Source of the DNA: an uncultured Pseudomonadota bacterium
Lineage (GTDB): Bacteria; Pseudomonadota; Gammaproteobacteria; Burkholderiales; Thiobacillaceae
Assembly: GCA_903835655.1 (NCBI GenBank)
Contig: CAILNT010000037.1
Coordinates: 1 to 64,000 of the forward strand
Reading direction: 5' to 3'
DNA: 64,000 nt
The notes under the pieces are model-generated. The model had not been told where the DNA came from. It saw only the letters and a program-made list of their open reading frames with translations, and did no database searches. Positions within the stretch are counted from its first letter, which is position 1, and the number at the start of each line of letters is the position of its first letter. The translations under genes were made by a program, and so were the position numbers. This document shows, in pieces, positions 1-64,000 of this stretch.

Positions 1-140
1 GCCGGGGACCTTCAAGCTGGACTTGGCCCTGCCATGCCTCCAATGGACTCCCCCCTTTACCAAAGGGCGGCCGGGGACCTTCAAGCTGGACTTGGCCCTG
101 CCATGCCTCCAATGGACTCCCCCCTTTACCAAAGGGGGGC
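1..140. repeat. Tandem 69-bp direct repeat (about 2 copies visible) with palindromic core ccccctttaccaaaggggg
   Basis: gccggggaccttcaagctggacttggccctgccatgcctccaatggactcccccctttaccaaaggg starts at 1 and again at 70. 69 bp = 23 codons, so the gshB frame is kept. Confidence 0.9.
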
Positions 141-933
141 GGGGGGGGATTTGGCCGGGGCTGGCTGGTTCGAGCGTGGCGACACGGCCTGGCTGGATCT
201 GGCCTGGTTCGACGCGGTCATCATGCGCACCGACCCCCCCTTCGACCAAGCCTATCTCTACGCCACCTGGCTGCTGGAAATGGCCGAACGCCTGGGCGCG
301 CGGGTATTCAACCGACCCCGGGCACTACGCGATTTCAACGAAAAACTGGCGATCGCGCGCTTTCCCCAGTTCATCGCCCCCACACTGGTGACCTGCCACG
401 CCGATCTGATCCGGGCGTTCCTCGCCGAACAAGGCGACATCATCGTGAAACCCCTGAACGCGATGGGGGGCGCCTCGGTGTTCCGTTTGCGCCCCGAGGA
501 TGCCAACCTGGGCGCGATCCTGGAGACCATCACCCATTACGGCCATGAAACCGTGATGGCGCAACGCTATCTCCCCGAGATCAGGGAGGGCGACAAACGC
601 ATCCTGCTGATCGCCGGCGAGGCCGTGCCCCATTGTCTGGCGCGGATTCCGGCCGAAGGCGAAACCCGAGGCAACCTGGCTGCCGGCGGCACCGGCGTAG
701 CGCACCCCTTGTCGCCGCGCGACCGGGAAATCGCCAGCACCCTGGGGCCGGAACTGAAAGCCGCCGGCCTGCTGCTGGTCGGGCTGGACGTGATCGGCGA
801 CTGCCTCACCGAGGTGAACGTCACCAGCCCCACCTGTTTCCAGGAAATCACCCAGCAGACCGGCTTCGACGTGGCAGGAATGTTCATGGACGCGCTGGAG
901 CAAGAGGTCGGCCGTGCGCTGCGAATCGGGTAG
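1..933 (+). CDS. gshB: Glutathione synthase, 5'-truncated by window edge, with an in-frame repeat insertion near its visible N-terminus
   Basis: Frame open from base 1. Translation from about residue 55 on matches GshB ([86 protein letters not shown]). Confidence 0.9.
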
Positions 934-1000
934 GGTGCTGGAACGTCGGGTTACGGCGCGAAATGATGCGCCTAAACCAGGCCACACATGGGTCCGGCAT

Positions 1001-2032
1001 ATGTTGCTGGCTGCTCTGGCGCTGTTCCTCCTTTCCGGCTGTGGCGAGCGCCTGCATAAACAGCAATCCTATGTGTTCGGCACCCTGGTGGAAATCACCA
1101 TCTACGGCGAGAGCGAGGACCATGCGCGGCAGGCGTCCGACCGGGTGCTGCGCGAATTCGACAGGATGCACCATGAACTCCACGCGTGGGAGCCGGGGCC
1201 GCTGAACAGCCTCAACGAGCGGATCGCAAAGGCGACACTGCACAAGCCCGCACGCGCGACCTTGAGCCCGGAGCTGGCCGCCATGCTGGTCGACGCCACT
1301 CGCTTGTCTGTGCGGGCCGAAGGCCTGTTCAATCCCGCGATCGGCAACCTGGTGCGGCTTTGGGGCTTCCATTCCGACACCTTCGTGCCGCGCAGGCCGG
1401 GTCCGCAGGACATCCAGCGCCTGGTGCAAGGGCATCCGAGCATGGAGGACCTGAAGATCGACGGGCTCCGAATGGAATGCGCCAATCCAGCGGTGCGGTT
1501 GGATCTGGGCGGCTATGCCAAGGGCTATGCCCTCGACGTGGCCGGGGCCATGTTGAAGCGCCAGGGGGTGAACAACGCCCTGATCAACATCGGCGGAAAC
1601 ATCCTGGCCCTGGGAAAGAAGGGCAGTTCGGCCTGGAGGGTGGGCATCCAGCATCCGCGCCACGCCGGCGCCCTGGCCTCCCTGGAACTGCATGACGGGG
1701 AAGCCATCGGCACCTCCGGAGACTATCAGCGTTACTTCGAGCTGGACGGCAAGCGATACTGCCACCTGATCGACCCGCGCACCGGCTGGCCGGCGAACCA
1801 GGCCGAGGCGGTGACGATCCTCGCCCACGGGCCTCGTGCCGGAACCTTGTCGGACGCGCCCAGCAAGCCCCTGTTCATCGCCGGCCCCGCCGGCTGGAGG
1901 CGCATGGCGGAAAAGATGGGCATCCGTGACGCCCTGTTCATCGCCGCCGACGGCCATGTCAGCGCCACCCGCGCCCTGGGTGAGCGCCTCCTCTGGGAGA
2001 CGCCCGCGCCCGCCGTGAGCCTGGTCGAGTAG
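1001..2032 (+). CDS. apbE: FAD:protein FMN transferase (ApbE family lipoprotein)
   Basis: Lipobox LLSGC; FGTLVEITIYGES, RLDLGGYAKGYALD, ALINIGGNILALG, GTSGDYQRYFELDGKRYCHLIDPRTG. Confidence 0.9.
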   Translation: MLLAALALFLLSGCGERLHKQQSYVFGTLVEITIYGESEDHARQASDRVLREFDRMHHELHAWEPGPLNSLNERIAKATLHKPARATLSPELAAMLVDATRLSVRAEGLFNPAIGNLVRLWGFHSDTFVPRRPGPQDIQRLVQGHPSMEDLKIDGLRMECANPAVRLDLGGYAKGYALDVAGAMLKRQGVNNALINIGGNILALGKKGSSAWRVGIQHPRHAGALASLELHDGEAIGTSGDYQRYFELDGKRYCHLIDPRTGWPANQAEAVTILAHGPRAGTLSDAPSKPLFIAGPAGWRRMAEKMGIRDALFIAADGHVSATRALGERLLWETPAPAVSLVE

Positions 2033-2065
2033 GCTTGGCCTTTCCGCCTATAGTGGTTTGTATTC

Positions 2066-2623
2066 GTGTCGGAGGAAGGGGCCGGCATGTATTCCTGGAA
2101 AACGCACTTCGTCGTCCTGGCCGACTACCAGCACTGGGCCAATGAAGCGCTGTTCGCCTGTCTGGATCGCCTTCGGGAAGAGGTCATCGCCAGCGATCAG
2201 TGCCTGCCTTACACGAGCATCCACCATACGCTCGACCACCTGCTCCTGGTCGGCCAGGTCTGGCATGCGCGCCTGCAAGGCCTGCACTGGGAAGCGAACT
2301 ACCGGGTGATCCACCACCCCGATTTCCGCGAGCTGAAACAAGCCTTGCGGCGCGAGGCGCGCCAACTGCAAGGCTGGCTGGAGGCGGCACCGGACACGCG
2401 CTTTCAGACGAAGATTCATTACGTCGGCGGCGGCTTGCCGAAAGACGTGTGGGTCCGGGACGCGCTGACGCATCTGTTCACCCGGTATGCCCACCACCGT
2501 GGCCAGGTTTCGGCGGTCGTCACCCGTCTGGGCGGCCCGGCTGCGGATATGGATTTCCTCCGCTACCGGCGCGAAATGGACAAGGTGCTGGCCGAGACAG
2601 GGAGCCCGTCGCGGGCCGATTGA
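2066..2623 (+). CDS. DinB family protein
   Basis: LADYQHWANEALF, IHHTLDHLLLVGQVWHARL, LTHLFTRYAHHRGQVSAVVTRLG, typical of DinB/DfsB metal-binding proteins. Start could be 2087. Confidence 0.8.
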   Translation: MSEEGAGMYSWKTHFVVLADYQHWANEALFACLDRLREEVIASDQCLPYTSIHHTLDHLLLVGQVWHARLQGLHWEANYRVIHHPDFRELKQALRREARQLQGWLEAAPDTRFQTKIHYVGGGLPKDVWVRDALTHLFTRYAHHRGQVSAVVTRLGGPAADMDFLRYRREMDKVLAETGSPSRAD

Positions 2624-2655
2624 TCCGGTCGAGAGGCCGCTGCGGGACGCCGCAC

Positions 2656-3192
2656 CTATCGGCGAGGCAGCGCTTCGTGCACGGCCAGCAAGGGTCCGAG
2701 CAGCGCTTCCAGTCGACCCGCATGCACTTGGCCGGCGATGCGCTCGCGAACCCGACCATCGCGATCGATCACGAAGGACAAAGGCATCCTGTTTACCCCG
2801 CCGAAGGCCTGTACTATGAGCGGCGTGGCTAACGGCGCCGGGAAGCTGTATCCCTGGGTGCGCATGAAATCGTCCACCTCGCCCTGGGTTTTATCCAGGC
2901 TGTAGGCGACAATCTCCAGTCCGCGCGCACGGTTGGCCTGGTAGTACGCCTGCATGGCCGGCATTTCGTGGCGGCAGTAAGGGCACCAGGTGGCCCAGAA
3001 GTTCACCAGGACCACCTTGCCGCGCAGGTCGGAAAGCAGTTTTCCAGACTGGATCGGGACCGCCGGCGCCGGCTGGTTCTGTTCCGTCACCCAGGCCGGG
3101 GGGCGGAACCACAGGTAAGCGATCAGCCCGAACAGGATCCATGTCGACGGGCTGGGTTGCAGTTTTTTGAGGAAGTCCCTTGTCATCATCAT
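2656..3192 (-). CDS. TlpA-like thioredoxin-fold protein disulfide reductase, membrane anchored
   Basis: N-terminal TM segment, then VVLVNFWATWCPYCRHEMPAMQAYY with CxxC. Confidence 0.88.
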   Translation of the reverse strand: MMMTRDFLKKLQPSPSTWILFGLIAYLWFRPPAWVTEQNQPAPAVPIQSGKLLSDLRGKVVLVNFWATWCPYCRHEMPAMQAYYQANRARGLEIVAYSLDKTQGEVDDFMRTQGYSFPAPLATPLIVQAFGGVNRMPLSFVIDRDGRVRERIAGQVHAGRLEALLGPLLAVHEALPRR

Positions 3193-4592
3193 CCAACTCC
3201 GATCGTCCCAAAATCACGCTCAAACGGCCCGCCGAAGCCCCAGCACCCGACGCGGCCGCATCCAAGTTCCGGCCCAAGCTGGGCGACCGTCGCGCCGGCC
3301 GGCCGCGCCCGGTCGAACCCGTTTCCGGGCAGCAGGATAAACCGCCTGCGAAACCGCGCAAGCCGAGACCGCAAGCCGAGCCCTCGCACACCGACCGCCC
3401 GGAGCGTTCCGCGTCTGGCAAGCCGCGCCGTTCGCCCCCCCCCGTCACGACGACCCGGCACCGCTTTTTCGTCTCCTGCCCGCGCGGCATGGAAGAGCAA
3501 CTGGCGCGGGAACTGGCGGAAATCGGCGCAGGGGACCAGATGCCCGCGCACGGTGGAGTCACCTTCCTGGGCGACATGGTGTTGGCCTGGAAGGTGAACC
3601 TCTGGAGCCGCCTGGGGATACGCGTGCTCTGGCAGGTGATCGAAGGACGTTATCGCACGGAGGACGACCTCTTCGAAGCCGCGATGAGCGTCGACTGGCC
3701 CGGTTTGTTCGATGTCACGCGCAGCATCGCCGTGACCACCGTGGGCAAGTCCAGCCCGCTGAAGAGTCTCAACTTCGTCACCCTGCGCATCAAGGATGCG
3801 GTCTGTGACCGTTTCCGCGCCGTCTGCGGCGAACGCCCCAGCGTGGATACCCACGAACCACAAGTGCACCTCACGCTGTTCCTGGCCGAGGAGCGCTTCA
3901 CCCTCTACCTGGATCTTTCCGGGACTCCGCTCAACCGACGCGGATACCGCGTCGAAGCCGCCGCGGCCCCCCTCAACGAAAATCTCGCGGCTGGCCTCCT
4001 GAAACTGGCTGGCTGGACCCCGAATATCCCGCTCTATGACCCGATGATGGGGGGCGGCACCATCCTGCTCGAAGCCGCCCTGATTGCGCTCAACATCGCG
4101 CCCGGCCTGAAACGCCACTTCGCCTTCGAAAATCTGGCCAACTTCGACATGATCGAATGGCAACGCCTGCGCAAGAACGCCCAGGCGGAGGCGCGGGAGG
4201 CGCACCCGCTCCCCATTTTCGGCTCCGACAGCGATCCGCTGATGGTCCGCGCCGCCGGACTCAACCTGAAAGCCGCCGGCGTATTCGACTGCGTGCGCCT
4301 GATGGAAGCCGATTTCCTCAACGTCGACCCGCCCACCGAAACCGGCCTCATCGTCAGCAACCCGCCCTACGGCGTGCGCCTGGGTAGCGAGGACGATCTG
4401 GCCGCCTTCTACCATGCGATCGGTGACAACCTGAAGCAGCATTTTCCCGGCTGGACGGCGTGCTTCATTTCCGGCGATCCCGAGTTCGCGCGCGCCATCG
4501 GCCTCAAGGCCAGCCGCCGCACGCCCCTGTTCAACGGCCCGCTGGAGTGCCGACTGTTCGAATATCAACTGGTGGCCGGCAGCAATCGTTAA
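3180..4592 (+). CDS. THUMP domain-containing class I SAM-dependent rRNA methyltransferase (RlmL N-terminal-like)
   Basis: HRFFVSCPRGMEEQLARELAEIGA, VDTHEPQVHLTLF, LSGTPLNRRGYR, YDPMMGGGTILLEAAL, LIVSNPPYGVRL. Called start at 3180 is TTG; true start uncertain. Confidence 0.88.
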   Translation: MSSSSNSDRPKITLKRPAEAPAPDAAASKFRPKLGDRRAGRPRPVEPVSGQQDKPPAKPRKPRPQAEPSHTDRPERSASGKPRRSPPPVTTTRHRFFVSCPRGMEEQLARELAEIGAGDQMPAHGGVTFLGDMVLAWKVNLWSRLGIRVLWQVIEGRYRTEDDLFEAAMSVDWPGLFDVTRSIAVTTVGKSSPLKSLNFVTLRIKDAVCDRFRAVCGERPSVDTHEPQVHLTLFLAEERFTLYLDLSGTPLNRRGYRVEAAAAPLNENLAAGLLKLAGWTPNIPLYDPMMGGGTILLEAALIALNIAPGLKRHFAFENLANFDMIEWQRLRKNAQAEAREAHPLPIFGSDSDPLMVRAAGLNLKAAGVFDCVRLMEADFLNVDPPTETGLIVSNPPYGVRLGSEDDLAAFYHAIGDNLKQHFPGWTACFISGDPEFARAIGLKASRRTPLFNGPLECRLFEYQLVAGSNR

Positions 4593-4663
4593 CCCGCGGT
4601 TCCCCCCCGCCGCTTCGAAGCGCATGATGCGGGGGCCTCCCATGTATCCCGAGCTTCACCTCC

Positions 4664-5377
4664 ATGAACAGATTGCCGATCTCCCCTGCGCGCATATCCG
4701 AAACCCTGCACCGCCTGGCCTATTTTCAGTCCTGGCCCGATGCGGCCCTGGAACACCTGGCGGCCGGGTCCAAGATCATCACCTTGCCCAAACATGGCGC
4801 GATGGCGCAGAAGAATGAGCGCCTCGAGTTCCTGTATGTGGTGGTGAGCGGACTGATCCGGGTATTCATCCCGCTGCCGAACAACATGGAGCGCGTGGTT
4901 TCCCTGGTCGGGCCGGGGGAAAGCCTGGGCGAAGCCTGTCTGGTCCTCGACGAGGTCTGTCCCTACCACGCCGTCGCCGGCAAGGACAGCCACCTCCTGG
5001 CCATTGACGCCATGGTCTTCCGCCGCGAACTGGGCAAGGATATCGCGCTCACGCGGCAGGCGCTGGAAATGGTGTCGCGGCGCTTCATGGAGAACCTGCG
5101 CGACACCGAAATCTGCGCCCAGCGATCCAGTGTGCTGCGGGTGGCCAGCTATCTCCTGCTGCACCGTCCCACGCCGGAAGACATCAGCTTCACCTTCCAG
5201 TTGCCTGCCCGCAAGCAGGACGTCGCCGCCAAACTAGGATTGACCCAGGAAACCCTGTCGCGCGTGCTCGGGTTTCTCGACAAGCAAGGGCTGATCCAGG
5301 TGAATGCCGGCAAGATTCGAATCGAGGACGCACCCAGGCTGGCGCAAATCACGACGATGAAAAACTGCAACGACTAG
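4664..5377 (+). CDS. Crp/Fnr family transcriptional regulator
   Basis: Cyclic-nucleotide-binding-like domain plus HTH (RKQDVAAKLGLTQETLSRVLGFLDKQGLI). No FNR-type N-terminal Cys cluster. Confidence 0.88.
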   Translation: MNRLPISPARISETLHRLAYFQSWPDAALEHLAAGSKIITLPKHGAMAQKNERLEFLYVVVSGLIRVFIPLPNNMERVVSLVGPGESLGEACLVLDEVCPYHAVAGKDSHLLAIDAMVFRRELGKDIALTRQALEMVSRRFMENLRDTEICAQRSSVLRVASYLLLHRPTPEDISFTFQLPARKQDVAAKLGLTQETLSRVLGFLDKQGLIQVNAGKIRIEDAPRLAQITTMKNCND

Positions 5378-5394
5378 GGGACTGCTGAACGATT

Positions 5395-5445
5395 CGTATC
5401 GCGGGCAAGCCTGCTCCTACAAGCCCTTGTTTTTGCGGGAGCGGG
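5395..5445. repeat. REP-like element (gcgggcaagcctgctcctacaag...)
   Basis: Shares gcgggcaagcctgc with the element at 25488-25545; intergenic. Confidence 0.5.
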
Positions 5446-5535
5446 GGCCCGTGAGGACATCCACGCCGACAGCGACGTGGATGTCCTGGTCGGAAGCGTC
5501 CCCGACGCAGTACCCGATTTCACCGACCATATTCA
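5429..5535 (+). pseudogene. Fragment of an MNT/NTP_transf_2-type nucleotidyltransferase
   Basis: Frame read by hand: VFAGAGAREDIHADSDVDVLVGSVPDAVPDF, resembling the MNT signature FGSRARGDxxxxSDxDLLV, with no intact ORF around it. Confidence 0.5.
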
Positions 5536-5536
5536 C

Positions 5537-5580
5537 CCCCTCCCCTTCAAGGGGCCGGGGTGGGGATGGCGCTTTACCCG
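5537..5580. repeat. Intergenic palindromic repeat (ccccctccccttcaaggggccggggtgggg)
   Basis: Same style as the element at 30861-30900 (ccccctctccccagggagacgggttggggtgag). Confidence 0.5.
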
Positions 5581-5664
5581 GCCCTCCCTCGGGCTCCGGT
5601 AATTTTGACTGACATCAACGAAGCACCAGGGTAATTCATTCCAGTCGATAGACCGGTATATCCT

Positions 5665-5853
5665 GCACGTCCAAGTCGTTCGTCGGCCCGTCCCAAGAAC
5701 GACCTGGGCATGACGACCGCCGTGGATAAGTGGGGGAGAACGCCACACCACAGCGATGGGCTGATCCACGGGTCACCCATGTTACGCAGCAAACCGGTTT
5801 CTGTATGGAGGAGACTTGGTTCCAAACGCCCCGATTCATTCGGGGCGTTTTTC
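5665..5853 (+). ncRNA. Candidate structured small RNA ending at an intrinsic terminator
   Basis: Complementary segments ccaagtc (5671-5677)/gacttgg (5813-5819), gtcgttc (5675-5681)/gaacgac (5697-5703), ccgtggat (5720-5727)/atccacgg (5764-5771), then terminator 5825-5852. No plausible CDS. Confidence 0.4.
5825..5852 (+). terminator. Intrinsic terminator (10-bp stem, T-run on + strand)
   Basis: aacgccccga-ttcat-tcggggcgtttttc. Confidence 0.8.
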
Positions 5854-5860
5854 ATGCCTG

Positions 5861-7255
5861 TCACCGCGCTTTGAACAGCGCCAACGTTTCCAGCCTCGCG
5901 TGGGCATGGTCGACGATCGGGAGCGGGTAGTCGCGGCCTATGCGCGTGCCACAAGCGGCCTGCTGCGCCGCGCTCATCTTCCAGGGCGCGTGGAGGAAAG
6001 GCAGAGGCACTTGCGCCAGTTCGGGGAGCTGGCTGCGGATGAAATCCCCTTGCGGGTCGTATCGTTGCGACTGGGTGACCGGGTTGAAGATGCGGAACCA
6101 GGGCTGCGCGTCCGTGCCCACGCCCGCGCTCCACTGCCAGCCGCCGACATTGGCGGCCTGATCGTAGTCGAGCAACTTCGCCGCGAAATGGCGTTCGCCC
6201 AGACGCCAGTCCACGAGCAGATCCTTCACCAGGAAGCTGGCGGCGATCATGCGCAGGCGGTTGTGCATGAAACCGGTCTGTTCGAGCTGGCGTAGCGCGG
6301 CATCGACCAGGGGATAACCGGTGCGCGCCTCGCACCAGGCGGTGAAATGGCCAGGCGGGTTGGGCCAGGCCAGGCCGGCGAATTTCTGCTGGAAGGCCAG
6401 CGTTGCAGTCTGTGGATGGTGCCACAACAGCGTCTGATAAAAATCGCGCCAGATCAGCTCGGACAGCCAGCTCGCCCCAGACTCGCCCTGGTCCCGGGCG
6501 TAGCGGACCAGCTCGCGCAGGGAAATCGTGCCGAACCGCAGATGTACGGAGAGGCCCGAGGTGGCGTCCCAAGCCGGATAGTCGCGGCGTTCGTGGTATT
6601 GGGTGATGCGCGGGCGAAACGCGGAGAACGCAACTCTGGCGCCGGACTCACCCGGGCGGATGCGCAGGCCGCCGGGATGGAAGCCGAGCGCTTCCAGGCT
6701 GGGCAGATCGGCGGGGCGGGGGACGGCCGCCAGCCCGGTTTCCTCCTGCCCCCAGGCAGCCAGATCGGCCCCGCCCACCTTCGCCAGCCAGGCTCGCTTG
6801 TATGGCGTGAATACGTGAAAGGGCCGGCCCGCGGCGTTGAGGAGTTCATCGCACTCGAAGATCACCTGGTCCTTCACCAGCACCAGGTCGCGGCCGTCCG
6901 CGCGCAAGGCCTCGGCCACCAGTGCGTCGCGGGTGCGGGCCAGGGGCTCGTAATCGCGCGCGGCGAAGACGGCGCCCACCTGCAAGCGCCTGGCGAGTTG
7001 CGGAATCAGCTCGCGCGCGCGGCCGTGCAACACATGCAGTCCGCCGCCGCGGCCTTCCAGGCTGGCGCGCAACTCGGCGACGCTGTGCCAGATGAATTCC
7101 ACACGCCGGTCGCTTCGATCCGCCAGGTCGTCGAGCAGATCGCGGTCGAAGACGAAGACGCAATGCACGCGCAGCGCCGCGGCCAGGGCCTGGTGCAAGG
7201 TGGCGTGATCGGTAATGCGCAGGTCACGGCGAAACCAGAGGAGAGCAGAGTCCAT
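5861..7255 (-). CDS. phrB: Deoxyribodipyrimidine photolyase
   Basis: MDSALLWFRRDLRITDHATLHQAL, WLSELIWRDFYQTLLWHHP, DAALRQLEQTGFMHNRLRMIAASFLVKDLLVDWRLGERHF, GGWQWSAGVGTDAQPWFRIFNP. ATG at 7255. Confidence 0.95.
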   Translation of the reverse strand: MDSALLWFRRDLRITDHATLHQALAAALRVHCVFVFDRDLLDDLADRSDRRVEFIWHSVAELRASLEGRGGGLHVLHGRARELIPQLARRLQVGAVFAARDYEPLARTRDALVAEALRADGRDLVLVKDQVIFECDELLNAAGRPFHVFTPYKRAWLAKVGGADLAAWGQEETGLAAVPRPADLPSLEALGFHPGGLRIRPGESGARVAFSAFRPRITQYHERRDYPAWDATSGLSVHLRFGTISLRELVRYARDQGESGASWLSELIWRDFYQTLLWHHPQTATLAFQQKFAGLAWPNPPGHFTAWCEARTGYPLVDAALRQLEQTGFMHNRLRMIAASFLVKDLLVDWRLGERHFAAKLLDYDQAANVGGWQWSAGVGTDAQPWFRIFNPVTQSQRYDPQGDFIRSQLPELAQVPLPFLHAPWKMSAAQQAACGTRIGRDYPLPIVDHAHARLETLALFKAR

Positions 7256-7344
7256 CCCGCGATGATGGCGCAGAGGCTGGCGAATACCAACACCTGGTTC
7301 ACCAAGGGTAACGCCTACAAGTTCTGATATACGGCGAACCGTGA

Positions 7345-7378
7345 CGGCCCCTCCGGTGCCTGGCGGAGGGGCCGTTTC
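7345..7378 (+). terminator. Intrinsic-terminator-like hairpin
   Basis: cggcccctccg-gtgcctgg-cggaggggccg followed by tttcgcgtttt. Confidence 0.6.
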
Positions 7379-7479
7379 GCGTTTTCCAGCCGCGGCGGCC
7401 GTTGCTCGAGCGAACCCAACGGCCCCCTCTGGCCGTCCTCGGGCAGGGTTACAATCCGCTGCAACAACCGGACGCCCCA

Positions 7480-8040
7480 ATGGACAACGCCAACTTCACA
7501 GACCATTTCCTGATCGCCATGCCCAAGATGATGGACCCCAATTTCGCAGGCACGCTGACCTACATCTGCGATCATGGCGAACAGGGCGCGCTGGGCGTGG
7601 TGGTGAATCGCCCCATCGAGCTCAACCTGGAGAGCCTGTTCAGCCAGATCGGGCTCGAACTCCAGGACGAACACCTGAAGCAAGAGCCGGTGTACTACGG
7701 CGGTCCGGTTCAGGTTGAACGCGGCTTCGTGCTGCACCGGCCGGTGGGCGCCTGGGGCTCCACCTTGTCGGTCAAGGACCGCGTCGGCCTGACCACCTCC
7801 AAGGACATCCTCGAGGCCACGGCCCGCTGCGACGGCCCTGCCGAGATCCTGGTGACCCTGGGCTATGCCGGCTGGGCGCCAGGCCAACTGGAGGACGAAA
7901 TCAAGCAAAACGCATGGCTGACCGTGGCCGCCGATCCTCAGGTGATCTTCGGCTACCCTCCTGCCGCGCGCCTGAACGCCGCCATGCAGCTCCTGGGCAT
8001 CAATTTGTCCATGCTCTCCGAAGAAGCCGGGCACGCATGA
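7480..8040 (+). CDS. yqgE: YqgE/AlgH family protein
   Basis: [74 protein letters not shown]. Confidence 0.93.
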
Positions 8041-8480
8041 ACGGCACCGTCCTGGCCTTCGACTTTGGCACCAAGAAGATCGGTGTCGCGGTCGGCGATT
8101 GGGAAACCCGAATGGCGCATCCCCTGGAAGTCATCCGCGGCGAAGCCAACGATCCACGTTTCGCGCGCATCCAGGCCCTCATCGGGGAATGGCGGCCATG
8201 CCAGCTGGTGGCCGGCCTGCCGCTGTCTCTGGAAGGCGAGGAGCACGACCTGACCCGGCGCGCGCGCCGTTTCGCGCAGCAACTGCACGGCCGCTTCCAT
8301 CTGCCCGTCACCCTGATCGACGAACGTCTCACCTCGGTGGAAGCCGACGCTCGTCTGCGCGAGGCCGGCCTCAACGCCGCCGGGCGCCGCCGGGTAGAGG
8401 ACAGCGTCGCCGCTCAACAAATCCTGCAGGACCACTTCGACCTTGCCGCCCACGACCATGCAACAACTCCCCTCTCCTGA
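8037..8480 (+). CDS. ruvX: Holliday junction resolvase-like RuvX/YqgF
   Basis: [63 protein letters not shown] overlap with yqgE. Confidence 0.93.
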
Positions 8481-8958
8481 CCAACTCATCGCCCGCCTGG
8501 CGGACCGGATTGCCCCCACACTGGGCCCCGATCTCGCCCTGGTCGGCATACACACCGGCGGCGTCTGGGTGATGGACGCCCTGCTCGCCCGCCTGGGACG
8601 CGATCTGCCCAGAGGCGTGCTGGACATCTCCTTCTACCGCGACGATTTCTCCCGCATCGGCCTGCACGCCCAGGTGAAGCCCTCGGGCATCCCCTTCGAC
8701 ATGGAGGGGCGCCGTGTCCTGCTGGTCGACGACGTGCTCCACACCGGCCGCACCATCCGCGCGGCCATGAACGTGCTGTTCGACTACGGTCGCCCGGCGT
8801 CGATCGGCCTGGCGGTGCTGCTCGACCGCGGCGGGCGCGAGATGCCCATCTGCCCGGACTTCGTCGGCGCCCAGATGGAGTTGGCGGAACACGAAAACAT
8901 CGCCCTCACCCGCGGCGAGGACGGCAAGCTCGGCTTCACGCTCGAGAAACGCCCATGA
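8458..8958 (+). CDS. pyrR: PyrR-type phosphoribosyltransferase
   Basis: [74 protein letters not shown]. Confidence 0.92.
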
Positions 8959-9905
8959 GAGACAACCTTCAGCTCACGCCCGACGGCCAACTCAAGCACC
9001 TGTTGACCCTGGATGGTCTGCCGGCGCGCATCCTCACGCAAATCCTGGATACCGCATCTTCCTTCGTCGCGGTGGGCGAGCGCGAGGTGAAGTCGGTGCC
9101 GCTGCTGCGCGGCAAGGCGGTGTTCAACATCTTCTTCGAGAACTCCACCCGCACCCGCACGACCTTCGAGATCGCCGCCAAGCGCCTGTCGGCGGACGTG
9201 GTCAACCTCAACGTCGGCGCCTCCTCGCAGAGCAAGGGCGAGACCCTGCTGGACACCGTGGCCAACCTCGCCGCCATGCACGCCGACATGTTCGTGGTGC
9301 GCCATGCCGCGTCCGGCGCCGCCCACCTGATCGCGCGCCATGTGGCGCCACACATCCACGTCGTGAATGCCGGAGACGGCCGCTGCTCCCACCCCACCCA
9401 GGGCCTGCTCGACATGTTCACCATCCGCCACTTCAAGGGTGGTTTTCATAACCTGCGGGTGGCCATCGTCGGTGACGTCCTGCATTCGCGGGTGGCGCGC
9501 TCGCAGATCCATGCGCTCACCACCCTGGGCTGTCCGCAGGTCCGCGTGATCGCGCCCAAGACCCTGCTGCCGCGCGACGTGAGCAATCTGGGCGTGCACG
9601 TCTATCACGACCTGGCGCAAGGACTGAAAGACGTCGACGTGGTGATGATGTTGCGTCTGCAAAATGAACGCATGCAGGGTGCGCGCCTGCCTTCCGCCGG
9701 CGAGTTTTACAAACATTGGGGCCTGACCGCGGAAAAATTGCGCCACGCCAAGCCCGACGCCATCGTCATGCACCCCGGACCGATGAACCGTGGCGTGGAA
9801 ATCGACTCCGAAGTGGCCGATGGCCCGCAATCGGTGATCCTGGCCCAGGTCACCTTCGGCATCGCCGTGCGCATGGCAGTGATGAGCCTGTTGGCGGGGA
9901 ATTGA
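8955..9905 (+). CDS. pyrB: Aspartate carbamoyltransferase catalytic subunit
   Basis: [64 protein letters not shown]. Confidence 0.96.
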
Positions 9906-9908
9906 ACC

Positions 9909-11192
9909 ATGAAAATCCACCTCAAGAACGGCCGCGTCATCGATCCCGCGAGCGGAATGGACGCGATCCAGGATATCTATCTCGCCGCCGGACACATCCA
10001 GGCCGTGGGTAGCGTCCCCGCCGATTTCCACGCCAACCAGGTGATCGATGCGGCCGGGCTGGTCGTCTGTCCCGGCCTGGTGGACCTGTCCTTGCGCCTG
10101 CGCGAGCCCGGGCTGGAGCACATCGCCGGACTGGAGTCGGAGATGCGCGCGGCGGCGGCGGGCGGAGTGACCAGCCTGGCCTGTCCGCCGGATACCCACC
10201 CGCCGCTGGACGAGCCCGGCCTGGTGGAGATGCTCAAGTTCCGTGCCCGCACCATGCCCGGTCCCCGCGTCTATCCCGTGGGGGCACTGACCCGCAACCT
10301 CAAGGGCGAACGCCTGACCGAGATGGCGGAATTGCATGAAGCCGGCTGCATCGCCTTCAGCCAGGCGGACGCGCCCCTGGTCGACACCCAGGTGTTGCTG
10401 CGCGCCATGGAATATGCCGCGACCTTCGGATTTTCGGTGTGGCTGCGCCCGCAAGACCCACACCTGGCGAAGAATGGCGTCGCCCATGACGGCGTGGTCG
10501 CCGCGCGTCTGGGGCTGCATCCGATTCCCGTGCCGGCGGAAACCGTGGCGCTGTCGACCATCCTCTTGCTGGTGCGGGAAACCGGTGCGCGCGTGCACCT
10601 GTGCCGCCTGTCCAGCCGCGCCGGCGTGGAAATGGTGCGTCAGGCGAAAAAAGACGGACTGCCTGTCACTTGCGACGTGAACATCCACCATGTGCACCTC
10701 TCCGAGATGGACGTCGCCGACTTCGATCCCAATTGCCACCTGGTGCCGCCGCTGCGCAGCCAGCGTGACCGCGACGCCTTGAGACAAGCGCTGGAGGAAG
10801 GGGTGATCGACGCGATCTGCTCCGACCACGCCCCGGTCGACGAAGACGCCAAGGAACTGCCGTTCCAGGAAGCCGAGCCGGGCGCCACCGGGGTCGAGCT
10901 GCTGCTGCCGCTGACTCTGAAGTGGGCGAACGAAGCCGGATTGCCTCTGGCCCGGGCCTTGGCTTACATCACCCATCGGCCCGCCGCAATCATGGGCGTC
11001 GATGCCGGCGTGATCGCCGCCGGCCGGCCTGCGGACCTGTGCGTGTTCGACCCCGATGCCGCCTGGCTGGTCACCCCCGCCAACCTCGCCAGCCTGGGGA
11101 AAAACAGTCCCTACCTGGGCCTGGAGATGATAGGGCGGGTCGCATACACGATCATCGACGGCCACATCGACTTCAAGCGCCGCGTCACCTGA
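9909..11192 (+). CDS. Dihydroorotase-like protein, probably non-catalytic (PyrX/PyrC' type)
   Basis: Dihydroorotase fold (VVCPGLVDLSLRLREPGLEHIAGLESEMRAAAAGG, SDHAPVDEDAK), but the DxHxH-type motif reads DLSLRLREPG. Confidence 0.88.
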   Translation: MKIHLKNGRVIDPASGMDAIQDIYLAAGHIQAVGSVPADFHANQVIDAAGLVVCPGLVDLSLRLREPGLEHIAGLESEMRAAAAGGVTSLACPPDTHPPLDEPGLVEMLKFRARTMPGPRVYPVGALTRNLKGERLTEMAELHEAGCIAFSQADAPLVDTQVLLRAMEYAATFGFSVWLRPQDPHLAKNGVAHDGVVAARLGLHPIPVPAETVALSTILLLVRETGARVHLCRLSSRAGVEMVRQAKKDGLPVTCDVNIHHVHLSEMDVADFDPNCHLVPPLRSQRDRDALRQALEEGVIDAICSDHAPVDEDAKELPFQEAEPGATGVELLLPLTLKWANEAGLPLARALAYITHRPAAIMGVDAGVIAAGRPADLCVFDPDAAWLVTPANLASLGKNSPYLGLEMIGRVAYTIIDGHIDFKRRVT

Positions 11193-11584
11193 ACATCCCG
11201 GGTGGCCGCACCCGCCGGTGTTATCCGCCGAATGCCAAACGTCTGGCGGAAGGCGCGATCAAGCCGCTTTTCCACCCTCACAAGAAGCACACTTCGAGCC
11301 GTTACGGGGAAAAAAGGAGCGGTCAACTAAGGATTCAAGGTTCAAAGACGCCGGCAAGGATGCCAGTGCTACAGGAAAATCCTCGCCAGTGCCGCTTCAA
11401 CACGCCAGCCCTCCCGGGGTGGGTTACTACGCTACCTTGCTGGGGTTGCGCCCGGTACTCCACTCGAAAGAGGCGCGTACCGATGGCCATCTATTCATTA
11501 CCGTGCCTATCAGATTGTCCAACTACTACGAACACAATTAGGATGCCGGCATTCACGACTCCTGGAACAAGCTCCGGCAAACCC

Positions 11585-12505
11585 TCAATTCCGTTTCGGT
11601 TGGAACTGTCCGCGCAGTTCACCCATTGTGGCGGCGAATCGCATGAGCCAGTAGAACCGTCTTCTACCATCCAGGCTCGATAATATATGCCACAGATGAG
11701 AGAGTAGCTTGCGCAGTATGGACAACGCGATGCCTTCGTGCTCACGAACGGATACCGACGAGTAAGACCTTAGATAACTTTTTTTCATCATGTAAAGGGT
11801 CTTCATGCGTTCATGTTCCAGCAAATGATACTGGCGCATCCTGGGCGAATACAGGATTCTGATGCCCGCAGCCCTGGCCCGGTCGATAAATTCAGCGTCT
11901 TCACCGCCCATCAGGTTATGTCCGACAGGGCCCAGTTTGGTGGAAAAGCCATCGATGGCCGCAAACACCTCGCGGCGGACGGCTATGTTCCCGCCACTCG
12001 GATTTTTCATCCCGGCGACGACCTCCATTTCCCTTTCCCCCAAATCGTATTCCGGAAACGGACGAACCGGAATCATGTATTCACCGCGTACGTGTACCCA
12101 TGGTGGTTCCGATCCGTCCCAGGCCGGATGCATCCATCCGCAATAGATGCCGAAGCAGGGTTCACGGGTCATCACGTCGGCCAAGGCTAGAAGATAATCG
12201 CGGGTAACGATCTGGTCGTCGTCGATGAAGCAGAGCATGCTGGAATGCGTCGCCTGGATGGCGGCGTTGAGCGCAAACGACTTTCCGGCTCGAGGCTCTT
12301 CCAGCCAGCGCAAAGCAAGCGCTTCAGCCGGCCACTGGACCGCCAGCGAAGCAAGCATCTCCGTGGTACGGTCACTGCATGCGTTGGCAACGACCAGTAT
12401 TTCCGCCTCGAGGCCCGTTTCCCACGCCACCGCGCGAAGCGACTCCAGCGTTTGAAGCAGCAACTGGGCACGGTTGTGGGTGCAGACGATGATGGACAGG
12501 TCCAT
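11585..12505 (-). CDS. Glycosyltransferase family 2
   Basis: MDLSIIVCTHNRAQLLLQTLESLRA, AEILVVANACSDRT, MLCFIDDDQIV, GEDAEFIDRARAAG. Confidence 0.9.
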   Translation of the reverse strand: MDLSIIVCTHNRAQLLLQTLESLRAVAWETGLEAEILVVANACSDRTTEMLASLAVQWPAEALALRWLEEPRAGKSFALNAAIQATHSSMLCFIDDDQIVTRDYLLALADVMTREPCFGIYCGWMHPAWDGSEPPWVHVRGEYMIPVRPFPEYDLGEREMEVVAGMKNPSGGNIAVRREVFAAIDGFSTKLGPVGHNLMGGEDAEFIDRARAAGIRILYSPRMRQYHLLEHERMKTLYMMKKSYLRSYSSVSVREHEGIALSILRKLLSHLWHILSSLDGRRRFYWLMRFAATMGELRGQFQPKRN

Positions 12506-12523
12506 GTAGGTACCGGTCCCGTC

Positions 12524-13447
12524 TCAGTGCAACGGCTTTGAGCGGCGGGATGTCCAGCCGATGAGGTAGCCGACAAAATAGGCCACGTTCATTTCCTGGC
12601 GCAAGGTGGCGTTGCGGCCGCTGCTGCGAAACGCCCGCCAGACCGCCAGGAGTGCTCGCCCGATCTGGCCTGCCAGATAAAACGGCGGCAACCGGGACGC
12701 GTAGCCGCGCAGGCGTATGGCCTCCATGCGGCCCTGGCGGTAATGCAGATCGATGAAATATCGCCGATCCAGCTTGACTGCCTGGATGCGGTGGTGAATC
12801 ACGGCATCGGGCGTCCACCAGACCTTGAATCCAGCGTTAAGCAATCGACGGTAAAAATCCACTTCCTCACCGCCGGTGTTGTCCTGGCCCTTGCGGCCAA
12901 GGTCGGCATCGAAGGCGCCAATGCGGCCGCACAGGTTGCTGCGAAAGCCGAAGTTGCCGCCGTAGAAGGACTCCCCGGGGCCGGTCAACTGCGCGATGGC
13001 TGCGTGGCGGTTGAGCTGCCCTAGAAAACCGAGCAATTCGTCGCGCAGCCAGACTGGCCGCCCGCCTTCGAACAGCACCTCGATGCGGCCACCAAAGGCA
13101 TCCGGGGCGTGCGCCTCGATCAACCGCTCGTAGGCACAAAGCCAGTCCGGGTCGGCCGTCTCGTCGTCGTCAAGAAAAATGATGTATTCGCCGCGGGCCT
13201 CGGCGATGGCGCGGTTGCGGGCATTGGATAGCCCAAGCTTGGCCTCTCGCACCACGCGCACCTTCCAGCCATCTGGCCAGGGATGGCGTGCAAGCAATTC
13301 CGGGGTGGAATCGCTGGACGCGTTGTCGACGATCAGAAACTCCCATTCTGCCTTGGGCAGCCTCAGCCGTGGAAGATCCGAGAGGGTACGCGGCAGGCGG
13401 TCGGCATGATTATGGGTGCACAGGGCGACGGTATAGGCACAAGTCAT
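12524..13447 (-). CDS. Glycosyltransferase family 2
   Basis: YTVALCTHNHADRLPRTLSDL, EFLIVDNASSDST, EYIIFLDDDETADPDWL, GEEVDFYRRLLNAGFKV. Confidence 0.9.
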   Translation of the reverse strand: MTCAYTVALCTHNHADRLPRTLSDLPRLRLPKAEWEFLIVDNASSDSTPELLARHPWPDGWKVRVVREAKLGLSNARNRAIAEARGEYIIFLDDDETADPDWLCAYERLIEAHAPDAFGGRIEVLFEGGRPVWLRDELLGFLGQLNRHAAIAQLTGPGESFYGGNFGFRSNLCGRIGAFDADLGRKGQDNTGGEEVDFYRRLLNAGFKVWWTPDAVIHHRIQAVKLDRRYFIDLHYRQGRMEAIRLRGYASRLPPFYLAGQIGRALLAVWRAFRSSGRNATLRQEMNVAYFVGYLIGWTSRRSKPLH

Positions 13448-14241
13448 CGTCCGACTCCGGGCAGGCGACTGGTCAGGCGATCGAGATAGTAGCGCGCGGC
13501 GTGAGTCAGACTGCCATCGTTGCTGCCCAGACGTATCTTGCGCAATAGCATGGTCGGGGTGTCAGTGCCCGCGATGTCCAGGCGACGAATACGGAAACGA
13601 TTCACGTCCTGGCGGTTGAAACCGGGCTGTGTGGCGAAGGCTGCGCGGTAGCCGGCGGCCCGGGTCGCGGCTTCTACCCGCGAGTCGAGATGGCCGTAGG
13701 GATAAGCGAGATAGCTCACCTCATGACCCAGCAACTCCGTCAGAAACGAGCGTGAGCCCTGCAACTGGTCGGCCAGTGCGGCATCGTCCAGCGTGGGTAG
13801 GCTGGCATGGCTGCGGCTATGGGAATGAAAAGTGCAACCTCGTTGCTGCATGTCGCGGATGTCATCGACGTTCAGCAGCGGATAAGTGACGCCGGCCGGG
13901 TTGCTGTTCCGGGTCCAGGCATCCTCGCCACCGATGAGATCGCTGACCAGGAAAACGGTGAACGGCCAACCCAGCTTTTCCAGTACCGGCAGGGCGTGGT
14001 CGCGCACACCGCAAAACCCATCATCGAAAGTGATCACGATCGCCTTCTCCGGCAGCCGTTCACCACCTTCCAGCCAGTCCACCAGCGCATCCACCGTAAC
14101 ACCCAGGAAACCGGCGCGGGAAAGCGCTCGCATGTGTGCCGCAAAATCCTTCGAACCGATGCAATAGCGCGCTTCCCAATCGTTACTGGCAACCCCTACC
14201 CGGTGGTACATGAGCACGGGAATGCGCGCCGCCTGATTCAT
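13444..14241 (-). CDS. Polysaccharide deacetylase (NodB/CE4-like)
   Basis: IPVLMYHRVG, AIVITFDDGFCGVRDHALPVLEKLGWPFTVFLVSDLIG, HSHSRSHASL, YLAYPYGHLD. ATG at 14241. Confidence 0.92.
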   Translation of the reverse strand: MNQAARIPVLMYHRVGVASNDWEARYCIGSKDFAAHMRALSRAGFLGVTVDALVDWLEGGERLPEKAIVITFDDGFCGVRDHALPVLEKLGWPFTVFLVSDLIGGEDAWTRNSNPAGVTYPLLNVDDIRDMQQRGCTFHSHSRSHASLPTLDDAALADQLQGSRSFLTELLGHEVSYLAYPYGHLDSRVEAATRAAGYRAAFATQPGFNRQDVNRFRIRRLDIAGTDTPTMLLRKIRLGSNDGSLTHAARYYLDRLTSRLPGVGR

Positions 14242-15197
14242 GCATGAATCCGATCGATCAGGATGACGAAGCTGCGATACCACGATGCGGGCAGCAAGGC
14301 GACCAGGACATGGCGCAGGTCCTTGAAAGAGAAGGTCAGATGCGCCGCGGCATGGCGAAACAGTCTTTGCGCCGACACTAGATCGCGTTTCCAGAAGGCG
14401 CGATAGGCTTGGCGCAAGGTCTGGCCCTCGGTCAGATCTTTCCTCCGCCTCACCGGGATATGCTGCACCAGACCAGGATTGGCCGCGATAAATGCCTTCT
14501 GCGCCTCCAGCGCGTCCAGCACCTGGCGCCACTTCACGGCGGAAACCTGACTCTGGCCATGCCAGCGATAGTATGCCAGGACCTCGGGCACGCGCGCGAT
14601 ACGCCGGGTATGCGCCAAAACACGCAACCAAAAATCGTAGTCCATGGAGGAAAAGCGGCGCTCGGAAAAGCCACCTATGCGCTGCACCACCGCGCGTTTC
14701 AGCAAGGCGGCGTGTATGGGCCAGGGACAGGAGCGCAGGAAGGCCTCTACCGGGTCGGCTTTTTCGTATTCAGGGGGCACGTAGGGCTCGGAGTTCACCC
14801 CGTCTCCGACGTTCTTCCAGCCGCAGTAGGCGAGATCCACCCCCTGTTCGGAGAGGAGGCGATACAGCTTCCCCAGGGTTTCCGGCGCCCACCAGTCATC
14901 GGCATCGAGGAAGGCGATGAACTCGCCGCGTGCCACGCGCAGCCCATGGTTGCGAGCCGGATAAGGACCCACCCGGCTGGTGTAGAGTTGGCGGATGCGG
15001 CCGGGATATCGCCGTGCCAGCTCGCCAACGATACGCACCGAATCATCAGTCGATCCATCATCCACCACGATGAGTTCGACTGCCGCATGGCTCTGCCCCA
15101 TCACCGATTCGATCGCCTGAGCGACGTAAGGCGCTGCGTTGAAGCAGGGCATGATCACCGAGATCAGGCCGGAGATGGGTAGGGTATCCAGGTTCAT
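14238..15197 (-). CDS. Glycosyltransferase family 2
   Basis: ISVIMPCFNAAPYVAQAIESVMGQSHAAVELIVVDDGSTDDS, EFIAFLDADDWW. Confidence 0.92.
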   Translation of the reverse strand: MNLDTLPISGLISVIMPCFNAAPYVAQAIESVMGQSHAAVELIVVDDGSTDDSVRIVGELARRYPGRIRQLYTSRVGPYPARNHGLRVARGEFIAFLDADDWWAPETLGKLYRLLSEQGVDLAYCGWKNVGDGVNSEPYVPPEYEKADPVEAFLRSCPWPIHAALLKRAVVQRIGGFSERRFSSMDYDFWLRVLAHTRRIARVPEVLAYYRWHGQSQVSAVKWRQVLDALEAQKAFIAANPGLVQHIPVRRRKDLTEGQTLRQAYRAFWKRDLVSAQRLFRHAAAHLTFSFKDLRHVLVALLPASWYRSFVILIDRIHA

Positions 15198-15233
15198 GTG
15201 ATCGGAAATCGGCTTCTCGGCAATATCAACAGT

Positions 15234-16376
15234 CTATTCCAGGGCTGTTCGGTAGGCATCCTCTGCCGCTTTCACCACGTTCGACCAGGTAAAGCGGCGG
15301 GCGAAGGCGCGGCAAGTCTCTGCTTCGAAGCGGATAGTACCGGATAGGAAAGCTTCCAGCGCCAGGCAAAGCGATTCCACGTCCGGCCTGTCGATGAAAT
15401 AGCCGGATTTTCCAGCACCTACCGCCTCCGCCGCCCCGGCTAGGCGCGCCGCCAGACTGGGAACGCCACTGGCAGCCGCCTCCAGATAGACGATGCCGAA
15501 CCCCTCATGGCTACCCGGCACGATCGAGGCGGCCAGAACGAACAGATCCGCTTCCCCATAGAGACGCATCAAATCGGCATCGGACACGCGGCCGACAAAC
15601 TGGACCCTGTCGCTCAATCCCATGTGCCGAGCCTGGCGTTCCAGATCGGCGCGCAAAAAACCGTCGCCGGCCACGATGTATTCGAATGCGTAACGATCCT
15701 TCAGGCGTTCCAGGGCCGCAAGCACCAGATCGATATTTTTGCGTGGTTCGGACAAGCGGCTCACGCTCAACAACCGGATCGGGCTCGTGCCACGTGCAGC
15801 GCGCTGCACGGAAAAAAAGCGTTCGCTCACGCCCACATAGGCCACCGAGGTCCTGCCGCGGCAATCGGGAAAGCGTTCGAGAAACACCGTTTCCGTATAT
15901 CGACTGTTGGCGAGGATATGCCGGGCCGCGGGGAGCGCGCGCGCCAACAACTTATGCCCACGGCGCAACCAGAGCGGGCGCAACAGTTCGCGTACGCGAT
16001 CCGAATGGCGCCAAAAAAACGGCAGGCGATCCAGCGAGAAGGGCGCACAGGGAACATAGGCGCGCAAAAAATCGTTGCCGTGAATGGATACCACCGTAGG
16101 GCGCCCACTCAGGGCAAGCCAGGCATAACCCGCATTGAGCACATGCCAGATATCGGCCTTGCAGGTGTCGAACAGACGCAGATCGAGGTCCTGCGCGAAC
16201 GTCAGGCCGGGAACGACTTCCAGTCCCGGCAGGTCGATCTCGCCCCCAGGATGGCGCAACGTGAACACGGTAACCGCGTGCCCGCGGCGCACCAGTTCGC
16301 GGCAGAACTCGAAGGCGTAGGTTTCGACACCGCCGATGTCGGGAGGGAACTCCGGACTGACGATGGCGACCTTCAC
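15234..16376 (-). CDS. Glycosyltransferase family 4
   Basis: VKVAIVSPEFPPDIGGVETYAFEFCRELVRRGHAVTVFTL; RLLSVSRLSEPRKNIDLVLAAL; SHEGFGIVYLEAAASGVPSLA. GTG start at 16376. Confidence 0.92.
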   Translation of the reverse strand: MKVAIVSPEFPPDIGGVETYAFEFCRELVRRGHAVTVFTLRHPGGEIDLPGLEVVPGLTFAQDLDLRLFDTCKADIWHVLNAGYAWLALSGRPTVVSIHGNDFLRAYVPCAPFSLDRLPFFWRHSDRVRELLRPLWLRRGHKLLARALPAARHILANSRYTETVFLERFPDCRGRTSVAYVGVSERFFSVQRAARGTSPIRLLSVSRLSEPRKNIDLVLAALERLKDRYAFEYIVAGDGFLRADLERQARHMGLSDRVQFVGRVSDADLMRLYGEADLFVLAASIVPGSHEGFGIVYLEAAASGVPSLAARLAGAAEAVGAGKSGYFIDRPDVESLCLALEAFLSGTIRFEAETCRAFARRFTWSNVVKAAEDAYRTALE

Positions 16377-18256
16377 GCGGCCGTACCCAGCCAGGCAGCG
16401 TGTGAGGCGATAGTATCCGCTTGCGCCAACTCGCCGCCCATCAGTGGGCGCCAGCCAAGTTTGCAGGGCACGGCGATCCATGTCAGCAAACTCGACTGTG
16501 GTCCGCAGTTGACCAGCAACACCTCGGGGCGCCCGGCGTCGCCGAGGTTCGCAACCAAAATGCCCGGCTCGCTGGGGGTCGGACAGGCCATCTGCCGATC
16601 CGCTGGCACCGCCTCGTCGTTGGCGCCCAGCAGCGAGGGGGGAAGTCCCAGGGCGAGGTCGGCCAGGTGCAGCATGGCCTGGGCGAGCAGGCGCCGGTAA
16701 TCCAGGTTATCGGGGTAAAGGCGGCATACGTGGTATAGCGCTTCGGCCCAGAAGCCGAGCGCGTATTTCTCGTATTTCAGTTCCTTCCAGCGCAAAACGA
16801 TCCCGCTGGCGGCCGCGAAGCGCAGGACATCATGGATGACTTGATCGGTCGCCGCATCGGGAAGACGGCGCTGGTGCCTGGCGAGATCCATCAGATTGAT
16901 GCTGAGATAATGGTGCGCCCAGGTCCGCACACAGAGTTCGCGGTCGACGTAACCGCCCGGCATGACCAGGCGCGGGAAGCGAACCTTGATATCGGGCAGG
17001 CGCGGAATCAGGTATTTCCAGGCGAGGCGCTTCAGGGCGCGCAGAGACAGCGGCAGGGCCGCTGCCTGGGCAGTAGGCAACATGGTCAGCGTAATCACCT
17101 TGAACAGTGGCCGGTAAAGCCATTCCGCTGGTCGGGCTGCGAGCACTTCACGGGTTGCCAGGCAGGCTGCATGCACGTGGTCCGCCAGGCGGACATCGCC
17201 GGTCAGTTCACGGAAGCGATCCAGGGCAACCGTAATGTCGAGCTGAGTGTTCAGCACCAACATATTGCTTTCCGCCTTGCCGAATGCGCGACTCTTCAGC
17301 CAGCGGAAAGGCCCTTTGTTGAGCCGTAGGATATCGTGTTCGAGTTCATCGTGCAGAAACCAGGCCCCCCCCGCCACGGGGTCGCGCTGGTCGGCGAGGA
17401 ACTCTGCCGCGAGCTGCATCGCCGTGCCGATGACCGGGTCATGACTTTCACTCCAGGCATCCATGAGCAGGTGCAGCGCACTGGTGTTTAGGCGGTAGTG
17501 CGCCTCCATGTCCTGCGTCCATTCACCATGGCGCCAACCACCATCGGGCGACTGCCGCGTCAGTAGCGATAACAGCAACTGCGCCTTGAGCAGGCCGTAA
17601 ATCCGCTTGCCGGTAGACCGTTGCAAGCCAGTCATGATCAGATGCAGCGCGTGGGCATCGTTTTCCGAACAGATCCGGCGCTTGAACGGCCAGGCGTAGC
17701 GGTCTTCGTATACCCAGCCGTGGACCAGATGACGGTAAACATCGGCGGGCCTGCCATAGCGCGTGTGCGACCCGAGTAGAAAATACCCCTGGGTCTCGAT
17801 GGGCGCGCAGCCTTGCAACTCATCGACGAGTGCGGCGTCTTCCAGCCGCCAGATCACCGCGTCCAGGGTCCATGGGTTCGGGATGGACCCGAAGGAAATA
17901 CTCACCCCGGATACGCCCAGATCGAACACCTCTAGTTCCGGCGCACGCTCCTCCAGAATATGACCTTGCTCATCGAGGCGACGCAGGTTTGCCGCTACCG
18001 GCAGCCAATAAGTGGGCGCAGTGACGTCACGCCCCAGGAACAGCCAACCACCGGCGACGCAGCGGACAAGCCGATAGCCCCCGGATAAGCTGAACCGGGC
18101 AAGTTCGGTAACACGCAGGAACAGGCAGCGTGCGTCGTGAAAGGAATCAAGAAGCCCTTGCACGTTCCCGGAGTCAAAAAGGCCACGCCGGCATTCCGTC
18201 ATATCAAGCAACGGTTTGCTATCGGAGAAAAGCGAGCACAAGTCAAAATTGGTCAA
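16373..18256 (-). CDS. Uncharacterised 627-aa protein in glycan cluster; possible helical-toroid enzyme
   Basis: Long ORF overlapping the next gene start by 4 bp. Segments such as QSPDGGWRHGEWTQDMEAHYRLNTSALHLLMDAW and YVDRELCVRTWAHHYLSINLMDLA suggest an alpha/alpha toroid. No family firmly recognised. Confidence 0.75.
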   Translation of the reverse strand: MTNFDLCSLFSDSKPLLDMTECRRGLFDSGNVQGLLDSFHDARCLFLRVTELARFSLSGGYRLVRCVAGGWLFLGRDVTAPTYWLPVAANLRRLDEQGHILEERAPELEVFDLGVSGVSISFGSIPNPWTLDAVIWRLEDAALVDELQGCAPIETQGYFLLGSHTRYGRPADVYRHLVHGWVYEDRYAWPFKRRICSENDAHALHLIMTGLQRSTGKRIYGLLKAQLLLSLLTRQSPDGGWRHGEWTQDMEAHYRLNTSALHLLMDAWSESHDPVIGTAMQLAAEFLADQRDPVAGGAWFLHDELEHDILRLNKGPFRWLKSRAFGKAESNMLVLNTQLDITVALDRFRELTGDVRLADHVHAACLATREVLAARPAEWLYRPLFKVITLTMLPTAQAAALPLSLRALKRLAWKYLIPRLPDIKVRFPRLVMPGGYVDRELCVRTWAHHYLSINLMDLARHQRRLPDAATDQVIHDVLRFAAASGIVLRWKELKYEKYALGFWAEALYHVCRLYPDNLDYRRLLAQAMLHLADLALGLPPSLLGANDEAVPADRQMACPTPSEPGILVANLGDAGRPEVLLVNCGPQSSLLTWIAVPCKLGWRPLMGGELAQADTIASHAAWLGTAA

Positions 18257-18371
18257 TACAGGATCACCTCGTCAGGAGCACCTTCAGGCACGATACCAGG
18301 CGCATCAACCGGAATACCCCCCCCTGACGTCGCTCGTGCAACCACACACTCAGAGTGGGCGGGTATTGTGA

Positions 18372-19406
18372 TCACGCCGCCCCTCTTTGTGCCCAGGCCT
18401 TGCTCCAGGCTCGAACCACTTCCGGGCAGTCGCCGAAGCGGCCATGCACGTAGTCCATGATCGCGCGTCGGGTCACCAGGTACTGCAGCCGGTTGCCGCG
18501 TCCCAACCAGGCGAGTGCGTAATCCCGCATGGCCCAGAACCAGCGCTTGTGCCAGGATTCGTTTCCCTGACCCAGCACGAAAACGGGCACCAGTTTTCGC
18601 AAACTCCTGGCCCCTAGACGTAGCCGTGCCGTAATCGCAGCGTGCCGCTGGAACCACAGCAACTGGTTGCGAACACTGAAATAGACGCGAAGCGGCGAAG
18701 ATTCGCTCCCGAAGGAGACACCAATCCTGTGCCAGATTTTCGCCGTGGGAACCACGAGATTGCGCCAGCCCGCCTCTCGGGCGCGGAAGCACCAGTCGAC
18801 TTCCTCCCAGACCAGAAAAAAGGCTTCATCCAGCAAGCCGATCTGCCTAGCCACCTCGGCGCGAAAAAAAAGCGCCGCGCCACAAGCGTAGTCGGTATCG
18901 TGATCTGACATGTCCAGGGTACGCGCTTCCGCGCCCTGCCCTGGCCACTCAAGTTGTAAAGCCGCAGAATTCCAGTGCGCCCCATCGAACCAGACCTTCT
19001 CGGGCTCATCGAAGTAATAGATTCGGGCACTGAACACCCCCGCGTCCGGGTTGCGCTGAGCAGCATCGAACAGACGTTCCAACAGGTCGGGAGCCACGAC
19101 GGTGTCGTTGTTGAGCACCAGCACAAACCCGGCCCCTAGTTCCAGCGCGCGGCGCGTACCGACGTTATTACCGCCGGCATAGCCCAGGTTGTGTCCGGTT
19201 TCGAGCAGGGTCAGTGGATAGGGCGCGACATAGGACCGCAGATGCACTAGGGAATCATCGCTCGACCCGTTGTCGACCACGATCACATCGAAGTTTGGAT
19301 AGGTCAACGCCTGTAGTGAATCCAGGCAGGCAAGGGTATCCGCGTACCCATTCCAGTTCAGGACGACGATGGAAATCCTGGGAGCATTCATCTTTGAAAT
19401 CGCCAT
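18372..19406 (-). CDS. Glycosyltransferase family 2 (rhamnosyltransferase-like)
   Basis: ISIVVLNWNGYADTLACLDSLQAL, DVIVVDNGSSDDSLVHLR, FVLVLNNDTVV, FFLVWEEVDWCFRAREAGW. Confidence 0.92.
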   Translation of the reverse strand: MAISKMNAPRISIVVLNWNGYADTLACLDSLQALTYPNFDVIVVDNGSSDDSLVHLRSYVAPYPLTLLETGHNLGYAGGNNVGTRRALELGAGFVLVLNNDTVVAPDLLERLFDAAQRNPDAGVFSARIYYFDEPEKVWFDGAHWNSAALQLEWPGQGAEARTLDMSDHDTDYACGAALFFRAEVARQIGLLDEAFFLVWEEVDWCFRAREAGWRNLVVPTAKIWHRIGVSFGSESSPLRVYFSVRNQLLWFQRHAAITARLRLGARSLRKLVPVFVLGQGNESWHKRWFWAMRDYALAWLGRGNRLQYLVTRRAIMDYVHGRFGDCPEVVRAWSKAWAQRGAA

Positions 19407-20569
19407 TCTAGTTGCCGCCTATAGAGCGTCCGAAGCGGCGCGAGTACGCGCGATGTCCAGGAACGTCGTGGTAGCTCCGCGAGCTGTCGCAGGCAGGCAT
19501 CCAGCAGCCCTGCCACCACCGGCACGGAATAACACCGCTCGATAAAGTCGTAGCCGTTCTTCGCGATACGCGCATGCAGCTCAGCGTCATCAAGCAAACG
19601 GACGACCTGCGTCGCGAAATCCTCGGGGGTGTCGCCGATGAGCAAGTCATGCTCGGGCTCGAGCCCGAAACCTTCCGCGCCGAACCGAGTCGTGACCACG
19701 GGTATCCCATAGGACATCGCTTCGCCCACCTTGCCTTTCATGCCGCCACCGTAACGCAAAGGCGCAATGGAGATGAACGCACTTTCAAGATGCGGAGCCA
19801 TATTGGGCACATAACCCGCGACTGCGATGGCCGCACTCGCCAAGGTGAAGATTTCACGAGGCGGGTGACTACCGATGATCTTCAGGCAGGTTTGTGGCCG
19901 AATCGCAACGATGCGGGGCATGATCTCACGACAGAAATACAACACGGCATCGACATTCGGGTCGTGCTTGAAGCCGCCGACGAAAAGCAGTTCCCCTGGA
20001 TTCCGCTTGAGTGGATCGGGAAAAGCGGGGATGTCGTGAATATTGGGGACAACTGCCACACGCGTACGGGGAAGTTCCTCCAGGATCAGGCGACTATCCG
20101 CTACGGTGACCGCGATGACCATGTCCGCGCAGGCATAGGCCGCGAGTTCACGTACCTTCATTGCATTTGCTGCTTCCTGATCCTCGGCTTTTCCCGTCAG
20201 CCTGGCATGGGCTTCGAGCCGATTGAAATGCACGTCGACGGAATCCACCACGATCCGCGCCTTGGGGCAATGCCGCTCGATCAGGGAAAGGTAATCCCGG
20301 CGCACCTGATGATGGAACTCGAACCAGACGATATCCGGAGTGAACTGCCCGAGGGTATGTAGCAGGTCGACCTCGCCCAGGGTGATGCCGATCCGCTCCA
20401 GCCCCACCCCAGCCTGGTCGCGCGCCTTGACGGCGCCCTCCGCATTCAGCGCACAAAATACGACCTCGTACTCGCGCGCCATCAGCGAGAGCAGCGTAAA
20501 AAAACGCAGATCGCCCGAGGCCTGATCCGGGCGGGGATAGGAATCAGCAATGGTCAGTATTTTGCGCAT
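19388..20569 (-). CDS. Glycosyltransferase family 4-like
   Basis: MRKILTIADSYPRPDQASGDLRFFTLLSLMA; LLFVGGFKHDPNVDAVLYFCREIMP; GGGMKGKVGEAMSYGIPVVTTRFGAEG. Confidence 0.9.
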   Translation of the reverse strand: MRKILTIADSYPRPDQASGDLRFFTLLSLMAREYEVVFCALNAEGAVKARDQAGVGLERIGITLGEVDLLHTLGQFTPDIVWFEFHHQVRRDYLSLIERHCPKARIVVDSVDVHFNRLEAHARLTGKAEDQEAANAMKVRELAAYACADMVIAVTVADSRLILEELPRTRVAVVPNIHDIPAFPDPLKRNPGELLFVGGFKHDPNVDAVLYFCREIMPRIVAIRPQTCLKIIGSHPPREIFTLASAAIAVAGYVPNMAPHLESAFISIAPLRYGGGMKGKVGEAMSYGIPVVTTRFGAEGFGLEPEHDLLIGDTPEDFATQVVRLLDDAELHARIAKNGYDFIERCYSVPVVAGLLDACLRQLAELPRRSWTSRVLAPLRTLYRRQLEWRFQR

Positions 20570-20596
20570 GGGGCGTGCGATTCCAGGCTCTGCCAT

Positions 20597-21466
20597 TCAT
20601 TCCTTCACCCAGGGGGGTACGGCTTCGTTCCAGTATGCCCCCGGTTTCGCGAACCGCTTCACGATGGGCTGCATAATCCTGAGCAGGGGGTTTGCTACGA
20701 TCGCCTCATAATTCCTGCGATACCAGGAAAACTGGGTAATCATATCTTCCAACGTCTTGCGTACCACAGACTCGCCGCCATGCTTGATGATGACCAGGGC
20801 GCAATCCAGACGCATGAGATCCTCGAATGCCGTGGTTTTCGCGTTGGCATGGATCAACGCTTCGGCCAGGACATCTTCAGTAGTCACGAACCGGACACCG
20901 GATTTGGCCATGCGCAACCAGAGGTCCACGTCCAGGGCGATGTGGATTTCCTCATTGATCGGCCCGGCCGCCTCCCAGGCGCTGCGCGTAAACGCACTGG
21001 CCGGTTGCAGGAAATCTCCACCGCAGAGCCAGCCATAGAGCGACTCCAAGGTAATCTTCTCCGGGGGCGATATGAGTCGATCCACCTTGCCGCTTGGATG
21101 CAGCATCCGCCCCTTGCCAACCAGCATTCCGGCTTCAGGGTTTTCCACCAGAAGACTACTCATCCGTTGAAGCGCTCCCGGCAAATACCAGTCATCCGAA
21201 TTCAGCCAGGTCAGATAATCTCCGCTTGCGCGGGCCATGCCTTTGTTGATGGCGTGGCTCTGGCCCCGGTCCGGCTCGCTGACCCAATAAGCCAGATGGC
21301 GTTCGTATTTCCTGATGACCTCAACGGTATTGTCCTTGCTGCCGCCATCGATGATGATGAATTCCAGATTGGGGTAGCCTTGCGACAACACGGAGTCGAT
21401 GGTCCTTTCGATGTATGCGCCCTGGTTGTAGGTCGGTGTCACCACGCTGAACTTCTGAATACTCAT
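20597..21466 (-). CDS. Glycosyltransferase family 2
   Basis: FSVVTPTYNQGAYIERTIDSVLSQGYPNLEFIIIDGGSKDNTVEVI, YLTWLNSDDWYLPGAL. Confidence 0.93.
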   Translation of the reverse strand: MSIQKFSVVTPTYNQGAYIERTIDSVLSQGYPNLEFIIIDGGSKDNTVEVIRKYERHLAYWVSEPDRGQSHAINKGMARASGDYLTWLNSDDWYLPGALQRMSSLLVENPEAGMLVGKGRMLHPSGKVDRLISPPEKITLESLYGWLCGGDFLQPASAFTRSAWEAAGPINEEIHIALDVDLWLRMAKSGVRFVTTEDVLAEALIHANAKTTAFEDLMRLDCALVIIKHGGESVVRKTLEDMITQFSWYRRNYEAIVANPLLRIMQPIVKRFAKPGAYWNEAVPPWVKE

Positions 21467-21549
21467 GGGTGCAACTCCCTGTTTTTTTGAATGGGGACAG
21501 GTTTACTACAGGTTCGGCACGCGCCATAACCGCAAATCGGGGGCCATAC

Positions 21550-22215
21550 TCACTTCACGGCTTCTATATTCAGACTGATCTCGTACTCTCGCCCTTCCCA
21601 CGAAATCGTTTTCGAGGCCCAGTCCTCGAAATCATGGTGGTCGCAATCCTGTGGGTTCCATGCGCGCACCTCGCGAAACCCGCTATTTAACATCAATTTA
21701 CGCAGATGCCCATCGTTGAAGATCATATAGTGATAATTGAATGCGTAGTCCTGTGCGCCCATGAGCGGCTGCTCGATGGCACGAATGTCATGATCGGTGG
21801 CTTGGTAGAGTGTAAGGATGTGGTCAAAATCGGGTACGGACACCCTCAAGACGCCGCCCACCTTGAGGATGCGACGCAGTTCCCTCAGGGTCTCGGTCAC
21901 CTTGAGGTGGCTGACGTGCTCCAGAACGTGACTCATGTACACCAAGTCAAAAGCGTGTTCCGGGATCATCTCCAGGCGAAACAAGTCTTGCGTCACGATA
22001 TGGACGTGCGAGCCGGGTCGTGCATCCAGGTTGACATAGCCCGTGGCCTCGATTTCTCCGCAGCCGATATGCAGGAGGCGTCTACCATCCGCGGCAAGCG
22101 GCAAGTCTTGCAGGCGTGTGGCCCAGTTCCGCTTGATTTTCCGAGTTCGCGCGCACGCCCGCCGATCTCTCCAGAGATGCGCAATGCGCTTCAGCAACTG
22201 CTTCAACTTCCACAT
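21550..22215 (-). CDS. Class I SAM-dependent methyltransferase
   Basis: RRLLHIGCGEIEATGYVNLDARP, FDLVYMSHVLEHVSHLKVTETLRELRRILKVGGVLRVSVPDFD. Confidence 0.9.
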   Translation of the reverse strand: MWKLKQLLKRIAHLWRDRRACARTRKIKRNWATRLQDLPLAADGRRLLHIGCGEIEATGYVNLDARPGSHVHIVTQDLFRLEMIPEHAFDLVYMSHVLEHVSHLKVTETLRELRRILKVGGVLRVSVPDFDHILTLYQATDHDIRAIEQPLMGAQDYAFNYHYMIFNDGHLRKLMLNSGFREVRAWNPQDCDHHDFEDWASKTISWEGREYEISLNIEAVK

Positions 22216-22232
22216 GAGCCGGGCCTTTATTT

Positions 22233-23492
22233 CTAGTTGAGAGCGTGAACGCCAGCCGCCATCTCCGTATGTATTTTCCCGAACATCCAATCCCCCTGCA
22301 TTTCCACAAATCCTTCCTGCATACTCTGCGTGCGGTTGCGGCCGGTCGCCACAACCTGAAAGTGATGTAAGCCTTCCTGATAAAACACGTTCTTGGTCAC
22401 TTCCCCGGTATTGATACCCAGTCGTACCGAGTAGACCCCCGGAAGAAATGGAAATTTCCGGATGGCAAACCTCAATACATAGATTCCGGGTGCATGGACT
22501 TGACCGGAGAATTGGGTTTCGCTGATCTCGGTGCTGAGATACAGAAAATCCACGGTATGAATGCCGAAACCGAATATCGGATTGACCAGGGTCTGGTGCG
22601 TTCTGAGTGTCACATTCAATGTGACGTCGGAATGGTACTCGATATTTTCGAGTGGGTCGCCTGCCGAGTCCACGAAGGCGAGGTCGATCAACTCGACCTC
22701 GCCCGTCGTTTCGGCGCTTGCGGACCGGGAAGCGTTCAGTCTAACTTTTTCATCGTTTTGTGAATAAAAGAGATCACAGACTGTGCTGGACACCCCATCC
22801 GCTGCGACTCGACCGTGGTCCAGCAAGATCACGCGCGAACAAAGCCGCTCCACCTGACGTATATTGTGGGAGACCAGCAGTACGGTTCTCTGCTGCCTCT
22901 TGATCAAGTCCTCCATACGATCGAAGCATTTACGCTGGAATGCTAGATCCCCGACCGCAAGCACTTCGTCCACGATCAATATTTCTGCTTCGATGCTGGT
23001 GGCCACGGAAAAAGCGAGTTTGACCTGCATCCCGGAGCTGTAACGCTTCACCGGGGTGTCGATGAACTCCGCCATCTCCGCAAATTCCACGATCTCGTCG
23101 AATTTCCGGTCGATTTCTTTCTTCGACAGCCCGAGGATGGCTCCATTGAGGTAGACATTTTCCCTCCCAGTGAAATCCGGGACGAACCCAGCGCCGACCT
23201 CGATGAGCGGGGCGATGCGGCCATCGACCCGGATGGAGCCACGGGTGGGCGTACTGATTTTCGCCAGCATCTTGAGCAGGGTGGATTTGCCCGCGCCATT
23301 GTGGCCGATGATGCCGACAACTTCGCCTGGTTCAATGGAGAAACTGACGTCGTCCAGCGCCTTGAAGAGAGGAGGTTCTACTACCATTTTCCCAGCCAGA
23401 CGTGCTCCCGCATTCAACAGGGTCTGCTTCAGCCCTTGCAGGGCGCCCAGGCGATATTCCTTGGTGACATGATCGACTTCGATGATGGGCAT
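22233..23492 (-). CDS. wzt: Polysaccharide ABC transporter ATP-binding protein with Wzt-type C-terminal domain
   Basis: VVGIIGHNGAGKSTLLKMLAKISTPTRGSIRVDGRIAPLIEVGAGFVPDFTGRENVYLNG; C-terminal beta-rich region (HSDVTLNVTLRTHQTLVNPIFGFGIHTVDFLYLSTE). Confidence 0.93.
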   Translation of the reverse strand: MPIIEVDHVTKEYRLGALQGLKQTLLNAGARLAGKMVVEPPLFKALDDVSFSIEPGEVVGIIGHNGAGKSTLLKMLAKISTPTRGSIRVDGRIAPLIEVGAGFVPDFTGRENVYLNGAILGLSKKEIDRKFDEIVEFAEMAEFIDTPVKRYSSGMQVKLAFSVATSIEAEILIVDEVLAVGDLAFQRKCFDRMEDLIKRQQRTVLLVSHNIRQVERLCSRVILLDHGRVAADGVSSTVCDLFYSQNDEKVRLNASRSASAETTGEVELIDLAFVDSAGDPLENIEYHSDVTLNVTLRTHQTLVNPIFGFGIHTVDFLYLSTEISETQFSGQVHAPGIYVLRFAIRKFPFLPGVYSVRLGINTGEVTKNVFYQEGLHHFQVVATGRNRTQSMQEGFVEMQGDWMFGKIHTEMAAGVHALN

Positions 23493-23530
23493 GGGTACGG
23501 ATCAGTTGTGCTTGAGAATGAGAGCCTGAG

Positions 23531-23998
23531 TCAGGTTCGGCGAACAGGATATGTATTTCCAAGTTCGCGAGCATAGGCCATGACCTTGGGTACCACGGCG
23601 AGCAGTGTTGGGGTGAGGGACGCGACAGCCGTATAAATTCCGCCCATCTTGTCGGCGGCGTACGCGTGAGCGATCAGATTACGAAGTTCGCGAATTTGTA
23701 TGAGTTGCATCGAGTCATCTACCCAGCCCCGCTTTTCGGCCCGATGTATGCGGTCCAACAGGGTATTCGTGGGTGTGAGTTCCAGGTCGTCCACCAGCCG
23801 CATGACGCGCTGCGTCAACAGGTCGGAGAGTCGGGCAAAGCGACTGGCCAGTGCTTCCAGTCGTTCCAGTTCGTCGGGCTGGAAGTTCTTGACCGGGAAC
23901 AGGCTTCGGGTTCGATCCAGAGAATGGCGCAGGTGTTCCGCCGCATTTTCCAGGTTCGACAATTCCTCCTGCAGCAGCAACAGTTTGTCTGCTGTCAT
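23531..23998 (-). CDS. hepT: HepT-like toxin (HEPN family)
   Basis: HEPN RX4HXY motif RNLIAHAY; overlaps the nucleotidyltransferase gene by ATGA. Confidence 0.85.
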   Translation of the reverse strand: MTADKLLLLQEELSNLENAAEHLRHSLDRTRSLFPVKNFQPDELERLEALASRFARLSDLLTQRVMRLVDDLELTPTNTLLDRIHRAEKRGWVDDSMQLIQIRELRNLIAHAYAADKMGGIYTAVASLTPTLLAVVPKVMAYARELGNTYPVRRT

Positions 23999-24276
23999 AG
24001 ACGAATGCCCCCTTTGATGGCCAGTCGTGCGAAGGGAAGGGAAAGGTCGTTCTGGATGACCAGATCTATGCGTTGATCGCCGAGTTTCTCATGCAGGCGG
24101 GCGAGTATGGCAAGTTTCGCCATCAGATCGATACGCGATGTAAGTACCAGGAGATCGATATCGCCCCCCTTGGCATGGTCGTCGACACGAGAGCCGAAGA
24201 GGTAGACAGGCGCATCCCTGTCGACCGCGTGGATGGCCTCCGTGATGGCCCGCCGTTGGGCATCGCTTAGTCGCAT
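23995..24276 (-). CDS. mntA: MNT-type nucleotidyltransferase antitoxin
   Basis: VYLFGSRVDDHAKGGDIDLLVLT. ATG at 24276. Confidence 0.87.
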   Translation of the reverse strand: MRLSDAQRRAITEAIHAVDRDAPVYLFGSRVDDHAKGGDIDLLVLTSRIDLMAKLAILARLHEKLGDQRIDLVIQNDLSLPFARLAIKGGIRL

Positions 24277-24445
24277 GTGGCGGGTTTTGATGGCATCTCG
24301 AACATCCGAGCCCCTCGAAAGGTTACGTGCCCACATCCAACGGTGTCCATAGCTCAAACACGGGTGTGAACCATGCCCGACACAGTGCCTGATTTGAGCC
24401 CAATTGGGAAGCAGGCACGCGCCGGCGGTTCAAGTCACCGGGCAC

Positions 24446-24470
24446 AAAAAACGGGAGCCGCGGCTCCCGT
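24446..24470 (-). terminator. Intrinsic terminator for the PEP-CTERM gene
   Basis: + strand aaaaaacgggagccgcggctcccgt; read on - strand, a perfect inverted repeat followed by a T-run. Confidence 0.85.
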
Positions 24471-24494
24471 TCGTGGCGAACTGAATCGTGACGG

Positions 24495-25154
24495 TCAGGC
24501 CTGGTCGGCCCTGCGGCGACGGGCGACGAAGCCGATCAGACCCAGACCCGAGAGCATCAGGGCGTAGGTTTCGGGCTCGGGCACCGGCGCGGCGGTCATC
24601 ACGTAGACACTGTCGATCACCACATCTTTGGCCGGATAGCCACTCGTGTTGAAACTGAAAGCGATGTTGTACATCCCCGCCGCGGTGACCGTCTTTTGGC
24701 CGGAGAAGTCCAGCCAGGTCGTGCCGGGTTTCTGAGAAACAGAATAGTTTGCCAGCACGTCGCCGGCAATTGAACCCGAGAACGTCGCGTCATGCGCATT
24801 ACCGTAGCCATTGGCGGGGGCGTAGGCACTGAACCCGATCTGGTAGGTGCCAACACCCAGATACACTTGTTGCGTCAAGCTTTGGTTCGAGAAATCGCTG
24901 ACGAAATACGCACCGTGCGTGCCGGCTGCGGCATTTTCTGCGGCGACGGCCTCGCCAAACGCACTGGTTGGGTAAGCAGCCGTAGAACCATAGGTGATGA
25001 CGACTGCGGGATAGCTATCGGTGACCGCGCCACTGAGGGTCCAGCCGGCCAGTCCATTTTCGAAGCTGCCGTTGGTGACCAGGTTGGTGGCCGCCGAAGC
25101 GCTCAGCGGCGCAAACAGCGCGGCGGCGGCGATGATGATCAGATTTTTGCGCAT
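24495..25154 (-). CDS. PEP-CTERM sorting domain-containing protein
   Basis: Signal peptide MRKNLIIIAAAALFAPLSASAA; C-terminus VPEPETYALMLSGLGLIGFVARRRRADQA. Confidence 0.93.
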   Translation of the reverse strand: MRKNLIIIAAAALFAPLSASAATNLVTNGSFENGLAGWTLSGAVTDSYPAVVITYGSTAAYPTSAFGEAVAAENAAAGTHGAYFVSDFSNQSLTQQVYLGVGTYQIGFSAYAPANGYGNAHDATFSGSIAGDVLANYSVSQKPGTTWLDFSGQKTVTAAGMYNIAFSFNTSGYPAKDVVIDSVYVMTAAPVPEPETYALMLSGLGLIGFVARRRRADQA

Positions 25155-25487
25155 GATGTTTCCTTCGATGTAGGTGTTTGAAGAGTTTTCACGACGAGGA
25201 ACTCTCGCCGCCGGTGCCCCTGGTCCGAGGCATCTCGATCTATGACTCTATCAAGCAATAAATGCGCCACATCCAGGAAACGTTCCAGGTCAACCACTTA
25301 CACGGGAAAGGCCATCGCCACCCCCTGTCGAAACGACGAATTTACGACGGCAGTAACGGCATATCGACACTACGCGCCATGGTAATTCCACCAACGGGTT
25401 TGTATGCATGGCAGATGTCCCGACGCGACCGCCTGGAAGGGGCGACCGCGGTGCGCCAGGACGAACGGCACCCTGTCGATCACGTGG

Positions 25488-25545
25488 TTATCGCGGGCAA
25501 GCCTGCCCCACCAGGGGGTTGTGGGGGCAGGTTTGCCCTGGATTT
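25488..25545. repeat. REP-like hairpin
   Basis: gggcaagcctgcccc ... ggggcaggtttgccc is a near-perfect inverted repeat. Confidence 0.65.
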
Positions 25546-25566
25546 GTAGTGCCCGGCGATTCCGAA

Positions 25567-26058
25567 TCAGAACGGGATGTCGTCCTCGATGTCGCCGAAA
25601 CCGCCGCCAGAGCCCGCGGGTGCCGCGCCCGAACCGCTGCTCGCGGGTGGCCTGGAGCGCGGCGCGCTTTCCCGTGGAGAGCCTTCCATCGGTGGGGCGT
25701 CGTAGTCGGCCATGCCGCCGCCAGTGCCACGGCCGCCCAGCATCTGCATGCGGTCGCCGCGAATCTCCGTGGTGTAACGATCCTGGCCTTCCTTGTCCTG
25801 CCACTTGCGGGTGCGCAAGCTGCCCTCGACGTAGATCTGGCTACCTTTCTTCAGGTATTGGCCGCAGATTTCAGCGGTCTTGCCGAAGAACGCCACCGAA
25901 TGCCACTCGGTGACTTCCTGCATTTCACCGTTGCGATCCTTGAACTTGTCTGTGGTGGCGATGCGCAGATTGGCGATGGCGTCGCCACTGGGCATGTAAC
26001 GCATCTCGGGGTCTTTCCCGAGGTTGCCGATGATGATTACCTTGTTGACCGAAGCCAT
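25567..26058 (-). CDS. ssb: Single-stranded DNA-binding protein
   Basis: [39 protein letters not shown]; acidic tail DIEDDIPF. Confidence 0.97.
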
Positions 26059-27441
26059 TCAATGTCCTCCTTGTAAAAGATTTCTCACGCCTTCTTCGTC
26101 CCAGCCGGTTTGTGCCACCTTGAGCAGGACCGCCCCCTCTTCGGGCAGCACGGTCACCGCTTCCACGCCGGCGAAGACCGTGAGCTTGCCCGCCAGGCGT
26201 TGCGCCTCCAGAGCGGAGAGCGCGCCGACATGGAACATCTGGGTCTTCACCCGCGGCGGCGTCCTCATCCGCGCGGCGAGCCACAACCAGATTCCCATCA
26301 GGCCGGCGCAAAAGGCAAACACGGCGGAATAGCCCGCGTGCTGCGCCAGCCATCCGCCTGCTGCCCCGCCGAAGAACAGACCGAGGGCTTGCGATGTGTT
26401 GTAGACACCCATCGCCGTGCCCTTGGATTCGGGCGGGGCGATCTTGGAAACCAGGGAGGGCAGACTGGCTTCGAGAATGTTGAAGGCCACGAAATAAGCG
26501 AACAGCGCCGCCACCACGCCCCAGAACGCATGCATGGATAGACTCATGCCGATCTGGGCCGCGAGCATCAAGGCGATGGCCAGGACAAACACCGGCTTCA
26601 GCGCGCCCCGCTTCTCGCCATAAATGATGACCGGCACCAGCAAGACGAGAGAGCCCAGCATGACCGGCAGATACACCTGCCAGTGATGCGCCGCATCCAG
26701 CCCGCCTTCGACCAGGGCGAAGGGCACCACCATGAACATGGCCATCTGCGCCGCGTGCAGACTGAAGATGCCCCAGTTCAGGCGCAGCAATTCGGCATTG
26801 CGCAGCACATCGCGCAGTCGGGCCGGATTCGCCTCGGCATCGGAGTGGAAGGCCGTCTTGCCCGGGTTCGGCGTGATGAACTGGACCACGAGGATCGCCA
26901 GCAAGGCCAGCACCCCGGTCATCGCGAACATGCCGGGCACCCCGATCCAGTGATAGAACACGGGGCCTGCGGCGAGCGAGAAGGCGAAGGCCAGGCCGAT
27001 CGTGCTGCCGATCAAGGCCATCGCCTGAGTGCGCTTCTCCTCGCGCGTCAGATCCGCCAGCAGCGCCGTGATGGCCGCCGAAATCGCGCCGGCCCCTTGC
27101 AGTGCGCGGCCCAACATCACCCCCCAGAGGTCGGTCGCACCCGCCGCGACGAAACTGCCCAGGGCGAAGATCACCAGGCCCGCGATGATGACCGGCTTGC
27201 GCCCGAAGCGGTCGGAGGCCATGCCGAAGGGAATCATCAGGATCGCCTGAGTGAGGCCGTACATACCCAGCGACAAGCCGATCAGGGTGTGGTCCGCACC
27301 GCCTGGCAGGGTTTTCGCATAGAGCACGAACACCGGCAGGATCAAGAACATGCCCAGCATGCGCAGCCCGAAGATGCCGGCCAGGGACAAGGCGGCGCGG
27401 CGCTCGGAGGAAGTCATCGGATTGGAATCGGATCGGGACAT
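26059..27441 (-). CDS. MFS transporter with C-terminal extension (YajR-like)
   Basis: 12-TM MFS pattern, GMASDRFGRKPVIIAGLVIFALGSF; C-terminal soluble domain. Confidence 0.9.
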   Translation of the reverse strand: MSRSDSNPMTSSERRAALSLAGIFGLRMLGMFLILPVFVLYAKTLPGGADHTLIGLSLGMYGLTQAILMIPFGMASDRFGRKPVIIAGLVIFALGSFVAAGATDLWGVMLGRALQGAGAISAAITALLADLTREEKRTQAMALIGSTIGLAFAFSLAAGPVFYHWIGVPGMFAMTGVLALLAILVVQFITPNPGKTAFHSDAEANPARLRDVLRNAELLRLNWGIFSLHAAQMAMFMVVPFALVEGGLDAAHHWQVYLPVMLGSLVLLVPVIIYGEKRGALKPVFVLAIALMLAAQIGMSLSMHAFWGVVAALFAYFVAFNILEASLPSLVSKIAPPESKGTAMGVYNTSQALGLFFGGAAGGWLAQHAGYSAVFAFCAGLMGIWLWLAARMRTPPRVKTQMFHVGALSALEAQRLAGKLTVFAGVEAVTVLPEEGAVLLKVAQTGWDEEGVRNLLQGGH

Positions 27442-27522
27442 GGGGGCGGGTGGGCTCGCGCGGAGCCGGAAACGGCGGAAGTAGGGGCGACATTCTAGCA
27501 GCCTGTTCCGCCGCGGCTCGAT

Positions 27523-28116
27523 TCACCCCTCCAGGGCCGCCAGCTTCGCCGCCAGGGCCCGCAGCGCTTGACCGCGGTGGCTGATGTCGTTCTTGTCCTC
27601 CATGCTCATCTGCGCGCCGGTGAGGCCGAAGGCGGGCACCAGGAAATACGGGTCATAGCCGAAGCCCCCCTCCCCCAGGGGCGTATCGATGATTTCGCCG
27701 TGCCAGGCACCCTCGGCGATTATCGGCGTGGGGTCGTCCGCGTAGCGCACGTAGACCATCACGCAGTAGTAATGGGCGCGGCGATCGGCCTGGCCTTGCA
27801 AGGCCGCAATCAGCTTCTGGTTGTTGCGCTCGTCCGACCTGGGTTCGCCGGCATAGCGAGCAGAATAGACGCCGGGCGCGCCATTGAGTGCATCGACACA
27901 GATACCGGAGTCGTCCGCCAGAGCCGGCAAGCCGGTGTGGGCAGCAGCATGCCGGGCCTTGGCGATGCAGTTCTCGACAAAGGTGACATGGGGTTCCGGG
28001 CACTCTGGCACACCGAAGGCGGACTGAGGCATGGCTTCGAGGCCCATGGGTTCGAGAATGCGGGCAATTTCGCGCAACTTGCCGGCGTTGCCGGAGGCGA
28101 TGACGATTTTTTTCAT
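27523..28116 (-). CDS. rdgB: XTP/dITP diphosphatase (RdgB/HAM1)
   Basis: MKKIVIASGNAGKLREIARIL, TGLPALADDSGICVDALNGAPGVYSARYAG, GEGGFGYDPYFLVP. Confidence 0.96.
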   Translation of the reverse strand: MKKIVIASGNAGKLREIARILEPMGLEAMPQSAFGVPECPEPHVTFVENCIAKARHAAAHTGLPALADDSGICVDALNGAPGVYSARYAGEPRSDERNNQKLIAALQGQADRRAHYYCVMVYVRYADDPTPIIAEGAWHGEIIDTPLGEGGFGYDPYFLVPAFGLTGAQMSMEDKNDISHRGQALRALAAKLAALEG

Positions 28117-28127
28117 GGAGCGTCCTT

Positions 28128-28853
28128 TCATTTCAACGCGGCGGCCTGCGCCGCCATCAATTCGCGGATGCCTTTCTCGGCCAGATCTAGCAGTTCACCC
28201 AGTTGCGCGCGGGTGAACGCCACGCCTTCCGCCGTGCCCTGCACCTCGATCAGGCCGGTGGCACCCAGCATCACCACATTCATGTCGGTATCGCAGTTCA
28301 CGTCTTCCGCATAGTCCAGGTCCAGCACCGGCACCCCGTTCCAGATGCCGACGGAGATGGCGGCGACCTGGTCGCGCATGATATTTTTTGCCAACTTGCC
28401 CTCGCGCACCAGCCAGTCCAGCGCGTCCTGCACCGCCACCCAGGCGCCGGTGATGCTGGCGGTGCGCGTGCCGCCGTCGGCCTGAAGCACGTCGCAGTCG
28501 ACATGAAGTGTGCGTTCACCGAGTTGTCCCAGGTCCACCGCCGCGCGCAAGCTGCGGCCGATCAGACGCTGGATTTCCTGGGTACGACCGGACTGCTTGC
28601 CGCGCGCGGCCTCGCGATCACTGCGAGTGTGGGTGGCGCGCGGCAGCATGCCGTATTCCGCGGTGAGCCAGCCCGCGCCGCTTCCTTTTACATGCGCTGG
28701 CACTTTTTCCAGCACGCTGACGGTGCACAGCACCTGGGTGTCGCCGCATTCCACCAGCACGCTGCCTTCTGCATGGCGGGTGTAATTGCGGGTCAGCCGC
28801 ACGCTGCGCAACTGATCGGCCGCGCGTCCGCTGGGACGTTGTAATTCGGACAT
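28128..28853 (-). CDS. rph: Ribonuclease PH
   Basis: [68 protein letters not shown]. Confidence 0.96.
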
Positions 28854-28961
28854 GAGATTCCTTTGTGGTGGGAGAGTGGGGTAAGCCACGTCAGGGTTAT
28901 TTCCTGCCGGGCGTTCCGTAGCGCAGGCTTCCAGCCTGCTCTTTCATGTTACGGCGCCGCG

Positions 28962-29870
28962 TCACAGTTTTTTTCTACCGAGCGCGCTCTGAATTTCCGC
29001 CAGGGCGCGTTCGAGTTCGTAATCGCTCCCGGCCAGATCTTCCATTTCCTTGTTGCCCAGGCGTTTCAACTGCGTCGTGAAACCGTCCAGTCCGAGATCG
29101 TCGGCCTGGACCAGCTCGTTGTCGTCGAAAACCTCCTCGCCGTAGCGCATGGCCACGACCGACAGGTTGTCGGCATACTGGCCGGCGCGAAATTCGGCGT
29201 GATCGAGCATCTGCCGCACCGCCCGTTCGAGCGGGTAGGCGCGCAAGGTGGGCAACATTTCTTGCACCGCGAGTTCGCTCCAGACCCCGTCGCTGCACAG
29301 ATAGAGCACATCGCCATCGCGCAGCTGGACCGGCTGCTCCAGCTCGATGTCCGGCAGCATGTAGCCGCCCACGGAGTTGTAGAGCTTGTTACGGTCCGGA
29401 TGCAGGCCCATCTGATCTTCGTCGAGCAGGCCGTCGTCCACCATCTGCTGCACGGCGGAGTGGTCGTGGGTGTGCGACTTCAGCGCGACTCGACTGAAAT
29501 GGTAGAGGCGGGAATCGCCTACGTGCGCCCAGCAGGCCATGCCTTTCTGTACCACGCAGACCACGCAGGTGGTGCGGGGCGGTTCCGGCAATTTATGGCG
29601 CATGGTGTATTCGTTGATGGCGTCGTGAGAAGCATAGATGCCATCCAGCAGGAAGGATGCCATGTCCGGCAAGAGCGGCTTGGCGCGCGCGTTGAACAGG
29701 CCCGTGACGATCTGTACTGTGAGTTGGGATGCGATCTCGCCGTGCGCATGCCCGCCCATGCCATCCGCCAGCACCATCAACAGGGACTCGGACGTATAGG
29801 CGTAGCCGACCCGGTCTTCGTTGTGGGGCCGGCCGCCGCGGCGGCTGGCCTGATAGACGACGTATTTCAC
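28962..29870 (-). CDS. PP2C-family serine/threonine phosphatase
   Basis: LLMVLADGMGGHAHGEIASQ, VGDSRLYHF, LYLCSDGVWSEL. Confidence 0.92.
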   Translation of the reverse strand: MKYVVYQASRRGGRPHNEDRVGYAYTSESLLMVLADGMGGHAHGEIASQLTVQIVTGLFNARAKPLLPDMASFLLDGIYASHDAINEYTMRHKLPEPPRTTCVVCVVQKGMACWAHVGDSRLYHFSRVALKSHTHDHSAVQQMVDDGLLDEDQMGLHPDRNKLYNSVGGYMLPDIELEQPVQLRDGDVLYLCSDGVWSELAVQEMLPTLRAYPLERAVRQMLDHAEFRAGQYADNLSVVAMRYGEEVFDDNELVQADDLGLDGFTTQLKRLGNKEMEDLAGSDYELERALAEIQSALGRKKL

Positions 29871-30802
29871 CGCTTCATGCGTGACCGGATCAGGGCCAGC
29901 AGGCTGGGCCTATGCTCGCGTGACGCCTGGGCCATCTCGACCAGGCGCTTCTGCACCGCAAACACGCTTTGCGGGCGCTCCGTGTAGTTGAGCCGGAGCA
30001 TGAAATCGGCCAATTCCAGCAAGTCGTTGGAGAACAAGCCCGCATGGCTCTTGCTGACCGGGATCAATTTATCCTTGTCCAGACGCTGATCGGCAGGTGG
30101 CGGTGGAACCCTGGCGATGCAGGCATAGAGCGTGGCGCCCACGCTATAGATATCGGTCCAGGGGCCCTGGCGCTCGCGCTGGTTGTATTGCTCGGGCGCG
30201 GCGAAGCCCGGCGTGTACATGGGCGTGCCCGCCTGGAAATCGTAGGTCAAGGCATGCCGCGCAGCGCCGAAGTCGATCAACACCGGCGAGCCATCCGCAT
30301 GGATGTAGATGTTGGAAGGCTTGATGTCGAGGTGCAGGATCTTGTGGGCATGGACCTCGCGTAGACCGTTGAGCAATTGCACGAACACGCTGCGAATGAA
30401 GCTCTCGCGCATGGGCTCCTTCAGGCTGGTGATATGACGTTGCAGGGTCTTGCCCCGTTCAAACTTCATCACCATGTAGACCGTGTCGTTGGCGCGAAAG
30501 AAGTTGGTCACACGCACCACATTCGGGTGATGGATGCCGGCCAGCGCCCGGCCCTCCTCAAAGAAACACTTCATACCGTAGCGGAACGAGGCTTCCTTGT
30601 CGTCCGAAATGGGGTGCACCGTACCCAGCTTGCCGCGACCCACCACCCCACCCGGCAGGTATTCCTTGATCGCCACCGGCTGGCCACGGTCGTCATACGC
30701 CAGGTAAACCAGGGAAAACCCGCCCCCGCCGATGCTGTGATCGATCACATACTCACCCAGCGGGTAATTCCGGGGCAGAGGTTCGGTGGATTGCAAGGCC
30801 AT
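29867..30802 (-). CDS. Serine/threonine protein kinase
   Basis: IGGGGFSLVYLAYDDRGQPVAIKEYLP, KILHLDIKPSNIYI, LIDFGAARHAL; 4-bp overlap with the PP2C gene. Confidence 0.93.
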   Translation of the reverse strand: MALQSTEPLPRNYPLGEYVIDHSIGGGGFSLVYLAYDDRGQPVAIKEYLPGGVVGRGKLGTVHPISDDKEASFRYGMKCFFEEGRALAGIHHPNVVRVTNFFRANDTVYMVMKFERGKTLQRHITSLKEPMRESFIRSVFVQLLNGLREVHAHKILHLDIKPSNIYIHADGSPVLIDFGAARHALTYDFQAGTPMYTPGFAAPEQYNQRERQGPWTDIYSVGATLYACIARVPPPPADQRLDKDKLIPVSKSHAGLFSNDLLELADFMLRLNYTERPQSVFAVQKRLVEMAQASREHRPSLLALIRSRMKR

Positions 30803-30860
30803 ATCGATCGGTCGGGGTAAGATGCACCAGAGTTAACGTGATCGTCGCGCGACGGCGTTC

Positions 30861-30900
30861 AAAGCCCCCTCTCCCCAGGGAGACGGGTTGGGGTGAGAAA
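30861..30900. repeat. Intergenic palindromic repeat
   Basis: aaagccccctctccccagggagacgggttggggtgagaaa; similar style to 5537-5580. Confidence 0.5.
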
Positions 30901-30983
30901 AACGGGCAGGTTCACGATGCGCCCCCTCCGAGGCGATCTTGCGCGCAGCTCGACCATACATTCATTGAAGGATAACCAAGATC

Positions 30984-31880
30984 GTGGCCGCCAAGAAGGA
31001 AACTCTGCGCAGCATGACGGGCTACGCGGCCGAATCCGCGGACATCGCGGGCATCCACGTCACGCTGGAACTGCGTGCGGTCAACTCGCGCTTTCTCGAT
31101 CTCTCGTTCCGGATGAGTGAGGATTTTCGCGCACTGGAACCGGGTTTGCGTGAACGTATCGGCGAGCGGGTGAAGCGCGGTAAGCTGGAATGCCGACTGA
31201 ACCTGACCGCACGCGCGGATGCCGCGCTACCGCCGACCCTCAACGCGGCCCTGCTCGAACAACTCGGCGCCCTGTCGGCTTGCGCCCGCGCCACCTTTCC
31301 CGAGGCCTGTGGCCTGTCCGTGGCCGAGATCCTGCGCTGGCCCGGCATGCTGGGAGAGAGCGGCGTGGATGGCGAGGCCTTGCAAGCCGGCACGCAGACA
31401 CTGCTCGGTCGCGCCCTGGAGTCATTCAACGCCAGCCGCGCCCGCGAGGGCGACAAACTGAAAGCGCTCCTTCAGGAGCGAGTGCAAGCCATGCGCGAAC
31501 ACGTCGCCCGCATCCGCCCGCGCACCCCGGAAATCGTCGCCGGCTATCGGGAAAAGTTGAGCCGGCGCCTGGCGGAACTGCTGCCGAATTTGTCCGTCAC
31601 GCCGGACTACGACCGCCTCCACCAGGAAGTCGCCCTGTTTGCGCAGAAGATCGACGTGGACGAAGAACTTGACCGCCTGCTCACCCACCTGAGCGAAGTC
31701 GAGCGAGTGCTCGAAAACGGTGGCGCGGCGGGCAAGCGCCTGGATTTCCTGATGCAGGAACTCAACCGCGAAGCCAACACCCTGGGCTCCAAATCGGTCT
31801 CGCTGGAACTCACACAGACATCGGTCGAATTGAAAGTCCTGACCGATCAGATGCGCGAACAAATTCAGAACGTTGAATGA
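30984..31880 (+). CDS. yicC: YicC/YloC family endoribonuclease
   Basis: LRSMTGYAAESADIAGIHVTLELRAVNSRFLDLSFRMSEDFRALEP; GKRLDFLMQELNREANTLGSKS. Confidence 0.94.
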   Translation: MAAKKETLRSMTGYAAESADIAGIHVTLELRAVNSRFLDLSFRMSEDFRALEPGLRERIGERVKRGKLECRLNLTARADAALPPTLNAALLEQLGALSACARATFPEACGLSVAEILRWPGMLGESGVDGEALQAGTQTLLGRALESFNASRAREGDKLKALLQERVQAMREHVARIRPRTPEIVAGYREKLSRRLAELLPNLSVTPDYDRLHQEVALFAQKIDVDEELDRLLTHLSEVERVLENGGAAGKRLDFLMQELNREANTLGSKSVSLELTQTSVELKVLTDQMREQIQNVE

Positions 31881-32145
31881 CCTTCCAGCGACTTCATCCC
31901 GTCGTACCCCCCTTGGGAGGCGGGTCTCTGCCGGGCGAATACGCCAAGTCCGGAGTAGCCCGCAACAACTACCCCGCCCCATGGATGAGCCTCGACGCTC
32001 CGTGCGGATACCGCTGGGGTATGGCTGGCTCTCTAGGGCCGATCCCGGGCGGGTCGATCAACAAGAGCCACCATGTATGCGCGTCATGGGACAGTCACAC
32101 GCGTGGACTATAGTCCGGGGTTCTCCCCAATAGCAGGATGCGAAG

Positions 32146-32598
32146 ATGGATCTGATTCTCTGGCGCCATGCAGACGCGCAGGACGGCGAGCAGGACATGG
32201 CACGGCCCTTGACCAACAAGGGCCGCAAGCAGGCCGAACGCATGGCGACCTGGCTGCACGGACACCTACCCAAGGGCACGCGCATCCTGGCAAGCCCGGC
32301 GCAACGCACCCGGGAAACCGCCGACGCCTTGGGACTGGCCTACGAGGTGGAGGCGAACCTGGCGCCAGGCGGCGATGCCGCTCACCTCTTGGCCGCCGTG
32401 GGCTGGCCCGAGGCCTCTGGCGCCGTGCTCGTGGTCGGACATCAACCCACGTTGGGGGAAGTGGCCAGCCTGTTGCTATTCGGCGAGAGCAGCGCCTTGA
32501 GCATCAAGAAAGGTGGCGTGATCTGGGTGACCAACCGGGTGCGGGGCGAGAGCCCACAAACCGTCATCAAGGCGGCGATGACCGCGGAGATGCTGTAG
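32146..32598 (+). CDS. sixA: Phosphohistidine phosphatase SixA
   Basis: MDLILWRHADAQ, MARPLTNKGRKQAERMATWL, ILASPAQRTRETADAL, VVGHQPTLGEVASLLL. Confidence 0.9.
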   Translation: MDLILWRHADAQDGEQDMARPLTNKGRKQAERMATWLHGHLPKGTRILASPAQRTRETADALGLAYEVEANLAPGGDAAHLLAAVGWPEASGAVLVVGHQPTLGEVASLLLFGESSALSIKKGGVIWVTNRVRGESPQTVIKAAMTAEML

Positions 32599-32619
32599 AG
32601 CGGAAGCGTTCCCCCGGCG

Positions 32620-33837
32620 TCAGTCTATCCCCAACTGCTCGACCCAGGTGAGTGCGCGCAGGTGGGCTTCGTTGACGGTCCCGGCACTCAGCATGAGGAC
32701 GCCAGTGAGGTTCTCGATACGCTCCAGGTCGCCGCCTTCCACCGACACCACCAGGTCCAGGAACGGCCCATAGATGCCACTTCGATGCAGCAGGGCATCG
32801 GCGAAGGAGTCAGGAATCACCACCCGATCGAGCAATTGCTCCATGGTGATCTCCAGGAGAGCGGGCAGCAGAGAGAAGACACCGACGATGAACAAGTTGT
32901 CCTGGTCGGCGCGCGACAGACACTCCTTGCCCAGCAACTCGCACAACCGCCCGCGCGTGATCGCGGTACGCGCCAGGGTGGGGGACGTGGGGCCGGTGCC
33001 GGCAGTGACCAACAGCAAGGAGAGCCAGCGGTAGAGTGGCTGCATGCCGAGGATACTGACGGCGTGGCGAATCGACTGCACCTCGCAGGACAGACCGAAA
33101 CCGGCCGAATTGATGTAGCGCAGCAACTTGAAGGTGAGCGCCACGTCTTTTTTGAACAGGAGTTCCAATTGCTCGATGCCGGCGTCCTTGCGCACCTTTT
33201 CCATGAGTTGCAGGACGGTGGCATGGGTGGGGTTGATGACGCGGGTGACAATATTCTCCGGCCGCGCGAAGTAGTACCCCTGAAAGTAATCGAAATCGAG
33301 GGCGCGACAATGGCGGAACTGCTCCGGGGTTTCCACTTTTTCCGCCACCAGCTTGACTGGATACTTGCGGATGGCCCGTACCAGTTTGGCCAGATCCTCC
33401 GGCGTGTGCGCCAGTACATCCAGCTTGACGTAGGTCGCCAGCGGCAGCAGCGGCTCGGACTCCGGTAGATACTGAAAATCGTCGAGCGCGAAGCGGTAAC
33501 CGATTTCCTTGAGTTCTTGCAGGCGCGCCAGAATCTCCGGCGTGATCCGCACGGTCTCCAACACCTCGATCACCACGTTTTCCGGCGGCAGCAGGGTGGA
33601 AAAACTGCTCATCAGCATGGAGGCTTCCATGTTGACGAAGGCCAATTTTCCCCTGAGCAGCCATTCCGTGCCCATGTTGCACAGGGTATTGGAAATGACC
33701 GAGACGCCGGCATCCACGTCCGTATCGACCTGTGCGCTCTGAGCATAGGCCGAGTGGCGGAACAGCAGCTCGTAGGCGATCAGCCGATGTTCGCCGTCGA
33801 CGATGGGTTGCCGGGCGATGTAGGCATTGTTGCTCAT
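32620..33837 (-). CDS. EAL and HDOD domain-containing signalling protein
   Basis: AYIARQPIVDGEHRLIAYELLFRHS (degenerate EAL), LALDDFQYL-type region, C-terminal HDOD (VALTFKLLRYINSAGFGLSCEVQSIRHAVSILG). Confidence 0.9.
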   Translation of the reverse strand: MSNNAYIARQPIVDGEHRLIAYELLFRHSAYAQSAQVDTDVDAGVSVISNTLCNMGTEWLLRGKLAFVNMEASMLMSSFSTLLPPENVVIEVLETVRITPEILARLQELKEIGYRFALDDFQYLPESEPLLPLATYVKLDVLAHTPEDLAKLVRAIRKYPVKLVAEKVETPEQFRHCRALDFDYFQGYYFARPENIVTRVINPTHATVLQLMEKVRKDAGIEQLELLFKKDVALTFKLLRYINSAGFGLSCEVQSIRHAVSILGMQPLYRWLSLLLVTAGTGPTSPTLARTAITRGRLCELLGKECLSRADQDNLFIVGVFSLLPALLEITMEQLLDRVVIPDSFADALLHRSGIYGPFLDLVVSVEGGDLERIENLTGVLMLSAGTVNEAHLRALTWVEQLGID

Positions 33838-33852
33838 GCGGGGTCGCTCACC

Positions 33853-35787
33853 TCACCCTTGAGTGAACAGACTCATGTGGGTGTCGGCGCCGACGTTGGA
33901 GAGCAGTTCCTCCATGTCCAACACCAGCACGATGGAACCGTCGCCGGAAAGGGTAGCACCGGCAATGCCGCGCGGCTTGATGTCGGACAGGGGCTTGATG
34001 ACCACGTCGTCGCGCCCGACGAAGCCATCGACCGCGAGGATGAATGTGGTCTCGGCCGCGTGCATGAGCACGCCGAAGGCCGGCGAATGCTGCGATTCCC
34101 AGCCTATCATCCGCGCGAGACTGCGGATCGGCAGGACTTCGTCGCGCACCACCATGGTCGCGCGCCCGGAAACGCGCTGCACTTCCTTCAGCTTGAGAGG
34201 AATGATTTCCCGCACCATCGACAGCGGCACGGCGAACGACTGGTTGTTGAGGCGAACCACCAGCACCGGCAGGATGGCCAGGGTGAGCGGCAACGAAATG
34301 GTGAAGGTGCTACCTTGCCCCGGCACCGAGATCACGTCGATCTTGCCGTTCAACTTGTTGATGTTGGTCTTCACCACGTCCATGCCGACGCCACGCCCTG
34401 AGACGCTGGAAATCTCGTCCTTGGTGGAGAAGCCGGGCAGGAACACCAGATGCAAGCTCTGGCGGTCGTCCAGGCCATTGGCGGTCTCGGCGTCGATCAC
34501 GCCCTTCTCCACCGCCTTGCGCCGCAGCACGTCCGGACGCATGCCGCGGCCGTCGTCGGAAATCTCGATGTAGATGTGGTCGCCCATCTGACTCGCCGAC
34601 AGGGTGACGATGGCCTTGGACGACTTGTGCGCGGCCTGGCGCTCTTCCGCGCCCTCGATGCCGTGATCCACGGCATTGCGCACCAGGTGGACCAGAGGAT
34701 CGTTGAGATCCTCGATCATGGTCTTGTCGAGCTCGGTTTCTTCGCCGGACAGCACCAGTTCCACATCCTTGCCCAGTTGCCGCGCCAGATCGCGTGCCAA
34801 GCGGGGATACTTCTGGAACAGTCGGCCGATGGGCTGCATGCGCGTCTTCATGACCGCGTTTTGCAAGTCGGAAACCAGCAGATCGAGCTGGCTGACGGCG
34901 ATATCCAGCGCCTTCAGGGTCTCCTGGTCGCTCTTGCCGTGCACGATCTGCGACTTCAGGTTGGCGATGCGGTTCTTGGTCAGGCCGATCTCGCCCGAGA
35001 GATTGAGCACCTGGTCCAGCCGCACCGTGTCGATGCGGATGGTCGTCTCCTTCTGCAGGTTCTGCGCCGGCGCCGACGGCGCGCCTCGCGAGGGCGTGGG
35101 CAGTTCCTGGATCGGATCGGCCACGTGGGCCGGGGATGGCGCGGGGGAATCGACAGGCGCGCCGTATCCGGGATGCACGCTGGGACGGGCCGCCTCGACC
35201 ACGGGAGCGAGCGGCGCGGCTACGGGCTGCGGCATGGGCACGCCGGTCAACACGGCATGCAGAGCATCCCAGTTGATGTCATCCGCGGCGGCAGGCTCGA
35301 CGGATACCGCGACCGGCTCGGGCAACACCGCCTTCGTGGGCGTGGGCGTGGGAGCGTGAGCGGAAGGCGGAGCGAGGCTGGGTGCTGCGGAGAGCTGCCC
35401 GTGCAAGGCGGCCTCGAGTCGATCGATCAGGGCGGGCGATGCGGCCTTGGGCTGTACGGCCTGGGAAAGGTCGCCGAACATCTCGCGCACGCTGCCGGTC
35501 GCCGCCATGATGATGTCCATCAACTCCGGCGAGAGCGTGAGCTCGGCGTTGCGCAACTTGGCGAACAGGTTTTCCGTGCGATGGCACAGCGCCACCAGAT
35601 TGTCGGCATTGAGAAAACCCGCCCCCCCCTTGATGGTGTGGAAGCCGCGAAAGATGTCGTTGAGCATCTCCTTGTCGCCAGGCCGTTTCTCCAGATCCAT
35701 CAGCTTGTTGTCCACCTGGGACAACAACTCCCCGGCCTCCATGAGGAAGTCCTGCAACAACTCTTCCATTCCGGCGAAGTCACTCAT
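33853..35787 (-). CDS. cheA: Chemotaxis histidine kinase CheA
   Basis: HPt FHTIKGGAGFLNADNL; VHLVRNAVDHGIEGAEERQAA; ISDDGRGMRPDVLRRKA; CheW-like C-terminus. Confidence 0.94.
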   Translation of the reverse strand: MSDFAGMEELLQDFLMEAGELLSQVDNKLMDLEKRPGDKEMLNDIFRGFHTIKGGAGFLNADNLVALCHRTENLFAKLRNAELTLSPELMDIIMAATGSVREMFGDLSQAVQPKAASPALIDRLEAALHGQLSAAPSLAPPSAHAPTPTPTKAVLPEPVAVSVEPAAADDINWDALHAVLTGVPMPQPVAAPLAPVVEAARPSVHPGYGAPVDSPAPSPAHVADPIQELPTPSRGAPSAPAQNLQKETTIRIDTVRLDQVLNLSGEIGLTKNRIANLKSQIVHGKSDQETLKALDIAVSQLDLLVSDLQNAVMKTRMQPIGRLFQKYPRLARDLARQLGKDVELVLSGEETELDKTMIEDLNDPLVHLVRNAVDHGIEGAEERQAAHKSSKAIVTLSASQMGDHIYIEISDDGRGMRPDVLRRKAVEKGVIDAETANGLDDRQSLHLVFLPGFSTKDEISSVSGRGVGMDVVKTNINKLNGKIDVISVPGQGSTFTISLPLTLAILPVLVVRLNNQSFAVPLSMVREIIPLKLKEVQRVSGRATMVVRDEVLPIRSLARMIGWESQHSPAFGVLMHAAETTFILAVDGFVGRDDVVIKPLSDIKPRGIAGATLSGDGSIVLVLDMEELLSNVGADTHMSLFTQG

Positions 35788-35876
35788 CGTTCTCTCCTCA
35801 TACCCTGGCCCGTCATTTCCGCATAGGCGCGGCCGAGTGGCCGCGCCTACCGGTATGGTGCAAGCAATGCTTCACG

Positions 35877-36665
35877 TCAAAATCCCAGGCTCTCCAGCAA
35901 GTCGTCGACCTGCTCCTGGCTGGTCACCACGTCGTTGCGACCGGCCGCATTGATCACCGGGCCATTGAGCAGACCGGGCGCCACGCCCTGGCGCACGCCT
36001 TCCGGGGTCGTCTCGATCAGCAAAGAGAGCAATTGAGTCTCCAGGTTCTGCGCGGCTTCCAGGATGCGCTTGATGACCTGACCGGTGAGATCCTGAAAAT
36101 CCTGCGCCATGATGATTTCCATCAGCTGCGTATTGGTGGAATCGCACTGGGCCGGAGCCTCCTTCAGGTACGTGCGGGTGTCGCGCACCAGCGCCTTGAA
36201 TTCGTCCACGCCCAACTGCTTGTCGAACAATCGATCCCACTTGCCGGACAGGTCGCGAGCACCGCTGCTCATCTTCTCCTGGATCGGTTGCGCGATCTCC
36301 GCCGCATTGAGCGTGCGTTCCGCGGCTTGCGCGGTCATGGCCGCGATGTAGTTGAGGCGATCGCGGTTATTCGGCAGTTCCTGGGCCATCTGACCCAGCG
36401 CCTTGTCGTAACCGAGTTCACGCAGCAGATTGTGCAGCCCACGCGTCATCTGACCCAGTTGCGAGAACACGCGCTCGGGGCAGGTTCCTTCCTGGCCCTC
36501 GGCGCCATCGCGCGCCACGGCCTGGGCGATGCTGTCGAACAGGCTCTCCAGATCCGGGGTATCGGCGAGTTCAGCCTTGGGCGCCGGTTTTTTTTCCGGC
36601 TCGGGCTGGGCGGCGTAGGCGATGCTGTCGAACAGAGCTTCCAGTTCCGGGTTGTCGTCGCTCAT
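35877..36665 (-). CDS. cheZ: Protein phosphatase CheZ
   Basis: IIMAQDFQDLTGQVIKRI signature; DDLLESLGF C-terminal tail. Confidence 0.93.
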   Translation of the reverse strand: MSDDNPELEALFDSIAYAAQPEPEKKPAPKAELADTPDLESLFDSIAQAVARDGAEGQEGTCPERVFSQLGQMTRGLHNLLRELGYDKALGQMAQELPNNRDRLNYIAAMTAQAAERTLNAAEIAQPIQEKMSSGARDLSGKWDRLFDKQLGVDEFKALVRDTRTYLKEAPAQCDSTNTQLMEIIMAQDFQDLTGQVIKRILEAAQNLETQLLSLLIETTPEGVRQGVAPGLLNGPVINAAGRNDVVTSQEQVDDLLESLGF

Positions 36666-36689
36666 TTTGATTCCTTTAGTCGGCCCGGG

Positions 36690-37079
36690 TCACATGCCGT
36701 ATTTATCGAAAACCTTGCCCAACTTCTCTTCCAGCGTACCGGCGGTGAAGGGCTTGACGATGTAGCCTGAAGCGCCGCTCTGGGCCGCCACTATGATGTT
36801 TTCCTTCTTCGCCTCGGCGGTGATCATCAGCACCGGCAGGTGTTTCAGGCTGGGATCCGCGCGGACCGCCCTGAGCAGTTCGATGCCGGTCATGTTGGGC
36901 ATATTCCAGTCGGTGATGACGAACTGGAAATTGTTGCCCTTGAGCCGCTGCATGGCGACAACGCCGTCCTCGGCCTCATCCACGTTGGTGTAACCCAGTT
37001 CTTTCAACAAATTGCGCACGATCCTGCGCATGGTGGAGAAGTCGTCCACTACCAGGATTTTGAGATTCTTGTCTGCCAT
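36690..37079 (-). CDS. cheY: Chemotaxis response regulator CheY
   Basis: [68 protein letters not shown]. Confidence 0.96.
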
Positions 37080-37112
37080 GGGTTGTCCTCGTTATGGGAT
37101 AGCCGCCCGATT

Positions 37113-38051
37113 CTAGCGTCTCAGGAAAGCCATCAAGGTGTCTGCCAATACCGCCGGGTCGAACTTGGCCACATAGGCATCCACGCCGACGCGCTGCCCC
37201 ATGGTGCGATTGGCCTCGGAAGATAGCGAGGAGTGCATGATCACCGGAATCCCGGCAAAACGATTGTCCGACTTGATGTTGCGGGTGAGCACATAGCCGT
37301 CCATCTCGGGCATCTCCGCATCCACCAGGATGAGCTGAATCTGGCTTTGCAGGCTGGAATGCTCGGCTGCGGCGCGTTTGGCCATGTTCACCAGCTTTTC
37401 CCAAGCCTCCAGTCCGTCGTTGGCCTGGATGTATTTCACGCCGATCTTGTCCAGCACGGAGACGATCTCCTTGCGCGCCACGATCGAGTCGTCGGCGAAG
37501 AAGACCGTGATCTCGCGCGAGGATTCGACGCGAGGCAGCACCGGCACCGGCTTTTCGCCCAGGACTTCCACCAGCACGCGCTCCACGTCGAGGATGGAGA
37601 CGAGGCGACCATCGTCCAGTTCGGTGATGGCGGTGATCATGCCTTCCTGACCAGCGAGCATGTTTTCCGGCGGCTTCACCTTGTCCCAATCGACCCGGAT
37701 GATGCGATCCACGCTATCCACCAGGAAACCCTGGGTATGGCGCGAGAACTCAGTGACGATCATGGTTTCGCCTATGCCCTGGGGTGCGCCTTCCAGCTTG
37801 ATGAAATACGCCAGGGTGATGACCGGAATGATGCTGCCCCGCAGGGAGATCACGCCTTCCACGCCAGCCGGCATGTTGGGTGTGAGGGTGATAGCGGGCG
37901 TCGGTGACACCTCGCGCACCTTGAACACGTTGATGCCAAAGGTTTCATGCGTGCCCAGGGAGAACAGCAGCAATTCCATCTTGTTCGAGCCCGCGAGCTT
38001 GGTGCGGGCATCGATGGCCTCGAGGAGCTTGTTCGGTTCCAGCGGATTCAT
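37113..38051 (-). CDS. cheV: CheV (CheW-REC fusion), paralog 1
   Basis: FSLGTHETFGINVFKVREV; FADDSIVARKEI; LVDAEMPEMDGYVLTRNIK. Confidence 0.93.
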   Translation of the reverse strand: MNPLEPNKLLEAIDARTKLAGSNKMELLLFSLGTHETFGINVFKVREVSPTPAITLTPNMPAGVEGVISLRGSIIPVITLAYFIKLEGAPQGIGETMIVTEFSRHTQGFLVDSVDRIIRVDWDKVKPPENMLAGQEGMITAITELDDGRLVSILDVERVLVEVLGEKPVPVLPRVESSREITVFFADDSIVARKEIVSVLDKIGVKYIQANDGLEAWEKLVNMAKRAAAEHSSLQSQIQLILVDAEMPEMDGYVLTRNIKSDNRFAGIPVIMHSSLSSEANRTMGQRVGVDAYVAKFDPAVLADTLMAFLRR

Positions 38052-38066
38052 GAGGGTCTTCCCGTG

Positions 38067-39008
38067 TTATTTGATCAACCGGCCCAGCACTTCGGCGAGG
38101 CGATGCGGCTCGAACTTGGGCACATATTCATCCACGCCCACGGAGATGCCCAGCTGCCGATTGGCCTCGGAGGACAAGGAGGAATGCATCAGCACCGGAA
38201 TTCCGGCGAAACGCGGATCCGACTTGATGTTCTTGGTCAGGACGTAGCCGTCCATCTCCGGCATTTCCACGTCGGTCAACACGATCTGGATGAAATCCGA
38301 CACCGGCCGCCCCGCCATCTCTGCCTGTGCGGCGATGCGGCGCAGCTCTTCCCAGCCCTGGCGGCCGTTGATGGAACTGATGCCTTGTATGCCCAGGGCT
38401 TCCAGAGTGCGTTCGATCTGCTTCCTCGCCACCGAGGAATCGTCGGCGAAGAACACGGTGCGGTTGGGTTTGTCGATCGGCTTGAGGCTGGCGAAAAGAT
38501 GACTGTCGTCGATCTGGGTGGTGTCGGCCAGGATTTTTTCCACATCCAGCATCATCACCAGGCGTCGATCCTTGAGTTCGGTCACCGCCGTCACCAAGCC
38601 ACCCATCTGCGCCGTGAGCATGGACGGCGGCACCTTCATCTCGGACCAGTCCAGGCGTAGGATGGTATCCACCTCGCCGACCAGGAAGCCCTGCGTATGG
38701 CCGTTGTATTCCGTGACGATCATGATCGCCGAGGGCGCTTCGGTGGTGATCCCGATATAGCGCGCCAGATCCACCACCGGCACCAGCACGCCGCGCAGTG
38801 AAACCATGCCCTCCACCGCCGAGGGCATGTCCGGCGCCCGCGTGATCTCGGGAATCCGCATCACCTCGCGCACCTTGAACACGTTGATGCCAAAGGTTTC
38901 CTTGCGCCGGGTGTTCATATCCGTACCCAGGGTGAACAGCAGGATTTCCAGCTTGTTCGCCCCCGCCAGCTTGGTGCGTGCGTCGATGCGTCTCAATAGA
39001 TCCGACAT
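38067..39008 (-). CDS. cheV: CheV (CheW-REC fusion), paralog 2
   Basis: KETFGINVFKVREVMRIPEI; FADDSSVARKQIERTLEALG; LTDVEMPEMDGYVLTKNIKSDPRF. ATG at 39008. Confidence 0.93.
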   Translation of the reverse strand: MSDLLRRIDARTKLAGANKLEILLFTLGTDMNTRRKETFGINVFKVREVMRIPEITRAPDMPSAVEGMVSLRGVLVPVVDLARYIGITTEAPSAIMIVTEYNGHTQGFLVGEVDTILRLDWSEMKVPPSMLTAQMGGLVTAVTELKDRRLVMMLDVEKILADTTQIDDSHLFASLKPIDKPNRTVFFADDSSVARKQIERTLEALGIQGISSINGRQGWEELRRIAAQAEMAGRPVSDFIQIVLTDVEMPEMDGYVLTKNIKSDPRFAGIPVLMHSSLSSEANRQLGISVGVDEYVPKFEPHRLAEVLGRLIK

Positions 39009-39132
39009 GGCAACCTCTTCCAGTATTCGGCCAGCCCCCACGGGCGTAGCAAGTGTGGGTATCGGCAGCCGCCGGGAAAACTTTAACCAGAGTGAATTAC
39101 ACTGCGCCGCGTCCAGTGCACGAGAGCCCACC

Positions 39133-40689
39133 ATGAGCGACACACCCTTCGCCTACCAGGGCCACGAAACCCTGTTTGGCGCTCTGCTCGCCGCAGCCAG
39201 CCGCTTCGGCCGCCGCACACCGCGCTGGGAGGACATGAAGCCGGGCAGTTATTCCTACGGCGATCTCATCAAGATGGCCCTCGCCCTCGGCCGCCTCGGC
39301 TGCAAGCTTACCTCACCGGGCGAACATGTCGGTGTGCTGATGCCCAATATGGCCGCCTCGGTGGCTCTGCTGATCGGCCTTTCCGCGTTTCGCCGCATTC
39401 CCTGCATGCTCAACTACACCGCAGGCACGGACGGCATGGAGAATGCCTGCCGCGCAGCGGGCGTGCGCACACTCCTCACCTCGCGCCTGTTCCTGGACAA
39501 GGCGGAACTGAAGGAGCAGGTGGCGGCCCTGCGCGGCGTGCGCCTGGTCTACCTGGAAGACCTGCGCCGCAACTTCAGCCTGACTGACAAGCTCTGGCTG
39601 ATCGCCTGGGCCCTGCCCTTCCCGCGCCTGGCGGTCCCCAAAGGCGACCCGGAAGCGCCCGCCGTGGTGATGTTCACCTCCGGCTCGGAGGGCAAGCCCA
39701 AGGGTGTGGTGTTATCGCACCGCGCCCTGCTCGCCAACGTGGCCCAGGTGATGCACATTTTCCCGTTCGGTCCGGGCGACACCGTATTCAACGCCCTCCC
39801 CATCTTCCATTCCTTCGGCCTCACCGCCGGCACCCTGATCCCCCTGGTGAGCGGTGCCCGCCTGGTGATCTACACCAGCCCGCTGCACTTCAAGACCATC
39901 CCGGAACTGGTGCGCAGCAAGGGGTGCAGCATCATGTTCGGCACCAGCACTTTCCTGCATCACTACGCCCGCCATGCCGGGGCGGGCGACTTCAAGACCA
40001 TGAAGATCGTCGTCGCCGGCGCCGAGCGGCTCGCCGACAGCGTGCGCCAGACCTGGCGGGAGCAATACGGTATCGAAATCATGGAAGGCTATGGCGCCAC
40101 GGAAACCGCGCCGGTGCTGGCGGTGAACTATCCCGGCCACCACCGCCCCGGCACGGTGGGACAACTGCTGCCCGGCATCGAAGCCCGGACCATCCCCGTG
40201 CCTGGCATCGACCGGGGAGGCGAGTTGCACGTGCGCGGCCCCAACCTCATGTCCGGCTACTACCGTTTCGACACGCCCGCGCTGCTCGAACCGCCGACTT
40301 CCGAGGCCGGCCCCGGCTGGCACGACACCGGTGATGTAGCCGAATTCGATGAAGAGGGCTATCTGACCATCCTGGGTCGCCTGAAGCGCTTTGCCAAGGT
40401 AGCCGGCGAAATGGTGTCGCTGGAACTCGTGGAAATCATCGCCCGCAGCGCCTCGAGCGCAGCCACCCACGCCGCCACCAGCGTCAGTGACCCCGCGCGG
40501 GGTGAAGCCATCGTCTTGTTCACCACCGACGCCGCGCTCACCCGCGAGCAACTCGCGACCGCCGCGAAAAACTACGGCTATCCAGAGATCGCCGTAGCGC
40601 GCCGCATCCGGGTAGTCGAACAACTTCCCCTGCTGGGCACCGGCAAGGTGGATTACCCGCGCCTCAAAGAGGAAGCACTGGCGGCTTGA
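39133..40689 (+). CDS. AMP-dependent synthetase/ligase (fatty-acyl-ACP/CoA ligase-like)
   Basis: VVMFTSGSEGKPKGVVLSHRAL; MEGYGATETAPVLAVN; WHDTGDVAEFDEEGYLTILGRLKRFAKVAGEMVSLE. ATG at 39133. Confidence 0.92.
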   Translation: MSDTPFAYQGHETLFGALLAAASRFGRRTPRWEDMKPGSYSYGDLIKMALALGRLGCKLTSPGEHVGVLMPNMAASVALLIGLSAFRRIPCMLNYTAGTDGMENACRAAGVRTLLTSRLFLDKAELKEQVAALRGVRLVYLEDLRRNFSLTDKLWLIAWALPFPRLAVPKGDPEAPAVVMFTSGSEGKPKGVVLSHRALLANVAQVMHIFPFGPGDTVFNALPIFHSFGLTAGTLIPLVSGARLVIYTSPLHFKTIPELVRSKGCSIMFGTSTFLHHYARHAGAGDFKTMKIVVAGAERLADSVRQTWREQYGIEIMEGYGATETAPVLAVNYPGHHRPGTVGQLLPGIEARTIPVPGIDRGGELHVRGPNLMSGYYRFDTPALLEPPTSEAGPGWHDTGDVAEFDEEGYLTILGRLKRFAKVAGEMVSLELVEIIARSASSAATHAATSVSDPARGEAIVLFTTDAALTREQLATAAKNYGYPEIAVARRIRVVEQLPLLGTGKVDYPRLKEEALAA

Positions 40690-40759
40690 AAGCCAAGGTG
40701 CCGCCTAAATATAAGACATCATTGATACAATCGACGGGATTCGCGTCCAGGAAACCACT

Positions 40760-41008
40760 ATGCCCATCTATGCTTATAAATGCTCTGCCTGCGGCCAGGA
40801 ACAGGATGTCATGCAGAAAATGAGCGATGCCCCGCTCCACACCTGCCCCGCCTGTGGCCAGGAGACTTTCGCCAAACAACTCACCGCCGCGGGCTTCCAC
40901 CTCAAGGGCAGCGGCTACTACGCCACCGACTTCAAGAACAGCGGCAGCAAGCCGGAAGCGCCTTCCCCCGCCTGCGGCACCGGTGCCTGCCCGGCCTGCG
41001 TCGGCTGA
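40760..41008 (+). CDS. FmdB family zinc ribbon protein
   Basis: MPIYAYKCSACGQEQDVMQKMSDAPLHTCPACGQETFAKQLTAAGFHLKGSGYYATDFK. Confidence 0.95.
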   Translation: MPIYAYKCSACGQEQDVMQKMSDAPLHTCPACGQETFAKQLTAAGFHLKGSGYYATDFKNSGSKPEAPSPACGTGACPACVG

Positions 41009-41056
41009 GCGCGAATGCCGCGCGGCGCAGCCCGCCGCGCGCCAACCAGGAAGGCC

Positions 41057-41662
41057 ATGAAACGCTATTTCATAACCGGTCTGCTAATCTGGGTGCCGTT
41101 GGGCATCACGATCTGGGTCATCTCGTCGCTGATCGGAGCGATGGACCAGACCCTGTTGCTGTTGCCGGAATCGTGGCGCCCATACAACTGGCTGGGCATG
41201 CACATCCCCGGCCTGGGTGTGATCCTCACCGGCGTGGTGATCGTACTCACCGGACTGTTCGCCACCAACCTGATCGGCCTGCGCATGGTGCTGTTCTGGG
41301 AGAGCGTACTGCAGCGCATCCCGGTGGTGAAATCCATCTACGGCAGCGTCAAGCAGGTCTCCGACACCCTGCTCTCCGGCTCCGGCCTGGCCTTCAAGAA
41401 GGTGCTGCTGGTGCGCTACCCTCACCCCCAGGCCTGGTCGCTGGCATTTCAGACCAACATTCCCGACGAAGTCACCGGCCAGCTCGATGCGGAGCATGTG
41501 GCTGTATTCATCCCGACCACGCCCAGCCCGGTCAATGGCTTCTATTTCTACGTGCGCCGTGACGAAACCATCGAGCTCGACATGAATGTCGACGCCGCGC
41601 TCAAGGCCATCATTTCCATGGGCGTCGTCGCCCCCGCCATGAAAGCGGAACTCGCCCTCTAG
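41057..41662 (+). CDS. DUF502 domain-containing membrane protein
   Basis: MKRYFITGLLIWVPLGITIWVI; ERIP-like LQRIPVVKSIYGSVKQVSDTLL; PTTPSPVNGFYFYV. Confidence 0.93.
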   Translation: MKRYFITGLLIWVPLGITIWVISSLIGAMDQTLLLLPESWRPYNWLGMHIPGLGVILTGVVIVLTGLFATNLIGLRMVLFWESVLQRIPVVKSIYGSVKQVSDTLLSGSGLAFKKVLLVRYPHPQAWSLAFQTNIPDEVTGQLDAEHVAVFIPTTPSPVNGFYFYVRRDETIELDMNVDAALKAIISMGVVAPAMKAELAL

Positions 41663-41758
41663 CGTTGGCGGCGCGCGGTTTGCGGGCGGCACAAGCCATC
41701 CCGCCGTGATCCGCGTGCCCCAGCGCAATCCGACTACTGCCAACCAGGAACTCGATCT

Positions 41759-43546
<1,788 letters not shown>

Positions 43547-43587
43547 CGGCCAGGCCCGCCTCGATGGCCGAGGCGGGGGCTTGGTAC

Positions 43588-45960
43588 TTACTTCGCGGTG
43601 ATGCTGACGGGTACGGTCGCTTGCGCGGTCAGTTTGGCCGAGTCGACTACCGAGACCTTGAGACTGTAGCTCCCCAGAACCGGATTGGCCCAGTAGGCGA
43701 TGATGTTCATCCCGCTGACGGAGAACGTCATGCCCAGGGGCGCGCCGGAAATCGTGACGGACAGCGAGCTTGCACTGGCATCCGCCAGTCCGATCGTTCC
43801 ACTGACCGACTTGCCGACCACGCCCGTCATGGCCGAACTCGTGATGACCGGTCCCGCCACGGCAATCTTGAAGGTGTAGATGCCCTGGCTGGAGAGGCCA
43901 GTCTTGGTATCCTTGACGATCACGGTCACGGCATAGCTGCCCAGGACCGGTTTGGGCCAGCTGATCACACCGCTCGTGCCGATGCTCATTCCCGAGGGCG
44001 CGCCGCCCAGGGTGTAGGTGACGGGATTGGCGTTGCTGACCGCGACCGTATAAGTCAGGGCCACGCCGGGTTGACCACTGACGGTCGCGGAGCCAACGAC
44101 TGGCGGCGGCGGCGCGGCGATCGTGACGGTGTAGAGGCCCTGGCCGCTCAACCCGGTCTTGGCGTCGTAGGCGGTCACCTTGACCGAGTAGGTGCCTGCC
44201 ACGGGGGTCGTCCAGTTGACGATGCCGGCACTGCTGATGCTCATGCCGGAAGGCGCGCCAGCCAGGCTGTACGTCACCGGATTGGCATTGGTAACGGAAA
44301 CCGTGAATGACAGCGCCGTGCCGGCCGTACCGCCGATGCTGGCGGAGGTCACCACGGGGGCGGTGGCGGCCACTGCGACACCCGAAAGGGTGCCAAGGAG
44401 GCTGCTGACGTTGGGGGTACCCAGTCCTGTGGGCTGGTCATAGCCCCCCCTGGCGGAACAGGTGGCGCACGTACCGTCCGATCCCTTGGAGATATCGGCA
44501 AACTCGGCGGCGTAGTTGCCGGCCACGCTGGCGATCTGCCCATACAAGGCGGCGTGCACCTCGCCCAGAGCCGCCTTGGCTACGACGGCGCGCTGCGCGT
44601 TGGCCACGGCGATGATGCCGGCCCATTGGGGCGTGGACAGGCTGGTGCCGCCGACGCTATACCAACCCGCCGTGGTGCTTCCCGGCGTGATGACGGCCAG
44701 ATACTGGCCCGTGCTGGGGTCCGCATTGAAAGCCACGTCGGCCACGGAACGGTGTGCGACGCTGCCCATGCCGGGCACTGCGCTGTTCTGGTAGCCGGGT
44801 GTGGCCGTGTACTGGCTGATGCCGCCGCCCGTGCCCGACCAAACCACTTCCGAGCGCGTCGTTCCGGAATACGTGAGGCTGGTGCCGCTCACCGCCACCA
44901 CATTGCTGGAGACTGCCGGCCATTCGACGCCGGCGCCGGCATCGCCGGTCGCCGCCAGGTAGGTCATGTTGGCATGCGTAAAGTACGCATCCACCGAGGC
45001 GGTCCAGTTTCCTTCCGTCGCCCCAAAACTCATCGAGACGACGCCGGCCCCCATGGAATTGGCCAATTGAACTGCGCCGGTGAGGTTGGCGACCGATGCG
45101 CTCGGCGCTTCGATCAGGACGATGCGTGCCAGAGGCGCGGTCGCATGCGCCCACTGGACATCCAGCGCAATCTCCGTCGCCCAGCCCGAGTCGTAGGCCG
45201 GAGCGGTTCCGCTCATCGCTCCACTGGCGGTGCTGTAGACGACGGAAAACTGGCAACTATTGCCTGAGGCCGCCGCCAGGGGCAGGCTGGCATTCGTGGC
45301 GATCGCCGTGGTCGTACAGGCGGGCAACCCGAACTTCGTGTTGAAAGCGGCCAGCTCGGCGGCGATATTCGGGTCATGCAGCGCATCGACGATGTAGATC
45401 GTCTGCCCCGCGCCCAACTGCGCGGCTTGCGCCGCGGTGAGCGTCGTCCCGGTGGAGGGCAGGGCAGGCATGCTGTAGGCCGCGCGGATCTGGGCCGGCG
45501 TGTAGGTCGCGACGATGCCGCTGGAAGCCATCGGCGCCACGGTACCCGAGGCCGACAGGCCCTGATTCAGAAACTGCGTATGCCGTGCATGCAAGGACTG
45601 GGGTGTCAGGCGGCGGGTAGACATGCCGGCGAACTCGGCGGGAATCTGCTGACTGTGGGGATGTTGCCTGGCCGAGGTATCGCTATAGTCGCGATCGCTA
45701 TCGGCGGGCTCGGCCAGCGTCGCCGGAGCCAGGTGAAACGAAGGCTGGGCCACCTGGGCCGCGACGTCATCGGGCACACCGACCGCGTCCAGTTGCAGGG
45801 TGGTCGCACCGGTCGCGAGCGAATTGACGCTGGGCTGGCCACTGTCCGCCACACCCCCCACGCTCCCGCCACCACACCCGCTCAACAAGGTCGCCGCGCA
45901 CAACAGCAAGCCGCCAACGGGGACCGGGGCGAGCCCGGGTGTCTTCACAGAAAATTCCAT
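43588..45960 (-). CDS. S53 (sedolisin/kumamolisin) family peptidase lipoprotein with C-terminal Ig-like repeats
   Basis: Lipobox LLSGC; SGWATEIALDVQWAHA; GGTSLSTPQWAGIIAVANAQ; three about 85-aa C-terminal repeats (NPVTYSLAGAPSGMSISSAGIVNW...). Confidence 0.9.
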   Translation of the reverse strand: MEFSVKTPGLAPVPVGGLLLCAATLLSGCGGGSVGGVADSGQPSVNSLATGATTLQLDAVGVPDDVAAQVAQPSFHLAPATLAEPADSDRDYSDTSARQHPHSQQIPAEFAGMSTRRLTPQSLHARHTQFLNQGLSASGTVAPMASSGIVATYTPAQIRAAYSMPALPSTGTTLTAAQAAQLGAGQTIYIVDALHDPNIAAELAAFNTKFGLPACTTTAIATNASLPLAAASGNSCQFSVVYSTASGAMSGTAPAYDSGWATEIALDVQWAHATAPLARIVLIEAPSASVANLTGAVQLANSMGAGVVSMSFGATEGNWTASVDAYFTHANMTYLAATGDAGAGVEWPAVSSNVVAVSGTSLTYSGTTRSEVVWSGTGGGISQYTATPGYQNSAVPGMGSVAHRSVADVAFNADPSTGQYLAVITPGSTTAGWYSVGGTSLSTPQWAGIIAVANAQRAVVAKAALGEVHAALYGQIASVAGNYAAEFADISKGSDGTCATCSARGGYDQPTGLGTPNVSSLLGTLSGVAVAATAPVVTSASIGGTAGTALSFTVSVTNANPVTYSLAGAPSGMSISSAGIVNWTTPVAGTYSVKVTAYDAKTGLSGQGLYTVTIAAPPPPVVGSATVSGQPGVALTYTVAVSNANPVTYTLGGAPSGMSIGTSGVISWPKPVLGSYAVTVIVKDTKTGLSSQGIYTFKIAVAGPVITSSAMTGVVGKSVSGTIGLADASASSLSVTISGAPLGMTFSVSGMNIIAYWANPVLGSYSLKVSVVDSAKLTAQATVPVSITAK

Positions 45961-46258
45961 GGTTGTCACGCTCCAAAATGGGCGAGAGCCACGCTCAGAC
46001 GACGCTCGCTGTTGCACTACCGCGCGAACCATCGGCAACCCCGCCGCCGTAGCGCTCATGCGCGGTAGGCCGGTGATTTTGCGTCCCCGTCTTTCGACGA
46101 GTTTGCCCTCTGAATCAACTACATATACCCCGCCGCTGGCGGGAACCCTGCCCCATAACATTTCTGGCGGGCAGCTCCACGAACTGGGCGCAAGGCCAGC
46201 ACATTCCTTGTGGCGATTATGTTGATTTTATATGTTTACCTATTTTTACAGCGCAAGT

Positions 46259-48628
46259 TTAGGCCAGCTTCTCCACCTGCACGATCCGCTCCAGCGGCTG
46301 GCCCTTGCGGGCGCGGTGCAGGCGATGCCTCCCCAGGGCTTCGCCGCCGAGTGTCACGCTGGCGGAACGGCCGAGGCGGGTCTTGCCTTCCACGACCAGG
46401 CGCTGGCCATCGAAGGTGGTGAGCGCCACGATGCGGGCTTCACCCTCCAGCTTCATCAACTGCACGCCCTTGCCGGCGGAGAGGGACCTCATCTCCTCCA
46501 AGGGGAAGGCGAGTAGATGTCCGTTGTCCGCGGCCACGGCCACCCAGGCGCCGTTGAGGCGCACCGGGGGCAGAGGCTGCCAGCCGGCTTCCAGGGTGAG
46601 GAAGGCCCGGCCGGTGCGCTGCTTCGAAATCAGATCGGCGAGCTGGCAGAGAAAACCGTAACCGCCGTCACTGGCGATCAGCCAGCGACTGTCCGAGGCG
46701 GCGGAGAGGGCGTAAAGCAGGCGTTCGCCGCGGGGGAGATCGGCCAGGGTGGCCAGCGGCACACCGTCTCCGCGACCGGTGGGCAGATCGGGGATGCGCA
46801 GGGCGTAGCTGCGCCCGCAGGAGTCGAGCAGGAGCAGCGGCCAGGTGCTGCGGGTCTCCAGGACAGCCAGCGGGCCGTCGCCGGCTTTGTACTGGATCGT
46901 CGCCGCATCCAGGCCGTGGCCAACCCGTGCGCGCAGCCAACCGTTCTTCGAGACGATGACAGTCATGGGTTCATCGACGATGGCATCCTCCGTGTTGGCT
47001 GCGGTGACGGCGGCGGCGGCCTCGATCAGGGTACGGCGCGCATCGCCGTATTTCTTCGCATCGGCACGAATCTCGCCGATCACCAGGCGCTTGAGCTCAT
47101 CCGCGTCCCCCAGCAAGCGCAGCAGGCCGTCCCTTTCCTCGCGCAGCTCGGAGAGCTCCTTTTCGATCTTGATGCCTTCCAGGCGGGCCAACTGGCGCAG
47201 GCGGATTTCCAGGATGTCATCGGCCTGGATCTCGGAGAGGCCGAAGGCGGCCATGAGATCGGCTCTGGGGTCGTCCGCCTCGCGAATGACGCGGATGACG
47301 GCGTCGATGTTGAGCAAGACCGCCTGACGGCCTTCCAGGATATGGATGCGGCGATCCACCGCGTCGAGGCGGTGGGCCGTGCGCCGGCGCACGGTGTCGA
47401 CGCGGAAGCTGGCCCACTCCTGGATCAGCGCCACCAGCCCCTTCTGGCCGGGGCGGCCATCCCGCCCGACCACGGTGAGGTTCATCGGCGCGGTGGTTTC
47501 CAGGCTGGTCTGAGCCAGCAACAGGCGCATGAAACTGTCCGGGTCCTGGTTGCGCGATTGCGGCTCCAGGACGATGCGTACAGGCGCTTTTTCGTCGGAT
47601 TCGTCGCGCGCAGCCTCCAGTGCGGCGAGCAAGGCCGCCTTCAGGGTCTTCTGTTCCTGCGTGAGTTCCTTCCTGCCCGTCTTGATCTGCGGGTTGCTGA
47701 GGGCGTCGATCTGGGTCAGCACCTGGGCGGTGGACACCCCCGGCGGCAATTCCGTGACCACGACCCGCCACTGTCCGCGCGCCAGCGGCTCGACCCCCCA
47801 GCGCGCGCGCACGCGCAGGCTGCCGCGCCCGCCCTCGTAGGCGGCCTGGATGTCGGCCGGGCCGGAGATGATCTGACCGCCACCGGGGAAATCCGGGCCG
47901 GGCACGAGCTTGAGCAGGTCGGCGAGCAATTCCGGCGTGGCGGCATCGGGGTGCTGCAACACGTGCACGGCGGCCGCGGCCAGCTCGGTCAGGTTGTGTG
48001 ACGGGATTTCCGTGGCCATGCCCACGGCGATGCCGGAAGCGCCATTGGCCAGCAGCATGGGCAGGCGCGCCGGCAGCAGGACCGGCTCCTTGAAGGCGCC
48101 GTCGTAATTGGGCTTGAAGTCGACGGTGCCGGCGTCGATTTCGGAAAGCAGCAGTTCGGCGTAGGGCGTGAGCCGGCTTTCCGTGTAGCGCATGGCCGCG
48201 GCGCCATCGCCGTCGCGCGAGCCGAAATTGCCCTGGCCGTCGATCAGCGGATAGCGCAAGGTGAAGCCTTGCGCCATGCGCACCATGGCGTCATAGACGG
48301 ATTGATCGCCGTGCGGGTGCAACTTGCCGATGACGTCGCCCACCACGCGCGCCGATTTGACGTGCCGGGTTGCTGCGGTCAGGCCCATCTCGCGCATGGA
48401 ATAGAGGATGCGCCGCTGCACTGGCTTCATGCCGTCTTCCACGGAGGGCAGCGCCCGGCCCAGAACCACGCTCATGGCGTAGGACAGGTAGCAACGCTCG
48501 GCGAAGTCGGAGAGGGGCAGATAGTCTTTTCCCGACACCTCGTCCGAAGCCGGGGGAAGCAGCGGTGGTTCGCCCTTATCGGCTGGCGCGAACAAGTCGA
48601 GCGTGAGGGAATCGTCGTGCTGTGTCAT
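46259..48628 (-). CDS. parC: DNA topoisomerase IV subunit A
   Basis: [86 protein letters not shown]. Confidence 0.97.
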
Positions 48629-48646
48629 GGCTTACCCACGAGGAGG

Positions 48647-48856
48647 CTACGCCCCACCGATCTTGGTTGCCTGGTGCGCCTTCGATTTTGCGCGGCAATC
48701 CGCGCATTTCCAGCGTTTCGCGCCGTTGGCGCAGCGCACCAGAGCGCCGCCCAGGAGCGGTTTTGTACGCCCGCAACTGGAGCAAAAACGCCGTTCCTCC
48801 AGGTCGATCGCCGTTGTTTCCGCCGTTGTTTCCGCCGTTGTTTCTTCCGATTTCAT
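48647..48856 (-). CDS. Small zinc-ribbon-like protein between parE and parC
   Basis: MKSEETTAETTAETTAIDLEERRFCSSCGRTKPLLGGALVRCANGAKRWKCADCRAKSKAHQATKIGGA; ATGA overlap with the parE stop. Confidence 0.7.
   Translation of the reverse strand: MKSEETTAETTAETTAIDLEERRFCSSCGRTKPLLGGALVRCANGAKRWKCADCRAKSKAHQATKIGGA
48810..48845. repeat. 12-bp tandem repeat x3 (gccgttgtttcc)
   Basis: Read directly; encodes (A)ETT repeats in the small zinc-ribbon ORF. Confidence 0.9.
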
Positions 48857-50820
48857 ATGTCCGCCTCTACCGTGTTGCCCTTTGCTTCCATCCATTCACG
48901 CCGCGCGCCGGCACAGCCTTTGCCCATAAGCATATCGAACATGGCGATCGCCGACGCCATTTCCTCACGCGACACCCGCACCGGCAGAACCCGGCGCGTC
49001 GCCGGGCTCATCGCCGTTTCCCGCAATTGTTCCGGATTCATCTCTCCCAGGCCCTTGAAGCGGCCTACTTCGATGGTGTCTCCCTTCACCCCTTCGCGTA
49101 CCAGGCGCTCGCGTATCGAGCCGAGTTCATCCTCGTCCAGGGCATAGAAGCGGCGCATCGGCTTCTTTCCCCGCGCCGGCACGTCCACCCGGTACAGCGG
49201 CGGCTGTGCGACACAAATCCGGCCCTGCTCCACCAGGCGCGGGAAGTGGCGGAAGAACAGGGTCAGCAGCAGGGTGTTGATGTGGGAGCCATCGACGTCC
49301 GCGTCCGCCATCAGGATCACTTTGCCATAGCGCAGGCCGGAGAGATCGGGATGATCGTCGATGGCGTGCCGCTCCACGCCCAGGGCAACGGCAATGTCAT
49401 GCACCTCGTTGTTGGCGTAGAGGCGTTCCGGCTCCACTTCCCAGGTATTCAGCACTTTGCCGCGCAGAGGCAGGATGGCCTGGGTCTCGCGATCGCGCGC
49501 CTGTTTCGCGGAGCCCCCGGCGGAGTCGCCCTCGACCAGGAACAGTTCGTTGCTCTGTGGGTCGCTGCCGCTGGCGTCGGACAACTTGCCCGGCAAGACC
49601 ACCACCGAGGATTGCTTGCGCTTCTCCACCTTCTGCGCCGATTTCAGCCGGGAAGCCGCCGCTTTCGCCGCGAGATCAGCCAAAGCGCGGCCAGCTTCAA
49701 CGTTGCCGTTGAGCCAGACCTCGAAGGGGTCGCGCACCATGGCGCCGACCAGTTTCACCGCCTCGCGCGAGTTCAGCTTTTCCTTCACCTGGCCCTGGAA
49801 CTGCGGATCGAGGATGCGCGCCGAGAGCACGAAACTCATGCGCCCGCAGACGTCCTCCTGGCGCAACTGCACGCCGCGCGGCAGCAAGCCATGGTGCTCG
49901 GCAAAGGCTTTCACGGCATCGAACACGCCGGCCTTGAGGCCAGCCTCATGGGTGCCGCCCTGGGAGGTGTGGATCAGGTTGACGAAGCTCTCCGCGGCCC
50001 CCGAGCCTTCCGTCCAGGTGAACACCCAGGCGGCCCCCTCGCCCCTGGCATAGCCGCTGCCACCCTCGCCGTCCGCATAACGCTCGCCGGAAAAGGCGGG
50101 CACCAGGGGCTCGGCATCGTTCAGCAATTCCGCCAGGTATTGCGGCAGGCCACCTGGATAGGACCAACTCTTTTCCTGGTCGCCCTCCTCGCGTTCGATG
50201 CCGAGTTTCACGGTGACGCCTGGCAGCAGCACCGCCTTGGCGCGCAGCAAGCGCTCCAGTTCGGCCAGCGAAATCCTGGGGCTGTCGAAGAAGGCCGGAT
50301 CGGGCCAGGCGCGCACCAGGGTACCGGTATCTTTTTTCGCGCACTTCCCGCTGATTTCCAGCGGCCGTACCAGCTTGCCGCCGTCGGAAAATTCGACCTG
50401 GTGGATCTCGCCGTCCCGCTTCACCGTGACGCTCAAGCGCGTCGACAGGGCATTGGTCACCGAAACCCCGACGCCATGCAAGCCGCCGGAAAAGGCATAA
50501 GCGCCGTCGCCGCTGGTCTTGTCGAACTTGCCGCCCGCGTGCAAGCGGGTGAACACCACGACGACGGTCGGCTCCTTCTCGGTGGGATGCGGCCCCACGG
50601 GGATGCCGCGGCCGTCGTCGGCCACCGACACCGAGCCGTCCAGATGCACCCACACGCTGAGGTTGCGGGCATAACCGGCCAGCGCCTCATCCGCGGCGTT
50701 ATCGATGATTTCCTGGATGATGTGGGTGGGCGTGTCGGTGCGCGTGTACATGCCCGGGCGGGCGCGCACGGGCTCCAGTCCCTTGAGTACCTTGATCGAA
50801 GATTCGTCGTAGAGCGTCAT
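48853..50820 (-). CDS. parE: DNA topoisomerase IV subunit B
   Basis: IKVLKGLEPVRARPGMYTRTDTPTHIIQEIIDNAADEALAGYA; LFLVEGDSAGGSAKQARDRETQAILPLRGKVLN. ATG at 50820. Confidence 0.97.
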   Translation of the reverse strand: MTLYDESSIKVLKGLEPVRARPGMYTRTDTPTHIIQEIIDNAADEALAGYARNLSVWVHLDGSVSVADDGRGIPVGPHPTEKEPTVVVVFTRLHAGGKFDKTSGDGAYAFSGGLHGVGVSVTNALSTRLSVTVKRDGEIHQVEFSDGGKLVRPLEISGKCAKKDTGTLVRAWPDPAFFDSPRISLAELERLLRAKAVLLPGVTVKLGIEREEGDQEKSWSYPGGLPQYLAELLNDAEPLVPAFSGERYADGEGGSGYARGEGAAWVFTWTEGSGAAESFVNLIHTSQGGTHEAGLKAGVFDAVKAFAEHHGLLPRGVQLRQEDVCGRMSFVLSARILDPQFQGQVKEKLNSREAVKLVGAMVRDPFEVWLNGNVEAGRALADLAAKAAASRLKSAQKVEKRKQSSVVVLPGKLSDASGSDPQSNELFLVEGDSAGGSAKQARDRETQAILPLRGKVLNTWEVEPERLYANNEVHDIAVALGVERHAIDDHPDLSGLRYGKVILMADADVDGSHINTLLLTLFFRHFPRLVEQGRICVAQPPLYRVDVPARGKKPMRRFYALDEDELGSIRERLVREGVKGDTIEVGRFKGLGEMNPEQLRETAMSPATRRVLPVRVSREEMASAIAMFDMLMGKGCAGARREWMEAKGNTVEADI

Positions 50821-50975
50821 GCGGAGGCGTAGGTGGGCGGGTAGCGGTACGGCAAAGGTGCAAGTAAACGGGCAAGTCGCGGCAGAAGCAAGCTTTCGCA
50901 TCACGCAGAGCCATCAATTGCGGCTTATTATCCCGCGCCGCCCCAAGGAAACCGCTTTTTGAGGAGCCCAGTCTC

Positions 50976-52049
50976 ATGCCCATCGTCGCCCATAACGACC
51001 TCCCCTCCCTGCAACGCCTGAGAGAGGCGGGAACGACCATCGTGCTTCCGCAGGAACGGGCGGCGCGGCAGGATATCCGCGAGTTGCACATCGGCCTTCT
51101 GAACATGATGCCGGACGCGGCGCTGGAGGCCACCGAACGCCAGTTCTTCCGCCTGATCGGCGAGAGCAACCCCATCGCCCAGTTCTATGTCCACCCCTTC
51201 ACGCTCGACGCCATTCCGCGCGGCGACAAGGCCGCGGCGCACATCGCCCGCTACTACGAGCCTTTCGAAAAAATTCGCGAAGGCGGCCTGGACGCGCTCA
51301 TCATCACCGGCGCCAACGTCAGCGGCGAGGATCTCTCCCGCGAACCGTTCTGGGAACCACTCTCCCAGGTGACCGCCTGGGCCTGGGACAACGTCACCAC
51401 GACCCTGCTTTCCTGCCTGGCCAGCCATGCCGTGCTGCACTTTCGCTACCAGCAGCCGCGCGTGCGGCAACTCCGCAAACGCTGGGGCGTGTACGCGCAC
51501 CGCGTGCTGGAACCACGCCACCCCCTGGTGGGCGATGTCAACACCCGCTTCGACGTGCCGCATTCCCGCTGGAACGACATTACACGCGCCCAGTTCGAAG
51601 CGGCCGGCCTGCGGGTGCTGGTCGCCAGCGAAGAAGTGGGCGTGCACCTGGCCACCAGCCACGACGGTCTCCGCATGGTGTTCTTCCAGGGCCATCCGGA
51701 ATACGACACAATTTCCCTGCTGAAGGAATACAAGCGCGACGCACTGCTGGCGGCGCGGGGCTTGTTGCCTGAGTACCCACCCTTCCCCGACAACTACCTG
51801 CGCCCGCACGAACAGGCCATCCTCACGGAATGGTCCGGGCGCGTCCAGGCCGCCCTGGCCGCGGGGCAAGGCCTGCCGGAATTTCCCGAAGCCGTGGTGG
51901 CGTGCAATCTCGACAACACCTGGCACGATACCGCCGAAGCCGTGATCGGCAACTGGATGGGCTGCATGTATCAGGTGACCCACCGCGACCGAAAAAAACC
52001 GTTCATGGACGGAATAAACCCGGATGACCCATTCGGCCTCTACCCGTAG
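50976..52049 (+). CDS. metA: Homoserine O-succinyltransferase (MetA family)
   Basis: HIGLLNMMPDAALEATERQFFRLIGES; LIITGANVS; SCLASHAVLHFRY; GLRMVFFQGHPEYDTISLLKEYKRD. Confidence 0.93.
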   Translation: MPIVAHNDLPSLQRLREAGTTIVLPQERAARQDIRELHIGLLNMMPDAALEATERQFFRLIGESNPIAQFYVHPFTLDAIPRGDKAAAHIARYYEPFEKIREGGLDALIITGANVSGEDLSREPFWEPLSQVTAWAWDNVTTTLLSCLASHAVLHFRYQQPRVRQLRKRWGVYAHRVLEPRHPLVGDVNTRFDVPHSRWNDITRAQFEAAGLRVLVASEEVGVHLATSHDGLRMVFFQGHPEYDTISLLKEYKRDALLAARGLLPEYPPFPDNYLRPHEQAILTEWSGRVQAALAAGQGLPEFPEAVVACNLDNTWHDTAEAVIGNWMGCMYQVTHRDRKKPFMDGINPDDPFGLYP

Positions 52050-52098
52050 TATTCGCCGCAACGACTGCCCACCCTCACCCTGCCCTTCTGGAGACACC

Positions 52099-52485
52099 AT
52101 GCAACATCTGACCCCGAAAGAAACCCAGGCTTTTCTCCAGGAACATGCGGACGCAGTGCTCATCGACTGCCGCTCCGAGTTCGAATTCCTCTTCGTCGGA
52201 CATCCTGTGGGCGCCATCCTCATCGCCTGGTACGAAGGCATCAACTGGGATCTGAACCCGCATTTCCTGGGCCAGGTGCGCATGGCCGCCTCGCACCACC
52301 GCCCGGTACTCCTGATCTGCCGCTCCGGCAACCGCTCCAAGGAGGCCGGCGAATTTCTGGAGAAAAACGGCTTCTCCGACGTCTACAACGTGCTCTACGG
52401 CTTCGAGGGCGAACTGGACGACAACCACCGGCGTTCCACCCAGAACGGCTGGCGTTTCGACGGACTGCCCTGGGAACAGTGCTGA
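52099..52485 (+). CDS. Rhodanese-like domain protein
   Basis: DAVLIDCRSEFEFLFVGHPVGAILIAW; VLLICRSGNRSKEAGEFLEKNGFSDVYNVLYGFEGE. Confidence 0.92.
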   Translation: MQHLTPKETQAFLQEHADAVLIDCRSEFEFLFVGHPVGAILIAWYEGINWDLNPHFLGQVRMAASHHRPVLLICRSGNRSKEAGEFLEKNGFSDVYNVLYGFEGELDDNHRRSTQNGWRFDGLPWEQC

Positions 52486-52503
52486 TCCTGAAGTGCATGC
52501 CCC

Positions 52504-53793
52504 ATGACCCACCCGATCGAAAACCTGCTGCTGAATTTCGTCCACAACCTGGGCAATCCCTCGCTACTGCTGGAGGCGGGTGTGTTCGCCTGCCTCGTGG
52601 CCGTATCCTGGCTGATGCTGACCGCCTTGCGCAGGCGTGCCGATGTCGCCGGGCAGATGCTGCTGAGCCCAGCGGAATGGTGGCGCCTGGTGCTGCCCGG
52701 ACTACTCCTGCCCTTGTTGCTGGTGGGCCGGGCGGTGCTGGGGCGCAGCCAGAACGTGGACCTGTTCAACCTGGCCCTGCCGTTACTCGCCTCGTTCTTC
52801 GCCATCCAGTCCACGCTCTATCTCCTGCGCCGGGTCTCCAAACAGGGGCGTGCGCCGCTCTCGCTGCAATACGGAATTTCCTGGCTGCTCTGGGGCATCG
52901 TCGCGCTGCACGTCACCGGCCACCTGAAAGCCGTCATCGCCGCCATGGATGGCATAGGCTTCAACATCGGCAACCAGCATCTCTCGCTCTATAGCGTCCT
53001 GGTCGGCCTGTTCTCGCTGGGCGCGCTGATCACCCTGGCGCTGTGGCTGTCGAAGCTGGCCGAGGGACGTCTGCTCCTGGCCATGCCAGGCAATGCCAAT
53101 CTGCGGCTGGCCCTGAGCAAGATGACGCGCGGCCTGCTGCTGCTGGTCGCGGTCCTGATCGCCCTGCCGCTGGTGGGCATCGACATCACCGTGCTTTCGG
53201 TTTTCGGCGGCGCGCTCGGCGTCGGTTTGGGCCTGGGTTTGCAGAAGATCGCCGCCAACTACGTCTCGGGCTTCACCTTGCTGCTGGAGCAGTCGATCCG
53301 CATCGGCGACATGGTGACTGTGGGAACGTGCTACGGCGAGATCACCCAGATCGCCACGCGCTACACGGTGATCCGCGGCCTGGACGGCAGCGAGAACATC
53401 ATTCCCAACGACACCCTGATTACCTCGACCGTAATCAACCACACGCTGGCCAATCGCGACAGCCAGGTCCGGCTCACGCTGCAAGTGGCCTACGACACGG
53501 ATCTGGCCGTCGCCAGGCAGCTCATGCTGGAGGCGCTGGATCAGGTGGGCATCGCCCTGCCCGAACCGGCACCCCAGGTGCAATTGAGCAATTTCGCCGA
53601 CAATGGCATCGCCCTGGAACTGGTGTTCTGGATCAACCACCCGGAGGCGGGCGAACGCAAGCTGCGTTCCGACATCCACTGGGGCATCTGGGAACGATTT
53701 TCACACGCAGGGATCGAAATCCCCTTTCCGCAGCGGGTCGTGCATTTGGCCGGCACACTCCCCGCATCTCCCGGCCAAGCGAGAACAGCATGA
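52504..53793 (+). CDS. Mechanosensitive ion channel (MscS family)
   Basis: FGGALGVGLGLGLQKIAANYVSGFTLLLEQSIRIGDMVTVGTCYGEITQIATRYTVIRGLDGSENIIPNDTLI. Confidence 0.94.
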   Translation: MTHPIENLLLNFVHNLGNPSLLLEAGVFACLVAVSWLMLTALRRRADVAGQMLLSPAEWWRLVLPGLLLPLLLVGRAVLGRSQNVDLFNLALPLLASFFAIQSTLYLLRRVSKQGRAPLSLQYGISWLLWGIVALHVTGHLKAVIAAMDGIGFNIGNQHLSLYSVLVGLFSLGALITLALWLSKLAEGRLLLAMPGNANLRLALSKMTRGLLLLVAVLIALPLVGIDITVLSVFGGALGVGLGLGLQKIAANYVSGFTLLLEQSIRIGDMVTVGTCYGEITQIATRYTVIRGLDGSENIIPNDTLITSTVINHTLANRDSQVRLTLQVAYDTDLAVARQLMLEALDQVGIALPEPAPQVQLSNFADNGIALELVFWINHPEAGERKLRSDIHWGIWERFSHAGIEIPFPQRVVHLAGTLPASPGQARTA

Positions 53794-54965
53794 ACACTTC
53801 CATACAAGGTTTGATCGACCTGTCCTGGTGGGGCTATGTCGGAGTCACCCTCCTGCTCACCCACATCAGCATCGTCAGCATCACCCTCTACCTGCATCGC
53901 GCCCAGGCACACCGGGCGCTCGACCTCTCACCGGCCGCCAGCCACTTCTTCCGCTTCTGGCTCTGGCTCACCACCAGCGCCGTCACCCGCGAGTGGGTCA
54001 GTGTCCACCGCAAACACCACGCCCGCTGCGAAACCCCCGAAGACCCGCACAGCCCGGTGATTTACGGTATCCGCAAGGTACTCCTGGAAGGCGCGGAGTT
54101 GTACCGGGCCGAAGCCGCAAAAACCGACACCCTGGAGCGCTTCGGTCACGGCACTCCGGACGACTGGATCGAGCGTCATGTCTACACCGGGCGACGCAAC
54201 CTGGGCATCCTGTTCATGCTGGCGATCGATCTGCTGCTCTTCGGCGCCATCGGCCTGACCATCTGGGCGGTGCAGATGCTCTGGATGCCGGTGTTCGCCG
54301 CCGGCATCGTCAACGGCGCGGGACATTACTGGGGCTATCGCAACTTCGCCTGTGACGATGCCAGCACCAATATCCTGCCCTGGGGCATCCTCATCGGTGG
54401 CGAGGAACTCCACAACAACCACCACGCCTACGGCAGTTCCGCCAAGCTATCCAACCGCTGGTACGAATTCGACATCGGCTGGGGCTACATCCGTGTGCTG
54501 GAATTGATCGGCCTGGCCCGGGTGAAGAAGATCGCGCCCAAGGTGCGCTGGGGCGAGATCAAGCACTTCTGCGACGCCGATCTCCTGCACAGCGTGGTCA
54601 CCCACCGCTACGACGTGCTCACCCGCTACGCCCGCGGCATGAAACGCACCTACTCGGAAGAACTCGACAAGCTGCCCTCCTGCCTGCCGGAGGACATCAC
54701 CCTGAAACAGGTACGCGCCTGGTTCGGCCACAATCTCGCCGATCTGAAAAACGACGAACGGCGTCATCTACAAACGCTGCTGGCGCAAAGCCCGCGCCTG
54801 GAGACCCTCTACCGTATGCGCCAGGAACTCGTCGCCCTCTGGAGCCGCTCCACTGCTTCCAGCGATATCCTGGTGAGGCAGCTCCAGGACTGGTGCCAGC
54901 GCGCCGAAGACAGTGGCATCGAGGCCCTCTCCCAGTTCTCTTTCAGGCTGCGCCGATACGCCTGA
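53790..54965 (+). CDS. Acyl-CoA/fatty acid desaturase
   Basis: His boxes HRAQAHRALD, HRKHHARC, GGEELHNNHHAYGSSAKLS. ATG at 53790 overlaps the mscS stop. Confidence 0.92.
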   Translation: MNTSIQGLIDLSWWGYVGVTLLLTHISIVSITLYLHRAQAHRALDLSPAASHFFRFWLWLTTSAVTREWVSVHRKHHARCETPEDPHSPVIYGIRKVLLEGAELYRAEAAKTDTLERFGHGTPDDWIERHVYTGRRNLGILFMLAIDLLLFGAIGLTIWAVQMLWMPVFAAGIVNGAGHYWGYRNFACDDASTNILPWGILIGGEELHNNHHAYGSSAKLSNRWYEFDIGWGYIRVLELIGLARVKKIAPKVRWGEIKHFCDADLLHSVVTHRYDVLTRYARGMKRTYSEELDKLPSCLPEDITLKQVRAWFGHNLADLKNDERRHLQTLLAQSPRLETLYRMRQELVALWSRSTASSDILVRQLQDWCQRAEDSGIEALSQFSFRLRRYA

Positions 54966-54985
54966 ACGCGACCGCTCCGACGTGG

Positions 54986-55014
54986 CCGTCATCATTTCTT
55001 CATCTTCCTGTCAC
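54986..55014 (+). promoter_or_regulatory. Candidate Pho box (three TCA(T/C) direct repeats, 11-bp period) upstream of olsB
   Basis: CCGTCAT-CATT-TCTTCAT-CTTC-CTGTCAC versus consensus CTGTCAT-N4-CTGTCAC. Confidence 0.45.
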
Positions 55015-55072
55015 GAGCGGGTAACCGTGGGTTTCTACCTTTGACACACTACCGTGATGAAAAGGATATCCC

Positions 55073-55837
55073 ATGCTCCAGGAAGGCATCGGCAAGGAAG
55101 GCAGACACAACAAGCAGTTTCACGTCAGCATGGCGCGCCATCAGGATGAAGTGCGCGAAGCGCAACGCCTGCGCTGGAAGGTCTTCGCCGACGAGATGGG
55201 TGCGCGCCTGTCCGGCCCGGAAGCCGGCGTGGACAGCGACTTCTACGATGCCCATTGCGAGCATCTCCTGGTACGCGACCCTGACAGCGGCGAAGTGGTC
55301 GGCACCTATCGCATCCTCAGCCCCGACGCCGCCAAACTCGTGGGCAGTTATTACTCGGAAAACGAATTCGACCTCACCCGCTTGCAGCACCTGCGCCCTC
55401 GCATGGTGGAACTCGGCCGCTCCTGCGTGCATGCCGACTACCGCAGCGGCGGCGTCATCACCCTGCTCTGGGCCGGCCTGGCCGGCTACATGCTGAAAAG
55501 CGGACATGAATACCTGATCGGCTGCGCCAGCATCGGCATGGCGGACGGCGGCCATAACGCTGCGGGCATCTGGCACGCGACCAAGGAACGGCATCTGGGT
55601 CCGATCGAATGGCGCGTCTTCCCGCGTTGCCCCTTGCCCCTGGATGCGCTGAAATCGGCCGCCGCTCCCGTCCTGCCGCCGCTGGTCAAGGGATATCTGC
55701 GCCTGGGTGCCCAGGTCTGCGGCGAACCGGCCTGGGATCCAGATTTCAATACAGCCGATCTGCCCATCCTGCTGTCCATGAAGAACCTCAATCCGGCCTA
55801 TGCGCGCCACTTCATGAAGCAGGAGCGAAATGGCTGA
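55073..55837 (+). CDS. olsB: L-ornithine N-alpha-acyltransferase-like (OlsB)
   Basis: REAQRLRWKVFADEMGARL, DFYDAHCEHLLVRD, VVGTYRILSPDAAKLVGSYYSENEFDL, ELGRSCVHADYRSGGVITLLWAGLAGYM. Confidence 0.88.
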   Translation: MLQEGIGKEGRHNKQFHVSMARHQDEVREAQRLRWKVFADEMGARLSGPEAGVDSDFYDAHCEHLLVRDPDSGEVVGTYRILSPDAAKLVGSYYSENEFDLTRLQHLRPRMVELGRSCVHADYRSGGVITLLWAGLAGYMLKSGHEYLIGCASIGMADGGHNAAGIWHATKERHLGPIEWRVFPRCPLPLDALKSAAAPVLPPLVKGYLRLGAQVCGEPAWDPDFNTADLPILLSMKNLNPAYARHFMKQERNG

Positions 55838-55852
55838 ACCCAGCCGGACAGG

Positions 55853-56662
55853 ATGATGCCCGCCCTGAAACTCCTGCGCATGGCCGGCCACCTCCTGGTC
55901 GGCTCCGTCACCATCCTGTTGCTGTTCCCGCATCTGGACCGGTACGAACGCGGTCGCCGCGTGATGCTCTGGTCGACCCGATTCCTCAAGGTGCTGGGTG
56001 TGCGCCTCGAGGTGATCGGGCGCGGTCCCTCGGTACGCGCCGGTGGTGCCTTGCTGGCGGCCAATCATGTCTCCTGGCTGGATATCCACCTGCTGCACAG
56101 CCTGTTACCGGCGCGCTTCATTTCCAAGGCGGAGGTGCGCAACTGGCCGTTGTTCGGCTTCCTGGCGAGGGCCAGCGGCACGGTGTTCCTGGTGCGCGAG
56201 AAAAAATCGGATGCGGTTCGGGTGAACCAGATCATGGCGTCCCACCTGCGCGACGGGGATTGCCTGGCGCTGTTTCCGGAAGGCACCACGTCCTCCGGCA
56301 GCGGTCTCCTGCCCTTCTACCCCTCGCTGTTCCAGCCGGCGGTGGATGCGGCGGCACAGGTCTGGCCGGTGCGGATACGCTATCTTGCCGCGGACGGCGG
56401 CCCCTGCCTGGACGCGGCCTATTTCGGCGACATGACGCTGGGCGAGTCGGTGCTGAAAGTGCTGCGCCTGAAGGGCCTGCGCGCGCAGGTAACGTTCCTG
56501 CCACCCATCCCCAGCCCGGGGCTTGCCCGCCGCGAGCTGGCGCAGGCGACCGAGGCGGCGATCCGTGCGTCCTTCGTCGCGGAGGTGCCCGCGGCTATAC
56601 CTTCCGCCGCGCCGGACAGCGCACCTGGAAACACTGTTCGTCTTCCAGCCGGAAGGCGGTAA
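55853..56662 (+). CDS. olsA: 1-acyl-sn-glycerol-3-phosphate acyltransferase-like (OlsA/PlsC family)
   Basis: LLAANHVSWLDIHLL (NHxxxxD), FISKAEVRNWPLFGFLA, LALFPEGTTSSG. Confidence 0.88.
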   Translation: MMPALKLLRMAGHLLVGSVTILLLFPHLDRYERGRRVMLWSTRFLKVLGVRLEVIGRGPSVRAGGALLAANHVSWLDIHLLHSLLPARFISKAEVRNWPLFGFLARASGTVFLVREKKSDAVRVNQIMASHLRDGDCLALFPEGTTSSGSGLLPFYPSLFQPAVDAAAQVWPVRIRYLAADGGPCLDAAYFGDMTLGESVLKVLRLKGLRAQVTFLPPIPSPGLARRELAQATEAAIRASFVAEVPAAIPSAAPDSAPGNTVRLPAGRR

Positions 56663-57410
56663 GCGCGCCCCCCCAGAGACAGCCCGTATCCAGCGCCACC
56701 ACGTCTTCGCGCACCAGCAGGCCCAGCGTCGACCAGTGTCCGAACAGGATGCGCGCGTCACACCCGCGGCGATTGGGGAAATCGAACCAGGGAACCAGGT
56801 CCGGAGACACCGAGTCCAGGCCCAGTTTGTGCTGGTATTCCAGGCCGCCGTCGCTGTGTAGATAGCGGGTGCGGGTCAGCGCATTGGCGATGAAGCGCAG
56901 ACGATCCTGGCCGGTGAGCAGCGGACTCCAGCGCCTGGGTTCATTGCCATACATGTCTTTCAGGAAGTCGCGCCAGCGCGGCCCGCGCAGGGCGTGCTCG
57001 AGTTCGCCCGCATGGGTCTGGGCGGCGGCGGCATCCCATTGCGGCGGCAAGCCGGCATGGACCATGAGCCACTCGCCCTCCCGGTAGAGCATGGGGCGCT
57101 GCCGCAACCATTCCAGCAGATCCTCGCGATCGGGCGCTTGCAGGATCATCTCCAGGGTGTCCTTGCGATGCGGCGGCACGAACCCTTGCGCCACCGCGAG
57201 CAAGTGCAGGTCATGGTTACCCAGCACCGCCACCACGCAGTCGTCGTGCGCCCTGCACCAGCGCAGCACGCCCAACGAATCCTCGCCGCGATTGACCATA
57301 TCCCCGGTGATCCAGATGCGGTCACGGCTGCGATCGAACTCGAGGGCGGCAAGCAGCACTTCCAGTGCTTCGTTACAGCCCTGGATGTCGCCAATGACGT
57401 AAGTGCTCAT
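56595..57410 (-). CDS. apaH: Bis(5'-nucleosyl)-tetraphosphatase, symmetrical
   Basis: MSTYVIGDIQGCNEALEVLLAAL, IWITGDMVNRGEDSLGVLR, AVLGNHDLHLLAVAQG. ATG at 57410. Confidence 0.95.
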   Translation of the reverse strand: MSTYVIGDIQGCNEALEVLLAALEFDRSRDRIWITGDMVNRGEDSLGVLRWCRAHDDCVVAVLGNHDLHLLAVAQGFVPPHRKDTLEMILQAPDREDLLEWLRQRPMLYREGEWLMVHAGLPPQWDAAAAQTHAGELEHALRGPRWRDFLKDMYGNEPRRWSPLLTGQDRLRFIANALTRTRYLHSDGGLEYQHKLGLDSVSPDLVPWFDFPNRRGCDARILFGHWSTLGLLVREDVVALDTGCLWGGALTAFRLEDEQCFQVRCPARRKV

Positions 57411-57569
57411 GGAATTCCTTGCTCGGCCGATGGATGACGGGTGCGGCATCCCGGTTCCAGCCAAAGGAGTGCGGGATAGCGTACGGAACGGGCCCCGGCC
57501 CGCACTCAACGCCACGAAACCCAGCGCAGTTTACGCTGCTCTGGATACTCCGGGTCGAGGCGCGCCGGG

Positions 57570-58964
57570 TCAGGCCCCTTCCCGCCAGCCGCCGCCCAGG
57601 GCGAGGAACAGGTCCACCGTCGCCGCCAGGCGCGCTTGCCGGTTGCGCAGCAGGGACAAGGTGGCGTCGTTCAGGCTGCGCTGGCTGTCCAGCACCTCCA
57701 GATAGGGCGAATAGCCCGCCTGGTAGCGGGCCTGGGCGAGTTTCAGGGCGCGGGCCGCGGCCGTCACCTGGGCATCCAGTTGCGTGTCCCTCTCCGCGCT
57801 CCGGCGCAGGACGACCAGGGCGTCGTTCACCTCCTTGAAGGCGCTTTGAACGGCCTTCTGGTAGGCCGCCAGAGCCTGCTTCTGCTGGGCGGATACCTGG
57901 TCCACCTGGGCGTCGAGGCGACCGGCGTCGAAGAGGGGCAGGTTGAGGCCGACCCCCAAACTCCATATCCGGGAAGGCGCGCCCAACAGCCCGGCCAGTT
58001 GGGCGCTCTCGCCCCCGAGGAGGCCGGTGAGCGAGATGGAGGGGAACAGGGCGGCACGGGCCACGCCGATGCGGGCGTTCGCCGCCACCAGTTGCGCCTC
58101 GGCCTGGCGCACATCCGGCCGGGCTTCCAGCAGCGTGGCAGGCAGTCCAGCGGGCGGGCGCGGTGGCAGCGGCAAGTGTTCCAGATCGCCGGCGGCGAGC
58201 TTGAGATCCATGCGGCCCACCAGCAGGGCGAGCTGGTGTTCGGCCAGGGCGCGCTGCTGCATCAGGTCGACCCGTTGAGCCGCGGCCGCGGCCTGGGCCC
58301 CTTCGGCCTGACGCAGATCCAGCTCCGAGGCAAGACCGCTGGCCAAGCGAATCTGGACGATGGCCAGGGCGGACGCGCGGGTTTCCAGCGTCGCCGTCGC
58401 CACCTTCACCTGGGCATCCAGGGCGCGCAGGCCGACATAGCTCTGAGTGACCAGACCGGCCAGCGTCAGGGCGAGGGTATCCCGCCCGTAACGGCTGGCC
58501 AGGGCCGAGGCGCGCGCGGATTCGGACGCGCGCCGCAGCTTGCCCCAGAAATCCAGTTCGAAGCTGGTGCCCGCGGCCAGGTGCAACTTCTCCTGCACCG
58601 CGGGTACAGTGTTCAGGGGGACCGCATCGGTGGCACTGGAACGGGAACGCACGTCGCCTGCGCCCAAATCGACTTCCGGGAACAGGGCGGCGCCGGTCTG
58701 GCGCAGCACGGCATCCGCCTCCTCGACCCGGGCGGCGGCCAGGCTCTGGTCGGCATTGCCGGTCAGTGCCTCGGCCACCAGAGCGTCGAGCACCGGGTCA
58801 CGGAACAATTTCCACCATTCCCGGTTCACGGCCGCCGCCTGGTTGTCCGTGGCCTCGGTGTACTGGGCCGGCACGCCGCTGGCGGGCCTATGGTAATCCG
58901 GGCCGAGCACGCTACAGCCGGATACGGCCAGAGCGAGGATCAGGGGAGACTTGAGGAACTTCAT
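57570..58964 (-). CDS. RND efflux outer membrane lipoprotein (OprM/NodT family)
   Basis: MKFLKSPLILALAVSGCSVLGPDYHRP; RPDVRQAEAQLVAANARIGVARAALFPSISLTG; paired coiled-coil repeats. ATG at 58964. Confidence 0.93.
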   Translation of the reverse strand: MKFLKSPLILALAVSGCSVLGPDYHRPASGVPAQYTEATDNQAAAVNREWWKLFRDPVLDALVAEALTGNADQSLAAARVEEADAVLRQTGAALFPEVDLGAGDVRSRSSATDAVPLNTVPAVQEKLHLAAGTSFELDFWGKLRRASESARASALASRYGRDTLALTLAGLVTQSYVGLRALDAQVKVATATLETRASALAIVQIRLASGLASELDLRQAEGAQAAAAAQRVDLMQQRALAEHQLALLVGRMDLKLAAGDLEHLPLPPRPPAGLPATLLEARPDVRQAEAQLVAANARIGVARAALFPSISLTGLLGGESAQLAGLLGAPSRIWSLGVGLNLPLFDAGRLDAQVDQVSAQQKQALAAYQKAVQSAFKEVNDALVVLRRSAERDTQLDAQVTAAARALKLAQARYQAGYSPYLEVLDSQRSLNDATLSLLRNRQARLAATVDLFLALGGGWREGA

Positions 58965-61900
58965 GGCTGCTTCTCCTCGTGGGGCAAGTCGCCCACCGGC
59001 ACCACCACCTTGCCGCGGCTGAGCCAGACGAAGAACAAGGGGATGAACAAGGTAGCGATGAAGGTGGCGGCGAGCATGCCGCCGAACACCCCGGTGCCCA
59101 TGGAACGACGCGCGGCGGCGCCGGCGCCGGTGGCCGCCACCAGGGGCACCACACCCAGAACGAAGGCCAGGGAGGTCATGATGATGGGGCGGAAACGCAG
59201 CCGCGCGGCCTCCACCGCCGCGTCCAGCAGGTCCATGCCTTCGGCCCGCTTCTGGGCGGCGAACTCCACGATCAGGATGGCGTTTTTCGAGGCCAGGCCG
59301 ATCAGTGTCACCAGGCCGATCTGGAAATAGATGTCGTTGGGCATGGCGCGAAACGTCACCGCCAACAGGGCGCCCAACAGGGCGAAGGGCACCGCCATGA
59401 TCACCGCCAGGGGCAATGACCACTTCTCGTACTGGGCCGCCAGGATCAGGAAAACCATGAGGATGGCGAACCCGAAGGCCTGCACCGAGGAGCTGCCGGT
59501 GCGTTTTTCCTGGAAGGCCTGGCCGGACCAGGAGATGGTGTAGCCCTCCGGCAGCACGGCGGTGGCGGTCTCCTCGACGATGCGGATGGCGTCGCCGGAA
59601 CTCACGCCCGGCGCGCCGCTGCCCATGACCTTGGCGGCGAGGAAGCCGTTGAAACGTTCCACCTGCTCCGGCCCGACCACCGGTTTCACCTTGATCATGG
59701 CGGACAGGGGTACCAGGCTGCCGCTGCTGCTGCGGACATAGACCTTGCCCATATCCTCGGGCCGGGAGCGGTACGCCTGGTCCGCCTGGATCTGTACACG
59801 ATAGGTACGGCCCGCCTTATTGAAGTCGTTCACGTACAGGCTACCCATGGTGCCTTGCAGGGCGTCATAGATGTCCGTCAGCGGAATGCCCATGGCCAGA
59901 ACCTTGGCCTCGTCCACCTCGACGAACAGTTGCGGCACCGTGGGGCGGAAGAAGGTGTTGATGCCGGTGAGTTCCTTGCGCTGTTTCAGCGCCTCGATGA
60001 AGGCCTTGACCACCTCGTTCAGGCGCCGGGTCTCGCCGTCGGCGCGGTTCTGCACATAGACCTCGAAACCGCCGGCACTGCCCAGGCCGCGGATCGGTGG
60101 TGGGTTGAACACCAAGGCCATGCCGTCGGCCAGGCCCATGCCACGACCCATGAACAGCTTGGCCAGGTCCGGCGCCTGGTCGTGTCGCTCGTCCCAGGGT
60201 TTCAGGTTGATGAACATGGAGCCGGCGTTGGTCTTGTTGCTGCCGCCGATGAAGTCGAAGCCGCCGATGAGGAAGGCGTGCTCCACCGCGGGATGCTTGA
60301 GGATGGCGTCGCGGAACTCCCCGCCGGACTTGGCTGTGCGGGCCAGCGTGGCATTGTCCGGCAACTGGATGCTGCCGATCAAATAGCCCTGGTCTTCCGC
60401 CGGCACGAAGCTGCCCGGCACCGCGCGCAGCAGCAACCCGCTGGCCACGAGCACCAGGCCGAACACCACGGTGCCGATGAGCTTGTGGTGCAGGATGCGG
60501 GTGACGGTACGAATGTAGAAGCGGGTCAGGCTGGCGAAAGCGCGGTTGAACGGGCGAAACAGGCGGTGTTCCTGATGGCTGGGCTTGAGCAGCAGGGAGC
60601 ACAGCGCCGGGGTGAGCGTCAGCGCCACCACGCCGGAGATCACCACCGACACCGCCACGGTCACGGCGAACTGCTTATAGAGCTGCCCGGCGATGCCGCC
60701 CAGGAAGGCCACCGGAATGAACACTGCGCACAGCACCAGAACGATGGCCACCACCGCGGAAGACACCTCGCGCATGGCTTCGATGGCCGCCGCGTGCGGG
60801 GAAAGTTGCTGCTCCACCATCAGCCGCTCCACGTTTTCCAGCACGACGATGGCGTCGTCCACCACGATGCCGATGGCCAACACCATGGCGAACAGGGTCA
60901 GGGTGTTGATGGAGAACCCGAACAACCACAGGCCGGCGAAGGTGCCGATCAGCGACACCGGCACCGCCACCATGGGAATCAGGGTGGCGCGCCAGCTTTG
61001 CAGGAACACGAACACCACCAGCACCACCAGCAAAGCCGCTTCGCCCAGGGTATGCATCACTTCATGGATCGAGGCCTTGACGAAGCGGGTGGTGTCGAAG
61101 GGAATCAGATACTCCACCCCCTTGGGAAATTTTTTCTTCAGCTCGTCCATCTTGGCGCGCACCCGGTCGGCGGTCTCCAGCGCGTTGGCGCCGGTCTGCA
61201 ACATCACCCGGATGCCGACCGCCGGACGCCCGTCCAGGTTGACGAAGGCGTCGTAAGCCTGGGCGCCCAACTCGATGCGCGCCACGTCCTTCAGGCGCAG
61301 GACGCCGCCCGGACCGTCGGAGCGCAAGACGATGTTGCCGAATTCCTCCGTCTGCACCAGACGGCCACGGGCGACCACCGTATAGACCAGTTGCTGATCG
61401 GCCGCGGTGGGTTCCTGGCCGATCTTGCCGGCCGCGAACTGGGCGTTCTGGGCGCGGATGGCGTTGGCCACGTCGCTGGTGGTGATCCCCAGCTGCGCCA
61501 TGCGTTCAGGCTTCAGCCAGATCCGCATGGAATAATCCTGGGCGGCAAAGATGCCGGCATCGCCCACGCCGGGCAGGCGCTTCAATTCGTCGACGAGATT
61601 GATGGTGGCGTAGTTGGACAGGAACAGGCGGTCCACCGAGCCGTCCGGCGACATCAGGCCCACGGCCAGGAGGATGTCCACCGAGCGTTTCTGCACCACC
61701 ACCCCGTTGCGCCGGACGTCGTCGGGCAGGCGCGGCTCCGCGGCCTTCACCCGGTTGCTGACGTTCACCGTGGCCATGTCGGCGTTGGTGCCCACTTCAA
61801 AGGTGACGGTGATGGTCAGAGAGCCGTCGGCCGCGGCCGAGGAGTTGAAGAACGCCATGCCTTCCACCCCGTTCAGCTGCTCCTCGATGGGCGCCGCCAC

Positions 61901-62083
61901 GGTCTTGGCCAGAGTCTCGGCGCTGGCACCCGGATAATTGGCGCTGATGATGACTGTGGGCGGTGAAATCTCCGGGTACTGGGCCACCGGCAGGATGCGG
62001 GAAGCCAGGACGCCGGCGATGACGATGACGATGGAGATGACCGAGGAGAAGATCGGCCGGTCGATGAAAAATCGCGAGTTCAT
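58961..62083 (-). CDS. RND (HAE1) efflux permease, AcrB/MexB-like
   Basis: [95 protein letters not shown]-type region. Confidence 0.96.
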   Translation of the reverse strand: [1040 protein letters not shown]

Positions 62084-62096
62084 GCCATGCCCGCCT

Positions 62097-63278
62097 TCAG
62101 AACTTGGCGGCGGGGGTGCCGGCCGGCTTCGGCTTCACGGCGGCGCCGGGACGGACCTTGATCAGGTTGTCGACGATGATACGGTCGCCGGCGACCAGGC
62201 CCTTGAGCACCACCCAGTCCTTGCCCTGCCACTCGCCCACGGTGACCGGCCGCGGTTCGGCGTGGCCGGCGGCGTTCATGACGAAGACGAAACGACCAGC
62301 GTCCGACTGCATCACCGCCGTCTGCGGCACCAGGAACACGCCGTCGCGGTTGCCGGCGATGACCCGGACCCGCGCGAACTGGCCCGGCAACAGCCGGCCT
62401 TCGGGATTGTCGAACTCGGCGCGCAGGGCCACCGTCCCCAGCTTGGGGTCCACCGTGCTGGCAGCGAAGTTCAAACGTCCCTTGTTGCCATAGGTGGCAC
62501 CGTCCGGCAACACCAGCTCCACCGACTTCACCGTACCGGGGCCCAGACGGCCGCCGGGCAGGCTGGCGATTTCGCTCTCCGAGAGGCTGAACCGCACCCA
62601 TAGGGGATTGAGTTGCACGATGCTGGTGAGCAGGCTGTCGCTGCCAGCGCTCACCAGGGAGCCTTCGGAACGCGAGGCGCGCCCGGAAATGCCCGATACC
62701 GGCGCGGCAACCAGCGTATAGGAGAGATTCAGCTCCGCGTCACGCACCCTGGCCTGGGCCGCCTGCAAGGCGGCTTGGCCGACTGCCGCGTTGGAACTGG
62801 CGTCGTCGAACTCCTTGCGGCTGATGGCCTGCTGGGCCACCAAGCCCTGGAGGCGATCCTTTTCCCGCACAGCTTGCTCGGCCCGGGCCTGGGCATCCGC
62901 CAAGCTGGCCCTCGCCTGGGCCAGGGCGATTTCGAAGGGCGCGCGGTCGATCCGGAACAAGGCTTGTCCCGCCTTGACTGCGGAACCTTCCTCGTACAGG
63001 CGCTTCTCCAGGATGCCGCCGACCCGCGCGCGGACTTCCACTTCACGCGAACCTTCGGTCTGGGCGGTCACTTCGACGCTGCTGGGCACACGCGTCGGCT
63101 GTGCTTCCAGCAGGGTCACTGGCAACGTCGGCGGCGCGGTGGCGGCCTGCTGCGCGTCGCCCTTGCCGCAGCCCGCGAGCACGGCCAGGAGCAGCATACC
63201 GGCCGGTACGACCAGCCGGGAAAGCTGCGCAGGTGGGAGAGGGCTTTGCCGGGAAGGAGAGAACGAGGAGGGGGCCAT
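62097..63278 (-). CDS. RND efflux periplasmic adaptor, AcrA/MexA-like
   Basis: Lipobox LAVLAGC; EVEVRARVGGILEKRLYEEGSAVKAGQALFRIDRAPFEIAL; lipoyl/barrel/coil layout. ATG at 63278. Confidence 0.95.
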   Translation of the reverse strand: MAPSSFSPSRQSPLPPAQLSRLVVPAGMLLLAVLAGCGKGDAQQAATAPPTLPVTLLEAQPTRVPSSVEVTAQTEGSREVEVRARVGGILEKRLYEEGSAVKAGQALFRIDRAPFEIALAQARASLADAQARAEQAVREKDRLQGLVAQQAISRKEFDDASSNAAVGQAALQAAQARVRDAELNLSYTLVAAPVSGISGRASRSEGSLVSAGSDSLLTSIVQLNPLWVRFSLSESEIASLPGGRLGPGTVKSVELVLPDGATYGNKGRLNFAASTVDPKLGTVALRAEFDNPEGRLLPGQFARVRVIAGNRDGVFLVPQTAVMQSDAGRFVFVMNAAGHAEPRPVTVGEWQGKDWVVLKGLVAGDRIIVDNLIKVRPGAAVKPKPAGTPAAKF

Positions 63279-63310
63279 GTGAAGCTCCAGGGCTTGGGAT
63301 TTTCGGGCAT

Positions 63311-63334
63311 TATATACAGCCACGACTGTATGTA
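63311..63334. promoter_or_regulatory. Candidate TetR/AcrR-type operator in the divergent promoter
   Basis: tatatacagccacgactgtatgta: inverted arms (ATACAG/CTGTAT) between the adaptor and tetR starts. Confidence 0.6.
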
Positions 63335-63354
63335 TCTCTTACTATCCAAGCTCC

Positions 63355-63969
63355 ATGCGCAGAACCAAAGCCGATACCGAGAAGACCCGGCAGCAGATCC
63401 TCGATGCGGCCCGCAAGGTCTTTGCCGAACGCGGCGTCAGCCGTACCTCGCTGGAACAGGTGGCCGAGGCCGCCCGTCTCAGCCGGGGCGCGATCTACTG
63501 GCATTTCGCCAACAAGATCGAGCTCTTTTCCGCCATGCGCGAACAAGTCGCCATGGATATGTTCGAGCGCATGGGCGCGGCACAGCTGGGGGAGGATGTG
63601 GAAGACCCGCTGGGCGCGGTAAGGGACAGCATCCTGGAAATTCTGCGTGGCCTGGAAAGCGATGAACGGGTACGCGAGGCCTTCGACATCCTCATCCTGA
63701 AGTGTGAATACGTCGGCGAATTCGCCGAGGTTCTGGCGCGCATACTCCAAAGCGCGGACGCATGGACCGACAAGCTGACCTTGTCCTACGCCCACGCCCA
63801 GCGGCGCGGGCAGCTGCGCGCCGGCCTGAACCCGCAACTGCTGGCCGTGGAGAGCCGCTCCTTCATCTTCGGACTGGTGCGCCTGTGGCTGATGGATGTC
63901 GGCAGCGCCACGGTGCGGCCGCAGGCCTGGGACATGATAGACACCCACGTGGCGATGCGGCGGGCCTGA
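63355..63969 (+). CDS. TetR family regulator (AcrR/TtgR-like)
   Basis: MRRTKADTEKTRQQILDAARKVFAERGVSRTSLEQVAEAARLSRGAIYWHFANKIELFSAM. Confidence 0.95.
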   Translation: MRRTKADTEKTRQQILDAARKVFAERGVSRTSLEQVAEAARLSRGAIYWHFANKIELFSAMREQVAMDMFERMGAAQLGEDVEDPLGAVRDSILEILRGLESDERVREAFDILILKCEYVGEFAEVLARILQSADAWTDKLTLSYAHAQRRGQLRAGLNPQLLAVESRSFIFGLVRLWLMDVGSATVRPQAWDMIDTHVAMRRA

Positions 63970-64000
63970 GCGTCTGTCGGCCCCCACGCAGGGCGCCGGC

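Follow-up and report, generated by a model that had tools for sequence, protein, structure and literature searches.

The window, by which we mean the whole stretch of 64,000 nucleotides analysed, carries an exopolysaccharide (EPS) locus with the following genes:

11585..12505, minus strand, GT2 glycosyltransferase that lacks a second domain and resembles the N-terminal half of the GT2-'sulfatase' fusions found in related loci
12524..13447, minus strand, GT2 glycosyltransferase (Pfam)
13444..14241, minus strand, polysaccharide deacetylase of 265 aa (Pfam)
14238..15197, minus strand, GT2 glycosyltransferase (Pfam)
15234..16376, minus strand, GT4 glycosyltransferase (Pfam), whose GTG start overlaps the stop codon of the next gene listed
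16373..18256, minus strand, gene of the toroid-family protein, 627 aa, TTG start at 18256
18372..19406, minus strand, GT2 glycosyltransferase upstream of the toroid gene (Pfam)
22233..23492, minus strand, Wzt-type ABC exporter ATPase with a Wzt_C domain

An earlier note on this DNA had described a 627-aa protein at 16373-18256 without stating its strand. The open reading frame exists and lies on the minus strand, from the TTG at 18256 to the stop at 16373, and a plus-strand reading of the same interval was ruled out by its many stops. Both peptides quoted in that note were recovered in the translated protein. The 4-bp overlap with the downstream GT4 gene was also found (GTG at 16376-16374 over TGA at 16375-16373, read GTGA), and the toroid gene does lie between glycosyltransferase genes, with GT2 on one side and GT4 on the other. 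Further downstream, an ATGA overlap of 4 bp (14241-14238) joins a GT2 gene to the deacetylase gene, whose product has TFDDG and HSHSRSH motifs and no obvious signal peptide. A GAGG motif precedes the TTG start, a close relative (L011) aligned across residues 1-627, and more than 40 uninterrupted relatives were found in other species. In comparison with an 89%-identical relative, the dN/dS was about 0.23, and the toroid gene is therefore under purifying selection. On the basis of the dN/dS, the uninterrupted relatives and the GAGG before the TTG, this open reading frame is a real gene. On the export side, no ABC2-type permease was detected within the contig, and candidates are present elsewhere in the genome. 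Two other minus-strand features adjoin this part of the window. A weakly HepT-like protein (RNLIAH motif) and a nucleotidyltransferase lie next to the Wzt gene (23531-24357) and resemble a HEPN/MNT toxin-antitoxin pair, and a protein with a PEP-CTERM sorting signal adjoins the EPS locus (24495-25154).

We then compared the protein with known families. Pfam and NCBIfam scans of the 627-aa protein gave no significant family, Pfam scans of 41 members of its family gave none either, and searches of the PDB sequences with the protein and with the family profile returned chance matches only. As far as Pfam, NCBIfam and PDB sequences go, the claim that it matches no characterised family is thus borne out. 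The Pfam matches of the 41 members included none to the AGE superfamily (PF07221), C5-epim_C (PF06662) or GH76 (PF03663) profiles, and GH88 (PF07470) appeared in 1 of 41 at a non-significant E of 0.018-0.036. Profile comparisons with hhalign gave a probability of 0.1 both for AGE (3 sequences) and for heparinase II/III (8 sequences), each a weak negative from a shallow profile with no positive control. A search for PF06662 in 200 Pseudomonadota genomes returned only a thioredoxin-domain protein, a false lead that left nothing from which to make a C5-epimerase profile; for GH88 and GH76, the class offered too few or too weak members for a profile comparison. Overall, the protein belongs to an uncatalogued family, while its fold superfamily and its type of locus are both known. 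The earlier proposal of a new enzyme family is reasonable, the protein being a putative enzyme.

The structure was predicted with AlphaFold2 from an alignment of 41 family members. The full-length model had a pLDDT of 93.8 and a pTM of 0.94, and the toroid modelled alone a pLDDT of 94.5. Three domains were delimited:

17837..18256, minus strand, N-terminal all-beta domain, residues 1-140 (DSSP on the AlphaFold2 model)
16577..17830, minus strand, (alpha/alpha)6 toroid, residues 143-560 (AlphaFold2, Foldseek)
16376..16579, minus strand, small C-terminal beta domain, residues 560-627 (AlphaFold2)

The model has twelve helices forming six hairpins that span residues 198-533 (198-215/218-233, 254-271/274-288, 335-352/358-373, 378-392/403-426, 450-464/468-484 and 498-513/518-533), and its leading Foldseek matches are toroids, which places it in the (alpha/alpha)6-toroid (six-hairpin glycosidase-like) superfamily. 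This bears out the earlier guess of an alpha/alpha-toroid, the best matches being toroid epimerases, lyases and hydrolases. The Trp/His/Arg-rich N-terminal half described in the same note was only partly recovered: such a conserved stretch exists (residues ~155-306) and is the start of the toroid, whereas the N-terminal part proper (1-140) is the beta domain.

Against the PDB, Foldseek with the full-length model returned a polysaccharide lyase, GH76, the glucuronyl epimerase GLCE, cellobiose 2-epimerases and disaccharide phosphorylases, the best E-value belonging to a lyase that we take to be PL33. For the toroid alone, the best PDB matches by E-value were cellobiose 2-epimerases and the nearest by TM-score were GH76 hydrolases (0.53-0.55). 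All matches were distant (TM at most 0.55, identity 7-15%), so that Foldseek places the modelled protein in the toroid superfamily only, and in no one family. A search of BFVD with the model gave nothing informative.

Each of the known toroid systems resembles the protein in part. The AGE superfamily (cellobiose 2-epimerase, mannose isomerase, YihS) shares the (alpha/alpha)6 toroid and is among the best toroid matches, but at a TM of 0.3-0.5 and an identity of 7-15%; moreover, AGE enzymes are a single helical domain, unlike the window protein (PMC13308652). For the catalytic His residues and Glu of AGE enzymes, the family alignment offers the invariant H243, H253, H302 and E306 as candidates for comparison. 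The GLCE-type D-glucuronyl C5-epimerases (PF06662) have a beta domain ahead of the helical catalytic domain (PMC13308652), and in the window protein, too, a beta domain comes before the helices. They matched the full-length model at an E of 1e-4, but at a TM of only 0.24-0.33. The catalytic set of the human enzyme is E499, Y500, N510, Y560 and Y578 (PMC13308652), and the family alignment contains no invariant Glu-Tyr pair, a catalytic feature of this enzyme type. The alignment also lacks an invariant Asp-Asp pair of the GH76 kind, and against the GH76 alpha-1,6-mannanases the identity is 9-12%. Known GH76 members are secreted and catabolic. The PL33 and DS-epi1 group shares a toroid plus a beta fold, but with another domain order: in PL33 the toroid is N-terminal and the beta-sheet domain follows (PMC11848413), whereas here the main beta domain comes before the toroid. 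Finally, the haloarchaeal proteins Agl32 and AglQ are helical toroid-superfamily proteins of glycan assembly pathways, which either act on lipid-linked uronic-acid glycans or are required for them. Agl32 is a D-glucuronyl C5-epimerase for which one helical domain with this general fold is predicted (PMC13308652), and AglQ is required at a step preceding the appearance of the fourth sugar on dolichol phosphate (PMC3827465). In contrast to the window protein, both are archaeal, of a single helical domain and tied to dolichol-linked N-glycans.

Toroid enzymes keep their active sites in the loops that feed the inner helices. Of 44 invariant toroid positions in the alignment, 37 lie in loops or first turns feeding inner helices (Fisher p = 2e-5), the inner and outer labels being our reading of the helix order and not measured from coordinates. 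This is the pattern expected of an active site. Two segments stand out:

17492..17545, minus strand, invariant loop before the second inner helix, residues 238-255, DGGWRHGEWTQDMEAHYR
17237..17362, minus strand, residues 299-340, before and in the third inner helix

The first contains the invariant residues H243, W246, E251, H253 and R255, and the second W299, H302, D303, E306, K327, N331, N336 and D340. The candidate active-site residues are E198, H243, E251, H253, R255, H302, D303, E306, K327, N331, N336, D340, R439, Y450, D457 and E548; the C-terminal domain (~560-627) has no invariant residue in the alignment. Conserved acidic residues in a central cavity, for which the earlier note proposed to look, have indirect support in the invariant Glu and Asp of these loops, with inner helices assigned by helix order.

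The family has a sparse, patchy distribution, with members in about 1-2% of related bacteria. It was found in 7 of 61 near-relative genomes, in 6 of 399 from the order and in 5 of 369 from the class; each count includes the genome of the window itself. When 84,980 species genomes were scanned by pattern, 43 loci were found, nearly all in Beta- and Gammaproteobacteria, the exceptions being one record each under the labels Desulfobulbaceae, Nitrospirae and Bacteroidales, the last two of which may be binning errors. No relatives were found on plasmids or viral contigs.

The relatives, too, lie in EPS loci of Beta- and Gammaproteobacteria. Among the 23 loci flanked on each side by 6 kb or more, we observed a GT4 or WbsX gene in 22, a polysaccharide deacetylase in 21, a Wzt/Wzm or Wzx exporter gene in 21 and a sulfotransferase-like gene in 17; counts of 'GT2-sulfatase' were inflated by the shared GT2 domain and left out. 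The usual order is the family gene, GT4 or WbsX, GT2, deacetylase and GT2. The family tree implies five or more switches of exporter type (Wzt/Wzm or Wzx). The protein is therefore independent of the export route, and for that reason it probably works before export. A crude hydropathy scan detected neither a signal peptide, in agreement with the earlier note, nor a clear membrane segment in the window protein or in any of the 41 members. The absent signal peptide and the retention across exporter switches support the proposal that the protein acts in the cytoplasm on a lipid-linked glycan. The window's own EPS locus showed no sulfotransferase. The genome (G000) has four sulfotransferase genes (PF13469) elsewhere, on contigs C118, C7, C61 and C100, so that the polymer may nevertheless be sulfated.

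One of these loci belongs to a published system. The window protein is about 39% identical to a protein of Thauera aminoaromatica S2 (L049). In that genome, the published primers for tmz1t_3244 have perfect matches immediately upstream of the family gene, and the tmz1t_3249 primers match the deacetylase, to which the window deacetylase is 60% identical. The gene order Wzx, family gene, WbsX and AsnSyn agrees with EPS cluster 1 of Thauera MZ1T (PMC4784049), which differs from the window in having a Wzx-type gene instead of Wzt. Given the homologous sequence, the shared neighbours, the exact primer matches and the gene order, the family is that of Tmz1t_3245. Its tabulated homologue is RGS1_10432 of the psc1 cluster of Rubrivivax gelatinosus, which was not marked with an insertion in a transposon screen that marked neighbouring genes (PMC3684757). 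Two EPS clusters in the literature thus already include the gene as a hypothetical protein, both entries being labelled 'hypothetical' or 'unknown function' with no assigned role (PMC4784049, PMC3684757); a full-text literature search for Tmz1t_3245 returned only one of these two papers. In MZ1T, a floc-defective mutant carried a nonsense mutation in the deacetylase and regained flocculation on complementation, and the EPS attributed to the equivalent cluster was reported to contain Rha, GalA, GlcNAc and FucNAc (PMC4784049).

We tentatively propose, at somewhat less than an even chance, that the protein is a cytosolic (alpha/alpha)6-toroid enzyme that edits the undecaprenyl-linked EPS repeat unit, most likely by isomerisation or epimerisation. 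It would act at the inner face of the membrane, where an anionic sugar of the lipid-linked unit would be bound by the invariant His, Glu, Asp, Arg, Lys, Asn and Tyr residues that are clustered on one side of the toroid. The likeliest reaction would be isomerisation or epimerisation of one sugar, with C5 epimerisation of a uronic acid as an example, and the edited sugar would let the GT4 or WbsX enzyme of the overlapping or next gene extend the chain. N-deacetylation would come next, with sulfation in some species, and then export by Wzt/Wzm or Wzx. We rank this chemistry first because Agl32 and AglQ are toroid precedents on lipid-linked uronic-acid glycans, because the MZ1T EPS contains a uronic acid (galacturonic acid; PMC4784049) and because the overlapping glycosyltransferase gene could need an edited sugar. 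The cellobiose 2-epimerases as best E-value matches of the toroid, the confidence of the model, the inner-loop invariants, the absent signal peptide, the synteny with deacetylase and GT4/WbsX and the exporter switches speak for this reading. Against this, no family-level link to any epimerase was found (hhalign against AGE included), one member weakly resembles GH88, the toroid is nearer to GH76 by best TM-score, and the sugars reported for MZ1T include no obvious C5-epimerised uronic acid (PMC4784049). Computation here established the gene, its fold class, the conservation pattern, the synteny and the independence of exporter type; cytosolic location, catalysis and a lipid-linked substrate are inferred, and the epimerase chemistry is a conjecture.

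The main rival, which we consider only a little less probable, is a cytosolic glycoside hydrolase or phosphorylase that would use two of the invariant carboxylates to trim or proofread the lipid-linked glycan or to free stalled intermediates. The top TM-scores of the GH76 endo-mannanases point this way, as do the many invariant Glu and Asp (E198, E251, D303, E306, D340, D457 and E548) and the presence among the Foldseek matches of MmpH, a methylmannose polysaccharide hydrolase of the same fold. In disaccharide phosphorylases, which are also among these matches, a beta domain precedes the toroid, as it does here. However, the identity is 7-15% with no family profile match, E245 is substituted in L020 and L051, and a degradative step within a biosynthetic operon demands a special reason. 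The same lack of a family-level match to known toroid enzymes would suit other toroid chemistry, such as that of a transferase, a dehydratase or an isomerase acting on a sugar nucleotide before its incorporation; we regard this as improbable, since the toroid carbohydrate families known to us act on glycosides or free sugars.

Little credence is given to a non-catalytic scaffold that would bind the growing lipid-linked chain and hold it for the glycosyltransferases and the deacetylase. The gene overlap, the tight synteny with these genes and a very basic conserved set (R406, K409, R410, R429, R439 and R460) would fit such a role, but such a concentration of invariant His and acidic side chains in the inner-helix loops is typical of enzymes. 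Least probable of all is that the protein is a polysaccharide lyase, or an enzyme of the DS-epi1 kind, that acts on a uronic acid through a Tyr/His/Asn mechanism. Lyases of polysaccharide loci are usually periplasmic, the heparinase II/III comparison failed, and the larger beta domain stands on the wrong side of the toroid, against the best full-length E-value (PL33) and the invariant Asn, His and Tyr of the family. PL33 and DS-epi1 have a common fold and Tyr/His apparatus (PMC11848413).

The editing enzyme that we favour would matter in several respects. The family is uncatalogued, conserved, enzyme-like and confidently modelled, and its loci are tied to wastewater flocculation (viscous bulking by MZ1T) and, in Rubrivivax, to biofilm formation. 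The constant deacetylase and frequent sulfotransferase neighbours suggest a new step in the synthesis of charged biofilm polymers, and the function is directly testable in T. aminoaromatica and R. gelatinosus, both of which have been used as laboratory systems in published work. Epimerase activity, if true, would add another kind of enzyme that edits uronates, of a new type, and would bear on glycosaminoglycan synthesis. As a long shot, a cytosolic uronyl C5-epimerase, an N-deacetylase that is likewise cytosolic and PAPS-dependent sulfotransferases might together form a heparan-sulfate-like maturation route on lipid-linked units; floc- and biofilm-forming Beta- and Gammaproteobacteria would then make glycosaminoglycan-like polymers with a toroid epimerase of a new type.

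Several other features of the family loci were observed. In the sub-branch of L038, L039, L041, L043 and L044, the loci have sulfotransferases, the deacetylase went undetected in most, and several contain a glycosyltransferase with a weak, below-cut-off similarity to exostosin/GT47 (E about 1e-4 to 1e-3). A Sulfotransfer_4 domain fused to an inositol-monophosphatase-like domain is encoded at L029:14096-15469 (minus strand), with relatives in L038, L039 and L044, and could recycle the PAP by-product of sulfation. Six family loci (L018:2016-5537, L026, L028, L040, L045 and L046) encode a VanZ plus heparinase II/III-like protein, a second toroid-type protein within those clusters. Fusions of GT2, membrane and PF00884 'sulfatase' parts, about 1050 aa long, occur at L013:16426-19602 and in L015, L016, L017, L018, L019, L037, L040 and L047, and mz1t_3253 of MZ1T carried the annotation 'sulfatase'. 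In all nine copies read, a Thr (TAPSL/M) replaces the formylglycine Cys/Ser; these fusions are therefore probably not sulfatases and are perhaps phospho-transferases instead.
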